64,000 nucleotides of DNA from Bacteroidales bacterium MB20-C3-3. GTDB taxonomy: Bacteria; Bacteroidota; Bacteroidia; Bacteroidales; UBA932. The stretch is taken from contig CP141202.1 of the NCBI GenBank assembly GCA_035609245.1, positions 1,798,001 to 1,862,000 of the forward strand. The letters run 5' to 3'. Under the pieces are notes generated by a model. It worked only from the letters and a program-made list of their open reading frames with translations. It had not been told where the DNA came from and made no database searches. The position numbers and the translations under genes were made by a program. Positions 1-64,000 of the stretch are shown here, piece by piece. Positions within the stretch are counted from its first letter, which is position 1; each line of letters opens with the position of its first letter.

Positions 1-2
1 AG

Positions 3-161
3 GGTACTGACTTGAAAGCGAGAGCCATATCCATCCCCGAGAAGATAGTCGCCTCCTTCAGCGGCAGCAACATCACAGAGGCCGAGGTCATCGCCTTCCG
101 CAGTACTTTGCTGAAGCTGCTACCTCAGAGGAAAAGTGTCAAACAGCACAATATCAAATAA
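3..161 (+). CDS. C-terminal end of an unidentified protein, 5' cut by window
   Basis: An open frame enters from the left edge and stops at a TAA at 159-161, giving 52 visible residues that end in LLPQRKSVKQHNIK. It is visibly richer in G+C than the following intergenic DNA. I do not recognise the family. The last codons lie inside the left arm of a long inverted repeat, which would suit a transposase or other mobile-element gene, but no catalytic motif is visible in this fragment, so that is only a guess. Confidence 0.4.
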   Translation, partial: GTDLKARAISIPEKIVASFSGSNITEAEVIAFRSTLLKLLPQRKSVKQHNIK

Positions 162-234
162 TTAAGACTATTTATCAGTTTTCATAACGCTCAGATTATT
201 AGGTGTTTGACACTTTTCCTCTGAGGTAGCAGCT
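115..234. repeat. 31-bp perfect inverted repeat with 58-nt spacer
   Basis: Bases 115-145 are the exact reverse complement of 204-234. The arms contain the core GCTACCTCAG / CTGAGGTAGC, and a third copy of CTGAGGTAGC follows at 241-250. The left arm overlaps the 3' end of the upstream reading frame and the right arm lies in non-coding DNA. It could be a very strong bidirectional terminator hairpin, an element end, or a REP/MITE-like palindrome. The rest of 162-318 shows no gene. Confidence 0.8.
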
Positions 235-318
235 GTTACCCTGAGGTAGCTGGCCGTGGCGGCTGGGGTGGTTGTGCTTTGTGTTTTTTACTAACTTCGT
301 TCTTCAAATTATTCTGAT

Positions 319-876
319 ATGAAAACACGCGACCACTACCTAAAACTTTTAAAAACACATATATCCAATCCTAAAATGATTGCACATTGTCTTGCATCTG
401 AGGCGGTGATGAGGGCGCTGGCTGTGAGGCTGGGGGAGGATGCGGATAAGTGGGGGCTGGCGGGGCTGATGCATGACCTGGATGTGGAGATTACGAATGG
501 GGACTCATATAAGCATGGAAATATTGCTGCCGATATGTTGAGGGATGAGGGTTTTCCGGAGGATGCGGTTGAGGCGATTATGTTGCACAATGAAAAGGCA
601 ACGGGCAGGGTGAGGAGTGAGAGATTCCATCATGCTTTGGCTGCGGGTGAGACTATTACCGGGCTTATATTTGCAGTTGCACTAGTCTATCCGGACAAGA
701 AAATCTCCAGTGTTAAGACAAAATCGGTGGTGAAGAGAATGAAGGAGAAGCTCTTTGCCGCGTCCGTGCATCGGGAAAATATTCTTGAGTGCGAAAAGCT
801 GGGGATTCCGCTTGATGAATTTGCAGAGCTGGCAATTGAGGCACTTGCGCCCATAGAGACTGAGCTGGGCTTCTGA
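319..876 (+). CDS. HD-domain phosphohydrolase family protein
   Basis: This 185-residue protein has the HD superfamily pattern: His23 in HCLASEAV, the HD doublet at 52-53 in GLMHDLD, and a further His near 90 in AIMLHNE. HD proteins bind metal and usually hydrolyse phosphate mono- or diesters; the substrate here cannot be told. No signal peptide, so cytoplasmic. The ATG start has no alternative nearby. The first half of the gene is unusually G-rich on the coding strand compared with its neighbours. It is followed 25 bp later by guaC in the same direction and may be co-transcribed with it. Confidence 0.8.
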
Positions 877-901
877 TTTAAACGCTTTAATTAATCTCAA
901 A

Positions 902-1945
902 ATGAGAATAGAATATGATATAAAACTGGGTTTCAAGGATGTGATGTTCCGTCCTAAAAGATCGACACTTAAGAGTCGCTCTCAGGTTAAATTAGAGAGA
1001 ACTTTCAGGCTCCTGCACAATAAGACCGAATGGACAGGGGTGCCTGTGATGGCTGCAAATATGGATACTGTGGGCACTTTTGAGATGGCACTTGCCCTAT
1101 TTAAACATAAAATGTTCACTGCTATCCATAAACACTACTCTCTGCAGGAGTGGCGGGAGTTTATGACTAAAGCTCCGGCAGGAATTGAGAATTTTATCGC
1201 TGTAAGTACAGGAACTTCAAGTGTTGACTTTGATAAGCTTGTAAATGTGGTTAATGAAAACCCTCAGTTAAGGTTTATCTGCATTGATGTTGCAAATGGT
1301 TACTCAGAGCACTTTGTTGCCTTTTTGAAGAAGGTGAGAAAGCAGTTTGTTGATAAGGTTATTATTGCCGGAAACGTTGTTACCGGTGAGATGGTTGAGG
1401 AGCTGCTCCTTTCCGGTGCCGATATTATAAAAGTGGGCATTGGCCCGGGGTCGGTTTGTACAACCAGAGTAAAGACAGGAGTGGGTTATCCCCAGCTCTC
1501 TGCCATTATTGAGTGCGCCGATGCTGCTCATGGCCTTGGAGGTCTTATCATCAGCGATGGTGGTTGCTCAACTCCGGGAGATGTTGCGAAGGCATTTGGT
1601 GCCGGAGCCGATTTCGTGATGCTTGGCGGAATGTTTGCCGGTCACGATGAGAGTGGCGGAGAGATTATGGAGAAGAACGGGGAGAAGGTGAAGATATTCT
1701 ATGGAATGAGTTCGGCAACGGCAATGAAAAAGCATTCAGGGGGTGTGGCCGAATATCGGGCCAGCGAAGGGAAGACAGTTACTGTCCCTTACAGAGGAAA
1801 AGTTGATGAAACTGTCCTTGATATACTTGGAGGGGTCAGAAGTACATGTACATATGTGGGTGCATCTCAGCTTAAAGAGCTTTCAAAACGCACTACATTC
1901 ATAAGGGTTGAGGAGCAGGAGAATCAGGTCTACTCAAAGGCCTAG
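902..1945 (+). CDS. guaC: GMP reductase
   Basis: GMP reductase converts GMP to IMP with NADPH and release of ammonia, in purine salvage. The 347 residues match the usual length of the E. coli-type enzyme. The IMPDH/GMPR signature [11 protein letters not shown] places the catalytic cysteine at residue 186, followed by the phosphate-binding [10 protein letters not shown] and a flap segment [11 protein letters not shown]. There is no CBS domain, which separates it from IMP dehydrogenase. The start is the ATG at 902, in an A-rich leader without a clear Shine-Dalgarno site. The gene converges with the DUF2461 gene, with only 3 bp between stops. Confidence 0.95.
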
Positions 1946-1948
1946 CAA

Positions 1949-2626
1949 TTAATCCTTCTCAAAAGCGTAGCTGATTGCTTTGTTTAGCAGGTCGTGGAAC
2001 TCTTTAGTGGTCCTGTACTCTTGAACAGATCTTTCAATAAGGTCAGGTGAGGTCATCCAGCTGTCGTCAACGTACCTGGTGAGGAAGTAGTTTTTTAGCT
2101 TAAGATAATCTGCATATTTGAATTCTGAGGGGTATCCGCCGGGTACCCTTTTTAGTGCCTCGCCTGTCTCAATCTTAAAGTTATTTGCTTTAAAAATGGT
2201 CTCCTGAAATTCGTCTCCGTTCAGGAATATCTCTTCGCGTATGCTTTTAAGCGCAGCCGGTTCCGGTCTGTAAACACCAGTGCTCAGGATGTTGCCTCCT
2301 ATATAATTAGCACCCTCGGCCTCAACATGGAAATAGTATCCGGAGTACCCGCTCCCTCTTCCGTAGGGTGATATAAATGCACCCATATGGGTCTTATAGG
2401 GGTTCTTGTCTTTTGAAAACCGAACATCTCTGTATATCCTGAAAGTACAATCTTTTGCTGAAAGTTTAGCAATTGACGGGTCGAATGAAGAGATACCGGC
2501 AATAAGCTTATTTACTGTATCGTTAAAAATCGCCTGTGCCTCTTTGTACACAGGTTTGTTATCTTCAAACCACTCTCTGTAGTTGTTTTGCTGAAGATTA
2601 TTAAGAAATTCCAATACTTTTTTCAT
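1949..2626 (-). CDS. DUF2461 family protein
   Basis: The 225-residue product fits the DUF2461 (TIGR02453) family: an N-terminal segment with NYREWFEDNKP, then FRIYRDVRFSKDKNPYKTH, and a central GYYFHVEAEGAN block. It is a soluble cytoplasmic protein of unknown biochemical role. A TATATTTG box ends only 5 bp before the ATG at 2626, so the transcript may be nearly leaderless. It stands as a single-gene unit, convergent with guaC. Confidence 0.85.
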   Translation of the reverse strand: MKKVLEFLNNLQQNNYREWFEDNKPVYKEAQAIFNDTVNKLIAGISSFDPSIAKLSAKDCTFRIYRDVRFSKDKNPYKTHMGAFISPYGRGSGYSGYYFHVEAEGANYIGGNILSTGVYRPEPAALKSIREEIFLNGDEFQETIFKANNFKIETGEALKRVPGGYPSEFKYADYLKLKNYFLTRYVDDSWMTSPDLIERSVQEYRTTKEFHDLLNKAISYAFEKD

Positions 2627-2631
2627 GCAGA

Positions 2632-2639
2632 CAAATATA
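2632..2639 (-). promoter_or_regulatory. Bacteroidetes -7 box TATATTTG before the DUF2461 gene
   Basis: On the minus strand the sequence matches TAnnTTTG exactly and ends 5 nt before the start codon. No TTTG -33 box is visible at the expected distance. The spacing implies a leaderless or near-leaderless mRNA. Confidence 0.4.
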
Positions 2640-2666
2640 CAATTTTTGCTTATAGGGGGTAACTAG

Positions 2667-3410
2667 TTACACAGATGAAATAAGCCTCTCCACCTCTCCA
2701 AGGTAGCCGGTCCCAAACAAATTAAGATGGTTCATCAGGTGGTACAGCTGATACACCCTCTCTCTCTCTTGCCATCCATCCAAGAGAGGGTACTCACTGT
2801 TGTAGGCGTTATAAAAATCTGGGGGAAAGTATCCAAAAAGTCTCGTCATTGCAAGGTCTGCCTCTCTGTGCCCGTAGTAAACAGCAGGGTCAATAAGAAC
2901 AGCTTCGTCACGGGTATTACAGATATAATTCCCTGACCACAGATCCCCGTGAAGAAGTGATGCCCCTTCACTATCAACTCCGGATAGCAATATTCCTGCT
3001 CTTCTCTCCAGATTTGCAAATCCTGTTTTTACTCGCTTAGTTAACAGACCATTCTCCTCCAGTAAAAGATACTGGGGCAACAGCCTTTTATTAAAGAAAA
3101 ACTGACTCCAGTCAAACCTCTCATTTTCTGAAGGGATATTAAATTGAGGTGTGGCTCCTATGAAGTTGTTCTCATAAAATCCATATTCAGAGTGTTTGAA
3201 TTTATGAAGCCTGGCCAGCCCTCTTCCAAAATTAATAAAGAAATCAGGGGTTGGTTTTGTGGTTGATATAAATTCAGTTGTAATAAAATTTGGCCCATAC
3301 GAGATAACCTTGGCAACAGGCAACGCATCCGCCTTAGCAAGCTCTCTGAGTCCGTTTGCTTCGCATTTGAATGAATCTCCTGCAGGTCCTGTCTTTGTAT
3401 GCGCCATCAT
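2667..3410 (-). CDS. fructosamine kinase-like protein, N-lobe shortened
   Basis: The C-terminal part clearly belongs to the fructosamine/ketosamine-3-kinase family: LLHGDLWSGNYI is the catalytic loop, IDPAVYYGHREADLAM the metal-binding segment, and YQLYHLMNHLNLFG the family C-terminus. Members are about 285 residues; from the ATG at 3410 this one has 247. Homology starts at the EANGLRELA helix, and the glycine-rich GG-x-H/N strand and most of the ATP-lysine strand are absent. A TTG at 3419 adds only three residues, and a stop lies just upstream in frame. The start overlaps or nearly abuts the stop of the oxidoreductase gene (3416). It may be an inactive or repurposed kinase. Confidence 0.75.
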   Translation of the reverse strand: MMAHTKTGPAGDSFKCEANGLRELAKADALPVAKVISYGPNFITTEFISTTKPTPDFFINFGRGLARLHKFKHSEYGFYENNFIGATPQFNIPSENERFDWSQFFFNKRLLPQYLLLEENGLLTKRVKTGFANLERRAGILLSGVDSEGASLLHGDLWSGNYICNTRDEAVLIDPAVYYGHREADLAMTRLFGYFPPDFYNAYNSEYPLLDGWQERERVYQLYHLMNHLNLFGTGYLGEVERLISSV

Positions 3411-3415
3411 ATAAA

Positions 3416-4117
3416 TCAAACGCCTGACAGGTTTTTTTGTTCAGCAATTAGTCTCTGATACAGTTTTGCTATTTTTACGATATCGTTATAATAAAATATA
3501 CTTTGAAGATTTCCTTTATTTACTGAAGCTTGAATCATTGCCCTCGCAAGGATATCTGTATCCATTCCTCTGTATTTTGAGAGAGACCCAATCATAATTG
3601 GAGAGATAATTCTCATTATCCAGGCTGAAACACTTTCCGCAATCCTAAAATCTGAAGAGTCCCTTTTTCCCATTAAGAGAGATGGTCTGAAGTGCAAAAC
3701 ACTCCCTCCCATTGCCTCAGATGTTCCATCCTCCATCTCCGCCTTTGTTTTCAGATAGAAGCCTCCTTGATGGGATGCTCCTATACTTGAGATATTTATC
3801 ATCAGCTTAACACCGTTTGCAGATGCGACTTTTGCGAAGGCAACAGGTATGTCTCTGTCAATCCGTTGCTGCTCCTTTTTACTGCCTGCCTTTTTTAAAG
3901 TGGTTCCCATAGCATTAAAGAGTAGATCTCCTTTAATCTCTTTCCTGATTTCAAAAGGATTCATATTATTTAATACGAAGATTTTAAGCTTAGGGTGTCT
4001 CATTTCGCTCTCTCTTCTTTGAAAAACGATAACCTCTTCAAATCTATTGTCTTCGAGGAGCTCTCTGACTAATTTCCCGCCGGTAAGTCCGGTTGCTCCT
4101 ATAACTATTGCTTTCAT
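3416..4117 (-). CDS. NAD(P)-binding Rossmann oxidoreductase (HTATIP2/YbjT-like)
   Basis: The protein opens with the NAD(P)-binding motif GATGLTGG at residues 8-15, has a LFNAMGTT segment, and a YLKTKAEME stretch that resembles the atypical SDR active-site Tyr-Lys. At 233 residues it fits the short NAD(P)H-binding family related to HTATIP2 and YbjT. Substrate unknown; no signal peptide, so cytoplasmic. It reads into the fructosamine kinase-like gene, indicating a two-gene operon, and is divergent from the serine hydrolase at 4173. Confidence 0.8.
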   Translation of the reverse strand: MKAIVIGATGLTGGKLVRELLEDNRFEEVIVFQRRESEMRHPKLKIFVLNNMNPFEIRKEIKGDLLFNAMGTTLKKAGSKKEQQRIDRDIPVAFAKVASANGVKLMINISSIGASHQGGFYLKTKAEMEDGTSEAMGGSVLHFRPSLLMGKRDSSDFRIAESVSAWIMRIISPIMIGSLSKYRGMDTDILARAMIQASVNKGNLQSIFYYNDIVKIAKLYQRLIAEQKNLSGV

Positions 4118-4172
4118 ATATTTCCTTTTACTCTTGTAAAAATAGGTAACTTTATGGTCTAATTATAATTCA

Positions 4173-5252
4173 ATGTTTAAATATCTTACTCTATTTGCAG
4201 CCTTTTCGATTTTAATATCTTCAGGGATTTATTCACAGGAGAGGGTTAAAGAGATAGTAAAAGAGGCGGGAATACCATTAATACAAATAGCCTTTTTGGA
4301 AGGCAGACAGGTCAGGAACTTTGAAATTTCTACTGTAGACAGTATAGTACCACGGGTGGATAATTCATCTGTTTTTCAGGCAGCCTCTCTTAGTAAGCCG
4401 ATATTTGCATATATAGTCATTAAAATGGCAAGCAGAGGAGAGATAAATCTTGATGAACCGCTGGTAAATTATACAGATCCCGGAAGGTTTGAGAATATTG
4501 AATTAGCATCTAAACTTACAGCCAGGATAGTCCTCAGCCATAAAAGCGGGCTGCCAAACTGGTCATCCTCACCAAGCTCTGCCGAGTGGCCGGCATCAAA
4601 GATCTTTTTTAAATTTAAACCGGATTCTGCATTTACATATTCCGGAGAGGCTTATGCATTTCTTCAGAGAGCTGTGGAGAACATCAAAGGAAAGGGGCTG
4701 GAGGAGATAGCCCGGGAGGAGGTTTTTAAACCTCTTGGTATGACCTCCTCGTCCTATTTGTGGATGGATAAATTTGATTCGCTTGCAGTACCAGGGTTTA
4801 CCAGGGAGGGTGTTAACCGGGGTGTAGGGAATTTCCCCAGAGCAAATTCTGCTTATACCTTAAGAACTAATGCAACTGATTATATGAAGTTTCTGATGGC
4901 CCTGACTGATGGAAAAGAAATTGGTAAAAGGTGGAGAGATATTATTTTGACACCTGTTGTAAATGCAGTTAGATATCCAGAAAGGCCAAGAGATTGTGAT
5001 AATAAAATATTCTGGGGACTTGGTGTGGGCATTGAGAGAAATCCTGAACTGGGAGATCTTCTCTTCCATTGGGGGGACAATGGTAACTTCAAGGCACTCT
5101 TCTTGATTTCCTCCAAAAATAGAGTGCAGCATAAGAGAATTCTAGTCTATTTTACAAATAGCGCTGCCGGCCATGATATAATAGACAAGATATCAAAGCA
5201 CTTTTTTGGAAACAGGGAGAGCGTTGCAATACACGACTGGGTACTTAAATAA
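4173..5252 (+). CDS. exported serine hydrolase, beta-lactamase (class C) family
   Basis: An N-terminal signal peptide (hydrophobic core, then YSQ) is followed by a penicillin-binding-protein-like fold. The S-x-x-K motif is SLSK at 72-75 with Ser72 as the likely nucleophile. The second motif is YSG in TYSGEAYAF, as in the EstB-like esterase branch, and the third is HWGDNG near residue 300. At 359 residues it fits the Beta-lactamase (PF00144) family, which includes esterases and D-amino-acid peptidases; antibiotic hydrolysis should not be assumed. Confidence 0.85.
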   Translation: MFKYLTLFAAFSILISSGIYSQERVKEIVKEAGIPLIQIAFLEGRQVRNFEISTVDSIVPRVDNSSVFQAASLSKPIFAYIVIKMASRGEINLDEPLVNYTDPGRFENIELASKLTARIVLSHKSGLPNWSSSPSSAEWPASKIFFKFKPDSAFTYSGEAYAFLQRAVENIKGKGLEEIAREEVFKPLGMTSSSYLWMDKFDSLAVPGFTREGVNRGVGNFPRANSAYTLRTNATDYMKFLMALTDGKEIGKRWRDIILTPVVNAVRYPERPRDCDNKIFWGLGVGIERNPELGDLLFHWGDNGNFKALFLISSKNRVQHKRILVYFTNSAAGHDIIDKISKHFFGNRESVAIHDWVLK

Positions 5253-5275
5253 TTCCGGGGTACAAACCATTTTAC

Positions 5276-5283
5276 TATATTTG
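5276..5283 (+). promoter_or_regulatory. -7 box TATATTTG before coaW
   Basis: Exact match to TAnnTTTG, 26 nt before the ATG. No convincing -33 TTTG is present. Confidence 0.35.
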
Positions 5284-5309
5284 ACGGCTATTTTCAAATT
5301 TTTTAAGCC

Positions 5310-6119
5310 ATGATTATAGGCATAGACATAGGAAGTACTACCACTAAAGCGGTAGCTGTTGAGGGTGGAAAAATTCTCACAACAGTAAAAACCAGAGCAT
5401 TTGATTCGGTAACTTCAGCCACCGGCGCACTTGGAAAAATGATTTTGGAGAACAATTTTAATATCTCGTCAATTGAGAAGATTATAATTACCGGTGCGGG
5501 GTCAATTAATATCAACAAAGAGATTTTTGGAATAACAACTCACAAGATTGATGAGATTCATGCTATTGGCCTTGGGGGTATGTTTCTTGCCAAGAGAGAC
5601 CCTGTTGTTATAGCTAATATCGGAACGGGAACCTCAGTTATAGAAGCTTCAAAAGAGAGAATTCTCCATCTTGGTGGAACCGGAGTTGGAGGGGGTACTA
5701 TAACCGGTCTCTCAAAGGAGCTGATAAAAACTTCAGACTTTGACAATATTATAAGGCTTGCTGAGAAGGGTAACCTGGATCAGGTTGATTTGCTTATTGG
5801 AGACATATCGGAGAAGGAGATCAGTTTTCTGGATAAAACGGCAACAGCTGCTAATTTTGGAAAGATGCTGGACACTGCACAGAAGGAGGATATTGCCATA
5901 GGTATAATGAATATGGTTTTTCAGGTTATTGGAGTAATTTCTGTTTTTGCTGCAAGAAGCAGACATGCGAATTGTGTGCTTGTGACCGGAAACGGGAGCA
6001 GAAATCAGATTGGTCAGCGAGTTTTAGAGGGTATTTCCAGGATGTACAAAATTAAATTTGAGTTTCCTCCGGATGCTGAGTATGCAACAGCAATAGGAGC
6101 AGCTTTAAGTGAGAATTGA
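5310..6119 (+). CDS. coaW: type II pantothenate kinase
   Basis: The enzyme phosphorylates pantothenate with ATP, the first step of coenzyme A synthesis. The ASKHA ATP-binding start DIGSTTTKAV is at residues 5-14, NIGTGTSVI lies near 104, and the type II hallmark LHLGGTGVGGGTITGLS near 120. C-terminal VTGNGSRN and ATAIGAALSEN complete the fold. The 269 residues match the staphylococcal CoaW length. Type II kinases are not inhibited by CoA in some species, but regulation here cannot be told. It is a single gene with a short leader. Confidence 0.9.
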   Translation: MIIGIDIGSTTTKAVAVEGGKILTTVKTRAFDSVTSATGALGKMILENNFNISSIEKIIITGAGSININKEIFGITTHKIDEIHAIGLGGMFLAKRDPVVIANIGTGTSVIEASKERILHLGGTGVGGGTITGLSKELIKTSDFDNIIRLAEKGNLDQVDLLIGDISEKEISFLDKTATAANFGKMLDTAQKEDIAIGIMNMVFQVIGVISVFAARSRHANCVLVTGNGSRNQIGQRVLEGISRMYKIKFEFPPDAEYATAIGAALSEN

Positions 6120-6208
6120 AATAGGGGAATAATCGGGTATTCACCAATATTTGCTTAAGTTTTAGAATTAAGGGAGTAATTTTATCATATAAGATGAATC
6201 TCCTTTTT

Positions 6209-6508
6209 ATGAAAAGGCAAATTACGGTATTTATTGTGTTATTTCTGTTTTGTCTGCCTCTGAGAGCAAATCCTCCCGGGAGGGGTGATTTAAATGTTAG
6301 TGCAGGTGTGGTTTCCTCCGAACTGACAGAGACAAAGCGAAAAAATGCCGGTGGACCGGATTGGACCTATTATGTTTGGATTTCAGCTGCTTTTGTTCTG
6401 GTTGCTATTGTCGGCTTAACTGAAAATCTCATCAATGCTGAGAGAGAGAAGGTGAAGAGGATGAAGTCAAACAACTCAAAGCAGATGATTGATGAACATT
6501 ATGAATAG
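6209..6508 (+). CDS. small single-pass membrane protein
   Basis: From ATG 6209 (an in-frame ATG at 6194 adds five residues) the 99-residue protein has a signal peptide ending near LRAN, a polar stretch, one transmembrane segment in the YYVWISAAFVLVAIVGL region, and a charged lysine-rich tail. I do not recognise a family. Its last codons overlap the start of the transglutaminase-like gene (ATGAATAG), so the two are probably translationally coupled. Confidence 0.65.
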   Translation: MKRQITVFIVLFLFCLPLRANPPGRGDLNVSAGVVSSELTETKRKNAGGPDWTYYVWISAAFVLVAIVGLTENLINAEREKVKRMKSNNSKQMIDEHYE

Positions 6509-9011
6509 GTTACAAGGTTTTTCGGCATTAATTTTTTTATCAACATTTTTAGTTTTTTCTTGTTCGGATAGTGTTCTGAACAACGATTTTAAAGCAAAGA
6601 GGTTGCTGGTTAAAGACCGGGACCTCTTTTCTGTTGTAGATACAATTGAAAACAGGGAGCTGAGAGAGGCGGTTAAATTTCTCTACGCATATATGCCTCT
6701 TGGAGATATTTGTGACTATGACGGCTCTCTTTATATTGAGGCTGCAAAGGTTGCACTCTCTACTAAAACATCTACAGAGTGGGGCCCTTCTACTCCGGAT
6801 TATCTTTTCCGCCACTTTGTTCTTCCACTCAGAGTTAATAATGAATCTTTGGATAGCTCAAGGAGATTAATTAACAGAGAACTAATGCCCAGACTCAAAG
6901 GGCTTACTGCGGAGCAGGCGATACTGGAGGTAAATCACTGGTGTCACGAATATGTAATTTATTCTCCTAGCGACGAGAGGACATCCTCACCTCTTGCCAC
7001 CATGAGGAATGGGGAGGGCAGATGCGGAGAGGAGTCAGTTTTTACTGTGTCGGCATTAAGGGCAGTTGGAATTCCTGCCAGGCAGGTCTATACTCCAAGG
7101 TGGGCCCACACAGACGACAATCATGCGTGGGTTGAGGCTTGGGCAAATGGAAAGTGGCATTATATCGGGGCGTGTGAACCCGAGCCTCTACTTGATATGG
7201 CTTGGTTCTCCACATCAGCAACAAGAGCTCTTTTAATGCACTCAAGAGTTTTTGGGAAATACAATGGTCCTGAGGAGATAATTGAACAAACCGAGACCTA
7301 TGCTGAGATAAATGTTACAGAAAACTATGCTCCTGTCTCAAGAATTTCTTTAACCGTTACTGATAGTCTGGGTAATTCTGCTGATGGGGCAGTTGTGGAA
7401 TTTTGCATATACAATTATTCAGAATTTTGGCCTGCGCTCAGAACCATCAGTGATTCACAAGGTACTGCCAAAGCCATTATGGGAAGGGGTGATATTCTTG
7501 TCCGAGCTTACAAAGGAGATATGTTTGGAATTGTTAAAATATCTCCGAATAATGATTTGCTTTTGGACACAGTTATATTGGACAAGAAATTTGGTGATGA
7601 GTTCATTTTTGAGTCGGATATTGTTCCTCCCTCTGAGGGTAGTGTAAAGAGAGAGGTTACGCCTGAGCAAATTCTACATAATAAAATCCGATTAGCTGAA
7701 GAGGATTCAATAAGGATTAAGAGATTAAGAAATTATCCGGGGAACAGCCCTGAGATAGAGAGATTCAGAAACGAAATACCGGAAAATAAAAAGCATATTG
7801 GGGAGATTATTCTAGCCTCTCTCTCTGTTAAGGATTTCAAGGATACGCCTTTTAATGTTCTTAAAGATCATTTAGTTAACATAGAAGAGGCTACAACGGA
7901 CAGCTATATAATATCTCCACGGATTGGAAGGGAGCTGCTTACTCCCTGGAGGGGTTATCTCCTCAATATTCCGGGAGCGGATAAATTAAAAATGAATCCA
8001 AAGGGAATTGAGAGGCTTGTATCATCAATTAAAGTTGAAAACAGATATAATCCTCAGAGTATACCAATTTCTCCGGACGGGGTTTGGAGGCTTGGCGTTG
8101 CTGACTCTTATTCTAGGGATCTCTTTTTTGTTGCTCTGTGCAGAACATTTGGAGTGGCTGCGAGGCTTAATCCTGTAACATCAATACCTGAGTACAAATC
8201 TGAAGAGAGATGGATAAAAGCAAGATTCAGTACTTCAGACAACGCAGATATGATTAATTCACACAGAGAGGGAACGTTGTCACTTACTTATGAAGGGGGG
8301 GTGGTAGAAGATCCAAAATTTGAGACTCACTTTACTGTCTCAAAGGTTGAACAAAACAGGTTTAAAGTGCTTTCATTCAGAAACAGAGAGGGCTTTGAGG
8401 GGACTAGCTCTCTGATAAGTGTTTTTGGAGAGGATGGGAAACTCTCCTTAGATGCCGGATACTATCTTCTTACCAGTGGAACGAGGATGGCTGATGGCAA
8501 GATACTGACCAGGATGCAGTTCTTTAACATAAAAACAGGAAAGAGCTCTGAGGTCCCGCTAATCTTAAGGGAGGACAAAGAGGATTTAAGAGTATTGGCA
8601 AATATAGGTGTTGACGAATCAATAGTTGAGAGGTGCGGCAGGGGCTATTTTATTCTTGTCTTTTTAAAATTTGGCGATGAACCCGGAAACCATATCTTTT
8701 CAGATATTGTAAAGTATAGTAAAGAGTTTAATGATTGGGGCAGAGGTGTTCTCTTTATTTATCCTGATAGCAATTCTCTTAATTCAGCTGTTAGAAAGAG
8801 CAGGGACCTTGACATACCTTCAAACTTCATGTTTATTGATGATCCTTCAGGCGAGCTTTTAAACTCAACGGCGGCATCTTTAGGTTTTTCAGAAGAGGTA
8901 CCATCACCTCTTGTAGTAGTTGCTGATACATTTGGAAGAGTTGTTCACTTTGCCGGGGGGTACTCTATAGGTACAGGTGAAAGACTTATCAAAATTACCA
9001 GAAGATTATGA
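6501..9011 (+). CDS. transglutaminase-like lipoprotein
   Basis: From ATG 6501 the product has 836 residues. It begins with a lipoprotein signal (FLVFSCSDS), so it is an envelope or surface lipoprotein. The transglutaminase core has Cys in GEGRCGEESVF (about residue 175), His in NHAWVEAW (about 207) and a GACEPE segment where the third catalytic acid would fall. A second, degenerate transglutaminase-like stretch (DLFFVALCRTFGVAARLN) lies near residue 540, and a Carboxypeptidase-regulatory-like beta domain sits between them. The family may be a peptidase, but the activity is not known. It overlaps the next gene by ATGA. In-frame ATG 6492 and TTG 6489 are alternative starts. Confidence 0.8.
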   Translation: MNRLQGFSALIFLSTFLVFSCSDSVLNNDFKAKRLLVKDRDLFSVVDTIENRELREAVKFLYAYMPLGDICDYDGSLYIEAAKVALSTKTSTEWGPSTPDYLFRHFVLPLRVNNESLDSSRRLINRELMPRLKGLTAEQAILEVNHWCHEYVIYSPSDERTSSPLATMRNGEGRCGEESVFTVSALRAVGIPARQVYTPRWAHTDDNHAWVEAWANGKWHYIGACEPEPLLDMAWFSTSATRALLMHSRVFGKYNGPEEIIEQTETYAEINVTENYAPVSRISLTVTDSLGNSADGAVVEFCIYNYSEFWPALRTISDSQGTAKAIMGRGDILVRAYKGDMFGIVKISPNNDLLLDTVILDKKFGDEFIFESDIVPPSEGSVKREVTPEQILHNKIRLAEEDSIRIKRLRNYPGNSPEIERFRNEIPENKKHIGEIILASLSVKDFKDTPFNVLKDHLVNIEEATTDSYIISPRIGRELLTPWRGYLLNIPGADKLKMNPKGIERLVSSIKVENRYNPQSIPISPDGVWRLGVADSYSRDLFFVALCRTFGVAARLNPVTSIPEYKSEERWIKARFSTSDNADMINSHREGTLSLTYEGGVVEDPKFETHFTVSKVEQNRFKVLSFRNREGFEGTSSLISVFGEDGKLSLDAGYYLLTSGTRMADGKILTRMQFFNIKTGKSSEVPLILREDKEDLRVLANIGVDESIVERCGRGYFILVFLKFGDEPGNHIFSDIVKYSKEFNDWGRGVLFIYPDSNSLNSAVRKSRDLDIPSNFMFIDDPSGELLNSTAASLGFSEEVPSPLVVVADTFGRVVHFAGGYSIGTGERLIKITRRL

Positions 9012-10300
9012 GAAACTCAATATTGTATATCGCCCTTATTGCTCTTTTGACTCTGTTAAGTTGTACAAAAGGAGAGAGGGGTAAGGAGTTTGCCAGGGTT
9101 CAGGATGGTAAGATTATTCTCAATGGCAAACCATACTATTTTATGGGAACCAATATGTGGTATGCTGCTATACTAGCTTCTGAAGGCGAGGGTGGAGATA
9201 CATTACGCCTCTTCAGAGAACTGGATTTTTTAAAAGAGCTGGGGCTGGAAAATATCAGGGTACTTGTTGGAGCTGAGGGTGAGAGGGGGGTGCACTCAAA
9301 AATTGAGCCTATACTTCAGCCATCTCCGGGAGTATACAACGATACTCTACTTAAAGGTCTTGACAGGCTTATGGTGGAGTTGGCAAAGAGAGATATGACT
9401 GCAGTGCTTTACCTGGGAAACTCATGGGAGTGGTCAGGCGGATATTCTCAATATCTAATGTGGTCAGGCGAGGAGAAGGCACCCATTCCCGCTATTGCCG
9501 GATGGATTCCTTTCAGAGATTATGTTGCAAAATTTGTATATTGCGACTCTTGCAAAGATATGTTTGCAAAACATGTCAGATTCATCGTATCCAGAGAGAA
9601 TAGCATTACAGGAAAACCATATACTGAGGACCCCGCCATATTCTCGTGGCAGGTTGCAAACGAGCCCAGAGCATTTTCCAAAGAGGGGAAAGAGAAATTT
9701 TATGATTGGGTTACAAGTGTTGCCTCTCTTATTAAATCCATTGATTCAAACCATATGGTCTCAACCGGAAGCGAAGGCTTGTACGGCTGTGAGGTTGATA
9801 TGGAGCTCTTTGAAAAGATTCATTCATATCCGGATATTGATTATCTTAATATGCACATCTGGCCATATAACTGGGGATGGGCTTCAAAAGATAGTATTCT
9901 GGAGAAACTGCCATACTCTATTGATGAAACTGAGAAATATATTGAGAGTCACATTCAGATTGCTGAAAAGCTCAATAAACCACTGGTTCTTGAGGAGTTT
10001 GGCTATCCAAGGGATGGTTTCCTGTTTGACAGGAGAGGCACAGTGGAGGCGAGGGATAGATATTTCGGCTTTATAGCTGAGAGAGTTAAAAAGAGCTCCG
10101 CTGTAGGGGGAGCTCTTGCCGGGGCTAACTTCTGGGGATGGGGAGGTTTTGCCGATACTCTTTCAGGCCGGTTTGACTGGCGAAGTGGTGACCCTTACTC
10201 CGGTGATCCGGCTCAGGAGCCTCAGGGACTTTACTCTGTCTTTGCCTCAGATACCACTACTCTTGAGGTAATAAAGCGATTCGGCCGTACATCCTTCTGA
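9008..10300 (+). CDS. GH5 family lipoprotein, mannanase-like
   Basis: This 430-residue protein has a lipoprotein signal (LLTLLSCTK, Cys19). The (beta/alpha)8 glycoside hydrolase carries the GH5 acid/base in WQVANEPRA (Glu219) and the nucleophile in LEEFGYP (Glu330), with YLNMHIWPYNWGW between them. The layout NGKPYYFMGTNMWY near the N-terminus and the conserved aromatics resemble endo-beta-1,4-mannanases of subfamily GH5_7. Substrate by inference: mannan or glucomannan. It is coupled to the transglutaminase-like gene by an ATGA overlap, and its last 44 bp overlap the convergent GH20-like gene. Confidence 0.85.
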   Translation: MRNSILYIALIALLTLLSCTKGERGKEFARVQDGKIILNGKPYYFMGTNMWYAAILASEGEGGDTLRLFRELDFLKELGLENIRVLVGAEGERGVHSKIEPILQPSPGVYNDTLLKGLDRLMVELAKRDMTAVLYLGNSWEWSGGYSQYLMWSGEEKAPIPAIAGWIPFRDYVAKFVYCDSCKDMFAKHVRFIVSRENSITGKPYTEDPAIFSWQVANEPRAFSKEGKEKFYDWVTSVASLIKSIDSNHMVSTGSEGLYGCEVDMELFEKIHSYPDIDYLNMHIWPYNWGWASKDSILEKLPYSIDETEKYIESHIQIAEKLNKPLVLEEFGYPRDGFLFDRRGTVEARDRYFGFIAERVKKSSAVGGALAGANFWGWGGFADTLSGRFDWRSGDPYSGDPAQEPQGLYSVFASDTTTLEVIKRFGRTSF

Positions 10301-11399
10301 ATGCCTCCCATGGTGTCTGATTTCCCTGAGTATTATCTGTAGTTTTTCCGTAGAAACCATCCAGAAATGTTCCAACATTTGACCAAACTGTGTGCATGAC
10401 ACCCCTGAATCTTGGTTGCATAACTTTGGCTGTATTCTTGCGGAATCTTACCATATCCTCCACCTGGAGTACTGCAGCCTGAGGGTTTCTCCACGGACAA
10501 GTCATAACATCTATTCCTTTCATTGCAAATAGGGCTGCTGTTACATCTGCCCTCTCATAATGCCAGTCGCAAACTGTAACATCCTTGGGTATCATATCAA
10601 TAGCCCTGTGGGTATTGTTGTAGCTTCCCTCCCATCTTCCAAGGCCGATGGTTCTTCCGTCCAGGAGCCTGTCTCCCCACAGCCACATTTTTCGTCCCTT
10701 TGAGGCAAGGTGGTTTCTAATTGTCCAAACCTCCTGAGCAAACAATTCGGCTTTGTCTTTGCCTGCACAGCGAGGGCATCTGTCGTTTCCAATGTCAAAA
10801 ACCTCATCCATTCCGGCGTGGAATGTATCGGAATCAAAAACATCACATATTTCGTCAACAACATCAAATACTACATTGTGAACCTCCGGATGGTTGGGAC
10901 AGTAGCTTCTCATATTAAATCCATTCATTGGAAGCCTTGATGGGTCATTGCTTAACTCTGAAGGAGTCTCCTCAAATTGAGGATATGTTGAGAGCAGCTT
11001 GTTGAGACCACCCCTCCCGGACTGGTGGCCGAGAAGATCAATTAGGGGAATCATCTTTATGTTGTGTTTTTCGCAAACTTTCAGGAGTCTCTTAATTTCC
11101 CGCTTTGAGAGAGCGAGAGTGTCAATGAGCTCAGGTCTGCTCTTCCATTTGTATTTGTATTCAACTCTGAGAACTAGGGTGTTTACCGCTCTTGGGGCTA
11201 GTTCAGTCTCTATAAAATTTATAAATTCGTCCATTCTGTCGGGTGTAGGCAGAGCAATACAAAAGCCTCTTACCGGTAGCAGAGAGTCAAGCTTAGCTCT
11301 TACAGGTGAAGCTTCTGACGATAAATTTGTCGCGAAAATACTCTTTGCGGAGAAAATTAAAGCAATTGTAAAAAGAATTGCTGTCAGATAATTTTTCAT
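10257..11399 (-). CDS. GH20-like hexosaminidase family protein
   Basis: A signal peptide (cleavage near IFATN) precedes a TIM-barrel hydrolase of 380 residues. HAGMDEVFD contains the Asp-Glu pair typical of GH20 catalysis, preceded by IPLIDLLGHQ and followed by WLWGDRLL and VMHTVWSN. GH20 enzymes remove N-acetylhexosamine from glycans, but related barrels exist that have other specificity, so the exact activity is open. It lacks the usual N-terminal GH20b domain. The coding region converges on, and overlaps by 44 bp, the GH5 gene. Confidence 0.75.
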   Translation of the reverse strand: MKNYLTAILFTIALIFSAKSIFATNLSSEASPVRAKLDSLLPVRGFCIALPTPDRMDEFINFIETELAPRAVNTLVLRVEYKYKWKSRPELIDTLALSKREIKRLLKVCEKHNIKMIPLIDLLGHQSGRGGLNKLLSTYPQFEETPSELSNDPSRLPMNGFNMRSYCPNHPEVHNVVFDVVDEICDVFDSDTFHAGMDEVFDIGNDRCPRCAGKDKAELFAQEVWTIRNHLASKGRKMWLWGDRLLDGRTIGLGRWEGSYNNTHRAIDMIPKDVTVCDWHYERADVTAALFAMKGIDVMTCPWRNPQAAVLQVEDMVRFRKNTAKVMQPRFRGVMHTVWSNVGTFLDGFYGKTTDNTQGNQTPWEAFRRMYGRIALLPQE

Positions 11400-11443
11400 G
11401 GGAACTCATATTTAGGGATTATGAGTGCAATTTACAAAAAAAA

Positions 11444-11475
11444 GATGCCGGCCAGAAACATATCTGGCCGGCATC
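11444..11475 (-). terminator. Rho-independent terminator after the OsmC gene
   Basis: A perfect 13-bp stem (11444-11456 with 11463-11475, GATGCCGGCCAGA) closes a 6-nt loop. On the minus strand it is followed at once by a run of eight U, the classical layout. It lies 25 bp downstream of the OsmC stop and insulates the GH20-like gene. Confidence 0.9.
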
Positions 11476-11499
11476 CGGGGGGTTAATTTGATCAACTGC

Positions 11500-11943
11500 T
11501 TATTTTTGTTTTTTAACCTCAATCTTTACTGGGGTTGGATGCTGTAAGTTGTCGCTTACAGGGCATCTGTCTTCAATTTTCTCAGCCCACTTTGCAAGAG
11601 TTGCCTCATCAGCATCTGTGTCAGGTTTTAGAGTGACAACAATTTGCTTGTAGCCCGCTCTTTCATCAAAACTCATCCCAAATAGTCTTGCAGGATTTAG
11701 GTCTCCGTAAAGATCTATCTCTACACCTCTGAGCTCAAAATTCAACTCTTTAGCTATTACATGGGCCATAACATTGAGACATCCTGCAAATGCTGCAAGT
11801 ACATACTCCACCGGATTAGCTCCAAGATCTGTCCCTCCCAGCTCTGCCGGTTCATCTACTATTATCTCGAATTGTCTTGCTTTTACTATTGTCTTTGTAG
11901 GGCTTTCACTGTGTGCTTTTACCCTGAATCTTGAATCTGCCAT
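11500..11943 (-). CDS. OsmC family peroxiredoxin-like protein
   Basis: OsmC/Ohr proteins reduce organic hydroperoxides using two cysteines. This 147-residue protein has Cys55 in AFAGCLNVMA and Cys127 in DRCPVS, both in the family positions, and no signal peptide. The SPV/HPTP-type C-terminus (NLQHPTPV) favours the general OsmC group (YhfA-like) over strict Ohr. It has its own -7 box and terminator, and is divergent from a Crp/Fnr regulator with a palindrome between them. Confidence 0.9.
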   Translation of the reverse strand: MADSRFRVKAHSESPTKTIVKARQFEIIVDEPAELGGTDLGANPVEYVLAAFAGCLNVMAHVIAKELNFELRGVEIDLYGDLNPARLFGMSFDERAGYKQIVVTLKPDTDADEATLAKWAEKIEDRCPVSDNLQHPTPVKIEVKKQK

Positions 11944-11967
11944 AATGTTTATTTATTTGTTCTTTTG

Positions 11968-11975
11968 CAAATTTA
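11968..11975 (-). promoter_or_regulatory. -7 box TAAATTTG before the OsmC gene
   Basis: Minus-strand exact match to TAnnTTTG, 24 nt upstream of the ATG. A clear -33 TTTG is not visible. Confidence 0.4.
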
Positions 11976-12030
11976 CGGAAGTAAAAACTCTCTCTTGCTA
12001 AACAGGGAGTGTAGTTTTTAATAAAAAAAT

Positions 12031-12044
12031 ATGTAATATTACAT
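12031..12044. promoter_or_regulatory. perfect 14-bp palindrome between osmC-like gene and crp/fnr
   Basis: ATGTAATATTACAT is its own reverse complement and has the TGTAA-N2-TTACA layout expected of a homodimer operator. It sits 30 bp before the probable ATG of the Crp/Fnr regulator and about 90 bp before the divergent OsmC start, so it is a candidate autoregulatory site. Function inferred only. Confidence 0.5.
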
Positions 12045-12074
12045 GTTTTGATAAATAAAGAGAGGGAAGCATTA

Positions 12075-12734
12075 ATGATAACACAAGAGATCTATTCCTG
12101 GGCCGGAAAACTTAATAAGAGTGAAATTGAGCAGCTCCTTAAGACATCTGTCCTTCTGGACTACAATAAAGGTGAAGCTATTATTAAACAGGGGACCCTG
12201 GCTTCTCACATTATGTTTCTTGAAGAGGGAATGGCAAAACTTAATCTTGAGGCAGCCGGGAGAGATACCACCTTTAACTTTGCCGTTAAAGGAGATTTTA
12301 TAGGCCTAATGTGCTCATTTGTCCAGAAGCGGCTGGAGTTTTCTGCTGTCGCAATTACGCCTTCAAAAGTGAGAATTTTTGACAGGGATGTTTTTGAGAA
12401 ATTAATTAGTGAGAACGGGGAGTTTGCGGTATACATAGTTACTATGATGTCTGAACTGACTAATGGTGTAGTTCATACTCTTATATCTCTGAGCCATAAA
12501 AATGCAAACGGAGCACTGGCCATGTTAATTCTTAGTGTAGAGAGAGTCTTTAGAAGTAACAAGATACATCTGCCATTTACCAGAGAGGAGATGGCAGCCA
12601 CTCTTGGGTATTCCAAGGAGAGTATTATCAATACTATCTCAGATTTTCAGAGGGATGGAATAATATCAATTTCCGGAAGGAACCTGGAGATCCTTAATAA
12701 AAGAGCCCTTCAGATAATTGCAGAAAAGGGATGA
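12075..12734 (+). CDS. Crp/Fnr family transcriptional regulator
   Basis: From the ATG at 12075, preceded by GAGAGGGAAG, the protein has 219 residues (a TTG at 12048 would add nine). An N-terminal cyclic-nucleotide-binding-like barrel contains GEAIIKQGTLASHIMFLEEG, and the C-terminal winged helix is FTREEMAATLGYSKESIINTISDFQRDG. There is no four-cysteine cluster of an Fnr-type Fe-S sensor and the cAMP-binding residues are not evident, so the signal is unknown. It may bind the palindrome in front of it and control the divergent OsmC gene. Confidence 0.85.
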   Translation: MITQEIYSWAGKLNKSEIEQLLKTSVLLDYNKGEAIIKQGTLASHIMFLEEGMAKLNLEAAGRDTTFNFAVKGDFIGLMCSFVQKRLEFSAVAITPSKVRIFDRDVFEKLISENGEFAVYIVTMMSELTNGVVHTLISLSHKNANGALAMLILSVERVFRSNKIHLPFTREEMAATLGYSKESIINTISDFQRDGIISISGRNLEILNKRALQIIAEKG

Positions 12735-12742
12735 TGCACTAT

Positions 12743-13075
12743 TTATGACAAACGCTCCTTTAGTTGAAAAACAATTTCAACAGGGGGCATTTTGTCGTAA
12801 TTATAATAGTCAGTAAGATCTTCAATACCCGAATCGAGCAATTCATTAGGAATTAGAAAATCTATCTCAGCATAACCGATTTTGAATGAGCAGCGATTCT
12901 CTCCCTGAGTGAAAATAATTTCATTGAAATATCTGACATCAATCTTATTCTCTTCTGTAAGGATAAAGTATTTGTGCAGTTCTGATGGCTTTACATTTGA
13001 AACAAAGGCCTTTTGCACACCGGCAGATATATTCTCATATATCTCCGGTTCTACTTTGAATTCAAGTTTTTCCAT
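12743..13075 (-). CDS. conserved hypothetical protein, 110 residues
   Basis: I do not recognise this family. The start is most likely the ATG at 13075, with AAGGAG 11 nt upstream; a TTG at 13084 is possible but too close to that site. The protein is acidic, has no signal peptide or membrane segment, and contains one cysteine (ENRCSFKIGYAEIDF). It converges on the Crp/Fnr gene, with 8 bp between stops. Confidence 0.55.
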   Translation of the reverse strand: MEKLEFKVEPEIYENISAGVQKAFVSNVKPSELHKYFILTEENKIDVRYFNEIIFTQGENRCSFKIGYAEIDFLIPNELLDSGIEDLTDYYNYDKMPPVEIVFQLKERLS

Positions 13076-13133
13076 GATTTCCAAGTCTCCTTAATGTTTC
13101 TTAACGCAATTTAAGGAAAACCAGCGACAAAAC

Positions 13134-14657
13134 CTATGATTCTTTGTCAAATATCTCCTGTACAATTTTTGAAACGCTCCTGAAATCGATCTTACCGGTC
13201 CCCATCATTGGCAGTTCTCTAATGACAACAAAGTGTTTTGGCAAGGCAATATTAGGAAGCTCTTCTCCCATTTTCTTCAGAATCTCTGATTTGTTTACTT
13301 CAATTGTTACTGTTGCAATTATTGATGATCCACGCACCTCATCCTGAACATCAACTACACAACAAGAGACTCCGGCCGGGAGATATTTCTCTAGCGTATT
13401 TTCAACTTTAACAAGTGAGACCATCTCTCCACCAATTTTTACAAATCGCTTAAACCGGCCTGAGTGCCACAGATAACCATCACTGTCAAGATATCCCATA
13501 TCTCCTGTATTGTACCACCCGTCTTTTATAGCCTCTTTAGTCTGCTCGGGATCCTCATAGTATCCATTCATGACAGAAGGCCCTTTAACAAGGATTTTTC
13601 CAATCTCTCCCACATTACACTCCTCACCACTTTCTAGGTGTTCAATCCTTAACTGAACACCCGGGATAGGCTTGCCCGTGCTGCCCGGTCTGTTATAATC
13701 GTGAGAGTTAACTGAAATTACCGGAGATGTCTCTGTAGCTCCATAACCCTCCAGCAGAGTAACGCCGTGTTTTTGGATATAACCATCTCTCAAAGCATCA
13801 GGGCATTTATCAGCTCCCGATACCATAATCCTCACAGACTTAAAATCTCCCGGTTCTGATTTATGAAGATAGCCCCAGAAGAAACTAGGTGTTCCTACCA
13901 TCATAGTAGGCCTCTCCTCTCTGGCAATTCTGCTGACAGTCTGAAAATCCAGAGGGTTGGCATATGTTACCATAGTAATGCCGTAATATAATGGAGTCCA
14001 AAGATTTACAGTAAGACCAAAAATATGGAAAAAGACCAGGTTTGAGAGAATTGTATCTTTTTCTGTAATCCCTACATAACTGCCAAAGCTCTCAATATTT
14101 GATGATATATTTTTATTAGTCAGGGGAACTGCTTTTGGGTCTTTTTCACTGCCACTTGTGAAGAGTACAGCTATTGTATCATCTTCTCCCCCTTTATAAG
14201 TCATATTTATGATAGCTGAGGCCGGAAGCTTACTTAAAAGAGCCGCTTTGATTTTATCGCCGGTTCCTATTCCTGCCATAATTTCCTCCATAAATACCAT
14301 TCCTTCGCTCTTTGGGCACCCAACCTTTTCCAGTAAGGCTTTTGATGTTATAATGGTTTTGAATCCGCACTTCTGCTGAGCATATTTTGCATTGGATTCT
14401 GCTCCGGTTGAATAATTAATCATGACAGGGATTCTGCCACTCATCAAAACACCTAATGTTGCCAGTGCGCATCCGGCAGATGTAGGAACCATTACTCCAA
14501 CGAATCCCGGATCGTATTTTCTGAATTTCTTGCTAAGGATTATAGCTCCAATAAGAGCCTTTGAATATGTTACTCTTTTGTCAAGAGTTCTGTCAATTAT
14601 GGCCATCCTTTCTGGATTTCTCTTGGCCATTCTAATGAACTGCTCGTGTAGTATCAT
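13134..14657 (-). CDS. AMP-forming acyl-CoA/acyl-ACP synthetase
   Basis: This 507-residue ANL-superfamily enzyme activates a carboxylic acid as acyl-AMP. The phosphate loop is LFTSGSEKDPKAVPLT (about 167-182), the adenylate motif LEGYGATETSP (about 303-313), the hinge region YNTGDMGYLDSDGYL-x-HSGR, and the catalytic lysine lies in GTGKIDF near the C-terminus. Sequence style resembles the acyl-ACP synthetase half of Aas, which suggests recycling of fatty acids into phospholipid, but the substrate is inferred. No acyltransferase domain is fused. Confidence 0.85.
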   Translation of the reverse strand: MILHEQFIRMAKRNPERMAIIDRTLDKRVTYSKALIGAIILSKKFRKYDPGFVGVMVPTSAGCALATLGVLMSGRIPVMINYSTGAESNAKYAQQKCGFKTIITSKALLEKVGCPKSEGMVFMEEIMAGIGTGDKIKAALLSKLPASAIINMTYKGGEDDTIAVLFTSGSEKDPKAVPLTNKNISSNIESFGSYVGITEKDTILSNLVFFHIFGLTVNLWTPLYYGITMVTYANPLDFQTVSRIAREERPTMMVGTPSFFWGYLHKSEPGDFKSVRIMVSGADKCPDALRDGYIQKHGVTLLEGYGATETSPVISVNSHDYNRPGSTGKPIPGVQLRIEHLESGEECNVGEIGKILVKGPSVMNGYYEDPEQTKEAIKDGWYNTGDMGYLDSDGYLWHSGRFKRFVKIGGEMVSLVKVENTLEKYLPAGVSCCVVDVQDEVRGSSIIATVTIEVNKSEILKKMGEELPNIALPKHFVVIRELPMMGTGKIDFRSVSKIVQEIFDKES

Positions 14658-14770
14658 TAATTATCAGTAATTATTGTTGGATGTACATTTTTTCCGGTGC
14701 GCAAGATAATCATTTTTTTTAATCAGCAAAAATCAAGTGTAAAAAAGAAGTATGGCTATAAATAAGTAAA

Positions 14771-14782
14771 ATAGTATACTAT
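14771..14782. promoter_or_regulatory. 12-bp perfect palindrome in divergent intergenic region
   Basis: ATAGTATACTAT is self-complementary and lies midway in the 245-bp A+T-rich gap between the divergent acyl-synthetase and HerA-like genes. It may be an operator or a chance A+T palindrome. No other feature is convincing in this gap. Confidence 0.25.
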
Positions 14783-14902
14783 ATAAGATTTTTGGGTACA
14801 ATGCGACCATAAAGTGTAATTAAAAACTCTGTTCAAATTTAGTTGAATAAAATTCTTTCATAAATTTTCTTGAATTAATATTTGTATATTTAAATCAATT
14901 AA

Positions 14903-16456
14903 ATGGAAGAAATTATGATTGACAAGGATAACAGAATGTATGTGGCTCACTCAAAGTCACCAATTTTTATGAATCCAAAGATGGTTAACAGGCATGGATT
15001 GATTGCAGGTGCAACAGGAACCGGAAAGACTGTTTCGCTTCAGGTACTGGCCGAAACATTCAGCAATGCCGGGGTTCCCTGTTTTCTTGCTGATATGAAG
15101 GGAGACCTTTCAGGGGTAAGTCAGGCAGGAGGAACCAATAAATTTATTGATGCAAGAATCAGTGAGTTTGGAATTGATCCCTCTTCTCTTCTGTTTAGTG
15201 GTGCTCCGGTAAGATTTTTTGATGTTTTTGGGGAGCAGGGGCATCCAATGAGAACAACCATTTCTGAGATGGGGCCTCTGCTTTTAGCCAGGTTGATGGG
15301 ACTTAACGAAACACAGGAGGGGGTGCTGAATATAGTCTTCAGAATAGCTGACGAGAAACAGCTTCTGCTTATTGATATCAAAGATCTGAGAGCAATGCTT
15401 GACTGGGCTTCAAGAAATGCTAAAGAGTACACATCTCTCTACGGGAATATCTCAACAACAAGTATTGGTGCTATTCAGAGAGCTCTTCTGGCGCTGGAGA
15501 GCCAGGGGGCTGATAAGTTTTTTGGTGAGCCGGCCTTCAATATTTTTGATCTTATGCAGATGGAAGGAGGAAAAGGGGTTCTTAATATTTTGGCTGCAGA
15601 TAAACTTATGATGTCCCCAAAACTCTACTCTACATTTTTGTTATGGCTTCTTTCAGAGTTATATGACCAGTTGCCTGAAGTTGGAGATCTTCCTGTTCCA
15701 AAGTTTGTGTTCTTTTTTGATGAGGCGCATATGCTGTTTGAAGATGCTCCAAAAGCTCTCAGAGAGAAGGTGGAGCTGGTTGTCAGACTGATTAGATCTA
15801 AGGGTGTGGGAGTTTATTTTATTACGCAATCTCCGGCAGATATTCCTGTGGAGGTGCTTGGGCAACTAGGCAACAGGATACAGCATGCACTAAGGGCCTT
15901 TACTCCTCAGGATCAGAAGGTGGTAAGGGCTGCTGCTCAAACCTTCAGAGCAAATCCGGCGTTTGATACAGAGAGAGCTATTCTGGAACTTGGAACAGGA
16001 GAAGCTCTTGTCTCCTTCCTTGATGAAAAGGGAGCACCCTCTGTAGTTGAGAGGGCAAAGATGTTATTTCCTATGAGTCAGATAGGTGCCATTACACCTC
16101 AGCAGAGAGATACTCTTATAAGGCAGAGCAGGCTTTTTGGAATGTACGAGAGGCAATTTGACAGAGAGTCTGCATATGAAAGGATTTCGGGCGAGAGGCT
16201 GATAGAGCAGAGGCAGGAAGAGGATGCAAAAATGGCTCAGGAGAGGGAAAAAGAGCAGATCCGACTGGAAAAAGAGCAGGTTAGACTGGAAAAGGAGAGG
16301 GAACGGGAGTATAGAAGGATTGCATCTTCATCAGGCAGAAGAGGTAGTTCAAAATCCACTCTGGACAAAGCATTGGGCTCTGCAGCGACAAGTATTGGAA
16401 GGAGCGTCGGAACTCAGATTGTCAGAGGGATTCTGGGTGCAATTTTTAAAAGGTAG
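14903..16456 (+). CDS. HerA-like P-loop ATPase (DUF853/YjgR family)
   Basis: The 517-residue protein has Walker A GATGTGKT at 36-43 and Walker [13 protein letters not shown] near 270, with the arginine-rich [15 protein letters not shown]-type sensor region (here [18 protein letters not shown]) after it. This matches the DUF853/YjgR branch of HerA/FtsK ATPases. The C-terminus carries a charged coiled-coil stretch ([18 protein letters not shown]) and a basic tail. The cellular role of the family is not established. Start is ATG 14903 or 14915. Confidence 0.85.
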
Positions 16457-16469
16457 TTAAAAAAGGCTA

Positions 16470-17321
16470 TTATTCAGATACTCTTGCAAGAACAACTCCT
16501 GTGCCTTTTGTATTCTTAAGGTAAACTGAGAGAGGTTCTCTGTTGACCAGTACTTTTTTATGAGAAAGTGATGCGTGGATAAATGTTAGCCTGCCTCCTT
16601 CGTTGAAAATTATTCCCATGTGGCTTACATCCATCCCTTTTATTTTTGTTGTAAAACCTACAATATCTCCGCTGCGAAAGTGAGTTTTGTTTTTCTCTAT
16701 TTTCTCCGCAGGCAGATAGTGGTGCTCTCTGGAGCTAATCTCCTTCTCTTTATCCTTAATGAAGGGAATAAGGGTTTCATTGCTTGCAAGCTGCTTGTAT
16801 TTATCAGGGTTGGAAGACATAACAGAGAGGTCTACTTTAAGGGGCTCCCATTCAGGAGTATGGATAACTCTCTGTAGTAACCCTTTTCTCTCGTTTTCAT
16901 ACATCCAGTCTGTAGTATAGTGAAGTCTGTCATGAAATCCGGTTATCTCTCCCTCTCTGTATCTTATAAATTTCAGGTTGTCGCAGAATTTTTCAAAAGT
17001 GGGGTCACTGCTCTTGATGGTTTTGGACAAGGCCAGAACAGTCTCTACAAAAGTTGTACAATCAAGTCCTCTGAGGTTAATAACAAGCCCCTCGGGCTCA
17101 ATCTCCAGGGTGTGTGCAACATATGGAACAGAGAGGAAAAACTTAGCGCTCTCTACCACCACTTTATCAATGGGAAGCCTCTCCTTGCCCTTCATAAATT
17201 TTATGTAGCTCTCAAATATCTCCCTGTCTCGGGGTTCGCTGTAGGTCTTGTAGCTCTGGGCGCTGGCACTTGAGATGATAAAAAGAGTAATTATGAAAAG
17301 TATAGATTTTATTGTTTTCAT
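16470..17321 (-). CDS. DUF1460 family exported NlpC/P60-like amidase
   Basis: A signal peptide ending SSASAQ is followed by a DUF1460 domain (N-acetylmuramoyl-L-alanine amidase-like). The catalytic cysteine is in LRGLDCTTFVET (about residue 88), the histidine probably in MDVSHMGIIF near 238, with FIHASLSHK after it. Members are papain-like cell-wall or glycopeptide hydrolases in Bacteroidetes. It overlaps the upstream GDPD gene by ATGA and is therefore translationally coupled to it. Confidence 0.85.
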   Translation of the reverse strand: MKTIKSILFIITLFIISSASAQSYKTYSEPRDREIFESYIKFMKGKERLPIDKVVVESAKFFLSVPYVAHTLEIEPEGLVINLRGLDCTTFVETVLALSKTIKSSDPTFEKFCDNLKFIRYREGEITGFHDRLHYTTDWMYENERKGLLQRVIHTPEWEPLKVDLSVMSSNPDKYKQLASNETLIPFIKDKEKEISSREHHYLPAEKIEKNKTHFRSGDIVGFTTKIKGMDVSHMGIIFNEGGRLTFIHASLSHKKVLVNREPLSVYLKNTKGTGVVLARVSE

Positions 17322-18397
17322 TTTGCAAGAATTTTAAAAAGTAGTTCAGGTTCGTTAGTTGTTATATAATCTACGCCCAGATTCATCATAGATCTCAAAT
17401 CATCTTCTGAATTAACTGTCCATACGTTAACTGTCAGACCTCTCTCTTTTGCTTTTTTGACAAGCAGAGGGTCTTTTTTGAACAGACTAATGTTGAAATC
17501 GACACCCCACATTCCGCTTTCACTTATCTCTTCAATGGTTTTATTACTGCCAAGGTATGCTGTTTTTGCCAAAGGGTCAATTTTTAATACCTGCTCAAGT
17601 GATTCGTAACTAAAGCTAATGTAAGAAACCCAGGCCTGTGCTTTAAGGTTGTGAATCAATTTCACAACTTTTTCAGTAAGCTCAAGTGTCCTCTCAAGAC
17701 TCTTACCTGATGGTTTTATTTCAACAACCAACCCTGTTTTATTTTGATCCATTGCTCTCCTTATGTACTGCTCAACAGTAGGGAGATACTCTCCAGCAGA
17801 GAGTTCTATTGATGTAAGTACACTTGCCGGGGTATCCTCCACCATATGACCCTTAATTGATGGGTCATGATTGCAGACAGGCACTCCGTCAGAAGACATC
17901 CAAAGGTCAAATTCACTCCACGAGCATCCAAGAGCTATTGCATTTTCAAGAGCTTTAAGTGAGTTTTGCGGGGCAGCTGACTCTTTCCAGGCGCCTCTGT
18001 GTGCTACAACAATATTGTTAATAAACTCATCTTTTACCAGTTCAAATTCCATTTTCAGAGAGTTCTCTTTATTGCCTCTTTCATTGGCAGTAATTGTAAC
18101 GGAGTATCTGAATGGTCCTCCCTCATATAAAATTTCCCCATTTCTGAGGTAAATTTCACCCTCTCTGTTTATCCTAAAAAGTTTAGCAGTGTCACTTGAT
18201 ATTTTATAAACAATATCGTGACCTGATTTTGTAAACTCTTCAGGGAGATATGTTTTGCCAATAAATGCAGACTTTTTGTTTATTGGAATTCTGTAATTAT
18301 TTAGCGTTGCTAAATTTTGTGACCCTCCTTTGACTGACATAAGAAGTGATAAAATGATAAAAATGGTAGCTGCTAATATGAAAAAAGGGGTCTTCAT
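17318..18397 (-). CDS. exported glycerophosphodiester phosphodiesterase with N-terminal beta domain
   Basis: From ATG 18397 the protein has 359 residues (a TTG at 18427 would add ten that do not improve the signal). A signal or anchor segment is followed by about 100 residues with cadherin-like features (FTKSGHDIVYKISSDTAKLFRINREGEIYL), then a GDPD domain: VVAHRGAWKESAAPQNSL, WSEFDLWMSSDGVPVCNHD, VVEIKP, and TVNVWTVNSEDDL. GDPDs hydrolyse glycerophosphodiesters to glycerol-3-phosphate and an alcohol. It forms an operon with the DUF1460 gene. Confidence 0.85.
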   Translation of the reverse strand: MKTPFFILAATIFIILSLLMSVKGGSQNLATLNNYRIPINKKSAFIGKTYLPEEFTKSGHDIVYKISSDTAKLFRINREGEIYLRNGEILYEGGPFRYSVTITANERGNKENSLKMEFELVKDEFINNIVVAHRGAWKESAAPQNSLKALENAIALGCSWSEFDLWMSSDGVPVCNHDPSIKGHMVEDTPASVLTSIELSAGEYLPTVEQYIRRAMDQNKTGLVVEIKPSGKSLERTLELTEKVVKLIHNLKAQAWVSYISFSYESLEQVLKIDPLAKTAYLGSNKTIEEISESGMWGVDFNISLFKKDPLLVKKAKERGLTVNVWTVNSEDDLRSMMNLGVDYITTNEPELLFKILAK

Positions 18398-18436
18398 TCT
18401 TGATGGGGTTAGTAATAACAACTCCAAATATAGCGA

Positions 18437-20782
18437 TTAGAGATCAAATTTAAACCTGAATCTGACACCCCATTTTGTAATATTTGGATTAGTTGTATAT
18501 GTAAGTCTTCTTATAAGATCAACTCTGAGCACTTTAAAAATATTGCCTATTCCAATACTCATCTCCATATAGGGGCCTCTGTCAAGTGTAAATGTGGATG
18601 GGTTGCCATCTTTGTCTTTCGGGAGAGGCATAAGCCCCCACTGAGTCATAATAGCCGGAGTGTTTAAATTTGGATTGTTATTATCTCCAAGACCACCGTA
18701 GAGGATTTTTAGCGTGACAATCTCTCTTAATCCAAGATGTTTTATAAGTGGAATTTTGTTGAGTATAAAACCATTGAAGTTGTGATCAACGAATAGAGAT
18801 GCATATTTGTCGCTTACAAATTCCAGAAAGTTCATAAGGTTATACCTTGTTGCCTGGTATATATAGGATTGGTTTGCGTTGTGCATCTCCAGCAGAGGAA
18901 AAGGTACCGTCCCCAGTACCAAACCTGTCTCAAGCTGTGCATCGGTGTAACCAATTACCGATGGATAGAATCGTTTACTTGCATTAAAGCGGAGAAGGTG
19001 GTAATTATAGTCCCCTCCAAGTAATTTATTTCCTAATGTGTAGTTAAACTGTAGTATTGGGTGTCTGTTTGGAATGGGAACACGGACAGTTTTTTTCTGA
19101 TAATATTGTTCATTGGGGGCGTATCTGAGATCCACACTGAGCTCTCCAATATCAAGCGATGGAATTGTTCCAAAATCAAGGCCTCCTCCAGGCTTCTGTC
19201 TTGTAAAGTTGTAACCCAGTCTGTATGAGAAATGGTTTTCAAATTCGTGAAAATACTCAGCTCTGATTGTTTTGTTATAGAATAGTTTATCATCAATCCC
19301 TCTGCTTATTGAGAGATATGCGCTCCCTTCGTGAACAAAATAGAGCTCTACGCCGGGGACTTTTGTCTCTTTCTGAATGCTGAATCTTAGGCTTCTAACG
19401 GGAAATTCATAGATGGTTCTGTCAGTAAGGGAGATCGTTGTGCCTAGTTTATATTTGAACTGTTTATCTCCAAATCCATATGAGATATGACCATCAAGAT
19501 TGACCCTTTTGCTGAATTTGGGTGTGGTCACACCTCCAATTCTTGCCCTGGATCCCTCTGTAGGGTTGTAACTGTAAAATGTACTTACAGGACCCAGTTC
19601 AAACTTGCCAAAGTCGTGGTAACTTGCTACAACAATCCTCATTAGGTTCACAAACCTGCGGAATGTCGGCATATTGTTGAGAGAGTCAGATGTTTCGTAA
19701 ATGCCTCTCTCTGATTTTGAGAGCTCCTGATGTCTGTTTCTCTCCCAGAAGTCGTCCCCTCTGGAGAATACAGAATCTGCTCTGGCATTTTGCTTTACAA
19801 AATTTAGCGGGGGTATTGGTTCGTTAAAAATATGATCTCTGTATGAAACGGATCGCTGCCCAAAAAATCCCAGACCTTTTTTGCTATATCCAAGGTCTAT
19901 TGCTGTCTCGTTTTTTTCAAGAATCCATCCCCCCCGGTCTGATCGGCGAAACTCCTGAACAATTCGGCTCTCTTTTATCCAGTTGAGATTGATGTTTTTG
20001 TTAACCTCAATCTCGGCTCTCTTTACTGCATATGTCCCGTCCATTGTGATATAAAGATAGCCCTGAAAGAGAAGATCGGCCTTGTTCCTTGGGGTGAAAT
20101 ATAGTCTTGTACACCTCTCTCCTCCGCTGATAAGCGTATCGGTTATATAGTATCTGTAGAAAGTTGGTGCAACAGATGAAATGGGGCTTATAAACTTATT
20201 GGTTAGGAACTGGATATTGTTCTGATATATATCAACCTCTTCATACAGATAGTTTAACCACTCTCCAATCCCCTGATCGTCCATATGCTCCTCAAATGTT
20301 ACCATCCTCTCACCCCGGATGGTTTCATTTGCATTCCCTGTCTCTCCGTCATATGCATAGTCAGAGAGCCTCTCCCTTATATACATAGGCAGAACGGCTC
20401 TCCCGGGACTTCTTGTTGTATCGAGATTGTCAAATACAAATTTGAACTTATTCAGGAGCTTCATTGACTGCAATCTCTCACCCAGATTTGTGAAAGAGAA
20501 TACAATCTTTTCGTACTTCTGGTATCTTAATGAACTGAAGTTTGTGCTTCTGTTTTTATCCCTGTAGGCTAGTACACTGTCAATAAGTTCTACTGCAGGG
20601 TTCCCCCTGTTTCTGTACCTGATTTTTCCTCCTCTGACAACCAGTTCGTCTATCTCAATTGTCCTTATATTCTCCTTTTCCGCTGATGATTTTCTCTGCT
20701 GACCATCTGTTCTGAAGGGCAAGAGCATTGATGCAACGGTAAGAATAGCTACAAGGATAGTTATGTTGCCCTTTATTTCCAT
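18437..20782 (-). CDS. DUF5686 outer-membrane protein lacking the CarboxypepD_reg domain
   Basis: From ATG 20782 the protein has 781 residues (the TTG at 20800 is less likely). After a signal peptide it begins directly with the DUF5686 entry region (ELVVRGGKIRYRNRGNPAVEL), without the usual CarboxypepD_reg-like domain. It continues with LYFTPRNKADLLFQGYLYI, and the second half is rich in alternating aromatic beta strands ending in KWGVRFRFKFDL, as expected for an outer-membrane barrel. Function unknown. It may be in the same transcript as GDPD, 39 bp downstream. Confidence 0.8.
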   Translation of the reverse strand: MEIKGNITILVAILTVASMLLPFRTDGQQRKSSAEKENIRTIEIDELVVRGGKIRYRNRGNPAVELIDSVLAYRDKNRSTNFSSLRYQKYEKIVFSFTNLGERLQSMKLLNKFKFVFDNLDTTRSPGRAVLPMYIRERLSDYAYDGETGNANETIRGERMVTFEEHMDDQGIGEWLNYLYEEVDIYQNNIQFLTNKFISPISSVAPTFYRYYITDTLISGGERCTRLYFTPRNKADLLFQGYLYITMDGTYAVKRAEIEVNKNINLNWIKESRIVQEFRRSDRGGWILEKNETAIDLGYSKKGLGFFGQRSVSYRDHIFNEPIPPLNFVKQNARADSVFSRGDDFWERNRHQELSKSERGIYETSDSLNNMPTFRRFVNLMRIVVASYHDFGKFELGPVSTFYSYNPTEGSRARIGGVTTPKFSKRVNLDGHISYGFGDKQFKYKLGTTISLTDRTIYEFPVRSLRFSIQKETKVPGVELYFVHEGSAYLSISRGIDDKLFYNKTIRAEYFHEFENHFSYRLGYNFTRQKPGGGLDFGTIPSLDIGELSVDLRYAPNEQYYQKKTVRVPIPNRHPILQFNYTLGNKLLGGDYNYHLLRFNASKRFYPSVIGYTDAQLETGLVLGTVPFPLLEMHNANQSYIYQATRYNLMNFLEFVSDKYASLFVDHNFNGFILNKIPLIKHLGLREIVTLKILYGGLGDNNNPNLNTPAIMTQWGLMPLPKDKDGNPSTFTLDRGPYMEMSIGIGNIFKVLRVDLIRRLTYTTNPNITKWGVRFRFKFDL

Positions 20783-20817
20783 CAAAACAAAGATAATCAA
20801 ATCATATCAAAATGGAA

Positions 20818-21750
20818 TCACACTTTTTTTAAATCATTTATATATGCTGATGCTGAGAGTGCAGCCACTGTCCCGTCACCTACTGCTGTTGTTACCTGTC
20901 TGAATCTTTTTGTTATGCTGTCTCCTGCTCCAAATACCCCCTCAACACTTGTTGACATATCCGGTTTAACAACAATCTCTCCCCACTGGTTAAGATCAAC
21001 CTTTCCTTTGAGAGACTCTGTGTTTGGAACATATCCGATAAACACAAAAGTGCCATCTGTTTTAAAATTGTATATCTCTTCTGTTTTCAGGTTCCTGATG
21101 TCTACGCTTTCAAGTTTTTCATCACCGTGAAAAGCGGCAATTGTTGACTCCATAATAAAGTGAATCTTAGGGTTCTTTTTTGCTTCGTCAACATAGTGCT
21201 GTAGTGCCTGAAAATGGTCAAACTGGTGTACGATAGTTACTTTAGAAGCGTATTTAGTTAGAGAAACTGCCTCTTCAAGTGCTGAGTTTCCTCCTCCTAC
21301 TACTACAATCTCTTTGTCTGTAAAGAAATCACCATCACAGGTTGCGCAGTAGGATATCCCTCTTCCTTTAAGTTGTTCCTCTCCCGGAACACCTATTGTT
21401 CTTGATCTTCCACCGGTTGTAACTATCAATGCATCTGAAGTGTATTTTGTTCCATCAGATAACATTACAGATTTTTCTCTCCCATGTGGATTTATATCTT
21501 TTACTATAATGTTTGATTTTATATCACAGCCAAAGCTTTGAGCCTGTTTTTTCATTATCATAGCCAGCTGATATCCGCTTATGCTTTCCACACCTGGATA
21601 GTTGGCTATTTCGTGGGTAAGAACCATCTGCCCTCCAACGGTCCCCTCGTTCAAAATCAGAGTTTTTACCCGGGCTCGTGAAAGGTAGATCCCTGCAGTA
21701 AGTCCTGCAGGGCCTGCCCCAATTATAATTGCGTCGTAATGATTGCTCAT
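20818..21750 (-). CDS. trxB: thioredoxin reductase
   Basis: This flavoprotein transfers electrons from NADPH to thioredoxin. From ATG 21750 it has 310 residues. The FAD motif is GAGPAG at 11-16, the redox-active disulfide is CATC at 135-138 in SYCATCDGDFF, and the NADPH motif is VVGGGNSALEEA near 149-160. The C-terminal FAD motif is GVFGAGDS. A TTG at 21795 would extend into the upstream gene and is unlikely. The preceding gene, a thioredoxin-like protein 13 bp upstream, is its probable partner. Confidence 0.95.
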   Translation of the reverse strand: MSNHYDAIIIGAGPAGLTAGIYLSRARVKTLILNEGTVGGQMVLTHEIANYPGVESISGYQLAMIMKKQAQSFGCDIKSNIIVKDINPHGREKSVMLSDGTKYTSDALIVTTGGRSRTIGVPGEEQLKGRGISYCATCDGDFFTDKEIVVVGGGNSALEEAVSLTKYASKVTIVHQFDHFQALQHYVDEAKKNPKIHFIMESTIAAFHGDEKLESVDIRNLKTEEIYNFKTDGTFVFIGYVPNTESLKGKVDLNQWGEIVVKPDMSTSVEGVFGAGDSITKRFRQVTTAVGDGTVAALSASAYINDLKKV

Positions 21751-21763
21751 GGTATGGTGCCAA

Positions 21764-22117
21764 TTATTTTTTTGGTGATCCAAACTCTTTGTCAAGAATT
21801 GTAGTCACCTGTTCTCTTGTTTGTATACTTGAGGTTGCTTTAACCACCCTGCCGTTTTTGTAATAGATAGTAAATGGAATTCCCATAAATCCTCTTACCT
21901 CAGGGAGATTGCGTATTACATGTGACTCAGGGTTGTCAAACTCCATATCAAAGAATTTTACATGGGTATACTCAGACTCAAGCTCCTCTGCTATTCCATA
22001 AACAGGTATACACATAGGTCCCATTCTGCCGCAAATTACCATTACATTTTCATTTTCGCTGAGAATCTTCGCATGCTGTGACGCTGATTCAATGTGTTTA
22101 AGATTTGTATAAAGCAT
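21764..22117 (-). CDS. thioredoxin-fold protein with CX6C motif, adjacent to TrxB
   Basis: From ATG 22117 the protein has 117 residues; the longer frame from 22231 is not supported because a promoter box lies inside it. The fold is recognisable from VKFFDMEFD, the cis-proline region FMGIPFTIYYKNGRVV and a C-terminal helix. The usual WCGPC is replaced by CGRMGPMC, with six residues between the cysteines. No signal peptide. The adjacent trxB gene suggests it is a redox partner, although the active site is unusual. Confidence 0.75.
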   Translation of the reverse strand: MLYTNLKHIESASQHAKILSENENVMVICGRMGPMCIPVYGIAEELESEYTHVKFFDMEFDNPESHVIRNLPEVRGFMGIPFTIYYKNGRVVKATSSIQTREQVTTILDKEFGSPKK

Positions 22118-22154
22118 AATTTTTATCGTTTTTTTGTTGTTTGTAAATCTTTTG

Positions 22155-22162
22155 CAAAGATA
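22155..22162 (-). promoter_or_regulatory. -7 box TATCTTTG for the thioredoxin-like/trxB operon
   Basis: Minus-strand exact TAnnTTTG match with a near-consensus CTTG 20 nt upstream, a good -33/-7 arrangement. It lies 37 nt before ATG 22117 and argues for that start. Confidence 0.5.
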
Positions 22163-22250
22163 CTCCGGTGTGAAATGCGGGGCAAGAATCTTGAATTGGT
22201 GTTGAACAAGCTCTGAGTTGATTGTGGACAACTTTTTAACTGAAATGGAT

Positions 22251-22258
22251 TACTTTTG
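22251..22258 (+). promoter_or_regulatory. -7 box TACTTTTG immediately before a crp/fnr gene
   Basis: Exact TAnnTTTG match ending 4 nt before ATG 22263. If used, transcription would start at about the first codon, giving a leaderless mRNA. Confidence 0.45.
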
Positions 22259-22262
22259 TATT

Positions 22263-22958
22263 ATGAAAACTATAAAAGAGAGTGATAAGGAGTATATCTG
22301 TAATATACAGGCTCCTTGTTTTCAATCGCTTGATCACATGGAGCTTGAAATGGTGAAATCAAGCAGAACACAAGTGCTATTCAAGCGGGGAGATACTGTT
22401 GCAAAACAGGGTGCCTTTGCCTCTTATATTCTATTTATTGTAAATGGTTTATGCCGACAATACATAGAGGGTCCCGGGGATAAAAGCCATAACCTCAGGA
22501 TTGTGCAACCCGGAGAGTTCATTGGGCTCTCAGCAATTTTTAATAAAAATATCTATGGTTATTCGGTCGCAGCAATTACTGACTGCCACGCTTTTTTAGT
22601 TGAAAAAGAGACAATTGCTTCTGTCATTGAGAAAAACGGGAGATTTGGCATGAGCTTGATTAAGAGATATTGTGAGCAAAACTCAGACCTCTTCTCTTCC
22701 ATGTCCAGCCTGTTATATAAGCAGATGAACGGCAGAATGGCTGAAACCATCCTTTATCTTGATTCTTTAAGGGGGTCTCATCCGGATATTTTTCAGCTTC
22801 TTTCAAGAAGGGATTTAGCCGAGTTTGCCGCAGTCTCTGTTGAGAGTGCTGTTAAGCTGTTAAAGAGTTTTGAGAGAGATGGCATAATAGAACTCAGCGA
22901 GAAGGAGATAATAATAAAAGAGAAAAACTCTTTGGCTCAGCTTAGTCTGAAAGGCTAA
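22263..22958 (+). CDS. Crp/Fnr family transcriptional regulator
   Basis: From ATG 22263 the product has 231 residues; a TTG at 22218 would place the promoter box inside the gene. The effector domain is seen in TQVLFKRGDTVAKQGAFASYILFIVNG and the winged helix in LSRRDLAEFAAVSVESAVKLLKSFERDG. Three cysteines are near the N-terminus and middle (YICNIQAPCF, LCRQY), but the spacing does not clearly match an Fnr Fe-S ligand set. It shares a divergent region with the thioredoxin-like/trxB operon, which is a reasonable candidate target. Confidence 0.85.
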   Translation: MKTIKESDKEYICNIQAPCFQSLDHMELEMVKSSRTQVLFKRGDTVAKQGAFASYILFIVNGLCRQYIEGPGDKSHNLRIVQPGEFIGLSAIFNKNIYGYSVAAITDCHAFLVEKETIASVIEKNGRFGMSLIKRYCEQNSDLFSSMSSLLYKQMNGRMAETILYLDSLRGSHPDIFQLLSRRDLAEFAAVSVESAVKLLKSFERDGIIELSEKEIIIKEKNSLAQLSLKG

Positions 22959-23590
22959 GGGAATAATCTTGTGATTTTCCAGTTGTCACCATCTTTAGTG
23001 TAGCTGAATCTGTCGTGTGTTCTGCTTGTTGCTCCTTGCCAGAATTCATAGTAGAGAGGATTCAGGATATATCCTCCCCAATATGGAGGTCTCTCTGTAC
23101 TCCCCTCTGCAGCAAGAGTCTGCACTCTTTGATCAAAAGCCTCCTTATCATCAAGAGGTCTGCTCTGTTTTGAAAGGATGGCAGATGCCCGGCTCTCTGC
23201 TGGTCTGCTGCTGAAATACTCATCGGACTCAGCAGAGAGTATTCGGCTTACCTGACCCTCAATTCTTATCTGTCTCATACTGCCCGGCCAGTAAAAGAGT
23301 AATGCTGCTTTTGGATTTCTCTCCATATCATCTCCCTTTTTGCTTTCATAATTTGTGAAAAATACATAGCCTTCAGGTGAGTATTTTTTCAGAAGTACTA
23401 CCCGGGAGGATGGAGCCCCATCATCTCCGCAAGTTGATAAAATCATAGCGTTGACTTCGTATTTCTCACTCTCCCTTGCCTCATCAAACCACTTTTCAAA
23501 TTGACTCAATGGATGAGGAGAGAGTAAACTCTCTTTCAGAGGCGAGGGTGAGTAATCTTTCCTCATATGGTATAATCTCTTTTCTTTCAT
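22955..23590 (-). CDS. pdxH: pyridoxamine 5'-phosphate oxidase
   Basis: PdxH oxidises pyridoxine or pyridoxamine phosphate to pyridoxal phosphate using FMN and oxygen. The 211 residues fit the family length. Landmarks are SSRVVLLKKY, VFFTNYESKKG (FMN contact), RIEGQVSRI, and the C-terminal signature EFWQGATSRTHDRFSY with the conserved arginine and histidine. It requires O2, so the host meets oxygen at least at times. A second ATG lies eight codons inside. Its stop overlaps that of the convergent Crp/Fnr gene by 4 bp. Confidence 0.95.
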   Translation of the reverse strand: MKEKRLYHMRKDYSPSPLKESLLSPHPLSQFEKWFDEARESEKYEVNAMILSTCGDDGAPSSRVVLLKKYSPEGYVFFTNYESKKGDDMERNPKAALLFYWPGSMRQIRIEGQVSRILSAESDEYFSSRPAESRASAILSKQSRPLDDKEAFDQRVQTLAAEGSTERPPYWGGYILNPLYYEFWQGATSRTHDRFSYTKDGDNWKITRLFP

Positions 23591-23628
23591 AGCACTTTTT
23601 ATTGTCTATATTATTAACAAATAATTGG

Positions 23629-23636
23629 TACTTTTG
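23629..23636 (+). promoter_or_regulatory. -7 box TACTTTTG before the bacteriohemerythrin gene
   Basis: Exact TAnnTTTG match ending 20 nt before the ATG; an ATTG lies 24 nt upstream, slightly far for a -33 box. Confidence 0.4.
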
Positions 23637-23656
23637 ATGAATATAAAGTATTAATT

Positions 23657-24067
23657 ATGTCTAATTGTAAAACAATAGTCTGGAGCGAGGAGCTTACTGT
23701 GAATGAAGGAAGGATTGATAACCAGCATAAGGAAATTTTTGAAATAATAAATAGCTTTGTATTTGAAAATGAGATAAATTCCGGGGTTGCAAAACTGGCA
23801 GAGCTTCTTTCTAAACTTACAGATTATAGTTTAGTGCATTTCAAAGAAGAGGAGCACTATATGAAGGTTAACAAATTTCCTCATATTGCTGAACACCGGG
23901 CGTTGCACAAGTATTACATCAAGAAAGTCGCCCTCTTTAATCTTAATTACTCAAACATTATCCCAACAAATTCGGATGAAGTATGCAAATTCTTGATTAA
24001 ATGGTGGACTAAACACATTCTTGAACAGGACTTTAAGTACAAACTTCATATTGATCAAATACGATGA
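23657..24067 (+). CDS. bacteriohemerythrin
   Basis: This 136-residue protein binds O2 at a di-iron site. All seven ligands are present at canonical spacing: His24 (NQHKEIF), His61 and Glu65 (HFKEEE), His80 and His84 (HRALH), His120 and Asp125 (HILEQD). No signal peptide or fused domain, so a soluble O2 carrier, store or sensor. It overlaps the next gene by ATGA. Confidence 0.92.
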   Translation: MSNCKTIVWSEELTVNEGRIDNQHKEIFEIINSFVFENEINSGVAKLAELLSKLTDYSLVHFKEEEHYMKVNKFPHIAEHRALHKYYIKKVALFNLNYSNIIPTNSDEVCKFLIKWWTKHILEQDFKYKLHIDQIR

Positions 24068-24687
24068 AAACAGAAAAGCCAATTCATATTGTCTATTTTT
24101 CTGACCCGGTTTGCTCATATTGCTGGGGTAGTGAGCCGATTATAAGCCGATTAAAAAGGGAGAGAGGAGATATGTTTGATATTGAATATCGAATGGGTGG
24201 CCTGATGCCGGATTGGAGTATGTTTTCCGGACATCCGGATGGTCCTGCTGTTGTTGGTAAGCACTGGCCGGAGGCCTCAGAGAGAATTGGTTTCAGAATT
24301 GATGGAAGTGTATGGGAGACTGATCCGCCCGCATCATCATATCCTCCCTCTATTGCCTTTAAAGCGGCATCGCTTCAGGGAGAGGCTAAAGGGCTGGGAT
24401 TCTACTTTATAATGAGGGAACTTTTGTTCCATAAAAGAGTTAATATTGCAAAAAGAGAGAATCTGCTCAGGGCCGCAGAGGAATCGGGATTAAATATCCA
24501 GGTATTTCTAAGGGATCTTGATGGTCAGGGAAGGGAGCTTTTTGAGGCAGATCTTAAGTTTGCAGCTGACCTTAATGTGGATCTTTTTCCAACATACATA
24601 ATGAGCTCTCTGTCCGGTAAGAGGGCGAGACTTGCCGGATTTATTTCTTACGACAAACTATCCGCTACAATTGATGAAATTCTTTAG
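24064..24687 (+). CDS. DsbA-family thiol oxidoreductase, cytoplasmic
   Basis: The 207-residue protein has the DsbA/FrnE layout with a CSYC active site at 18-21 (FSDPVCSYCWGSEP), a helical insertion, and a cis-Pro region in LFPTYIMS. No signal peptide, so it is cytoplasmic, like FrnE or SpxH/YjbH relatives. Coupled by ATGA to bacteriohemerythrin, it probably works in redox or oxygen-stress response. The substrate is unknown. Confidence 0.82.
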   Translation: MKTEKPIHIVYFSDPVCSYCWGSEPIISRLKRERGDMFDIEYRMGGLMPDWSMFSGHPDGPAVVGKHWPEASERIGFRIDGSVWETDPPASSYPPSIAFKAASLQGEAKGLGFYFIMRELLFHKRVNIAKRENLLRAAEESGLNIQVFLRDLDGQGRELFEADLKFAADLNVDLFPTYIMSSLSGKRARLAGFISYDKLSATIDEIL

Positions 24688-24742
24688 ATATCTGTTTTTT
24701 ATTTAATTAAAAACAGGTATATTAGCACACAAATCAGATGTT

Positions 24743-25687
24743 ATGATTAAGTTCCGATTCGAATACGGAATGATTCTGATCTATTTGCTGCTTGGAAGTG
24801 GATGGATTCTTTTTTCTGATGAGCTTACCGAGTTACTCGCTCCTAATCCTGAAGTAGCAGCACATTTCCAAACATACAAAGGTCTTTTTTATGTTTTTGT
24901 AACAGCGCTGCTCTTTTATGGATTCCTTAGGAAGCACCTGCAAAAACTAAGAAAAGCAGAAGAAAAAGCACTTGAGAGTGATAGATTAAAATCCGGGTTT
25001 CTGGCAAATGTAAGCCACGAGATCAGAACTCCTATGAATGGAGTTATGGGATTTGCTGAACTACTTAAAGATGAGTCGCTTACTAATGAGCAAAGATTGG
25101 AATACATATCTGTCATTGAGAGGAGTGGAGAGCGGATGCTTGACCTTATAAACGATATTGTCAATATTTCTATGATTGATACAGGGCAGGTTAGACTACA
25201 TTTAAGCAATGTTGATACTTCTGAACTTGTCACCTCTCTTGCCGCTCTCTTTGAGCCGGCTGCTATTGAAAAGGGGGTAAGTCTCAAATTTTCACCATGC
25301 AGTGGAGATGGAATGGTTGGTAATTTGCTGTTAGACAGAGAAAAGGTAATTTGTGTATTATCAATACTTATTAAAAATGCTTTAAAGTATACAAGCAAGG
25401 GAAGTATTGAGGTTAGTTGCAGAAGAGAGGCAGATATTGTCAGGTTTACTGTTAAAGATACCGGAATTGGCATTCCGGAAGGTCAGCTGGAGGCAATTTT
25501 TAAAAGATTTGTTCAGGTAAACATGTCTTATACCAAAACTTATGATGGGGCAGGTCTGGGACTTGCAATTGCGAAGTCTTTCGTCGAAATTATGGGTGGT
25601 AAAATATGGGCAGAATCTTATCAGGGTAGCGGATCAATTTTTAACTTTACGATTCCGTACAAAACCTCTAAAGATTTAATTAAATAA
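24743..25687 (+). CDS. compact membrane histidine kinase
   Basis: Two N-terminal transmembrane helices (about 7-25 and 45-62) with a short extracytoplasmic loop are followed by the HisKA domain with the phospho-acceptor His in NVSHEIRTPMN (about 93) and an HATPase domain: N box KNALKYT, G1 DTGIGIPE, G2 GAGLGLAIAK. There is no PAS or receiver domain, and no response regulator gene nearby. The 314-residue size and tiny sensor region resemble orphan kinases. It lies 55 bp after the DsbA-like gene, so co-transcription is possible. Confidence 0.88.
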   Translation: MIKFRFEYGMILIYLLLGSGWILFSDELTELLAPNPEVAAHFQTYKGLFYVFVTALLFYGFLRKHLQKLRKAEEKALESDRLKSGFLANVSHEIRTPMNGVMGFAELLKDESLTNEQRLEYISVIERSGERMLDLINDIVNISMIDTGQVRLHLSNVDTSELVTSLAALFEPAAIEKGVSLKFSPCSGDGMVGNLLLDREKVICVLSILIKNALKYTSKGSIEVSCRREADIVRFTVKDTGIGIPEGQLEAIFKRFVQVNMSYTKTYDGAGLGLAIAKSFVEIMGGKIWAESYQGSGSIFNFTIPYKTSKDLIK

Positions 25688-25728
25688 TGCTTTCAAATTT
25701 TTTACCCATTGTATAATAACCCTTTACT

Positions 25729-27240
25729 ATGAGAACAATTACAAAATTTTTGATTATCCTAATCATTTCACTCTCTATTGCTAATGTTGTCTGCGGAGAG
25801 GGAAAAGATTTCATAGACAGTATTACTGTTAGGTCTATGAAGAGTTTTAATGTGCCGGGAATTGCAGTTGCGGTTGTGAAAGATGGAAAAATTGTTCATA
25901 TGAAGGGATATGGTGTTGCTTCAATTGAGACAAAGGCCCCTGTAAATGAAAACACTCTATTTGCAATTGCATCAAACAGTAAAGCATTCACCTCTGCTGC
26001 TCTCTCAATTTTGGTAAAAGAGGGGAAATTAAAATGGGATACTCCTGTGTGTGATATAATTCCTGAATTCAGGCTTAGTGATCCATACACAACCCGGGCA
26101 TTTACAATTAGTGACCTGCTGTCTCACAGGGGGGGGCTCGGTCTTGGTGCCGGAGATCTTATGATATGGCCGGATGGCTCAGACTTTACTACGTCTGATG
26201 TTATTTATAATTTAAGATTTCTGAAACCTGCAGCTCCCTTCAGGACAAGATACCTGTACAATAACTTAATGTATATTGTTGCAGGGGAGGTAATCGCAAG
26301 AGTTTCCGGTTCAAGCTGGGAGTCCTTTATTGAGGAGAGGATAATGTCTCCTCTTGGAATGACAAGGAGCGCGGGATCGTATAAAAGATTAAGAGATAAA
26401 AGTAATACAGCCACTCCTCACGCACCGGTCAATGGAGTAGTCAAGGTTATTGAGATGGAATTAAACTCAATGGCTAATGCTGCGGGCGGGATATACAGCA
26501 GCGTGGCTGATATGGCAAAATGGGTATCGGCACAAATGGGCAAAAGGGAGTATGAAGATACATGGACTCCACATACAATAATTCCGGTAAGGGGAGCCAC
26601 AACATACAGAACTCACTTTTCTGCATACTCTCTTGGATGGAGAGTAAGTGACGCAGAGGGGTACAAGATAGTTACCCATACAGGCGGGTTATCTGGTTTT
26701 CTTACACAGGTGACAATGGTGCCGGAACTGAATCTGGGAATTATTGTATTTACAAATCAGCAATCATCTGAGGCTTTTGTCTCTGTTACAAATACAATAC
26801 TGGATAAGTATTTCAAGGTTGAAGGTAAAGACAGGATAGCTGAGAACCTTGAAAGATTGAACATCTCCTTGTCTGAGGCAGAGAAGGTGATATCAGATGT
26901 TAATAGTGTTGTGGGTAGTGCTAGGGTGAAAATTGACAAAGATTATCTCAAGAGTTTCTGTGGCAGCTACAGAGACAATTGGCTGGGGATTGTTAAAATT
27001 GAGCAAGACGGAGATAACTTAAAGTTTGTATCTGCAAGATCTCCAAAGCTGTCAGGTGAAATGAGGTATTATAAGGGCAACACATTTATAGTTAAATGGT
27101 ATGACCGCTCTTTTGATGCTGATGCTTTTGTTATGTTTACTCTAAATAATCAGGGCTTACCCAATGGCTTTACAATGAAGGCTATATCTCCACTTACAGA
27201 CTTCAGTTATGACTTCCACGATCTGCTATTTATCAGATAG
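25729..27240 (+). CDS. exported serine hydrolase, beta-lactamase family with DUF3471-type C-terminus
   Basis: A signal peptide is followed by a class C beta-lactamase-like domain with SNSK at 82-85 (Ser82 nucleophile), YNN in YLYNNLMY, and HTGG in VTHTGGLSGF. The C-terminal ~110 residues form a DUF3471-like lipocalin-shaped domain (FCGSYRDNWLGIVKIEQDG). At 503 residues it fits D-aminopeptidase or esterase relatives. No evidence that it acts on antibiotics. Confidence 0.87.
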   Translation: MRTITKFLIILIISLSIANVVCGEGKDFIDSITVRSMKSFNVPGIAVAVVKDGKIVHMKGYGVASIETKAPVNENTLFAIASNSKAFTSAALSILVKEGKLKWDTPVCDIIPEFRLSDPYTTRAFTISDLLSHRGGLGLGAGDLMIWPDGSDFTTSDVIYNLRFLKPAAPFRTRYLYNNLMYIVAGEVIARVSGSSWESFIEERIMSPLGMTRSAGSYKRLRDKSNTATPHAPVNGVVKVIEMELNSMANAAGGIYSSVADMAKWVSAQMGKREYEDTWTPHTIIPVRGATTYRTHFSAYSLGWRVSDAEGYKIVTHTGGLSGFLTQVTMVPELNLGIIVFTNQQSSEAFVSVTNTILDKYFKVEGKDRIAENLERLNISLSEAEKVISDVNSVVGSARVKIDKDYLKSFCGSYRDNWLGIVKIEQDGDNLKFVSARSPKLSGEMRYYKGNTFIVKWYDRSFDADAFVMFTLNNQGLPNGFTMKAISPLTDFSYDFHDLLFIR

Positions 27241-27252
27241 ATTTTTTATTGC

Positions 27253-27260
27253 TAAATTTG
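27253..27260 (+). promoter_or_regulatory. -7 box TAAATTTG before the UPF0316 gene
   Basis: Exact TAnnTTTG match 23 nt before the ATG at 27284. No clear -33 element. It could drive the long co-directional run that ends at 37200. Confidence 0.4.
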
Positions 27261-27283
27261 GTTAAATAATAAAAACTTAGATT

Positions 27284-27847
27284 ATGTTTGATTTCCTTGA
27301 TACATACCCATACTTGCTTCCAATTATTATATTTTTCGGCAGGATTATAGATGTTACACTGGGCACACTAAGAATTATTTTTGTCTCTAAGGGGGAAAAG
27401 TACAAAGCTCCTTTGATTGGTTTCTTTGAGGTGCTCATCTGGATTGTTGTGATATCAGAAATTTTTTCAAGAGCTAATGATATGGTTGCCTACATCTCTT
27501 ATGCTGCGGGTTATGCCTCCGGGAATTTTGTAGGAATTATAATTGAACAGAGAATTGCTTTTGGTATAATTCTTTGCAGGATTTACACAAGAAAAAATGG
27601 AGGAGAGCTGGTTTCAATTTTCAATGCCAACAATTTTGGGGCAACTTTACTTGAGGCTACAGGTTCTGTCGAAAAAATTCAAATAATTGAGACTGTTATT
27701 GAGAGAAAGGAGATGAAAAAAGTAGAAAAACTGGTGATAGAATTTGATCCGGATGTTTTCTATGTTGTTGAGGATGTAAGGGTGAAGCAAAGAGGAATCT
27801 TTCCAAAGACAAGATCACTTATGTCCCGGTGGAGAATAGGAAAATGA
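27284..27847 (+). CDS. UPF0316/DUF2179-type membrane protein
   Basis: The 187-residue protein has three predicted membrane segments, in LLPIIIFFGRIIDVTLGT, the FFEVLIWIVVISEI region and AGYASGNFVGIIIE, and then a cytoplasmic ~100-residue domain. This is the layout of the UPF0316 family (DUF5698 plus DUF2179). Function unknown. It overlaps the following amidase gene at ATGA when that gene starts at 27844. Confidence 0.82.
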   Translation: MFDFLDTYPYLLPIIIFFGRIIDVTLGTLRIIFVSKGEKYKAPLIGFFEVLIWIVVISEIFSRANDMVAYISYAAGYASGNFVGIIIEQRIAFGIILCRIYTRKNGGELVSIFNANNFGATLLEATGSVEKIQIIETVIERKEMKKVEKLVIEFDPDVFYVVEDVRVKQRGIFPKTRSLMSRWRIGK

Positions 27848-29463
27848 ATTTTATATTAATCATTATGAAAACAAAATATAGATATTTCTCAGTTTTGTTA
27901 ACTGCGCTAATTCTTATAACCTCTTGCTCCCAGGTTAATAACAGAGGAGACAGGGACACCTCATACCTGGAGGAGATTGGTATAAGAGAGTTGGCAGATA
28001 AATTCAGATCAGGGGAATTGTCAATAAAACAAGTTACAGAAGATTATCTTCTGAGGATAGAGAAATTTGACAAGAGCGGACCAATGCTCAATTCAATAAT
28101 TTCTGTCAACCCTGATGCAATTAAGATTGCTGAGGAGCTGGAGCGTGAACTTGCCGAAGGGAGAGACAGAGGTCCTTTGCATGGAATTCCTGTAATTCTC
28201 AAGGATAACATTGACACCAGAGATTCAATGCCTACTACCGCAGGAGCAATAGTTCTGAAGGACTCTTATGCAAAAAAAGACAGTAAGATTGCAGAATTAT
28301 TGAGAGAGGCCGGAGCGATAATCCTGGCGAAGTCAAATTTAAGCGAATGGGCAAACTTCAGAGGGAATATCTCGTCAAGTGGATGGAGTGGAGTTGGGGG
28401 TCAAACCAGAAATCCATATATAACTGACAGGAATCCTTGTGGATCCAGCTCAGGATCTGGCGTTGCTGTCTCTGCAAATCTCTGCGCTTTTGCAATTGGT
28501 ACCGAGACAAACGGATCAATAGTTTGTCCATCCAATAATAATGGAATTGTTGGATTTAAACCTACTGTAGGGCTGTTAAGCCGATCTGGTATTATTCCAA
28601 TCTCTTTTACTCAGGATACCCCCGGCCCAATGACAAGGAGTGTTGAGGATGCAGCAATAGTGTTAGGAGTTCTTGCTGCTTCCGACTCTGCGGACGCTTT
28701 GACTCTGGTTAAAGAGGCAAGGTTTATTCAGGATTATACTCAATTCCTTAACAAAGACGGATTAAAAGGGAAGAGAATAGGATTGCTGACAAATATTGGA
28801 GGATTCCACTTTAAGGTAGATTCGCTTATGAGAGGGGTTGTATCTTATCTAAAGAGTGCCGGAGCGGATATTGTGGAGATAAATTATCCTTTGGGAGGGG
28901 GTGTTAGTGCAGCCTCTTTCCAGGTCATGCTTTACGAATTCAAGGATGGACTTGAAAAATATTTTGCATCACTTGGGGAGGGTGCTCCTGTTAAAACGCT
29001 GGACGAGTTGATTAGGTTTAACAAAAGCGATTCAACAGAACTTAGGTTTTTTGATCAGCAACTTCTGGAAATGGCTGCTCAAAAGGGGACTTTGGATGAT
29101 GAGGAGTATAAGCAATCATTGGCCTTTATGCAAAAAATGACCAGGGAGCAGGGAATTGATAAAGTAATGAATGAGAACAAACTGGATGCATTAATTGCAC
29201 CAACAGGGGGGCCGGCCTGGAAGACAGACCTTATAAACGGAGATAATTTTCTGGGGAGTAGCTCCTCATATGCAGCAATATCGGGCTATCCTAACATCAC
29301 TGTCCCAATGGGTTTTATTGGGGAACTGCCTGTGGGTGTCTCGTTTTTTGGAAGAGCCTGGAGCGAGGCAGAGCTTCTTGCAATCGCTTATGCATACGAA
29401 CAGGGAACTAAACACAGAAAAGCTCCTCAGTTTCTTAACTCATTCCGATTCAAAAAAAGATGA
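27844..29463 (+). CDS. amidase signature family lipoprotein
   Basis: From ATG 27844 the product has 539 residues (ATG 27865 is an alternative that gives the same lipoprotein signal, LILITSCSQ). The amidase signature Ser-cisSer-Lys triad is visible: Lys in GIPVILKDNIDT, the glycine/serine-rich GSSSGSGVAV, and the nucleophile region TNGSIVCPSNNNG, followed by GFKPTVGLLSR. It is not GatA because it is exported and no gatB/gatC is nearby. Probably hydrolyses a peptide or other amide in the envelope. Confidence 0.88.
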   Translation: MNFILIIMKTKYRYFSVLLTALILITSCSQVNNRGDRDTSYLEEIGIRELADKFRSGELSIKQVTEDYLLRIEKFDKSGPMLNSIISVNPDAIKIAEELERELAEGRDRGPLHGIPVILKDNIDTRDSMPTTAGAIVLKDSYAKKDSKIAELLREAGAIILAKSNLSEWANFRGNISSSGWSGVGGQTRNPYITDRNPCGSSSGSGVAVSANLCAFAIGTETNGSIVCPSNNNGIVGFKPTVGLLSRSGIIPISFTQDTPGPMTRSVEDAAIVLGVLAASDSADALTLVKEARFIQDYTQFLNKDGLKGKRIGLLTNIGGFHFKVDSLMRGVVSYLKSAGADIVEINYPLGGGVSAASFQVMLYEFKDGLEKYFASLGEGAPVKTLDELIRFNKSDSTELRFFDQQLLEMAAQKGTLDDEEYKQSLAFMQKMTREQGIDKVMNENKLDALIAPTGGPAWKTDLINGDNFLGSSSSYAAISGYPNITVPMGFIGELPVGVSFFGRAWSEAELLAIAYAYEQGTKHRKAPQFLNSFRFKKR

Positions 29464-30593
29464 GATTGAGACTGAAAATTATTGGATTATTATTGGCGGG
29501 GAGTTTGCTGTTTCTTGAAACTCCCATTTATGCGTCTGATTACGAAAACTCAAAGATCTCTCTTATTACTTGTTCCGGAGGTAGTGAGTTGTATTCTACT
29601 TTTGGTCACAGTGCACTAAGGGTTCAGGATGACTCACTGGCAATTGATGTTATTTTCAATTTTGGGCTCTTTGATTTTAATACTCCAAATTTCTACATGA
29701 AATTTCTTCGTGGGAGGCTAAATTATATGCTGGGGATACAGACTACCTCTGATTTTTTATGGCAGTATAACTATGAAGGGAGAGGAGTTGTTGAACAAGA
29801 GCTGTTTCTGACTCCATCTCAGAAGAGAGAGATAATGGATCGGCTAAACTTTCTGTATATGCCGGAAAACAGAAACTATCTCTACTCATTTCTGCATAAA
29901 AACTGCACAACAGAGCTAAGGGATCTTCTTAAGCCTTATATATCATTCCCTGAAGGAAAAGAGGCCTCCACCTTTAGAGAACTTATAAATTCCAATGTGG
30001 TTGATTCAAAGTGGACAAGAACAGGGATTAATTTAATTCTGGGATCAAATTTAGATAAGGAAATATCAATATGGGAGGGGATGTTTCTCCCTGAAAAATT
30101 GTATAACGGATTAAAATCACTTTCCAAAGAGAGGGAACTATTGCCAAGAACGGATAAATCACTGATTAAGAAAACTCATTTCTTACTATCACCTCTGTTT
30201 ATCTCATTGATATTTTTTCTGGGATTGGTACTCTCCAGATTTTTCAGAGTGTTTAAGAATCTACAACTTATTTCACTTATCTTTTCTGCCCTTTTAGGCT
30301 TAGTGTTGCTCTTGATAATTGTATTGACTGATCATGTGGAACTACATGCTAATTATAATCTTCTTTGGTGTAATCCGCTCTATATTATATTGCTGGGAAT
30401 GTATCCATATGCTGCTAGATTTAAAAAGAGCTTTCGAATTATGACTGTAGTAATGATGTTTTTTTCTCTTACAGCAGTGATAATATGGTTGAATAAAGTA
30501 CAGGGATTTCTGCCGGAATATGTTTTTATTCTTGCGTCGCAGGTTATAATGTTAGGAGGTATCAGAACCAAAGTTGATGAAGAGAGCAATTAA
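29460..30593 (+). CDS. DUF4105 family membrane protein
   Basis: A signal peptide precedes the periplasmic DUF4105 (Lnb N-terminal-like) domain, with the conserved ELYSTFGHSALR (about residues 42-53) and NCTTELRDLL (about 146-155). The C-terminal third contains several transmembrane helices. The catalytic Cys-His layout suggests a papain-like amidase or acyltransferase, but its target is unknown. It overlaps the amidase gene (ATGA) and, slightly, the next gene. Confidence 0.85.
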   Translation: MRLRLKIIGLLLAGSLLFLETPIYASDYENSKISLITCSGGSELYSTFGHSALRVQDDSLAIDVIFNFGLFDFNTPNFYMKFLRGRLNYMLGIQTTSDFLWQYNYEGRGVVEQELFLTPSQKREIMDRLNFLYMPENRNYLYSFLHKNCTTELRDLLKPYISFPEGKEASTFRELINSNVVDSKWTRTGINLILGSNLDKEISIWEGMFLPEKLYNGLKSLSKERELLPRTDKSLIKKTHFLLSPLFISLIFFLGLVLSRFFRVFKNLQLISLIFSALLGLVLLLIIVLTDHVELHANYNLLWCNPLYIILLGMYPYAARFKKSFRIMTVVMMFFSLTAVIIWLNKVQGFLPEYVFILASQVIMLGGIRTKVDEESN

Positions 30594-31530
30594 AACACTT
30601 TCAGTTGCTGTACTACTGGCTTTGATTGTGATAGTTATTGCAATTAGTTGGCTTATTCCGAATTACGCCGTCAAAATTAACTCAGAGATTACCAATTTTT
30701 TTTTAACAGACCACTCCTCTGATAAACTTTTAGATCCGGAAGACTTTGGAATTCAAAAGAATGGTATTGAGTATTTCTCGTTGCTCACTCCTGGCGGGCT
30801 GACAATCTCTGCATTTAGGATATTACCTGTAGATTCTGTTGTTAGAAAGGGGACAATTATTTTTCTTCATGGAATAAGAAGATCTAAGGAGTGCTCTTTT
30901 CCAATGGCATCTTTTTTTTCCAAAAAAGGGTATGATTGTTTTGCGATGGATCTAAGGTCGCATGGAGATAGTAGTGGAGACTATATTACTTTTGGAAACT
31001 CAGAACATAGAGATGTCTCTTCATTTATTGACTATATTTCAGAAAATTTTGGATTAGAAAACAGGGTTGTGCTATGGGGGCAATCACTAGGCGCTGCAGT
31101 TGCTTTTCTGACTGCTGAATCTGATGCCAGGGTTGATGCTCTTATTTCAGAAAGCACATATTCAGATTTTGAAAGTTCGGTAGGTGATTTTTTCTCCTCT
31201 TATACGGGCTTTAACAGCCCATTCATTGAGAGAGTCATTATAAAAAGAGTTTCTCGCATGGCTAATTTCAGGCCGGATGATATATCTCCGTTGAAGGCTG
31301 CTAAAAATATTCATATACCTGTTTTGATAGTTCATGGAAATAATGATAATAAGATTAATCCGGTTTATGCCAATGAGCTTTTCCTTGGATTAGCTTCCAA
31401 TAATAAAAGGATTCTGATTATCCCGGGTGCTTCACACCTGGATGTTTGGAATAAAGGTGGAGTAGGGTATTTTGCGGAGGTTGATAAATTTCTTAATACA
31501 GCTGTTTTAAATTTTTCTTCTGATGAATGA
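30577..31530 (+). CDS. alpha/beta hydrolase with N-terminal anchor
   Basis: From ATG 30577 the protein has 317 residues. A signal-anchor (VAVLLALIVIVIAIS region) is followed by a serine hydrolase fold: HGIRRSKE oxyanion strand, nucleophile Ser in WGQSLGAAVAF, acid in HGNNDNKINP, and His in PGASHLDVW. The substrate is unknown. It is the fourth gene in a tightly packed operon and ends at ATGAATGA, overlapping the TonB receptor start by 8 bp. Confidence 0.85.
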   Translation: MKRAIKTLSVAVLLALIVIVIAISWLIPNYAVKINSEITNFFLTDHSSDKLLDPEDFGIQKNGIEYFSLLTPGGLTISAFRILPVDSVVRKGTIIFLHGIRRSKECSFPMASFFSKKGYDCFAMDLRSHGDSSGDYITFGNSEHRDVSSFIDYISENFGLENRVVLWGQSLGAAVAFLTAESDARVDALISESTYSDFESSVGDFFSSYTGFNSPFIERVIIKRVSRMANFRPDDISPLKAAKNIHIPVLIVHGNNDNKINPVYANELFLGLASNNKRILIIPGASHLDVWNKGGVGYFAEVDKFLNTAVLNFSSDE

Positions 31531-34385
31531 CATTATTAAATGGTTTTTATTGTTTGTATTAACAATGACTCTACCTTTTGCTGCACTTGCAAACAGGGAT
31601 GATAACAGGAAATTCAATATTGAAGGAAGAGTTATTTCTAAAATAAAGAGAGAGCCACTTTCAAATGTTCAGCTATTAATAAGAGAACTATATATGGACT
31701 TTTTCTGATAGTGACGGAGTGTTTAAATTTGAATCTATATCGCAAGGAGAGTATACAATTGATATTATTACATTGGGCTACTCATCTGAAACAATATCCT
31801 TAAACATAATAAAGAATATCACAGATATTGTAGTTGAGATGAATGAGGAGAATCTGACTATTGATGAGGTTGTAGTGACAGCTGAGACAGGAAAGTCGAT
31901 AAACACATCATCAGTAATTGGGACAACTGCAATAAGGCATCTTCAACCATCAAGCCTCACAGATATTATGCAACTTCTTCCGGGATCTGTTACTGCAAAT
32001 CCTACACTGACATCAAAAAATGATATAACTCTCAGATCTGTAATTGATCCGGGGAATAATAATGCCAGAGGGGTAGCACTTTTAGTAAATGGGGTGAGGG
32101 TTTCAAACGAGGCCTCAATTTTCCTGGAGACTCCTGCTGCTCTGTTTAACACAATGGATTTCAGGAAATATTCAACTGATAATATTGAAACTGTTGAGGT
32201 TTTAAAAGGGATTTTATCTGCTGAATATGGTGATGTTTCTGCCGGGGCGGTTTTAGTAAAAACAAAGGCTGGCAGGACTCCGTTTGAAGTTAGAATAAAG
32301 GCAGACCCAAGAACAAAAGCAATTTCATTTAGCAAGGGTTTTTATATGGGCAACAGAAACGGAAGTCTTAATATTGACGCCGATTATGCTATGGCTTTTA
32401 AAGATCCTCGTTCTCCTGTTGATGTTTACAGCAGGAGTACAATTGGTATAACCTATTCAAATACATTCAACAGAGGATTGTATCCTTTGAGATTTAACGC
32501 CAGACTTAGTGGCTATTTGATTGGGAACAACTCTATGGTTGACCCTGATGTTTCAAAAAGGGATTTTAAAAAGAGAAGAGAGGGAGATATTTCTCTCGCT
32601 ATATATGGTAACTGGCTTTTAAAAAAGAGTTGGATTACCTCTGTCAATTATAATTTTTCAGGGAGAGTTTCTGTTGAGAAATTCCAGGATTATTCTATTA
32701 ATAACGGATTGCCTCTTCCAACGACAAATACAATGACAGAGGGTATTTCTGTGGGGAGATATACAGGAGAGCTGGAAGAATTTGACAGACGCAATGAAGA
32801 TATACCTGTATATATAAACGGAAAAATTAACGGATCCCAGAATGCATATATTGGGAGCCTTCTCTTTAAAAGTATGCTGGGAATTGAGTTTAATTCAAAA
32901 GGAAACAGAGGCAGAGGAACATATTATACAGGGAGCACCCCACAGTATTTCAGGGAAAGAAACTACAGTGAAGTTCCTTTTATGAGTGATATCAGTGCTT
33001 TTGCCGAGGAGAGGATAACAGGTAAATTGTTTAACAGGAGCTTTGAGGTTAGCGCAGGGATAAGAGTCTCCAAGGTACTGTTAACAGGTTACGATTTCTC
33101 TCTTGTAACAGATCCCAGAACAAATTTCAGATACTCAATACTATCACCCGATGGCTCAAAAGTATTCAGATCTGCAACATTAAGGGGAGGATGGGGCAAG
33201 CTACACAAATTACCATCTCTAGGTATGCTCTACTCTGCACCTGTATATATTGACAACCCTCTTTTTCAATACAGGAATTCTTTGACAGGAGAGTCACTTG
33301 TTGTAATCCAGTCAGAAATTGTTGATCAAAAACTTAATTATAATATCAGGCCTGCAAAATCAAGAAATATTGAACTTGGTCTTGATATGGATATCTCCGG
33401 AGTATTTGTAAGACTGACCTGGTTTAACGAAAAACTATCTGATGGGATTACTGCCAATTACTCATATTTAACCTCCTCTTATGACTACTATGATGCTTTA
33501 TCTTCAGGACAATCATCACCAAAATTCCAGGATGGAAGGGTATGGGTAAAGAATCCTGAGGGTAATTATGAGCAATTAAAATATACAACTTATACTGAAT
33601 TCAAGCAATTTACCACACCTGATAACAGAGGATTGACCAGAAAATGGGGAGTTGAATATGAGGTTGATTTTGGCAGAATAAGATCTTTAAATACATCTGT
33701 TGTATTATCAGGAGCCTATATTAATCACCTCGAAGAGTCGCCCGGGCTCAGAAGAGAATATATCTCTGTTTCTGACCCAATTAATCCTCGGGAAAAATTG
33801 CCGTATGTAGGTATTTATCAGTCAAGGCCCAACTATCTTACTGTAGGGGACGGCAGCAGAAGATTAAGTTCGGCACTACATATTGTTACAAATATCCCTT
33901 CAGTAAGAATGGTTGTCTCTTTGATAGGACAGTGTATATGGATGAACGACAGATGGAATCTGTACGATAAAGAGAGGGTTTATAAGTTAGATTCTGTCGG
34001 AAACAGAGTATTCGGTGACTGGGGAGGAATCAGGAATGAGGAGACAATGTACAGAGATCCGGACTATTATCTGGACAAGAACGGAACTGTAAGACCTTTC
34101 AGTGACTACTACTCATCTGCAGACCCTGATCTTAAGAGAAGACTCAAGACTCTAATCCTCTCAACTAATCAGCCTTACTACTTTCAGAAGTCCGGTTACA
34201 GACCCTATTTTATGGCAAACCTCAGAATAACAAAAGAGATAGGGGATATTGCGTCTCTCTCATTTTATGCTAATAATTTTACAAATTCAAGGCCCATAAT
34301 GAAGCTGAATTCCAGACCTGACGCATCGGGGAGTCGTGTTAATACAGATATTTACTTTGGAGCAGAACTTAAACTTACATTCTAA
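31523..34385 (+). pseudogene. TonB-dependent receptor, broken by a single-base frameshift
   Basis: The first frame (31523-31708) holds a signal peptide and the start of a CarboxypepD_reg-like domain (FNIEGRVISKIKREPLSN); the rest (from 31683 to 34385) continues the same domain as FSDSDGVFKFESISQGEY in the +1 frame, followed by the plug (DEVVVTAETGKS) and a full barrel ending GAELKLTF. The two open frames overlap at 31683-31708, so one base is gained or lost there; the TTTTT at 31700-31704 is a likely spot, and removing one T gives ELYMDFSDSDGVF. Restored length is about 953 residues. It heads a TonB/DUF4876/DUF6850 uptake cluster. Internal ATG 31719 lacks a signal and is not a plausible real start. 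Confidence 0.85.
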
Positions 34386-34396
34386 AGAATCTTATT

Positions 34397-35632
34397 ATGA
34401 AAAGAGTTTTATCGGCTTTTATATCATTAATCATAATCCTTTCCGGATGTATGAAAGAGTTGAGGGAAAACGCCTTTTCTGAGGAGTCCCTGAGTTCTGT
34501 AATAAATATTGAGGTTGGTATGCCTGCCGGGTATAATTTTGATCTTGACGGAGTATCACTTTTGCTAAATGATCCTGTCTCCGGTCTCAGTTTTTCAGGA
34601 AAAACAGATATTGACGGGAAGGCTTCAATTAGAGTGGCTCATGGTTCGTATAGTATTACAGCAGTTGTTAAGTACTCAGAACCAGGTGGGTTAATTTATA
34701 TATTTAATGGATCTGCAAATAAAGTCAGAGTTACCCCTGCAGATGCAAATGTTATAAATGTGAAAATGGATCTTAATGCATCAGTATCCGGCCAAATAGT
34801 TATAAAAGAGGCCTATTACGGAGGTGCTGTAAATCCTCTGACAGGGAAGACATACTCAAATGACAAATATGTTATTTTATATAATAATTCTGATGAGATT
34901 GCATATCTCGATTCTCTCTGTTTTGGTATGACAGATCCATATAATGCACCCACTGCCGGGAAATTGTCACCCTGGATAAAACCAGGTACTACTGAACTCA
35001 GAGACTCTGTTCCGGCAGTCTCAATGGCATGGATCTTTCCCGGAGATGGAGATGATAATATTCTCAGACCTGGTGAAGAGGTGGTAATTTCCATGAATGC
35101 AATTGATCACACAACAATCTCTCCAAATTCTGTAAATCTTGGAAGAGCGGGATATTGGGCTGTATATGACCCAATCCTTACAAAGGGTCAGGCTGCTCCG
35201 GAATCAGGTGTAAAACTGCTTAAATGTTTCTGGAAGGTTGGGACATCAAATCAATACTCTTTTTCTTTGGCGAGTCCTGCATTTTTCATATTTACACTTG
35301 GCGGTAAAAGCCCGGAGAGATTTGCACAGGATACCTATACATGGCACCCAAATCAACCTGAAAGGAGAACATTTGATTGTCTTATGATAGATAAGAGGCT
35401 CATTATAGATGGAGTTGAGTGTTTCAGGGAGGCTACTGATTCTAAAAGATTGAGGCCGGAAATTGACAACGGATATGCAATGACATCAGGAACCGGAAGT
35501 GGTCAGAGTGTGCACAGGAGAATGGAAAAGGTAGTTACTGATGAGCTGGGTACAAGAACTCTCTATATGGATACAAATAATTCAACCCTGGACTTTGAAA
35601 TTAGAAACTGGCCATCTCTTAAAATTAACTGA
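34397..35632 (+). CDS. DUF4876 family lipoprotein
   Basis: A lipoprotein signal (LIIILSGCMKE, Cys18) is followed by a beta-rich N-terminal domain and a DUF4876 domain with KEAYYGGAVNPLTGKTY and NDKYVILYNNSDE. It is probably surface-exposed, since it lies between a TonB receptor and a barrel protein, as is common for substrate-capturing lipoproteins in Bacteroidota. The ligand is unknown. The gene follows the receptor by 11 bp. Confidence 0.85.
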   Translation: MKRVLSAFISLIIILSGCMKELRENAFSEESLSSVINIEVGMPAGYNFDLDGVSLLLNDPVSGLSFSGKTDIDGKASIRVAHGSYSITAVVKYSEPGGLIYIFNGSANKVRVTPADANVINVKMDLNASVSGQIVIKEAYYGGAVNPLTGKTYSNDKYVILYNNSDEIAYLDSLCFGMTDPYNAPTAGKLSPWIKPGTTELRDSVPAVSMAWIFPGDGDDNILRPGEEVVISMNAIDHTTISPNSVNLGRAGYWAVYDPILTKGQAAPESGVKLLKCFWKVGTSNQYSFSLASPAFFIFTLGGKSPERFAQDTYTWHPNQPERRTFDCLMIDKRLIIDGVECFREATDSKRLRPEIDNGYAMTSGTGSGQSVHRRMEKVVTDELGTRTLYMDTNNSTLDFEIRNWPSLKIN

Positions 35633-35634
35633 TT

Positions 35635-37200
35635 ATGAAAATTTCATTGTACAGAATAATATTTTTCACCTTGGCCATTTTGATTGGACAAAAGATGCAG
35701 GCTATAGACTCCGGTGGTAAAGCAGATTACTCATTCAGGAGGATTGCTGAGTTATACCCATGGCTCTGCTCAGCAAACCCGGCGGGTCTGGTGACTAAAG
35801 ATTTTAATGATTTTTCTCAAGTAAGACTAAGTATTGAGAATATTGACGGGTCGTACAAGAATTACGACGATCCTGCAAATTTTTTTAGCTCCTCGGTTAA
35901 TACCAGATCATTTGTCAGGAGAGGAAATTTTTATTTAATGGGTAATTTTGATTTTACCCATTTTGACAAAACTGCTCAGGCGTGGTCCGGGACAATCCAT
36001 TCCAGAGATGTTATTAATATGCTTACTGATTCAATCCCCGGAAGAGTTCTTGGAGAGTCATACAGAATGTCAGGTGCTGCCGGTTACAGAATAAACAAAA
36101 TATTTTCTGCAGGTATTGGGTTTAATTATGAAACTTCAACAGCTGCAAAAAGGGTGGATGGGAGAAATAAAAATATATTATCATCTTTTGAGATAAGACC
36201 AGCTATTAAGATAACAGGTGATAAATTTACAGGCGGATTAAACCTTCTATACCAATATAAAGCGGAATTCTCCGATTATATTTTTCTGGGAGACAATTCC
36301 GGCAAGCACATTTATAATTTCCAGGGTGGCTGGATGTATATAAAAGAGAGTATCACTAACTCTTCAGTCCTTGACAGAGGGTATTTCTCTGATTATTATG
36401 GTGGTGCTCTTCAGTTATCATACGGCTCCGGGAATTTTAGGATTTTTACTGAATTTGACATAAAGTACAAAGCAGAAGATAATTATGATGATTTTAACCT
36501 TTTGAGGAGATATGCATCAACGGAGGGATTATTTTACTCCCTGATCCTAAAGGCGGTATATAATACAAACATTAGCAGACACTCTTTACAATTAAATTTT
36601 AACTGCGAAGAGAGGTTGTCATATAAAATTGAGAATCAATATGAGCCGGTGCCAAATGAAGTAAATACCTGGAACTGGTTCGAATACGGAAAGACACTTC
36701 GGTATTACGATGCCGGCAGAAGATACAGAGCTGTATATACATTGGAATTAGGCGAAAACAAATGGAATCCAAGATGGAGCTTCTCTCTTTCAGGGAATCT
36801 CATAGATTTTAACAGTGAGTTTATTGTTTACCCTGCATTGTATTCACAAAAGTATTGTTTTGGCGGAGCTGACTTAGCTATATCCAGGCATTTTAGAGCT
36901 GGGAAATTTAATTTGATTGACATCTCTTTAGTTGCAGGAAATTATAAAGGCAAAGGAGATATGCTTACTGTTCAGAATCCAGTAATGACAGGTGTCCTTA
37001 CTATAGCTAGTAGTTTAATGGAGGAGGACTTTTTTTACAATACATCCGGAAGAGTTCTGCTGGGCGGTGGATTAAGATACAGAAGAACTGTTAATGAAGA
37101 CAAAGGAACAACCCTTTTCATTGATGCCGGAATAAGACAGTTTCAACGAAAAGGGTTGTCAAGAACCTATTTGAATATAAATTTAGGGCTAAACTTCTAG
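35635..37200 (+). CDS. DUF6850 outer-membrane beta-barrel protein
   Basis: After a signal peptide (ILIGQKMQA), 500 residues of alternating beta strands and turns end with the aromatic YLNINLGLNF typical of outer-membrane barrels. I assign it to DUF6850, a family that I know to accompany DUF4876 proteins and TonB receptors. It is the last gene of the run starting at 27284 and lies 2 bp after DUF4876. Likely part of the same uptake complex. Confidence 0.75.
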   Translation: MKISLYRIIFFTLAILIGQKMQAIDSGGKADYSFRRIAELYPWLCSANPAGLVTKDFNDFSQVRLSIENIDGSYKNYDDPANFFSSSVNTRSFVRRGNFYLMGNFDFTHFDKTAQAWSGTIHSRDVINMLTDSIPGRVLGESYRMSGAAGYRINKIFSAGIGFNYETSTAAKRVDGRNKNILSSFEIRPAIKITGDKFTGGLNLLYQYKAEFSDYIFLGDNSGKHIYNFQGGWMYIKESITNSSVLDRGYFSDYYGGALQLSYGSGNFRIFTEFDIKYKAEDNYDDFNLLRRYASTEGLFYSLILKAVYNTNISRHSLQLNFNCEERLSYKIENQYEPVPNEVNTWNWFEYGKTLRYYDAGRRYRAVYTLELGENKWNPRWSFSLSGNLIDFNSEFIVYPALYSQKYCFGGADLAISRHFRAGKFNLIDISLVAGNYKGKGDMLTVQNPVMTGVLTIASSLMEEDFFYNTSGRVLLGGGLRYRRTVNEDKGTTLFIDAGIRQFQRKGLSRTYLNINLGLNF

Positions 37201-39308
37201 TTTTTCCCTGTCATGCCCAGTTTTTTAAGAAGAGCGTCCGGCTCAGGATCTCTGCCTCTGAAACTCCTGTATAAATTGGCAGGATCTTCTATGTTACCCT
37301 TGGATAGTATATTATCTCTGAATGATGCGGCAACATCTTTGGAAAATACACCTCTCTCTTCAAAAAGTGAAAAGGCATCGGCCTCTAAGACTTCAGCCCA
37401 TTTGTAACTGTAGTATCCTGCGGAATATCCTCCGGCAAAAATATGACTAAAAGATGGAGAGAAGCAGGTTGACTCAATATTAGGCAATAGTTGAGTTTTC
37501 TTAACTGCATCTTTTTCAAAACTCTCAACATCTGTATCGGGCAAAGTTTTAAGTGAGTGCCAAGCCATGTCATTAATGCCATAAGTGAGCTGTCTGATAT
37601 TGGAATAACCACTTAAATAGTTCTTTGCAGATACTATTTTGTCAATGAGCTCTGATGGTATAGACTCGCCGGTTTGGTAATGCTTTGCAAATGATGAAAG
37701 AAACTCTTTATTAATTGCCCAGTTCTCCATGATCTGAGATGGAAGTTCAACAAAATCTCTTGCAACATTGGTCCCTGTAAGTGATGGATATTTACCTTCA
37801 GCCAACATTCCATGCAGTGCATGACCAAATTCATGGAGGAGAGTAGTGAGCTCGTAATGAGTGAGTAGTGAGGGTGTCTCTTTTGTTGGTTTTGTGAAAT
37901 TGCACACTAGCGAAACAAAAGGTCTTTTCTCAATGCCATTCTCAAAGTACATATCTCTGAATGTTGTCATCCACGCACCACCTCTTTTACTAGCTCTGGG
38001 GAAGAAGTCCATATATAAAAGCGAAAGGAACCTGTCGTTTGAATCATAAACTTCGAATGCCTTAACATCAGGGTGATATACAGGTATAGTTGTGTTCTCT
38101 TTAAATTTCAACCCATATAAGGAGTCTGCTAATGCAAAGATTGCTTGCTGGACATTTTCAAGCTTGAAATAGGGTTTAAGAAGCTCATCGTTAATTGCAT
38201 ACTTCTCGTTTTTATACTTCTCCGAGTACAGACTAAAGTCCCAAGGCATTAGAGTACCTTCAAATCCAAGAGAATTTGCGTAGTTCTGAATCTCTGCAAC
38301 CTCTCTCTTTGCATACGGAAGAGATTTATCAAGCAGATTTTCAAGAAAAGAGTTAACTGTCCCGGCATTTTTGGCCATATTGACATCAAGCACATAATCT
38401 GCGTGTGTGGCATATCCTAAAAGATTAGCTCTCTCTATTCTTAAAGCAGCAATTTTCAGTACTATACCTGAATTGTCAAATTCATCTTTGTACGCTTTTG
38501 AGCTGGACGCCCTCCATAATTTTTCCTTTAGCTCTCTGTTCTCACTGTACTGCATAAACGGTCCGTAGCTGGGTGATTGCAAAGTATATACCCATCCCTC
38601 AAGCCCTCTCTCAGATGCATCAGCTGCACCGGATTCAATGGCGAAAGATGGTAGACCTGCAAGTTGAGCAGAATCTGTAATATGTATGAAAAATTTGTTG
38701 GTTGCACCAAGTACATTTTGGCCAAATTGTAATGAAAGCTGAGAGAGTTCTTTGTTTATCTCTTTGAATCTAATCTTTGCTTCCTGAGGAAGATTTGCAC
38801 CATTCCTTTCAAATCCTTTATATGTCTCTTCAAGTAGTCTTGAATCCTCCTGACTGAGACTTATTGATGCTTTATTTTCATAAACTCTTTTAATTCTGGC
38901 AAAAAGAGCTTCATTAAGCATAATGTCGTTAGAATAATCAGTTAGCATTGGAGAGATCTCCAGTGCAAGATTCTGCATAACAGAGTCAGTTGCAGCTTCG
39001 TTAAGATTAAAGAAGATTGATGCTATTCCATTGAGTTTCCTTCCAGCATATTCCATTGCAACAATTGTGTTTTCAAAAGTGGGCTCCTCGGTGTTTGCCA
39101 CAATTGAATCAATTTGAGCACGACCCTCTTTAATAGCCTCTTCAAAAGCGGGTTTATAGTGTTCGTTTTTAATTTTATCAAATGCCGGAGCTTCAAATGG
39201 ATTATCTGAAGCAGCGAGTAAAGGATTCATATCTGTCATCTTTGTTTTACAGGAGTTAATTAGTAAAAGCGCAGAGATGGCAGCAATAATTGTTCCGATT
39301 CTTTTCAT
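37197..39308 (-). CDS. M3 family metallopeptidase lipoprotein (Dcp-like)
   Basis: From ATG 39308 the protein has 703 residues with a lipoprotein signal (LLLINSCKTK); the extended frame upstream to 39479 runs into the neighbouring gene and is not used. The zinc site is HEFGH in TLLHEFGHALHGML (about residues 491-495). Conserved NPFEAPAFDKIKNEHY and the YFKLENVQQAIF segment are typical of peptidyl-dipeptidase Dcp and oligopeptidase A. It degrades short peptides, probably in the periplasm. Confidence 0.9.
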   Translation of the reverse strand: MKRIGTIIAAISALLLINSCKTKMTDMNPLLAASDNPFEAPAFDKIKNEHYKPAFEEAIKEGRAQIDSIVANTEEPTFENTIVAMEYAGRKLNGIASIFFNLNEAATDSVMQNLALEISPMLTDYSNDIMLNEALFARIKRVYENKASISLSQEDSRLLEETYKGFERNGANLPQEAKIRFKEINKELSQLSLQFGQNVLGATNKFFIHITDSAQLAGLPSFAIESGAADASERGLEGWVYTLQSPSYGPFMQYSENRELKEKLWRASSSKAYKDEFDNSGIVLKIAALRIERANLLGYATHADYVLDVNMAKNAGTVNSFLENLLDKSLPYAKREVAEIQNYANSLGFEGTLMPWDFSLYSEKYKNEKYAINDELLKPYFKLENVQQAIFALADSLYGLKFKENTTIPVYHPDVKAFEVYDSNDRFLSLLYMDFFPRASKRGGAWMTTFRDMYFENGIEKRPFVSLVCNFTKPTKETPSLLTHYELTTLLHEFGHALHGMLAEGKYPSLTGTNVARDFVELPSQIMENWAINKEFLSSFAKHYQTGESIPSELIDKIVSAKNYLSGYSNIRQLTYGINDMAWHSLKTLPDTDVESFEKDAVKKTQLLPNIESTCFSPSFSHIFAGGYSAGYYSYKWAEVLEADAFSLFEERGVFSKDVAASFRDNILSKGNIEDPANLYRSFRGRDPEPDALLKKLGMTGKN

Positions 39309-39315
39309 AAATGGT

Positions 39316-40209
39316 TTATAAAGTTTGAATGACCAGGTATTTTGTTTGTTCCCAGAAGCTTGCAGGCTGAGAAATTTTAAGAACCTGCATTCCGTTAGCA
39401 TCCGGCTCAAATGTGTATGTACCTGTTGGGTGAACAGAAAGAACTTTTGCTTTCTCTGCATTTGTGTTAATCTCAGCAACCTCTCTGATATCTATTTTAA
39501 TAAAGGCAGACTGTTCGGCCTGGTATGATATTTTGGCTGACTTAAAAAGTCCGCCCTTTGACATCACATTTGCACCAATAAGTTCAGACTTCGACCCAAT
39601 TATGTAGAAACCTGAGTATATCTGGGCGTCTTGAGTGGCAATTGTCTCCTTCTGAGAGGCGGATGTCTGGCTAAGTGATGTTACTTCAGTCTTAAGAGTT
39701 GTTACAGTTTTGTCAAGAGATTCAATCTCCTGTGACTTAACAATCAGTTGTCTGTCTTTCTCTTCAAGCTGCCTTCCAAGATCAGCTATCATTACAGACT
39801 TTGAATCAAGTTCAGCTGTAAGAGCTGCCAGGCGTTTCTTAAATTGACTTGATTGAATTCTACTGTCATTTTTAAGTTTGTCAATCTGACTCTTGTAGCT
39901 TTTTATTGCATCTCCAATTGCTGCAACATCAGATTTAAGCTGGTCCCTGGAGTTTTCCTGTACTTCAGCACCACCTTTCTGAGATTGTAGTACCAAAATA
40001 TTTTCAGCCTCTCTGATAGAACGAAGGCCCGATTCTACCTCATTAAGAGTTGCAAACACCTCTTCAAATTCTGCGCTCTTAACCGCGTGAACAGAGCCAA
40101 GCGAATCCAGCTGTGCCTGAAGCGCTTTGTATTTTGCAGATTTTTCCACACATGAGGTTAGAAAAAGTGATGCAACTGCAAGAATTGTAAAAATGAAAAT
40201 CTTTTTCAT
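39316..40209 (-). CDS. coiled-coil lipoprotein of unknown function
   Basis: A lipoprotein signal (LFLTSCVEK, Cys20) precedes about 150 residues of heptad-patterned coiled coil, broken by a short polar stretch. The C-terminal ~100 residues are a globular domain (YSGFYIIGSKSELI, VHPTGTYTFEPDANG). I recognise it only as a conserved Bacteroidota family without assigned role. It is 7 bp upstream of the M3 peptidase and probably in the same transcript, from a promoter at about 40261-40292. Confidence 0.75.
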   Translation of the reverse strand: MKKIFIFTILAVASLFLTSCVEKSAKYKALQAQLDSLGSVHAVKSAEFEEVFATLNEVESGLRSIREAENILVLQSQKGGAEVQENSRDQLKSDVAAIGDAIKSYKSQIDKLKNDSRIQSSQFKKRLAALTAELDSKSVMIADLGRQLEEKDRQLIVKSQEIESLDKTVTTLKTEVTSLSQTSASQKETIATQDAQIYSGFYIIGSKSELIGANVMSKGGLFKSAKISYQAEQSAFIKIDIREVAEINTNAEKAKVLSVHPTGTYTFEPDANGMQVLKISQPASFWEQTKYLVIQTL

Positions 40210-40260
40210 TGTATTGATATTTAATTAATTAGATCCGATATTAAGTATATTATTCAATTC

Positions 40261-40268
40261 CAAATGTA
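40261..40268 (-). promoter_or_regulatory. -7 box TACATTTG for the coiled-coil lipoprotein/M3 operon
   Basis: Minus-strand exact TAnnTTTG match with an ATTG 21 nt upstream, near-consensus -33/-7 spacing. Leader about 50 nt. Confidence 0.5.
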
Positions 40269-40288
40269 TGCAATATTTTAATTCGCTC

Positions 40289-40639
40289 TCAATTATTTTT
40301 CTTTGTTATGTAAACGCTTCCATTAGAGCTGTTTATATATGAGTAATTGTAGCAATGCATCACTACTCTTCCATCTCCTCTTTTTTTAAATGATGTTACA
40401 TATCTGAAATCAAAACCAAGGGAGGAGAGCTCCTCTCCGGATACTCTTCGTTTTCCGCAATTACTTAAATCCTTTAAAATTTTTAAATTCTTCCGCAGTT
40501 TTTTGTTTACTGAATCTATTTCAACTTTTGCCAATTTACTTGCTGTATTATTAAAAGCATTTCTGCACGCATCACTGCAAAATATCTTGTCGCTTCTTCC
40601 CGCTATTGATATACCGCACTCTTTGCAAACTCGTTCCAT
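40289..40639 (-). CDS. zinc-ribbon protein, conserved, unknown function
   Basis: The N-terminus has a Zn-binding Cys-x2-Cys...Cys-x3-Cys pattern (VCKECGIS and KIFCSDACRNAF, residues 5, 8, 21, 25). The remaining ~80 residues are basic, ending in a beta-rich VVMHCYNYSYIN region. Related small proteins are frequent in Bacteroidota, and the basic charge suggests nucleic-acid contact, which is inference. Its promoter lies beside a TTGA-N6-TCAA site. Confidence 0.75.
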   Translation of the reverse strand: MERVCKECGISIAGRSDKIFCSDACRNAFNNTASKLAKVEIDSVNKKLRKNLKILKDLSNCGKRRVSGEELSSLGFDFRYVTSFKKRGDGRVVMHCYNYSYINSSNGSVYITKKNN

Positions 40640-40649
40640 TTTTTTATTT

Positions 40650-40657
40650 CAAATTTA
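40650..40657 (-). promoter_or_regulatory. -7 box TAAATTTG before the zinc-ribbon gene
   Basis: Minus-strand exact TAnnTTTG match 10 nt before the ATG, giving a very short leader. Confidence 0.4.
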
Positions 40658-40659
40658 AC

Positions 40660-40677
40660 ACTTGACTTTATTCAAGT
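40660..40677. promoter_or_regulatory. FNR-box-like inverted repeat
   Basis: ACTTGA and TCAAGT are separated by 6 bp (TTGA-N6-TCAA), similar to the FNR half-site pair TTGAT-N4-ATCAA. It lies 3 bp upstream of the zinc-ribbon promoter, in the divergent gap with the histidine phosphatase. Two Crp/Fnr genes exist in the window, so it is a candidate operator. Confidence 0.4.
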
Positions 40678-40725
40678 ATTACTCATTTATTATTCCAGAT
40701 GAAAAATGTATGTTTCTAAAAAGGT

Positions 40726-40733
40726 TATCTTTG
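40726..40733 (+). promoter_or_regulatory. -7 box TATCTTTG before the histidine phosphatase gene
   Basis: Exact TAnnTTTG match 17 nt before the ATG. No clear -33 TTTG. Confidence 0.4.
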
Positions 40734-40750
40734 TATTAATATTGTAAAAG

Positions 40751-41368
40751 ATGACAGAAATAATATTTACTAGACATGGTCAGACAGAATGGAATGTTGC
40801 CAGAAAGATGCAGGGTCAGCTTGACTCTCCTTTGACAGAAATGGGTCTTTTACAGGCAAGGATGCTGGGTGCCTATTTAAAAGACAAAAGTATTTCAGCT
40901 GTCTATTCAAGTCCTCTTCTAAGGGCAGAAAGGACTGCCACTATAATCAGAAAAGAGATCGGTCTGGAAAAATTAGAATTATCCCCGGCACTAAAAGAAA
41001 TAAATTTATCTGACCTTGAAGGGAAATCATTTTCAAAAGCATTAGAGGAGGAGCCGGAAAGGATGCAGGCATTCTCATCTCATCCATCTGCTTTTAAACC
41101 TGGTCCGGGAGGAGAGACTTTTGAGGAGGTTCAAAAAAGGGCTCTCGGTTTTGTGTTACCCCTTTTTGAAAAGCATGCTGGGCAGAAAATCATTGTCGTA
41201 TGCCATGCAGTAGTTCTGAGATTGATGATGGCATATTTTGAAAATTTCACAATAGACGAATATTGGAAGGTACAAGGGTTCTTCTTCCCTTGCAGTATTA
41301 CAAGTGTATCTCTGAAAAATGGTAATTTTGTTTTGCTTCAGAGAAACAGTATTGAACATTCAAAATAG
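40751..41368 (+). CDS. histidine phosphatase family protein (phosphoglycerate-mutase-like)
   Basis: The 205-residue protein starts with the catalytic RHG motif in FTRHGQTEWN (His at residue 8), followed by YSSPLLRAERTA, the catalytic acid region LKEINLSDLEGK, and the second histidine in VVCHAVVLR. This set fits phosphatases such as alpha-ribazole phosphatase CobC or GpmB-like proteins; the exact substrate is unclear. It ends at its own terminator. Confidence 0.85.
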   Translation: MTEIIFTRHGQTEWNVARKMQGQLDSPLTEMGLLQARMLGAYLKDKSISAVYSSPLLRAERTATIIRKEIGLEKLELSPALKEINLSDLEGKSFSKALEEEPERMQAFSSHPSAFKPGPGGETFEEVQKRALGFVLPLFEKHAGQKIIVVCHAVVLRLMMAYFENFTIDEYWKVQGFFFPCSITSVSLKNGNFVLLQRNSIEHSK

Positions 41369-41398
41369 ATAAACATTTTTAGTCGATTTTAAATGGTT

Positions 41399-41427
41399 AA
41401 ACACAGAATTATTTAATTCCTGTGTTT
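41399..41427 (+). terminator. Rho-independent terminator after the histidine phosphatase gene
   Basis: AAACACAG and CTGTGTTT plus an inner AATT/AATT form a stem with one bulged C and a 4-nt loop, followed by a T-rich tract TTTATTTT. It lies 31 bp after the stop codon. Confidence 0.7.
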
Positions 41428-41458
41428 TTATTTTGTATTGAACTTTAAAATCTTCAAT

Positions 41459-41803
41459 ATGGAAAAATCAATTAATCGCGTAGAATTAAGAGGGCATGTG
41501 GGGTTTGATCCGCGAATCAGTTCTCTTGAGGATGGGTTGCAGGTAATGAGACTCTCTCTGGCAACAAATGAAGCATACAAAAACAGAAAAGGGGAGTGGC
41601 AGGAGGAGACTGTATGGCACAATATTGTTGCTTGGGCCGGAAAAAGCATGCCGGATTTTGGGTCAATAAGGAAAGGAAGTACAATTTCTGTTACAGGGAG
41701 AATTAAGCCTGTTAATTACCAAACAAAGGCCGGTGTTGAGAGACAGACATATGAAATTGTAGCCTCTTCAATTAAACATCATTTACCGGGGAGTTCGGAA
41801 TAA
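41459..41803 (+). CDS. ssb: single-stranded DNA-binding protein
   Basis: SSB coats ssDNA during replication and repair. From ATG 41459 the protein has 114 residues (the TTG at 41438 is unlikely). The OB fold is clear: NRVELRGHVGFDPR, LSLATNEAYKNRKGEWQEET, HNIVAW, and ISVTGRIKPVNYQTKAG. The usual acidic C-terminal tip is missing, as in some short Bacteroidota SSBs, so a second housekeeping SSB may exist elsewhere. Confidence 0.88.
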   Translation: MEKSINRVELRGHVGFDPRISSLEDGLQVMRLSLATNEAYKNRKGEWQEETVWHNIVAWAGKSMPDFGSIRKGSTISVTGRIKPVNYQTKAGVERQTYEIVASSIKHHLPGSSE

Positions 41804-41813
41804 AATTTTGTTG

Positions 41814-41821
41814 TACTTTTG
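41814..41821 (+). promoter_or_regulatory. -7 box TACTTTTG before cysS
   Basis: Exact TAnnTTTG match, just 10 bp after the SSB stop. It starts a leader of about 55 nt that includes a hairpin, and supports ATG 41876 rather than the TTG at 41819. Confidence 0.45.
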
Positions 41822-41829
41822 TTGTTTAA

Positions 41830-41857
41830 CAAGCGGTGCCCATTGCGGGCCCGCTTG
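41830..41857 (+). promoter_or_regulatory. hairpin in the cysS leader
   Basis: CAAGCGG pairs with CCGCTTG and GCCC with GGGC, with one bulged T and a 5-nt ATTGC loop. There is no following U-run, so it is not a simple terminator. It may regulate cysS translation or stabilise the mRNA; no T-box features are seen. Confidence 0.5.
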
Positions 41858-41875
41858 AAAATAACATTCCGTCAT

Positions 41876-43348
41876 ATGAGAGAGTTTCACATTTACAACA
41901 CAATTAAAAGAAAGAAAGAGGTTTTTGAATCTATACATCCGGGAATGGCGGGTATTTATGTATGTGGTCCTACTGTATATGGAGATGCACATCTTGGACA
42001 TGCGAGACCGGGAGTAACATATGATGTTCTTGTTCGTCTCTTAAGAAAGATAGGCTATAAAGTGAGATATGTGAGGAATATCACCGATGTAGGACATTTG
42101 GAGAATGACTCAGATGCGGGGGAGGATAAGATTGCAAAAAAAGCTAGACTTGAGCAGCTGGAGCCAATGGAGATAGTTCAGCATTACACATTAAGATATC
42201 ATGAAGCAATGAGATTAATGAACACATTGCCACCTGATATTGAACCAAGAGCATCCGGCCACATTATTGAACAGATATCTCTGGTAGAGAAAATCTTAAA
42301 AAATGGATTTGCTTATGAGAGTAACGGGTCTGTCTATTTTGATGTTGATAAGTATAGCAAGCGTTACAACTATGGAGCACTCTCAGGCAGAAGTATTGAT
42401 GATATGATTTCGAACACAAGAAATCTGGATGGTCAGAGTGATAAAAAATCCTCATATGACTTTGCATTATGGAAGAAAGCTGCACCTGAACATATAATGA
42501 GATGGCCATCTCCGTGGAGCGAAGGATTTCCCGGATGGCATTTGGAGTGCTCGGCAATGTCATCAAAATATCTTGGAGATACATTTGATATTCACGGAGG
42601 CGGAATGGATCTTCTTTTTCCTCACCACGAATGTGAACTTGCTCAAAATACTGCATCCAGAGGGGACTCCGGGGTAAAATACTGGATGCACAATAATATG
42701 ATTACCATTAATGGGCAAAAGATGGGTAAATCACTGGGGAATTTTATAACACTGGAGGAGTTATTCACTGGATCTCATAAAATACTTGAGCAACCCTACT
42801 CTCCTATGACAATAAGATTTTTCATACTTCAGGCTCACTACAGAAGCACACTTGATTTCAGCAACGAAGCTCTTCAGGCTGCTGAAAAAGGTCTCAAAAG
42901 GCTGCTCCTTGCTGCATTAGAGCTGACAAAGATTAAAACATCTTCTGTAGCTGAGAGAATACCAGGACTGGAAGTCGTGAAGGATAGTGTTTATGAAGCG
43001 TTGTGTGATGATTTGAATACTCCCGTTGCCATTGCCCAGCTATTTGAAGCCGTAAGAATAGTGAATTCAGTAAAAGATAAAGGGGCATTGCTCAATACAG
43101 AAGATTTAGCCATACTATCGGAGTTGCTTAACGATCTCTCCCGGGATGTGCTGGGTCTGAAGGATGATAAAGCTGACTCTGCAAATGTTGATATTCTTGC
43201 AGGAGTTGTAGAGATGGTGCTGGAGATGCGGAGAGATGCAAAGATGAACAGAGACTTTGCTACAAGTGATTTAATTCGTCAGAAACTCACAGACCTTGGT
43301 ATTCAGATTAAAGATACCAAGGAGGGGACGGATTGGAATTTGAACTAA
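41876..43348 (+). CDS. cysS: cysteinyl-tRNA synthetase
   Basis: This class I synthetase attaches cysteine to tRNA-Cys. From ATG 41876 it has 490 residues. CGPTVYGD holds the first zinc cysteine; HLGH in [10 protein letters not shown] is the HIGH motif; [10 protein letters not shown] and HHECELAQ supply the other zinc ligands; and the KMSKS loop is KMGKS in [10 protein letters not shown]. The C-terminal helical domain ends in DTKEGTDWN, normal for the family. Confidence 0.96.
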
Positions 43349-43367
43349 CCAATTAATACCTCATACA

Positions 43368-44525
43368 ATGAAAAGAAGAGACTTCTTCAGGTATCTCTCA
43401 ATAGGGGGTGCTGGTATTGCTATTTCTCCTATGGTAAAGGCTGCTGAGAGAATTCCGCTGTTTTTGTCCGATGATAAGCCTGCAACAAATATTGCAGATG
43501 CAATGGCTATTCCAAGAACAAAAAACTCAATGCCCGGATTGTACCCCGGAAGGGTTGTAAAGGTCACTGATCCTCTCTCTGTAGTTGATGGTGTCCCGTC
43601 AGATCAGAGGGCATACGATATGCTAAAGGCGAGTATGCTCCAGCTTACAGGTGAAAAGAACCTTAAGAGAGCCTGGAGGAAGTTTGTAAATCCAAAAGAT
43701 ATAATAGGATTAAAAGTAAATCCTGTTGCGGGCAGACTTCTGACAACATCTCATTCAGTTACCGGGGCAGTAATCAAGCAGCTGGAGGAGTCCGGAATTC
43801 CAAGAAAGAATATAATTATATGGGACAGAAGAGAGATGCAACTTCATGAAACAGGATACAACTCAGATAACTATCCCGGAATTGAGATTGCCGGGACTGA
43901 GTGTATGGATGAAAAAGGGGGATTCTATGATAATGAAGGGAAATTGTATTCTGAGAGTCGTATTGAAAAAAGAGAGAAGTTCTTTGCAGATGTTGAAGGG
44001 AGTTATGATTCATATACCATCCCTTATATGGTTAATGAAGGGAAGGACTCCTATTTTACAAAAATTGTCACAGAGAAAGTCACAAAAATCATTAATCTTC
44101 CAATTCTAAAAAACGCAGGACCTACTACCACTCTTTGCTTGAAAAACCTGGCCTTTGGTTCAATTACAAACACAAGCAGGCTTCATTCAAAACTATGGCA
44201 CGAGACCTGTGCCTATGTTTGTGCCTTCCCCCCTTTAAGAGATAAAGTGGTTTTAAATATTGCCGATGGGCTAATTGGGTGTTTTGATGGAGGTCCATCT
44301 GCAAAGCCTCAGTTTATTTGCAATTACAACATGCTTCTGGTAGGTTCTGACCCTGTTGCAGTAGACAGAATTGGACACGATGTGATTATATCTAAAAGAG
44401 TTTCTGAAGGCATCCAAAAGATTGATCGTCCAGAAGCCTCAAGATTCATCGATATTGCTGAGGAACTGGGATTGGGGAGAGGGAGGAGAGAAAATATTGA
44501 GTTATTAGAGGTAAATTTGTTATGA
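43368..44525 (+). CDS. DUF362 protein with Tat signal
   Basis: The N-terminus KRRDFFRYLSIGGAG is a twin-arginine signal. The rest is a DUF362 domain (KDIIGLKVNPVAG, IINLPILKNAGPTTTLCLKNLAFG, LVGSDPVAVDRIG). No ferredoxin-like Fe-S cluster motif is evident. Tat export points to a folded or cofactor-bearing protein. Function unknown. It overlaps the following DUF6599 gene by ATGA and lies 20 bp after cysS. Confidence 0.85.
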   Translation: MKRRDFFRYLSIGGAGIAISPMVKAAERIPLFLSDDKPATNIADAMAIPRTKNSMPGLYPGRVVKVTDPLSVVDGVPSDQRAYDMLKASMLQLTGEKNLKRAWRKFVNPKDIIGLKVNPVAGRLLTTSHSVTGAVIKQLEESGIPRKNIIIWDRREMQLHETGYNSDNYPGIEIAGTECMDEKGGFYDNEGKLYSESRIEKREKFFADVEGSYDSYTIPYMVNEGKDSYFTKIVTEKVTKIINLPILKNAGPTTTLCLKNLAFGSITNTSRLHSKLWHETCAYVCAFPPLRDKVVLNIADGLIGCFDGGPSAKPQFICNYNMLLVGSDPVAVDRIGHDVIISKRVSEGIQKIDRPEASRFIDIAEELGLGRGRRENIELLEVNLL

Positions 44526-45283
44526 AATTGATAATACTCTCTTTATTAGTTTTCATTCAGGCTGTTTTTTTGAAAAATCCTGATGAAACCAATTTTAATA
44601 TTTTAAAAGAGAGAGTTTTTAAAGGAGAGGCTTTATATGGATTCATGAATGGAGGGAGCGATTTATATCTTGAGTATGGATTCCGGGAGTTAAGGGTTAT
44701 GGAACTTATCTATAAAGGGAATGTATATTCTGTAGAATTGTATGATATGGGTAATCCGGAGTCCGCGTTTGGAATATATTCTCAGAATGCATTCAAATGT
44801 AATCCGTACGATAAGTTTTTCAGATGCGATTGTACCTCTCCTAAACAATATCAGGCTATCAAAGGTAATTTCTATATGTCTGTTGTTTATGAGAATAATA
44901 CAGATGAAAACAGAGTGGGGGCATATTATCTTGCAGAGTATTTCTTCAATAAGTATGAAGCTCATGGAGATTTTTTACTACCGGAGAGCATATCAAAATA
45001 TTTAATTCCGGGATATAAACTATCGGAGATGCTTAAGTATTCTTGTGGTCCAATCTCTTTGTCAAATTCCATATCAAGCCGGATGTACCTCTTTGAAGAG
45101 TTAGAATCATATAAAGTTTGGCTTCTTCAGAAGGAGGATGATTCTAAAATCGCAGACATAAGATTTAAATCCATAAAGGATGCTCAGAATTTCCTTGAGA
45201 GAGTTAAAGAGAATGAAGAGGGTCTTAAAAGGGAGATTATTGACAGTTTAAATATTACACTTACAATTCTTCCTGGTTTTTAG
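44522..45283 (+). CDS. DUF6599 family exported protein
   Basis: A signal peptide precedes the family motif ALYGFMNGGSDLYLEYGF (about residues 37-54) and VELYDMGNPESAFGIYS. Members (DUF6599) occur beside DUF362 genes in several Bacteroidota and other anaerobes; the role is not known. The gene is coupled to DUF362 by ATGA, and its 3' end overlaps the convergent kinase gene by 23 bp. Confidence 0.75.
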   Translation: MKLIILSLLVFIQAVFLKNPDETNFNILKERVFKGEALYGFMNGGSDLYLEYGFRELRVMELIYKGNVYSVELYDMGNPESAFGIYSQNAFKCNPYDKFFRCDCTSPKQYQAIKGNFYMSVVYENNTDENRVGAYYLAEYFFNKYEAHGDFLLPESISKYLIPGYKLSEMLKYSCGPISLSNSISSRMYLFEELESYKVWLLQKEDDSKIADIRFKSIKDAQNFLERVKENEEGLKREIIDSLNITLTILPGF

Positions 45284-48200
45284 GTAGAGTGATAATAAAC
45301 CGGCTTCCTGACTTTGCTTCAGATTCTACATTGATCTCTCCAGAATGTTTGGTAACCAGATAGTGACAGATCATGAGCCCAAGCCCTGTTCCGGGTTCTC
45401 CCTCTGTTCCGTACCTGCCATTCTCCAAATTTAGTGTAAACAATTTATTTCTCATCTCTTCAGACATCCCTATACCTGTATCTTCAACAGATATCTCAAT
45501 CTTATCAGGCTTACGGCCGGACCCTTTTATAGTTATATCACCTCTGCGTGGAGTAAATTTTATCGCATTAGTGATTAGATTCCTGATAACAATTCTAAGC
45601 AATTTTGGATCTGCATCAACTTCAAGCTTGATGGGAATCTTATTGTATAGATGAATCTCTTTTGCTTTAGATATTTGGCTTAATGTATCAAGTTCCTCTT
45701 TAAGAGCTTCTTGAATCTTAATTCTCTCAGGATTAAATTGTATATTGTTCTGCTCAATTCTGCTCCATTGAAGAACATTATCAATCAATGTGTTAACAGT
45801 ATTGACCGGGCCCTCTGTTTTATCAGAATTGACAGCACTTCTCAGATCATGAGTAATTATTGAAAAGAGTTTGTCCCTTTCATTTATGGCTATGTTCTTT
45901 GCCAGCTCCTCTCTTCTTAATTCACTTTTAAAATCATCAACCTCTTGTTTTAACAACTGTGCTTTAGCTTTAATGTTCTTTGTTTTCCACTCACAATATT
46001 TAAATAGTAAGGCTATAATAGTAAATATTAAAATCAGCTGAAAGAAGAGAGTGCCCCACCAGGCTGGTTTAATTGTAAAAGTATATGTGCTTTCGTCACT
46101 TTCAATCCCATCTCCGGTTATCGCTTTGACCCTGAATGTATATTTCCCCTTCTTAAGGTTCGCATAAGTTGCCTCAGTCTTGTCAGTGAGCGAACTCCAG
46201 TTATTATCAAATCCCTCAAGGATATACCGGTATCTGATACTCTTCATCTGAGTGTGCGTGGTGGCAATAAAATGAATGGTGAGATAATTGTTCTTGTGCT
46301 TAAGCACAAGATTTTGAGGTAATGAATACCATTTTGATATATTACTCATTTTAGCCCCGCTGACTTTCTCTCCGTTGGCAAGCGTTAATGTTGTATCAGG
46401 GCTTTTAAATATTTTTTCCCATGGTACATCCTCGTTGAAAACCTTCAATTTTGTTATTTGCATTGATGGGATATACTCCCCAGAATATGTATTTCCACCG
46501 TGATATGCAGTAAGCCTGTCCTCTGTTCCTATCCATATAGTTCCATTGCTGCTCTCTGTTATTGCCTCCTTTCTGCACTCCATCCCGGCAAAACCATCTT
46601 CAATTCCAAAACTATTAATAGATATTCCTCTGTTAGTACTGTCAATGTTTTCATGGACCCTTTTCTTTATTTCATAAAGTCCAAATCTAGTTCCTATCCA
46701 GATGTTCCCTTTTGAATCCTGAAAAATGCTCATAGCAAATTTGCTCTTAAGCCCACTCTCTTCAGAATATCTGATAAAGCTCTCTCCATCATGTCTGATA
46801 ATACCCTCTCCGCTACTGGCCATCCATATAATTCCTCTGTTATCCTCAATTATACTGTTTATTGTATCTGTAAAAAACCCATTTTTCTTATTGAAATGTA
46901 TGAAGTTTTTACCATCATATTTTGTAATACCGCCTCCGGCTGTTCCTATCCAGTAATTGTTTCTGCTATCCTGAATGAAACTTCTTATATGGTTGCTGCT
47001 TAAACCGTTTTTTTTCGAATAATTTACAACTGTATTACCTTTCATCATAAAAAGGCCCTCTCTGATAGTGGAAAACCAAATATTATTTCTATTGTCATTA
47101 TATACATTGAGAATCATGTTATCTACCAGACCTGTATTCTTGTCGTATTTAAATGCCTCCTTCCCGTCATATTTTGTTAGACCTCCATTATCAGTAGCAA
47201 TCCATATATTCCCGGAATTGTCAATTAATGTTTTATAAACAAACTTATCTTTATTACCCTCTCCCAGTAAAAATGGAGTTATGTATTGTCGTTTAATGCC
47301 ATTTTCAGTTTTCTCAGAAAGGATATTAACTCCTCCTCCATATGTGCCTAACCAGATTTTTTCGTCTAAATCTACACTGATATATGATATTCTTGAACTT
47401 GACAGCCCTTCCTGAGATGTGTAATGGGTAAAAAGTCTTCCCTCAAATCTTACCAGGCCAGCCCCTCTTGTTCCAAACCATAAATTTCCGTTTTTATCCT
47501 GGAGCGAACTTCTTATTGCTTCAGCAATAAGTCCGTCGCTCTTGCCATACACTCGCATGGAGATTCCGTCAAATTTAGTAAGGTTACCATTAGAATTGCC
47601 AAACCACATGTTTCCATCCCTGTCCTCCAGGATACTTCTTATTGAATTGTTACCCAGTCCTTCACGAGTTGTATATGTAGTCAAGGCTCTTCCGTCATAT
47701 TTTATAATACCCTTAAAAGCAGTGCTTATCCAGATATTGTTTTTACTATCAATAAAGAGTAAGGATATATGATCCTGGATAAGACCCTCTTTTGAAGAGA
47801 ATGTGGAGAAAGAGACTCCATCGTAAATTGAAATTCCACCTCCGTATGTAGCAATCCACATTCTGCCTGATCCATCTTCAATAATAGATCTTACATCGTT
47901 TGCCGAGAGTCCGTTTTCTATTGTAAAGACAGTAAGTTTTCCGGGCTCATATTTAACCAGCCCTTTTCTTGTACCAAACCATATGTCTCCGTGCTTGTCT
48001 TCAAATATACAGTTGACAAGATTATGGGGCAGGCCCTCTTCTGTTGTGATAGTTGTGAAGAAATTACCATCATATCTTGTAACCCCGCCATCATAAGTGC
48101 TAATCCATAAATTATTGTGAGAATCAATAAACAGGGCATTAATAATACTTACCGGTAACCCCTCTCTATCAGTAAAGTGATAGAAAAATTTTCCATCATA

Positions 48201-48713
48201 TCTGGAGAGGCCTCTGTCTGTTCCAACCCAGATATTCCCTGTTGAGTCCTGGACCAAGGCCCTTATTTGATCGTGTAAAAGGCCCTGCATTTTATAGAAG
48301 TAGAAGAAACTTCCCGGGTTAATCTCTTTATAAAGAGGCTCTTTAACTAAGACCTGTTCAGGAGTGCCGGCAATCTGATGTTTCTCTGAAAATTCAAAAG
48401 AATTGGGAATTGTTGTCTCTCCCTCCCCAATTACTCTTGTCGTTGTTGACATCCTGCTTATTTTCAGAGATAGTGGGATATTGCTCTGATTGGTTGTCAT
48501 AGCAACAGCCGGCATCTTTTTCACATCAAAACCGGTTGGATTTTTGATAAATGTAGTGTCAGCGGGTAAGATTGAGTCAGGTGGTACAATGTACCCTTTG
48601 GTTCTTAACAGAGAAGGCAGGGAGCTATTTATAACCTCATTATTGCCCTCTCTGTTGCAAGAGAAAAGAATGGTGCTTAGAACAATTATTATTATTGAAG
48701 TATAAAGTCTCAT
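45261..48713 (-). CDS. propeller sensor histidine kinase, DHp shortened, no output domain
   Basis: A lipoprotein-like N-terminus (ILFSCNREG) is followed by 14 reg_prop repeats (each GNIWxGT-like, about residues 140-750), a Y_Y_Y domain, one membrane segment near 885-910 and a kinase core. The phospho-acceptor lies in IITHDLRSAV (His955). From HDLR to QWSR there are only 31 residues, against 55 in the neighbouring paralogue, so part of the DHp hairpin is missing. The ATPase boxes (LITNAIKFT, DTGIGMSE, GTGLGLMI) are intact. There is no receiver or AraC domain, unlike full hybrid two-component systems. It may be inactive or act through the paralogue. Confidence 0.85.
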   Translation of the reverse strand: MRLYTSIIIIVLSTILFSCNREGNNEVINSSLPSLLRTKGYIVPPDSILPADTTFIKNPTGFDVKKMPAVAMTTNQSNIPLSLKISRMSTTTRVIGEGETTIPNSFEFSEKHQIAGTPEQVLVKEPLYKEINPGSFFYFYKMQGLLHDQIRALVQDSTGNIWVGTDRGLSRYDGKFFYHFTDREGLPVSIINALFIDSHNNLWISTYDGGVTRYDGNFFTTITTEEGLPHNLVNCIFEDKHGDIWFGTRKGLVKYEPGKLTVFTIENGLSANDVRSIIEDGSGRMWIATYGGGISIYDGVSFSTFSSKEGLIQDHISLLFIDSKNNIWISTAFKGIIKYDGRALTTYTTREGLGNNSIRSILEDRDGNMWFGNSNGNLTKFDGISMRVYGKSDGLIAEAIRSSLQDKNGNLWFGTRGAGLVRFEGRLFTHYTSQEGLSSSRISYISVDLDEKIWLGTYGGGVNILSEKTENGIKRQYITPFLLGEGNKDKFVYKTLIDNSGNIWIATDNGGLTKYDGKEAFKYDKNTGLVDNMILNVYNDNRNNIWFSTIREGLFMMKGNTVVNYSKKNGLSSNHIRSFIQDSRNNYWIGTAGGGITKYDGKNFIHFNKKNGFFTDTINSIIEDNRGIIWMASSGEGIIRHDGESFIRYSEESGLKSKFAMSIFQDSKGNIWIGTRFGLYEIKKRVHENIDSTNRGISINSFGIEDGFAGMECRKEAITESSNGTIWIGTEDRLTAYHGGNTYSGEYIPSMQITKLKVFNEDVPWEKIFKSPDTTLTLANGEKVSGAKMSNISKWYSLPQNLVLKHKNNYLTIHFIATTHTQMKSIRYRYILEGFDNNWSSLTDKTEATYANLKKGKYTFRVKAITGDGIESDESTYTFTIKPAWWGTLFFQLILIFTIIALLFKYCEWKTKNIKAKAQLLKQEVDDFKSELRREELAKNIAINERDKLFSIITHDLRSAVNSDKTEGPVNTVNTLIDNVLQWSRIEQNNIQFNPERIKIQEALKEELDTLSQISKAKEIHLYNKIPIKLEVDADPKLLRIVIRNLITNAIKFTPRRGDITIKGSGRKPDKIEISVEDTGIGMSEEMRNKLFTLNLENGRYGTEGEPGTGLGLMICHYLVTKHSGEINVESEAKSGSRFIITLPKNQEEL

Positions 48714-48732
48714 TGTACAAAAAAGCTCTTTG

Positions 48733-51700
48733 TCACCTTTGTTTTAAAGGAAGAGTAATAATAAATTCAGTCCCTTTTCCAACCTCCGAAAGTACATCTA
48801 TTCTTCCTTTATGGGCTTCAATCAACTCTTTACAAATAACAAGCCCAAGTCCGGTACTTGGTTCTCCATCTGTTCCTGATCTTCCGTTCTTGCTGTCAAG
48901 CTTAAAGAGAGATGATCTCATCTTCTCATCCATCCCAATTCCATTGTCCTTGAAACTTATCATGATTTCATCTTTCCCGGAGAGATTTGCACCAATTATT
49001 ATTGTTCCACCCTTTCCTGTAAACTTAACAGCATTTGATATTATGTTTCTTATTACAATCTGAAGCATACTGTCGTCTGCTTCAAAATTATACTCTTCCG
49101 AGATATCAACTTTTATACGGATATTTTTCTTGGTGGCAGATTCAATTATCAGCCCCAGATTATCCTCAACACTTGCTTTTAAATTGACCAATGTTGGACT
49201 AAAAGGTATTGATTGTCTCTGGAGTCTTGACCATTGTAAAAGATTCTCCAGTAAATTAAACAGGTTTTTTGCCGAGATATTCATATTCTCAGCAAAAGAC
49301 TTAAGTTCTTCATCAGTAAATGTTGCAACCTCTTCTGCCATTATTTCGGTGAGCCCAAGAAAACTGCTGAACGGACCGCGAAGGTCATGAGCAATTATGG
49401 AGAATAGTTTGTCCTTCTCCATATTTGATACCTCCAGCTCATTATTCTTAAGTAGTAATGCCTCTGTCTGCTCCCTGACTTTGCCCTCAAGAAGTTCTTT
49501 GTCTTTTTTTAGAATTCGCTCTCTGTACCTTATATAAAAATATATTAGAGCAACTAAGGTTAATACGATAAATATGTAAAACCACAATGTTTGCCACCAA
49601 GGGGGTCTGATTGAAAATTTATAATCAATTTCATTACTCCTTACACCATCACTTGAAATAGCACGGACCTTGAATGAATAGTTTCCGGGAGAGAGATTGC
49701 CATATGGGATTTCTGTGATAGTTACTGGAGGATTCCAGTGTTTGTCAAGTCCTTCAAGTATATATTCATACGTTACCTTTTTAATCTCGTTTTGAGTAAC
49801 TGCAATAAATTTAAATGTAATATAGTTGTGTAAATATGGTAAACTAAGGTTCTCAGGAACATTATTCCATTTTGAGACCCCCGTAAATTTTATGTTTTTA
49901 AGCTTTACTCCGTTGTAAAGCCTGATTGTTGTATCCTGCCTCTCTTCAAGTATGGTCCATGGGATCTCTTCATTATACATCATCAGATTGGTCAGTTGAA
50001 GAGTAAATGGAGCATTATTATGAAGCTCCCTTTCCCCAAGGAATTGAGTCAATCGGTCATTAGTGCCGAATAGTAACTTGCCCCCGTCAATCTCTTCAAT
50101 AGCACCCAGGTTACAACCCATTCCGGTAAAACCCTCTTCAAAATTATAGCTCTTTATTGAATATGTTGAGTCCCGAAAAATTTGGTTTACCCCAAAGCGC
50201 GTTCCGGCCCAGAGCCTTCCGTAAGAATCCTCTAATAAAGACAAAACATGGTCATTATTTAACCCGTTTAAAGAATTATACCTTGTAAAAGTCTTGTGGT
50301 TATAGCATACCAGACCTTCACCTGCTGTTCCGAACCATACATTCCCCTCTTTGTCCTCTTCTATGCTATACACGGTGTTGCTAAAGAAACCCTCTTTAGT
50401 CGTGAAATGAGTGAACTGAGAACCATTGAGAGAGGTGATACCACCGCCATCTGTGCCAAACCAAATCGTACCTTTGCTATCCTCGAAAATAGCAAGTATA
50501 TTATTGCTGCTTATACCGGACTCAATTGAATAATTTGTAAAATTAGTACCATCAAACTTAGAGACACCTCCTCCATATGTCCCAATCCATATTATCCCTT
50601 TACTATCTTCGTAAATATCTCTTATTGTGTTGTCACTTAGACCCTGATCAGTTGTATATGTGTAAAGTTTATTTCCTTCGTAGCAAGAGATTCCGCCACC
50701 ATCAGTTCCAAACCAGATATTTCCTTTTTTGTCCTCTATAATGCTGTATATCCGGGATGCATTAAGACCTTGCTCAACTCCAAAATATGACATATATTTT
50801 CCTGTTGTTCCAGAGACCTTCTCCTCTTTCATTATTGTTACATGGCCGCCAAATGTCCCCATCCACACTCTTCCCAGCCTGTCCTTCATTATGCTCATAA
50901 CCCTGCTGTTGCTAAGCCCCTCCTCTTCTGTAAGATGGGTAAAGATATCCCCGTTGTATCTTACCAGTCCGGCTGTTCTTGTACCCATCCATATATTTCC
51001 TGATCTGTCCTCCATCAGGCATCTTACATATTCTGAACCAAGCCCTTCGTTAATGTTAAAGTTTGTAAAACTGATACCATCAAACCTGAAAAGACCGCTT
51101 GTTGTGGTTCCTATCCAGATATTCCCGGTATAATCTTCCATAATGCTTCTTATGCTACCGTCTATAAGCCCTTGTTCGCTGCCGTAGTGGTAATAATTGT
51201 AACCATCATATTTAATAATTCCTTTGGAAGATAGTCCAATCCATACATTACCTTTGCTGTCTGTAGCAAGAGATGTAGCTTCATTCTGCGGGAGTCCCTC
51301 TTTTACGGTATAGTTAGTAAAACTAACTCCGTCAAATATAGATATGCCTCCTATATTAGTTGTAATCCATAACTTGCCGTATTTATCAAAAAGAAGATAG
51401 CGGGTGTCGTTGTTGCAGAGGCCATTATCCTGGGTGTAGACTGTAAGGTTTTTACCATCATATTTTACTACTCCTCCTCCTGTAGCCATCCATATATTAC
51501 CGGAACTATCCTCAGTGATCCAGTTTACGATATCACTGGGTAACCCATCCTCTTTAGAGAAAATTGTGAAATTGTCCCCATCCAGTTTGACAGCACCGCC
51601 TCTGAAAGTTCCTGCCCAAATATTGCCTTTAGAGTCGTGGTATACACTAAGTATTAGGTTATTAGTGAGTCCTTGATTAGTAGTGTAATGAGATAAATAT

Positions 51701-52260
51701 TTCCCATCGAATTTTGTTAATCCGTCGTCTGTTCCAAGCCATAAATTGCCTGTGTTATCCTGATCGATTGCTCTGATCTGATCGTGTCTTAACCCCTGAA
51801 GTTTTCCAATTGAACTGAAGTTATATGGATTTTTATCTCTTACATATGCATCTTTAACCTCAATTCTGACAGGTGGATGAGCTGAAACACTTCTCTCTCG
51901 GTATTTGATTACAGATGGTATCAATGTATTACCATCTCCGGGAGTAAATATTTTGCTCTGATCTAAGGTTATTATTACAGGATCCTTGGCTTGTGTAACG
52001 CTTACAGGTGATAATTTCCAGTTGCCGATTGTGGCAGATGCTACTGTGGGACTTGATGCATTTACAGTGACAGGGGGTTTAAGATCTGTCTGTTTTAGTA
52101 ATCTGCCTGTTACTGTTATGGAAGTAGGCTGCTCAGAAATTTGGCTTCTGTTTATCTCTTGCTTACATGATGTAAGCAGTAAGAATAGATTGAGAATTAG
52201 AAGCAACTCTCTTGAATTATTTCTGAATGCGCTGTAAAACATATAGTTGCATATTAACAT
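48733..52260 (-). CDS. propeller sensor histidine kinase, paralogue, no output domain
   Basis: This 1175-residue kinase (from ATG 52260; TTG 52263 and ATG 52242 are alternatives) has a lipobox-like LLLTSCKQE, 14 reg_prop repeats, a Y_Y_Y domain, a membrane segment near 890-912, and a complete HisKA (IIAHDLRGPFSSF, about His958) and HATPase (IISNAVKFT, DNGIGMDE, STGLGLVI). It has no receiver or DNA-binding domain. It lies 19 bp upstream of the shorter paralogue in the same direction, so the pair arose by tandem duplication and is probably co-transcribed. Ligand unknown; relatives sense glycans. Confidence 0.87.
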   Translation of the reverse strand: MLICNYMFYSAFRNNSRELLLILNLFLLLTSCKQEINRSQISEQPTSITVTGRLLKQTDLKPPVTVNASSPTVASATIGNWKLSPVSVTQAKDPVIITLDQSKIFTPGDGNTLIPSVIKYRERSVSAHPPVRIEVKDAYVRDKNPYNFSSIGKLQGLRHDQIRAIDQDNTGNLWLGTDDGLTKFDGKYLSHYTTNQGLTNNLILSVYHDSKGNIWAGTFRGGAVKLDGDNFTIFSKEDGLPSDIVNWITEDSSGNIWMATGGGVVKYDGKNLTVYTQDNGLCNNDTRYLLFDKYGKLWITTNIGGISIFDGVSFTNYTVKEGLPQNEATSLATDSKGNVWIGLSSKGIIKYDGYNYYHYGSEQGLIDGSIRSIMEDYTGNIWIGTTTSGLFRFDGISFTNFNINEGLGSEYVRCLMEDRSGNIWMGTRTAGLVRYNGDIFTHLTEEEGLSNSRVMSIMKDRLGRVWMGTFGGHVTIMKEEKVSGTTGKYMSYFGVEQGLNASRIYSIIEDKKGNIWFGTDGGGISCYEGNKLYTYTTDQGLSDNTIRDIYEDSKGIIWIGTYGGGVSKFDGTNFTNYSIESGISSNNILAIFEDSKGTIWFGTDGGGITSLNGSQFTHFTTKEGFFSNTVYSIEEDKEGNVWFGTAGEGLVCYNHKTFTRYNSLNGLNNDHVLSLLEDSYGRLWAGTRFGVNQIFRDSTYSIKSYNFEEGFTGMGCNLGAIEEIDGGKLLFGTNDRLTQFLGERELHNNAPFTLQLTNLMMYNEEIPWTILEERQDTTIRLYNGVKLKNIKFTGVSKWNNVPENLSLPYLHNYITFKFIAVTQNEIKKVTYEYILEGLDKHWNPPVTITEIPYGNLSPGNYSFKVRAISSDGVRSNEIDYKFSIRPPWWQTLWFYIFIVLTLVALIYFYIRYRERILKKDKELLEGKVREQTEALLLKNNELEVSNMEKDKLFSIIAHDLRGPFSSFLGLTEIMAEEVATFTDEELKSFAENMNISAKNLFNLLENLLQWSRLQRQSIPFSPTLVNLKASVEDNLGLIIESATKKNIRIKVDISEEYNFEADDSMLQIVIRNIISNAVKFTGKGGTIIIGANLSGKDEIMISFKDNGIGMDEKMRSSLFKLDSKNGRSGTDGEPSTGLGLVICKELIEAHKGRIDVLSEVGKGTEFIITLPLKQR

Positions 52261-52279
52261 CAAGTGCTCCCTGAATGAG

Positions 52280-52287
52280 CAAATTTA
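52280..52287 (-). promoter_or_regulatory. -7 box TAAATTTG for the kinase pair
   Basis: Minus-strand exact TAnnTTTG match between the upstream terminator and the kinase start, about 20 nt before ATG 52260. Confidence 0.45.
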
Positions 52288-52290
52288 AAT

Positions 52291-52330
52291 AAAAATAAAC
52301 ACAAACCATTATTGGTTTGTGTTTATTTTT
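52291..52330 (-). terminator. 18-bp perfect-stem terminator after the S9 peptidase operon
   Basis: Bases 52291-52308 pair perfectly with 52313-52330 around a 4-nt TTAT loop. The A/T-rich outer stem gives a U tract in either direction, so it can stop transcripts on both strands. It lies 17 bp after the S9 peptidase stop and insulates the kinase promoter next to it. Confidence 0.85.
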
Positions 52331-52347
52331 AATAAGATAGGATGATC

Positions 52348-55155
52348 TTAGTTGGTTAATTCGTAGCCAAAGTCAATACCTTTTAGTGTCGCAGGAACAC
52401 CTCGTTTCATCCATACTGGCATTGGTGTGCCCTTCAAATAGTGGTCAAAGAATTGACCAAGCCTGATGCTCAGGTCTTTAGCATTGATTCTTTTTGAAAG
52501 GTTATGCACTTCATCATTGTATTGAAGTAGCCATGCAGGTTTTCCAAGTCTTCTAAGTGCAGTGAAATACTCTATGCCCTGATACCACGGAACTGCATCA
52601 TCAGCGTCGTTATGCATAATAAGCAACGGGGTCTCTACCTTATCAGCAAAAAAGAGTGGAGAGTTCTCTATATAAAGATCCAGAGCTTCCCATGGTGTCT
52701 TTCCTAACCTGCTTTGGGTGTGTTCATACTGGAACTGCCTTACCATTCCACTTCCCCATCTGATACCTCCATATGCACTTGTCATATTTGCAACCGGCGC
52801 ACCTGCCCCTGCTGCTCTCCATTTGAAAGATTCTGGTTGGGTAATCATATATGCTACTTGATAACCGCCCCAGCTCTGCCCCTGTATTGCTACATTTTCG
52901 CTGTCTATCCATGGGTTTTCGCAAAGCATCTTTACACCTGGTACAATACAGTCAATTGCACTTTTGCCCGGATGACCAATTTCATAGACTATATCCGGAA
53001 CAAATACTATGTACTCATTGCTTACAAAATATGGGATATTAATGGTTGATCTGCTTGGTGCAGGTGCTCTGTAAGCATGAAGAAGATCTGAGTTCCTTTC
53101 ATAGAAATAGGCAATCATTGGGTATTTCCTGGTGGGGTCAAAGTTTTCAGGCTTGTACAAAAGGCCCTCCAGTTCAATACCTGTAGCCGATTTCCATGAT
53201 ACCAGCTCTACACTTCCCCAGTTGTAATCCGCCTGTTGCGGGTTAATATCTGATAACTTATTTTGTGTTTTAAAGTGATCTTTGGATACCCAGACATTAG
53301 GTGAGTTAGTGAAGTTTGCTTTTGAATATACTATCTCTTTGCCTCTTTTACTCATAACAACAGAAGCAAATGTAAATGGCTCCATATTCCATCGCTTCAT
53401 CAAAGGTTTTCTTGCAGAGATGTCCTTTGAATAAAATCCATTCTCTTTGGTTTTGTTGTCAAATGCAGAGAAATAGAGTATTGATTTCTCTTTTAGTGGC
53501 TCGCTGTCTCTTAGTTCCCTGTCAGGCCTTATAATTCTGAATGTTAATTTCTCTGCTGCCCCTTTACCCTCAGTTATATTTTCAGGAGCTCTCTCCCCTT
53601 TGGGGTCAAATTTCCAGATATCATATCTGTCATAAATATATACCGCTTTATCTCCTTCAATCCAGCCCCCGGTCCCGTATGAAGAGGCCATGGAAGGAGA
53701 GTCGTGAAGTTCATCGGCAAAAGAGATGGTCATTCCATTAGTCAGCTTTACTATTTTCTCCTCCATAATGTCAAGCGAATACCAGTTTTTGTCGCTATTA
53801 TCATACCATACGAAGAAATTCCCATCAGGAGAGATTGAGTAACTGCTCATATAAACACCTTTTGCGGCTACTCTTGAGCTCCCTGTGTTTATATCAATAA
53901 TAATGAGATCTCTCTTTGGATTTGCATCCCACTGAGACTCGATTCTGTAGTCAAAATTTGTAATTGACAGCGCTTTTTGGGAGGACCATTTTGCAGGCAC
54001 AATAACATTTTCATACTCCTCTTTTGCAAGTTGCACAAATGAAGGCTCACCATCAAGTTCAATCTTGCTTAAATAGCTTTTGCGAATTTCACGCTGTATG
54101 TTTTTTAATTGCATTGGCTGCACATAAGGCTCGGCATAATGCCATATATCAAGTCTTGCTACATCAGGTTCTTTATTGGTTGTGTCTTTTTCCCGCATTA
54201 CAGGAGAGATTCCAAAAAATAGCCTCGTCCCCTCTTTGTTCAATTCCAGGCTTCTGTTCTCACTTATGCGCATACCTTCAGGTAGAGAGGCACAGCTGTT
54301 GTCAATCAGAATTCTGGCCTCCGGCATGCCGGATCTGTATTCCAGAATTGAGATGAATTTATCCTTATTCTGTTTTATTGTATCCAGTTTTGCGTAGAAA
54401 ACCATCCTTGAGTTATCTTCACTGACAACAGGAAGTTTTAAGCTCTGTTTAAGGGTTGCTAAAAAAATTGGTTTAACAGATCTGTTTGCAGGAGTGTACA
54501 TAAATAGTCCGGCTTTATTCACAGAGTCTTTAGAATTGGGTCTTGATACAAAAAACAGAGTATCTCCTCCTCTTGAAAAGTCATAATCTGCTACATTCCG
54601 TAATGTATCTGAAAAACCTGTTGTAATGCTGTATACATATAATTCAGTCCCCTGATCTTTATCCATTTTCACAGGTTTCTTCCCCTTTGCTGTATCAGCA
54701 GGCGGTGTCGTCTGGAATGCAAGATATCTATTGCTCAATTTAGCCATTTTATATCCTTTCAGATATGGAAATTTCCGGAGATCTCCTGTTTCAAAATTGT
54801 AAATGGCAAGAGTATCTTTAGGCATCTGATCCGGTTTGCTTTTTTTTATTCTGGCCTCTTTAGTCTGTATGAATAAAGGCTTAATAGAAAATGTAGCAAA
54901 CCTGCCATCAGGAGTTATTCTGGCAGAGGTGCCTCTTTCAAATGTTTTTTGCTGAAGGTTTGTGAGATTGAGAGCAACAAGATATCCATCACCCTCTTGT
55001 GCATTCACCTGATAAACGGAGTACTTTCCGTTGTCTGAAACCTGAATATCTCCTATACTTTTCCAGTTATCATAAACGGAGTGATCAAGAGCTTTTTTCT
55101 GACCAAAAGATACAACTGAGAAAAGTACAAGTGATATTGTAATAATTCTTTTCAT
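52348..55155 (-). CDS. S9 family prolyl oligopeptidase-type serine peptidase
   Basis: The 935-residue protein has a signal peptide and a long beta-propeller, then a C-terminal alpha/beta hydrolase domain with nucleophile Ser in QGQSWGGYQVAY (about 760), acid in HNDADDAVPW, and His in NDEVHNLSKR. It resembles acylaminoacyl peptidase and dipeptidyl-peptidase relatives common in Bacteroidota. The gene follows another S9 peptidase in the same direction, separated by 12 bp. Confidence 0.9.
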   Translation of the reverse strand: MKRIITISLVLFSVVSFGQKKALDHSVYDNWKSIGDIQVSDNGKYSVYQVNAQEGDGYLVALNLTNLQQKTFERGTSARITPDGRFATFSIKPLFIQTKEARIKKSKPDQMPKDTLAIYNFETGDLRKFPYLKGYKMAKLSNRYLAFQTTPPADTAKGKKPVKMDKDQGTELYVYSITTGFSDTLRNVADYDFSRGGDTLFFVSRPNSKDSVNKAGLFMYTPANRSVKPIFLATLKQSLKLPVVSEDNSRMVFYAKLDTIKQNKDKFISILEYRSGMPEARILIDNSCASLPEGMRISENRSLELNKEGTRLFFGISPVMREKDTTNKEPDVARLDIWHYAEPYVQPMQLKNIQREIRKSYLSKIELDGEPSFVQLAKEEYENVIVPAKWSSQKALSITNFDYRIESQWDANPKRDLIIIDINTGSSRVAAKGVYMSSYSISPDGNFFVWYDNSDKNWYSLDIMEEKIVKLTNGMTISFADELHDSPSMASSYGTGGWIEGDKAVYIYDRYDIWKFDPKGERAPENITEGKGAAEKLTFRIIRPDRELRDSEPLKEKSILYFSAFDNKTKENGFYSKDISARKPLMKRWNMEPFTFASVVMSKRGKEIVYSKANFTNSPNVWVSKDHFKTQNKLSDINPQQADYNWGSVELVSWKSATGIELEGLLYKPENFDPTRKYPMIAYFYERNSDLLHAYRAPAPSRSTINIPYFVSNEYIVFVPDIVYEIGHPGKSAIDCIVPGVKMLCENPWIDSENVAIQGQSWGGYQVAYMITQPESFKWRAAGAGAPVANMTSAYGGIRWGSGMVRQFQYEHTQSRLGKTPWEALDLYIENSPLFFADKVETPLLIMHNDADDAVPWYQGIEYFTALRRLGKPAWLLQYNDEVHNLSKRINAKDLSIRLGQFFDHYLKGTPMPVWMKRGVPATLKGIDFGYELTN

Positions 55156-55167
55156 TCTGTTAATTTA

Positions 55168-57237
55168 TTAATTTTTAAGCCATTTATCAAGCCATGAGTA
55201 GAATACCCTGTTCCATTGAATGCTGTTCTGTGGTTTTAGAATCCAGTGATTTTCACCAGGGAAGAGGAGTAATTCGGAAGGGACACCAAGTGCCTGAGCA
55301 GCATTAAATGCAGCCATTCCCTGATCTACAGGAACTCTGTAGTCCATTTCACCATGAGTAATGAGGATAGGCGTATCCCAGTTTTTCACAAGTTTGTGAG
55401 GTGAGCTTGCATAGTGCCTGTTGGCAACCGGGTTATTGTCCCATGGTGCACCACCGTTGTCCCAGTGCGGGAACCACATCTCTTCTGTGGTCATATACAT
55501 ATGCTCCTGATTGAAGATGCCGGCATGTGCAATAAATGCAGAAAACATACCTTTATGAATTCCGGCAAGGTAGAATACAGAATATCCACCGTAGCTAGCA
55601 CCCACAGCACCCACTTTACCCACAAATTTCTCCTTTTTCATCTCTTTAACTGAAGAGAAGTAATCTTGCATATTCAGGCCAGGATAGTCTCCTGAAATCT
55701 GATCTGTCCACTCCTGTCCAAAGGCGGTGGTTCCTCTTCTGTTTGGAAGGATAACTATATAGTCATTGGCAGCCATAAGCTGGAAGTTCCAGCGATATGA
55801 CCATCCCTGGCTAAGAGTTCCCTGTGGCCCTCCAAGGCAGAAGAGCAATGCAGGATAAACCTTTGTGGAGTCAAAACCCGGAGGATAGACAACCCACATA
55901 TGCATATCCTTATTATCAACAGTCTTAATCCATCTCTCCTCAACTCTTCCCATTGTTATCTGATCAAGGAGGTGCTTGTTCTCAAATGTAAGTTGAGAAA
56001 ATGTTCCATCAAGAGGGTTGATTGAAACAACTTCAACAGGCATTGACATGCTTTTGTATGTGCCCACAAGTTTATCCCCTGCAAGCTGTACACCATCAAA
56101 ATCAAACTGGTCCTGAACCACCTGCCTGATCTCCCTGTCTGCAAGATTTACAAGATATACACCTGTAAGAGCCTTTACACAAGATGTGAAATAGAGACCG
56201 GAGCCATCCGCCAGCCATGTAATTGACTCGGCATTATAAGGAAAATCTGTAGTTAGCTCAGTTTTTACCTTTGTCTCAATATCCATGATAAAGATTCTCT
56301 TTTTGTCTGCCTCAAACCCCGCTCTCTCCATTGATATCCAGGCAATAGTTTTACCATCAGGTGAGAAGAGCGGATCCGTGTCATAGCCCGGCATTCCATC
56401 AGTTATATTTTCGTGAGTCTTCTCAGCAATATTGTAAATATAAATATCTGTATTTGTAGAGAAAGCGTACTCTTTTCCGGTAAGTTTTCTGCTGGAGTAT
56501 GCAATTGAGAATCCATCAGGGCTCCAGTTCAGCTGGTCAATACCACCAAAAGGCAGTACAGGCAATTCATAAGGCTCATTCTCCAGTATATCTGTAATAT
56601 TGCTGAGCCCCTTGCCGTCAAAGTCAGCTATAAAAGTGTGGGGAATGGTTTCAACAAAATGATCCCAGTGTCTGTACATAAGATCTGAGTACATTCTTCC
56701 GTTTGCTTTGTCAAGATCCGGCCACAAATCCACAGCCTTTTTGTCAGCTTTAACATCGCTTACAAACATAATTTTACTCCCGTCAGGCGAAAAATCAAAT
56801 TCGTTTATCCCATTCTCGTAGTCGCTTACCTTTTTTGCACCAGTCCCGTCGGCTTTCATCATCCATAACTGTCCGCCTGAAAGGTATGCAATCTCGTTAC
56901 CGTTATTTATCCACCTTGCATTGTTCTCGCTGCCGGATGTGGTAGTAAGCTGCTTCTGATCAGAACCATCGGCGTTCATAACAAACAGTTCCCTGTTGTT
57001 TTTATTTTGAGGAATACTGGTATATGCTACCCCGTAAAGAATCTTTGAACCGTCCGGTGATACCTGAGGGTCTGATACCTTTCCCATACTATGCATCACT
57101 TCAGGAGTGAGTCTTCCCCCCTCAACTGTAATGTTGCTTTTTGTGATTAGCTCTTCCGGCTGCTTTCCGGAGTCTCCTCCGCAAGAGGCGGCAATTAAAG
57201 CAGTTGAAATTAACATAGTGAATAGTTTACTTTTCAT
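55168..57237 (-). CDS. S9 family dipeptidyl/acylaminoacyl-peptidase lipoprotein
   Basis: A lipoprotein signal (IAASCGGD, Cys19) precedes a PD40-type propeller (VSPDGSKILY, FSPDGSKIMF, FSPDGKTIAW repeats) and a catalytic domain with Ser in GASYGGYSVFYLA (about 550), acid in HGEMDYRVP and His in GENHWIL. It is 689 residues long and envelope-anchored. It lies 12 bp upstream of the second S9 gene, forming a two-gene peptide-degradation operon. Confidence 0.9.
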   Translation of the reverse strand: MKSKLFTMLISTALIAASCGGDSGKQPEELITKSNITVEGGRLTPEVMHSMGKVSDPQVSPDGSKILYGVAYTSIPQNKNNRELFVMNADGSDQKQLTTTSGSENNARWINNGNEIAYLSGGQLWMMKADGTGAKKVSDYENGINEFDFSPDGSKIMFVSDVKADKKAVDLWPDLDKANGRMYSDLMYRHWDHFVETIPHTFIADFDGKGLSNITDILENEPYELPVLPFGGIDQLNWSPDGFSIAYSSRKLTGKEYAFSTNTDIYIYNIAEKTHENITDGMPGYDTDPLFSPDGKTIAWISMERAGFEADKKRIFIMDIETKVKTELTTDFPYNAESITWLADGSGLYFTSCVKALTGVYLVNLADREIRQVVQDQFDFDGVQLAGDKLVGTYKSMSMPVEVVSINPLDGTFSQLTFENKHLLDQITMGRVEERWIKTVDNKDMHMWVVYPPGFDSTKVYPALLFCLGGPQGTLSQGWSYRWNFQLMAANDYIVILPNRRGTTAFGQEWTDQISGDYPGLNMQDYFSSVKEMKKEKFVGKVGAVGASYGGYSVFYLAGIHKGMFSAFIAHAGIFNQEHMYMTTEEMWFPHWDNGGAPWDNNPVANRHYASSPHKLVKNWDTPILITHGEMDYRVPVDQGMAAFNAAQALGVPSELLLFPGENHWILKPQNSIQWNRVFYSWLDKWLKN

Positions 57238-57328
57238 AGAATATTTTGAGTTATTATTTAATTCAGTTATATAAAACGTAAAAATAATTTATTTTTTTAA
57301 TAATTTAAGTAATAATAACGAATAGCCA

Positions 57329-59344
57329 TTATAGGTTCAGCGAAAGCCCGACTTTTATCCACCGGCCCGGCTGAGGCAAATTTCCAAGGTAGAGGTAATC
57401 TGTGCCAAAGAGATTTGTCGCCTCAACGGATACCCTCCATTTTGGCTCACTCCAGACGACTTTTACATCTGCCAGGGCAAAAGATTTATAAGGTACCTCG
57501 GAAGAGTTTGGCCCGAGCCATGTTCCCTCTCTCTTTTGAAAACTCAGGTCCCACCTTGCAGAGAGTTTCCCAAAAATTTTATGGTCTGCGAAAGCAGTTG
57601 CCTTATGCCTGAGAAAGTCAGTGGCATAGAGCGAAAGCAGTCCGTCAGTTTTCTTTGAAACATCCAGAAATGCATAAGTCACACCTGCACTGTTCAGGAA
57701 TGAGTTTGTCCAGCTTCTGGTTACTGACACTTCAATGCCAGCCGTAATAACATTGGTAATGTTACTGGCCTGCCACTGGTCAGATCCGCTTGTCCTTGTC
57801 CAGTCAATAATGCTGAACCCATATCTGTAAAATCCCGACAGAGAGGCTCTGAGCCCCGATTTTGCATACCTCAGACCAAGCTGTCCCGATACAGCCTCCT
57901 CGGGTTTGAGATCCATATTCCCTGTCTGGTTGGGACTCTTGTAGTAGAGGTCGGTAAATGTAGGCTTTCTGAAAGAGTTGTTTACCCATGCGTTCGCCTC
58001 AAGATATGGTGATATGCTGTATGCAGCACTTGCACCGCCATAGATGCGCATGTTCTCTGCTACAAGCACACCTGCCGTGAATCTCCACTGTTCCATCTGA
58101 AGAATATGTTTAGCATAGGCCGATGGTGTCTGCCTGCTTTTGCTTCGCGTATACTGAGTCCCCTCCGGAGAGTAGTGCCCGCTCTCCCCCTCAATGGGAT
58201 CGCCAAGCACAGTACTGTAAATGTTTTCAAACCTGTATCCGGCACCAACGAGTGTTGTACCTGCTTTGCCCCAGCGTCTTGCTGCCTGAATATCTGCTCC
58301 GGCAACATCGCTGCGGTGGTAGTTGTGCCCCTGATACCACGGAGCCGCTTCATATCTGAAGAGTTCAAACCTGTCAAAATGCCTTCTGTGGTATGCAATA
58401 GCCTTAATTTGCCAGTAGCCGCTCCTGTATATGTACTGAAGGGATGATAGCCAAAGACTTGTCTCTTCAAATTGCTCCGGATATGCTGCTGTATAAAAGC
58501 TGTTAGCTCCGAATGCCTTATGCTGATATCCTGCCTGAGCATAAATCTTGTGCTTATTGCCCTTTGTTGCAAGAACACTGGTAAACAGATTCAGAATATC
58601 AAAGTCTGTATTATCTGAATAACCATCTGAGCGGCTATATCCTCCTCCCGCCTGGGCAGACAGATTCCATTTACCGTTGTTTTTTGCATATTGGAGATTT
58701 GCATCACCCTTGAAGTATCCGAACGAACCTCCGGTGAGGGCAAGTGATATTCCCTTTTTTGCAGGATTTTTTGTGATTATATTGATTGCACCGGCATATG
58801 CCACTGAGCCCTCTGACCAGGCCCCGGGTCCGTGCAGGATTTCAATCCTCTCAATCTGAGAGATCTCAACAGGAATATTAAGAGAGTGGTGTCCGGTTTG
58901 CGGGTCGGTATAGTTGACCCCGTTAATCATGACCATTGTCTGGTCAAATGTTCCTCCAAGAATGTTCAGATCAGACTGAACCCCTTCGCCTCCCCGTGTA
59001 CGGAGGTCGGTTCCCTGGAGATATCGCAACAGATCGGGGAGATTGTTTACCGCAGCCCGCTCAATCTCTGCCTGCTGAATTACTGCGACAACTCTTACCA
59101 GAGGCTGGAAGGGCGTGGGTCGTTCTGTATTGATTATTAATTCTTCAAGTGCGCGGATAGTGTCGTTTCCGCTTTTCTGGTTGCTCTGAGCCAGCAAGGG
59201 CTGACCATTCATCACTAAAATTGAGTAGGCGACAGAGAGGACACCAATCTTAATCACCTTTCCCAGGGAAGCAAAAGCCGCCCAGGGAGTCCGTTTCCAT
59301 CTTTTAAAACAGATGGGTTTGGTTTTTCTTTTGTTGTTGTACAT
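57329..59344 (-). CDS. TonB-dependent receptor (BtuB/FepA-like, no CarboxypepD domain)
   Basis: From ATG 59344 the protein has 671 residues with an extended signal (basic KRWKRTPWAAF, then IKIGVLSVAYSIL). It continues to a plug (AVIQQAEIERAAVNNLPDLLRYLQ, LNILGGTFDQTMVMINGV) and a 22-strand-type barrel with YLKSPNQTGN-like segments (here YYKSPNQTGNMDLKPEE) and ends in GRWIKVGLSLNL. It lacks the CarboxypepD_reg domain of SusC-type receptors. The gene is noticeably more G+C-rich than the A+T-rich surroundings. No cobalamin riboswitch is seen upstream. Its ligand is unknown. Confidence 0.88.
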   Translation of the reverse strand: MYNNKRKTKPICFKRWKRTPWAAFASLGKVIKIGVLSVAYSILVMNGQPLLAQSNQKSGNDTIRALEELIINTERPTPFQPLVRVVAVIQQAEIERAAVNNLPDLLRYLQGTDLRTRGGEGVQSDLNILGGTFDQTMVMINGVNYTDPQTGHHSLNIPVEISQIERIEILHGPGAWSEGSVAYAGAINIITKNPAKKGISLALTGGSFGYFKGDANLQYAKNNGKWNLSAQAGGGYSRSDGYSDNTDFDILNLFTSVLATKGNKHKIYAQAGYQHKAFGANSFYTAAYPEQFEETSLWLSSLQYIYRSGYWQIKAIAYHRRHFDRFELFRYEAAPWYQGHNYHRSDVAGADIQAARRWGKAGTTLVGAGYRFENIYSTVLGDPIEGESGHYSPEGTQYTRSKSRQTPSAYAKHILQMEQWRFTAGVLVAENMRIYGGASAAYSISPYLEANAWVNNSFRKPTFTDLYYKSPNQTGNMDLKPEEAVSGQLGLRYAKSGLRASLSGFYRYGFSIIDWTRTSGSDQWQASNITNVITAGIEVSVTRSWTNSFLNSAGVTYAFLDVSKKTDGLLSLYATDFLRHKATAFADHKIFGKLSARWDLSFQKREGTWLGPNSSEVPYKSFALADVKVVWSEPKWRVSVEATNLFGTDYLYLGNLPQPGRWIKVGLSLNL

Positions 59345-59371
59345 AAATTTAGTTTTTCTGTTGCGAAGGCG

Positions 59372-59404
59372 CAAAAATAGAAACTAAAAGGATGAGAGCA
59401 CAAA
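59372..59404 (-). promoter_or_regulatory. -33/-7 promoter for the TonB receptor
   Basis: Minus-strand TTTG (59401-59404) and TATTTTTG (59372-59379) are separated by 21 bp, a good match to the Bacteroidetes pattern. The following leader contains an imperfect hairpin (TAGTTT/AAACTA region, 59351-59386). Confidence 0.6.
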
Positions 59405-59413
59405 TAAAAATTG

Positions 59414-59421
59414 TAAATTTG
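59414..59421 (+). promoter_or_regulatory. -7 box TAAATTTG before the M20 amidohydrolase gene
   Basis: Exact TAnnTTTG match, 29 nt before ATG 59451. Divergent from the TonB receptor promoter. Confidence 0.4.
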
Positions 59422-59450
59422 ATTAATTAACCAGCAATGTCAATACCAGA

Positions 59451-60554
59451 ATGGAATCCCTAAATCTCGCCCTTGTCAGGGCAGAACTTCACTTAACTCC
59501 GGAATATTCCCACAAGGAGAATCTTACCGCAGATACCATACTCAGATATATCAGGGCAACTGAACCTGATGAGCTCTACACCGGAATTGGAGGGCATGGT
59601 ATTGTGGCCGGCTACAGGGGTGTCTGGCCGGGAGACTCGCTTATGTTCAGGTGTGAGATGGATGCCGTTCCAACAGAACATGGTCCGAACCACCTCTGCG
59701 GACATGATGGCCATATGGCAATCCTCATTGGTGTGGCAAATGTTATTTCAAAGGCACGGGACTACCCGGGTAAGGTGTGGCTCTTTTTTCAGCCTGCAGA
59801 GGAGATAGGAGAGGGGGCTGCCCGTATGGTGGTGGATATCTCAAAGCACAGAATCAGCTTTGATTACTCCTTTGCCCTGCATAACAATCCAAGACACGAA
59901 CTAAACAAGGTTATAATGTACAGCGATGTTTATGCGGCCGCATCTGTGGGAATGGAACTGCTCTTCTCAGGCTCGCCTTCACATGCTGCCTTCCCCGAGC
60001 AGGCTGCCAACCCAACCTACGCAATCATTAACATTGTGGAGGAGATTAAGCGGATGAACTCAGACAAAAGGCTTTTTCATAATTTTGTTCTGGGAACCGT
60101 GGTAAACGTTCATATTGGTGAGGCAAACTACGGAGTGACTCCCGGTTCGGGAATTATCAGGGTTACACTCAGAGCCTATGACGAGAATGATCTTAACCTC
60201 TTCTGCCGCAAGATAGAGAGCTTTGCAGGCGAAAAGGCATCGGCCTCCGGTCTTAAGGTAGATATAACATATCATGACCGCTTCCCCTCTACAAGAAATA
60301 ATGTACTTGCATCCAACATGGTACTTGAGGCTGCTCAAAAACTGGGAATTCCTGTTGAATGGGCTCAGGCCCCATCAAGAGGTTCGGAAGATTTTGCTCA
60401 CTTTACATCTATCTCAAAAGCCTGTTTCTTTGATATTGGAAACGGCAAGGAGAGCGATGATATTCACCGCGAAGGTTACAGGTTCTCGGATGAAATACTG
60501 GAACCTGCAGTAAGATTATACAGTTCAATAATTTATAACAGACAATCAAAATGA
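59451..60554 (+). CDS. M20 family amidohydrolase
   Basis: The 367-residue enzyme belongs to the M20D branch (IAA-amino acid hydrolase, hippuricase-like). Metal and catalytic residues appear in CEMDAVPT, CGHDGHMA (Cys83, His85, His88), QPAEEIGEG (Glu117-118), ALHNNPRH, and EDFAHFTS. The dimerisation domain is in the middle (YGVTPGSGIIRVTLRAY). It has no signal peptide. The substrate may be an N-acyl amino acid. It overlaps the nitroreductase gene by ATGA. An out-of-frame ATG at 59437 gives only a short peptide. Confidence 0.9.
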   Translation: MESLNLALVRAELHLTPEYSHKENLTADTILRYIRATEPDELYTGIGGHGIVAGYRGVWPGDSLMFRCEMDAVPTEHGPNHLCGHDGHMAILIGVANVISKARDYPGKVWLFFQPAEEIGEGAARMVVDISKHRISFDYSFALHNNPRHELNKVIMYSDVYAAASVGMELLFSGSPSHAAFPEQAANPTYAIINIVEEIKRMNSDKRLFHNFVLGTVVNVHIGEANYGVTPGSGIIRVTLRAYDENDLNLFCRKIESFAGEKASASGLKVDITYHDRFPSTRNNVLASNMVLEAAQKLGIPVEWAQAPSRGSEDFAHFTSISKACFFDIGNGKESDDIHREGYRFSDEILEPAVRLYSSIIYNRQSK

Positions 60555-61120
60555 ATTTCAGGAGTTTGACAATTGCACTTCTTGCATTAATCTTAACTAC
60601 ATCAGTTATGGCACAGACAACACCCGCAATTGAAAATATATTTGCCCGCAAAAGCGTTAGGCAATATACAGAACAGAAGGTAGAGCAGGCTACACTTGAG
60701 CTGCTCATAAAGGCCGGAATGGCTGCGCCTACAGGTATGAACAAACAGCCGTGGGAGTTCATTATTGTAACAGACAGGGCAATGCTTGAAAAATTTGCGG
60801 CACTTCTTCCATATGCAAAGATGGCTGCAAAGGCTCCTGCCGCCATTGTTGTGGCAGGAAATCCAAAGGTTTCTGAATACTGGTATCTCGACTGTTCAGC
60901 TGCAACGCAAAATATTCTGCTTGCTGCCGAATCCCTGGGCCTGGGAGCAGTATGGACTGCCGCATACCCCTATGAAAAGAATATGAACATCATTAAGGAG
61001 GTTCTTTCAATTCCGGAACCATACCTTCCACTTTGCCTGATTCCTCTTGGATATCCAAAGAGCGAAACAAAGGCAAAGGATAAATGGAAACCAGAAAAGG
61101 TACATCAGAACGGCTGGTAA
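60551..61120 (+). CDS. exported nitroreductase family protein
   Basis: This 189-residue protein has an unmistakable signal peptide (LLALILTTSVMAQ) in front of a nitroreductase domain: FARKSVRQYTEQKV (FMN phosphate contact), MAAPTGMNKQPWEF, and LGLGAVWTAAYP with LCLIPLGYPK near the end. A flavin enzyme in the periplasm is unusual and would need the cofactor loaded after export, unless the N-terminus is not cleaved. Coupled by ATGA to the M20 amidohydrolase. Confidence 0.85.
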   Translation: MNFRSLTIALLALILTTSVMAQTTPAIENIFARKSVRQYTEQKVEQATLELLIKAGMAAPTGMNKQPWEFIIVTDRAMLEKFAALLPYAKMAAKAPAAIVVAGNPKVSEYWYLDCSAATQNILLAAESLGLGAVWTAAYPYEKNMNIIKEVLSIPEPYLPLCLIPLGYPKSETKAKDKWKPEKVHQNGW

Positions 61121-61121
61121 G

Positions 61122-61226
61122 ATGAGAAAAACCCTCTCTCTGATAATCTTTGTCTTAGTCGCATCCACTCTTAAAGGTCAGATATACTCAGGCAGAGTTA
61201 CCGACAAAGAGGGGCGGGCGATTCCT
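61122..61226 (+). pseudogene. 5' remnant of a DUF5686-type gene
   Basis: The first 35 codons encode a signal peptide and the opening of a CarboxypepD_reg-like domain (IYSGRVTDKEGRAIP), closely similar to the start of the intact gene at 61931 (IFSGRVTDRRGEGIP). After that the reading frame runs into amidohydrolase sequence in the wrong frame and stops at 61313. It is a deletion joint, not an intact gene. Confidence 0.8.
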
Positions 61227-61934
61227 TTATATTCAGATGTGAAATGGACGCTGTGCCAACAGAGTCAGGTCCTGTTCATTTATGCGGACACGACGGACAC
61301 ATGGCTGTGCTGATCGGCCTGGCAGAGGAGGTGGGAGAGGGAGCATCACTAATGGTAGCTGAACTCTCACGCCTGAGAGTGAATTTTGACTATGCATTTG
61401 CTCTTCATAACAAACCAAATAAAGAGCTTAATAAAATTCTGATGTACAAAAATGTCTATGCTGCATATCAGAGATTTTGCACTGGGCACTGTTATAAATG
61501 TGCATATTGGTGATGCAAATTATGGCTTTACACCGGGAACAGGAGCAATCAGAGCTACTTTAAGGGCATACGACGAGATGGATCTCAATCTTTTCTGTAG
61601 AAGAATTGAAACATTTGCGAGGGAAAAATCAGCAAAAGCTATGTTAAATGTTGAGATTACTTATCATGATAGATTTCCTGCTACAACTAACAATGCTTTT
61701 GCCTGCAGTATGGTGGAGGAGAATGCAAAAAAACTGGGTATGAATTTTGAATACTCAAAATCTCCGGAAAGAGGATCTGAGGACTTTGCCCATTTTGCCA
61801 GTATATCTAAAGCTTGCTTTTTTGATATTGGCAATGGATTTGACGGAGACGATATTCACAGGGAGGGTTACAAGTTTAATGATTCAATACTTGAAAGTGC
61901 ACTTAGATTATACTACACAATAATATTCAAATGA
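61227..61934 (+). pseudogene. degraded second copy of the M20 amidohydrolase
   Basis: Reading across frames the sequence matches the intact M20 gene from about its residue 66 (FRCEMDAVPTESGP, LCGHDGHMAVLIGLA), but 20 residues between GVA and EEIGEGA are deleted in frame. Later about 50 residues are lost with a frameshift at VYAA, after which the last open segment (from 61452) resumes as DFALGTVINVHIGDANYGF and goes to YYTIIFK. The N-terminal third is missing. The last codon overlaps the DUF5686 start by ATGA, so the original operon order is preserved. Confidence 0.85.
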
Positions 61935-64000
61935 CATCTTACCCTAAGAGCCTCTCTAAACTTCTCTTGTTGCTGATTTTTACATTCTGCGTTTACCGGT
62001 TAAATGCTCAAATATTTTCAGGGAGGGTAACAGACAGAAGAGGTGAGGGTATCCCATTTGCTACTGTATATATACATGAACTTAAGTCCGGAATAAGTGC
62101 GGACTTAAACGGCGAGTTTCTCTCAAAGTTATCCCCCGGGAGATACACACTGGAAGCCTCCTCACTTGGTTTTAAAAGGGAGCAGTTTGTTGTTGAAATG
62201 GGTAATATAAACTTATACAGAACTTTAGTCCTTGAAGAGATCTCTTATGAGCTTAACGAGGCCCTTTTTTCAGGCAGAAGAGATGACAGAGGGAGTGTGA
62301 TTATGAGAAAAGCAATAGCCAAAGCGCCCTATTTCAAGTACCAGGTCAGAGAATATGATGCAGATAGTTATCTCAAGGGAACTTTTAAGATAACCAAGGT
62401 GCCGGCCCTGCTTAAACTCAAGTCAATGAAGGATAAGGTGAATCTCTTCACCGGGAAGTTGTTTCTTCTTGAGTCTTTTTCAACAGTAAAGTTCTCCTTT
62501 CCGGATAAATATGAGCATACTATAAAAGCCTTTTCAAGTACAATCCCTGATGAGATTAGCCCCGGTGATTACTCTGTGCTTATGAAATCCTCAATTTACG
62601 ATCCTCAGATATTTGGACTTGTATCACCTTTGTCTCCAAAAGCATTTTCTTATTATAAATTTATTTACCAGGGGGTATCAAATGAATCAGGCAGAGTAGT
62701 CAACAAGATTCTGGTTGTCCCAAAAAGGGGGAATTCGAAACTTTTTGCAGGAACACTTTATATTGTTGATAATATGTGGAGTGTCTCATACGCAGAGTTA
62801 GTCTCTGAGCAATCGGGAATTAAGACAAACATAAAGGTAAACTATAATGAGGTGGCAGACGAAGTTTTTCTTCCAACAACATATAACATTAATGCATCAA
62901 TTGATGTTATGGGAGTTAAAGGGGAGGGACGGTTTTACTCATCAATGAAATATACAAATCTTAAAAGGAACTCAGCCACTATCTCAAATCCTGTCACTCA
63001 GGTTAAACCAGTCGTAAAGGAGAGGAGTCTTGAAATTAAAGAGACTCCATCAAATACAACAGTTAAGGTAGACTCCTCTGCCAATAAAAGAGACTCGGCC
63101 TATTGGCTTGAAGTAAGAAAGGTGCCTCTCAGGGTTGATGAGGTTGTCTCTTACCAGAAATCCGATAGCATCAAGATTGAGTTCAGGGAGATAGAAAAGA
63201 GGGATTCTGTAAAAAATCAGAATAGTGGTAAAGGAGGCTCAGCACTTGAGCAAATTTTGTTTGGACATAAATATAAAGTTTCAAAAGATCTCTTTTTTTC
63301 ATTCGGGGGTCTTTCAAAAGTTGTAGGAGATTTTAATTTCGTTGACGGATACCAGTTGGGGCAGAATATTTCTATCAATTATAACGCTATAAAATTTACC
63401 CCTTTGAAATTTGATGCATCTGCATACTACTCACTTCAAAGAAGGCTTATGTTGTGGAGTACATCGCTAAGTGTGAGACATTCTCCGCTAAAAAATGGTT
63501 TTGTGAATATATCTGCAGGAAGAGAAAGCTCAGACATCAGTGATAACCCGGGGGTAAACAGGTTTATTAATTCATACTCATCCTGGTTATTTGCAATAAA
63601 CCCTGTTAAACTGATGGATAAAAAATATTTTGAAATAACAACAGGGATTGATATTGCAAACGGGCTGCAATCATCTGTATCTATTGCTCATAATACCTAT
63701 TCACAACTTGTAAATGGTGATTATAAAAGTCTTTTTGGTGCCCTCCCGGAGTTAAATATTCCCGAGAATATATATGGAGGAGAGGTTCTTAACTTATCCT
63801 CATTTATGGCATCGGCTTCTCTGCAATTTACTCCAAGGTATTATTACAAAATTGATAATGGATACAAGAGGTATGTAAAGTCTTCATATCCCACATTTAC
63901 GGTTAAGTTCATAAAGGCTTTCAAAGGTTTTAATGCACAATCATCCTGGTCAAGGTTAGAGACAGGCATCAGGCAAAAAATTAAAACAGACATATACTCT
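61931..64000 (+). CDS. DUF5686 outer-membrane protein with CarboxypepD_reg domain, 3' cut by window
   Basis: An uninterrupted frame of 690 codons starts at ATG 61931 (ATGA overlap with the M20 remnant) and runs past the window edge. Domains: signal peptide, CarboxypepD_reg-like domain (about 30-100; IFSGRVTDRRGEGIPFATV, LSPGRYTLEASSLGF), then DUF5686 with KLFAGTLYIVDNMWSVSYAE and a growing number of beta strands expected of an outer-membrane barrel. Function unknown. It shares the domain type with the 18437 gene, which lacks the first domain. Confidence 0.85.
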   Translation, partial: MTSYPKSLSKLLLLLIFTFCVYRLNAQIFSGRVTDRRGEGIPFATVYIHELKSGISADLNGEFLSKLSPGRYTLEASSLGFKREQFVVEMGNINLYRTLVLEEISYELNEALFSGRRDDRGSVIMRKAIAKAPYFKYQVREYDADSYLKGTFKITKVPALLKLKSMKDKVNLFTGKLFLLESFSTVKFSFPDKYEHTIKAFSSTIPDEISPGDYSVLMKSSIYDPQIFGLVSPLSPKAFSYYKFIYQGVSNESGRVVNKILVVPKRGNSKLFAGTLYIVDNMWSVSYAELVSEQSGIKTNIKVNYNEVADEVFLPTTYNINASIDVMGVKGEGRFYSSMKYTNLKRNSATISNPVTQVKPVVKERSLEIKETPSNTTVKVDSSANKRDSAYWLEVRKVPLRVDEVVSYQKSDSIKIEFREIEKRDSVKNQNSGKGGSALEQILFGHKYKVSKDLFFSFGGLSKVVGDFNFVDGYQLGQNISINYNAIKFTPLKFDASAYYSLQRRLMLWSTSLSVRHSPLKNGFVNISAGRESSDISDNPGVNRFINSYSSWLFAINPVKLMDKKYFEITTGIDIANGLQSSVSIAHNTYSQLVNGDYKSLFGALPELNIPENIYGGEVLNLSSFMASASLQFTPRYYYKIDNGYKRYVKSSYPTFTVKFIKAFKGFNAQSSWSRLETGIRQKIKTDIYS

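What the first reader, a model, noticed from the sequence alone, without database searches (positions are those of the whole stretch)
61122..61934. Deletion scar fuses a DUF5686 start to a decaying M20 copy
The first 35 codons of a DUF5686 gene are joined to the M20 sequence from about residue 66, and the M20 copy has two further deletions. The intact M20-nitroreductase unit precedes it, and an intact DUF5686 gene follows. The pattern implies a past duplication of an M20-to-DUF5686 block followed by collapse; CTTTAT at the joint resembles the M20 sequence there.
Basis: seen in the sequence. Interest (0 to 1): 0.55.

Follow-up and report, generated by a model that had tools for sequence, protein, structure and literature searches.

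The report
Operon swap scar between bacterial species
A short stretch of broken genes in an uncultured Bacteroidales bacterium is most likely not a collapsed duplication: a relative's DNA overwrote the front of an operon, broke off inside one gene, and left the bacterium's own older gene copy decaying beside the new one.

Summary
61122-61226 is the first 35 codons of a DUF5686 gene, joined at 61216-61226 to an M20 gene from about residue 63-66. That M20 remnant (M20b) has two more deletions, of 60 and 134 nt. A second genome of the same species carries the same scar, so an assembly error is unlikely.

The duplication reading fails. The nearest relatives, G012 and G022, have M20-DUF5686 without nitroreductase; G020 and G007 have M20-nitroreductase-DUF5686. 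M20b and the downstream DUF5686 group with G012/G022. The intact M20, the nitroreductase and the 35-codon DUF5686 stub go with G020. An AU test rejects the two M20 copies as sisters (p = 4.7e-5). Synonymous divergence from G020 is 0.34-0.45 in receptor, intact M20 and nitroreductase, and 0.69-0.83 in 22 other comparisons. Most likely, DNA from a G020-like species replaced the front of the operon. The left crossover was homologous, inside the TonB-receptor gene near 58900; the right end was an illegitimate join inside M20b. This restored a nitroreductase that the lineage had lost. The closest known process is homology-facilitated illegitimate recombination (HFIR). Well resolved, but of a known kind.

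The parts
57329..59374 (-). TonB-dependent receptor gene, mosaic; its 5' part (about 58900-59374) lies in the acquired tract
   Evidence: Pfam PF00593/PF07715; informative sites switch sides along it
58500..58899 (.). Patch inside the receptor gene with the native (G012/G022-like) alleles
   Evidence: 16 of 19 informative sites match G012/G022
58900..61226 (.). Acquired tract from a G020-like lineage; left edge approximate, between the last native-type sites (bin 58800-58899) and the first donor-type sites (bin 58900-58999)
   Evidence: from 58900 to 60560, 131 of 137 informative sites match G020/G007, 1 matches G012/G022, 5 match neither; 86-97% nt identity to G020 in the nine 250-nt bins from 59001; in the six of these where G012 and G022 align they have 67-77%, except 88% for G022 at 59001
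59451..60554 (+). M20a, intact M20-family amidohydrolase, foreign (G020-like)
   Evidence: 98% aa to G020, 66-67% to G012; tree 99/98 with G020; pS 0.34
60551..61120 (+). Nitroreductase-family gene, foreign; no homologue at E <= 1e-10 found in G012 or G022
   Evidence: 99% aa to G020
61122..61226 (+). First 35 codons of the donor's DUF5686 gene
   Evidence: 90% nt to G020 DUF5686 5' end; alignment
61216..61226 (.). Illegitimate joint between donor DUF5686 and native M20b
   Evidence: alignments on both sides
61227..61931 (+). M20b remnant, the native M20 gene from residue ~65, with 60-nt (61321/61322) and 134-nt (61465/61466) deletions
   Evidence: groups with G012/G022 at 98/98; deletions
61452..61934 (+). 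160-aa open frame left from the 3' part of M20b; overlaps the DUF5686 start by 4 bases (ATGA)
   Evidence: same 4-base overlap of M20 and DUF5686 in G012 and G022
61931..64000 (+). Native, intact DUF5686 gene (runs on beyond the window; 829 aa in the genome)
   Evidence: PF18939; groups with G012/G022, SH-aLRT 100

Best explanation
The genus mostly carries a divergent TonB-receptor gene next to an M20-nitroreductase-DUF5686 operon. The lineage of this genome and of G012/G022 had lost the nitroreductase, leaving M20 and DUF5686 overlapping by ATGA. Later, DNA from a G020-like species entered this species. One end recombined by homology inside the conserved 5' part of the receptor gene (near 58900). 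The other end, 35 codons into the donor's DUF5686 gene, was joined at a patch of little homology to codon ~64 of the resident M20 gene. The swap put in a complete foreign M20 and nitroreductase, kept the native DUF5686, and left the 3' part of the native M20 as a pseudogene, which then took two deletions. Shown: the chimaeric ancestry, its approximate edges, the absence of nitroreductase at the locus in the sisters, and the same scar in a second genome. Inferred: that it was one HFIR-type event, that uptake was by transformation, and that the nitroreductase was what selection kept.
For: Gene orders in the genus. Sliding identity and informative sites. M20 tree of 23 rows with M20b in G012/G022 (98/98) and M20a with G020 (99/98). 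DUF5686 with G012/G022 (SH-aLRT 100); rpoB puts the species with G022/G012 (99). AU test against M20a+M20b as sisters p = 4.7e-5, and against M20a with G012/G022 and M20b p = 0.0044. pS to G020 0.34/0.45/0.44 in M20a, nitroreductase and receptor, against 0.69-0.83 in 22 other comparisons. The 105-nt DUF5686 stub is 90% identical to G020. Same scar in G060. G020 and G022 share a 38-nt exact block at 58974, beside the left edge. ComEC and DprA family genes are present.
Against: Forcing M20b together with M20a, G020 and G007 is not rejected at 0.05 (AU p = 0.096), so M20b's place rests on the free tree (98/98), on its highest identity, 76% to G012, and on its linkage to DUF5686. The tract is not one clean block: 58500-58899 is native and 57700-58499 is donor-like again, and over the whole receptor gene G007 is closer at synonymous sites (pS 0.36) than G020 (0.44), so more than one exchange may have happened. 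One of the two distant 20-kb stretches does not separate G012/G022 from the others. The original bases of M20b at the joint are gone, so the microhomology there cannot be measured. Insertion followed by deletion gives the same product.
Confidence: 0.86

Rival explanations
1. Two-step version: the foreign M20-nitroreductase-DUF5686 block was first inserted whole beside the native M20-DUF5686 (a tandem of unlike copies), then a deletion removed the stretch from codon 35 of the foreign DUF5686 to codon ~64 of the native M20.
For: The remnant took two other deletions, one of which differs by a base between the two genomes of the species, so deletions do occur here.
Against: Needs an extra step; no tandem was seen in the 23 genus genomes read, three of them only in part.
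Confidence: 0.3
2. One reading: an M20-to-DUF5686 block duplicated within this lineage and then collapsed.
For: Two M20-derived sequences and two DUF5686 starts lie in a row.
Against: The copies are not sisters (AU p = 4.7e-5). The unit with nitroreductase is far closer to G020 at synonymous sites than the other genes compared. The two halves have different nearest relatives.
Confidence: 0.03
3. Ancient tandem paralogues (a and b) in the common ancestor, with G012/G022 losing a, G020/G007 losing b, and this genome keeping both in part; no transfer.
For: Would also give M20a with G020/G007 and M20b with G012/G022.
Against: M20a and the nitroreductase would then be as diverged from G020 at synonymous sites as other genes are; they are not (0.34-0.45 against 0.69-0.83).
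Confidence: 0.04
4. The remnant is kept by selection, either as a short protein or as a translated lead that couples ribosomes into DUF5686.
For: The 160-aa frame is open in both genomes and keeps the 4-base overlap with DUF5686 found in G012 and G022. Its branch is not longer than its sisters'.
Against: G060 has one base fewer at the first deletion, so the upstream part is not conserved as protein. M20b breaks 4 of 75 columns that are invariant in 20 intact M20s, against 0-2 in the 7 intact rows tested in the same way. The first ~64 codons and ~45 central codons are missing.
Confidence: 0.15

Closest known systems
Homology-facilitated illegitimate recombination (HFIR) in transformation (PMC3240628, passages read)
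   Same: One homologous end and one illegitimate end; recipient DNA is lost at the joint.
   Different: Here it is inferred from comparison, not observed. The acquired part from the M20a start to the joint is about 1.8 kb, against the ~1 kb average insertion quoted there. The joint's microhomology cannot be measured.
Sequential displacement of T6SS effector genes in Vibrio, with leftover immunity genes (PMC5361080, passages read)
   Same: A horizontally acquired gene pair displaces a resident gene and leaves resident sequence downstream; those authors also suggest HFIR.
   Different: No toxin or immunity genes here; the leftover is a broken enzyme gene plus an intact native neighbour, not a kept immunity gene.
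Mosaic operons by gene displacement in situ (a concept I recall; one search gave listings only)
   Same: Members of one operon have different ancestries through replacement at the native place.
   Different: Here the displaced native gene is still visible as a remnant, together with a stub of the donor's next gene.
Mosaic outcomes of natural transformation in Bacillus subtilis (PMC13344027, passages read)
   Same: Donor segments interrupted by recipient sequence over short distances, as at 57700-59000.
   Different: Experimental single-round transformants there; natural and possibly several rounds here.

Membership tests
HFIR event | One end joined by homologous recombination | tested here: met
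   Switch of informative sites at about 58900 inside a conserved part of the receptor gene; 38-nt exact G020-G022 block at 58974. Inferred from pattern; the crossover itself is not seen
HFIR event | Other end joined without homology | tested here: met
   Codon 35 of DUF5686 joined to codon ~64 of M20
HFIR event | 3-10 bp microhomology at the illegitimate joint | tested here: inconclusive
   The recipient's own bases are lost; in register, 6 of 10 bases agree between G020 and the proxy G022, longest run 2, counted by eye
HFIR event | Recipient DNA deleted at the joint | tested here: met
   The first ~64 codons of native M20b are not at the joint; no further M20 match in the genome at E <= 1e-20, a cut-off that a 64-codon piece might miss
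HFIR event | RecA-dependent uptake of linear DNA | not testable with these tools
   ComEC-family gene in 23 of 25 genus genomes, DprA-family gene in the own genome; both are common and no proof of competence
Tandem duplication followed by collapse | The two copies are each other's closest relatives | tested here: not met
   AU p = 4.7e-5; tree
M20 peptidase/amidohydrolase (M20b remnant as an active member) | Complete catalytic and dimerisation domains | tested here: not met
   First ~64 codons, 20 codons and ~45 codons are missing, with a frameshift
M20 amidohydrolase (M20a) | Match over the curated cut-off | tested here: met
   PF01546 90 bits against 24.6; TIGR01891 155 against 153.75

The most novel reading that the evidence does not exclude
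The lineage lost the nitroreductase from this operon and regained it from a sister species in one HFIR-type event. The 3' remnant of the displaced M20 gene was then kept because its translation feeds ribosomes through the ATGA overlap into the surviving native DUF5686 gene, so that the fossil became a translational adaptor.
Probability: 0.13. Interest if true: 0.5.

Novelty: new member of a known kind. Interest (0 to 1): 0.3.

Why it matters
Replacement of genes by a relative's version often leaves no trace but conflicting trees. Here both edges of one swap can be read: a homologous edge, an illegitimate edge, a stub of the donor's next gene, and the decaying native gene. It shows how an operon can lose a gene and get it back from a sister species, and how what looks like a collapsed duplication can be a transfer scar. 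That matters for automated counts of duplications and pseudogenes.

Tried and rejected
Duplication and collapse within the lineage: rejected by the trees and the AU test. Ancient paralogy with differential loss: disfavoured by synonymous divergence. Assembly error: made unlikely by G060. A second copy of the scar in the genome: none found (one search gave only the scar itself and M20a). A functional short M20: rejected by the missing parts.

Results against my reading or neutral: the AU test that holds M20b with M20a, G020 and G007 gave p = 0.096. The receptor gene is mosaic, so the tract is not one block, and it is closer to G007 (pS 0.36) than to G020 (0.44). The stretch does not separate the relatives (longest pieces 74-76% to all five other species). 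M20b shows no long branch (0.22 against 0.20 and 0.26 in G012 and G022), so decay is mainly by deletion and young. pS near 0.75 is saturated, so those values are lower limits. NCBIfam gave no hit for the DUF5686 gene.

Limits and rows dropped: G008 (split contigs) was left out of the M20 tree, which also warned of long rows G005, G018 and G019; G008, G005 and G060 were left out, where 7 of the 20 intact rows were tested one by one; the DUF5686 tree kept only rows over 500 aa. G020, G060 and G014 had no rpoB match, so G020's place in the species tree was not tested by rpoB; its kinship to G007 rests on the DUF5686 tree. In one search the frames came from six stretches of this genome, but counterparts in G020 had been fetched only for the locus and for parts of two of them. 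The 80 named loci were not examined for gene order. G002 and G004 were not fetched.

Literature: no paper in the held library has the word DUF5686. Searches for a xenologous replacement with a pseudogene remnant and for illegitimate recombination with microhomology in Bacteroidetes gave no papers. These are narrow word searches and do not show that nothing is in print.

Full report
What is there. The window lies at 1798001-1862000 of a single-contig genome of 2.38 Mb. Genes in order: S9 peptidase (-), TonB-dependent receptor (-), M20a (+), nitroreductase (+), a 35-codon DUF5686 stub, the M20b remnant, DUF5686 (+), then in the genome PurN-like (-) and FabF-like (+) (the names PurN and FabF are recalled from the sequences, not from a family search).

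The scar. 61122-61226 is the 5' end of a DUF5686 gene, 90% identical to G020 over 105 nt. At 61216-61226 it passes into M20 sequence. Aligned with G012, G022 and M20a, the remnant lacks 60 nt after 61321 and 134 nt after 61465. The second genome of the species, G060, shares the joint and the second deletion, and has one base fewer at the first, with a base change beside it. The joint is therefore present in both genomes seen, while the remnant is still changing.

Gene order in the genus. I read the locus in 23 of the 25 genus genomes; G002 and G004 had no M20 match at E <= 1e-20 and were not fetched. M20-nitroreductase-DUF5686 order is found in 17 of 23, this species' two genomes with their remnant included. 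One contig (G003) ends inside the nitroreductase. G012 and G022 have M20-DUF5686 with no nitroreductase. G010 and G006 have neither nitroreductase nor DUF5686 there. G005 has only a distant M20 in the stretch read. A nitroreductase match at E <= 1e-10 is found in 19 of 25 genomes, one of them weak (G004, 33% identity), and in none of G012, G022, G010, G006, G005 and G002. In G012 and G022 the locus itself is contiguous without the gene, and M20 overlaps DUF5686 by 4 bases, as the M20b remnant does here.

Two ancestries side by side. By rpoB this species groups with G022 and G012 (SH-aLRT 99). Of two distant 20-kb stretches, one agrees: 77-78% nt to G012 and G022 against 68-75% to G020, G007 and G021 in pieces over 600 nt. 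The other does not separate them: the longest pieces are 74-76% to all five. In contrast, 59001-61226 is 86-97% identical to G020 in 250-nt bins, while the four full bins inside M20a are 67-70% to G012 and G022. In the M20 tree the intact copy groups with G020 (99/98) and the remnant with G012 and G022 (98/98). The downstream DUF5686 groups with G012 and G022 (SH-aLRT 100). Holding the two M20 copies of this genome together costs 64.9 log units (AU p = 4.7e-5); holding M20a with G012, G022 and M20b costs 25.6 (p = 0.0044); holding M20b with G020, G007 and M20a costs 9.5 and is not rejected (p = 0.096).

Timing at synonymous sites. Between this genome and G020, the proportion of synonymous sites that differ is 0.34 in M20a, 0.45 in the nitroreductase and 0.44 in the receptor gene. 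In the other 22 of 25 comparisons (18 open frames from two distant stretches, and S9, PurN-like, DUF5686 and the M20b frame) it is 0.69-0.83, which is saturation. The unit with the nitroreductase thus separated from G020's more recently than those other genes did. Against G007 the receptor is at 0.36, M20a at 0.62 and nitroreductase at 0.57. The direction is given by the stub: it is a G020-like DUF5686 start inside this genome, while G020's own operon is whole and its DUF5686 groups with G007's.

Edges. At sites where G020 and G007 agree and differ from agreeing G012 and G022 (201 sites), this genome sides with G020/G007 at 131 and with G012/G022 at 1 of 137 from 58900 on (5 match neither); at 3 and 16 of 19 in 58500-58899; and at 41 and 4 of 45 in 57700-58499 (my tally of its printed rows). 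The left edge thus lies near 58900, in the conserved 5' part of the receptor gene, where G020 and G022 share a 38-nt exact block at 58974. G020 carries between receptor and S9 gene a cluster with S24-like peptidase, ABC transporter and nucleotidyltransferase that is absent here and in G012; if the donor had it, the donor DNA that stayed did not reach past it. The right edge has no extended homology: DUF5686 codon 35 against M20 codon ~64.

How it probably happened. One homologous and one illegitimate end with loss of recipient DNA is the pattern of HFIR; the passages I read describe 3-10 bp microhomology at the illegitimate joint in most cases (PMC3240628). PMC5361080 suggests the same for displaced effector genes in Vibrio. 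Discontinuous donor segments like those in the receptor gene are reported for transformation (PMC13344027). ComEC-family genes are in 23 of 25 genus genomes and a DprA-family gene in this one, which permits but does not show transformation. Insertion followed by deletion gives the same end product and cannot be excluded.

State of the remnant. M20b breaks 4 of 75 columns invariant in 20 intact M20s (three of the four changes among I, V and M, one V to F); seven intact rows tested in the same way break 0-2. Its branch is no longer than its sisters'. So it evolved under constraint until recently and has since lost parts by deletion. Its 160-aa frame is open in both genomes and still overlaps the DUF5686 start; whether that matters for translation is untested.

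Judgement. The finding is real and now explained: a transfer scar from an operon swap between species of one genus, with loss and regain of a nitroreductase. It is a clear natural case of a known kind of event rather than a new system.

Noticed in passing
55168-57237 (-): The S9 peptidase gene is unusually close to G012 (96% aa, pS 0.41) where the other G012 comparisons give pS 0.62-0.87, so it may be another recent exchange, with the G012 lineage.
   Followed up: partly
57329-59374 (-): The TonB-receptor gene is a patchwork of alleles from at least two lineages. G007 and G022 also share a 125-nt exact block in the stretches compared that is not in the window. The locus looks like a recombination hot spot.
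   Followed up: partly
L053:7395-13153: G020 carries between receptor and S9 gene a cluster of S24-like peptidase, a protein without Pfam match, ABC transporter, PF14907 nucleotidyltransferase and a fimbrillin-like/Fib_succ_major protein. G007 and G011 have similar genes next to the receptor, judged by eye. It resembles a peptide-maturation cluster, by recall only.
   Followed up: partly
61452-61934: Open 160-aa frame kept in both genomes of the species, overlapping the next gene by ATGA.
   Followed up: partly
G010 and G006 (L063, L064): Both nitroreductase and DUF5686 are missing at the locus; M20 is followed directly by the PurN-like gene.
   Followed up: no
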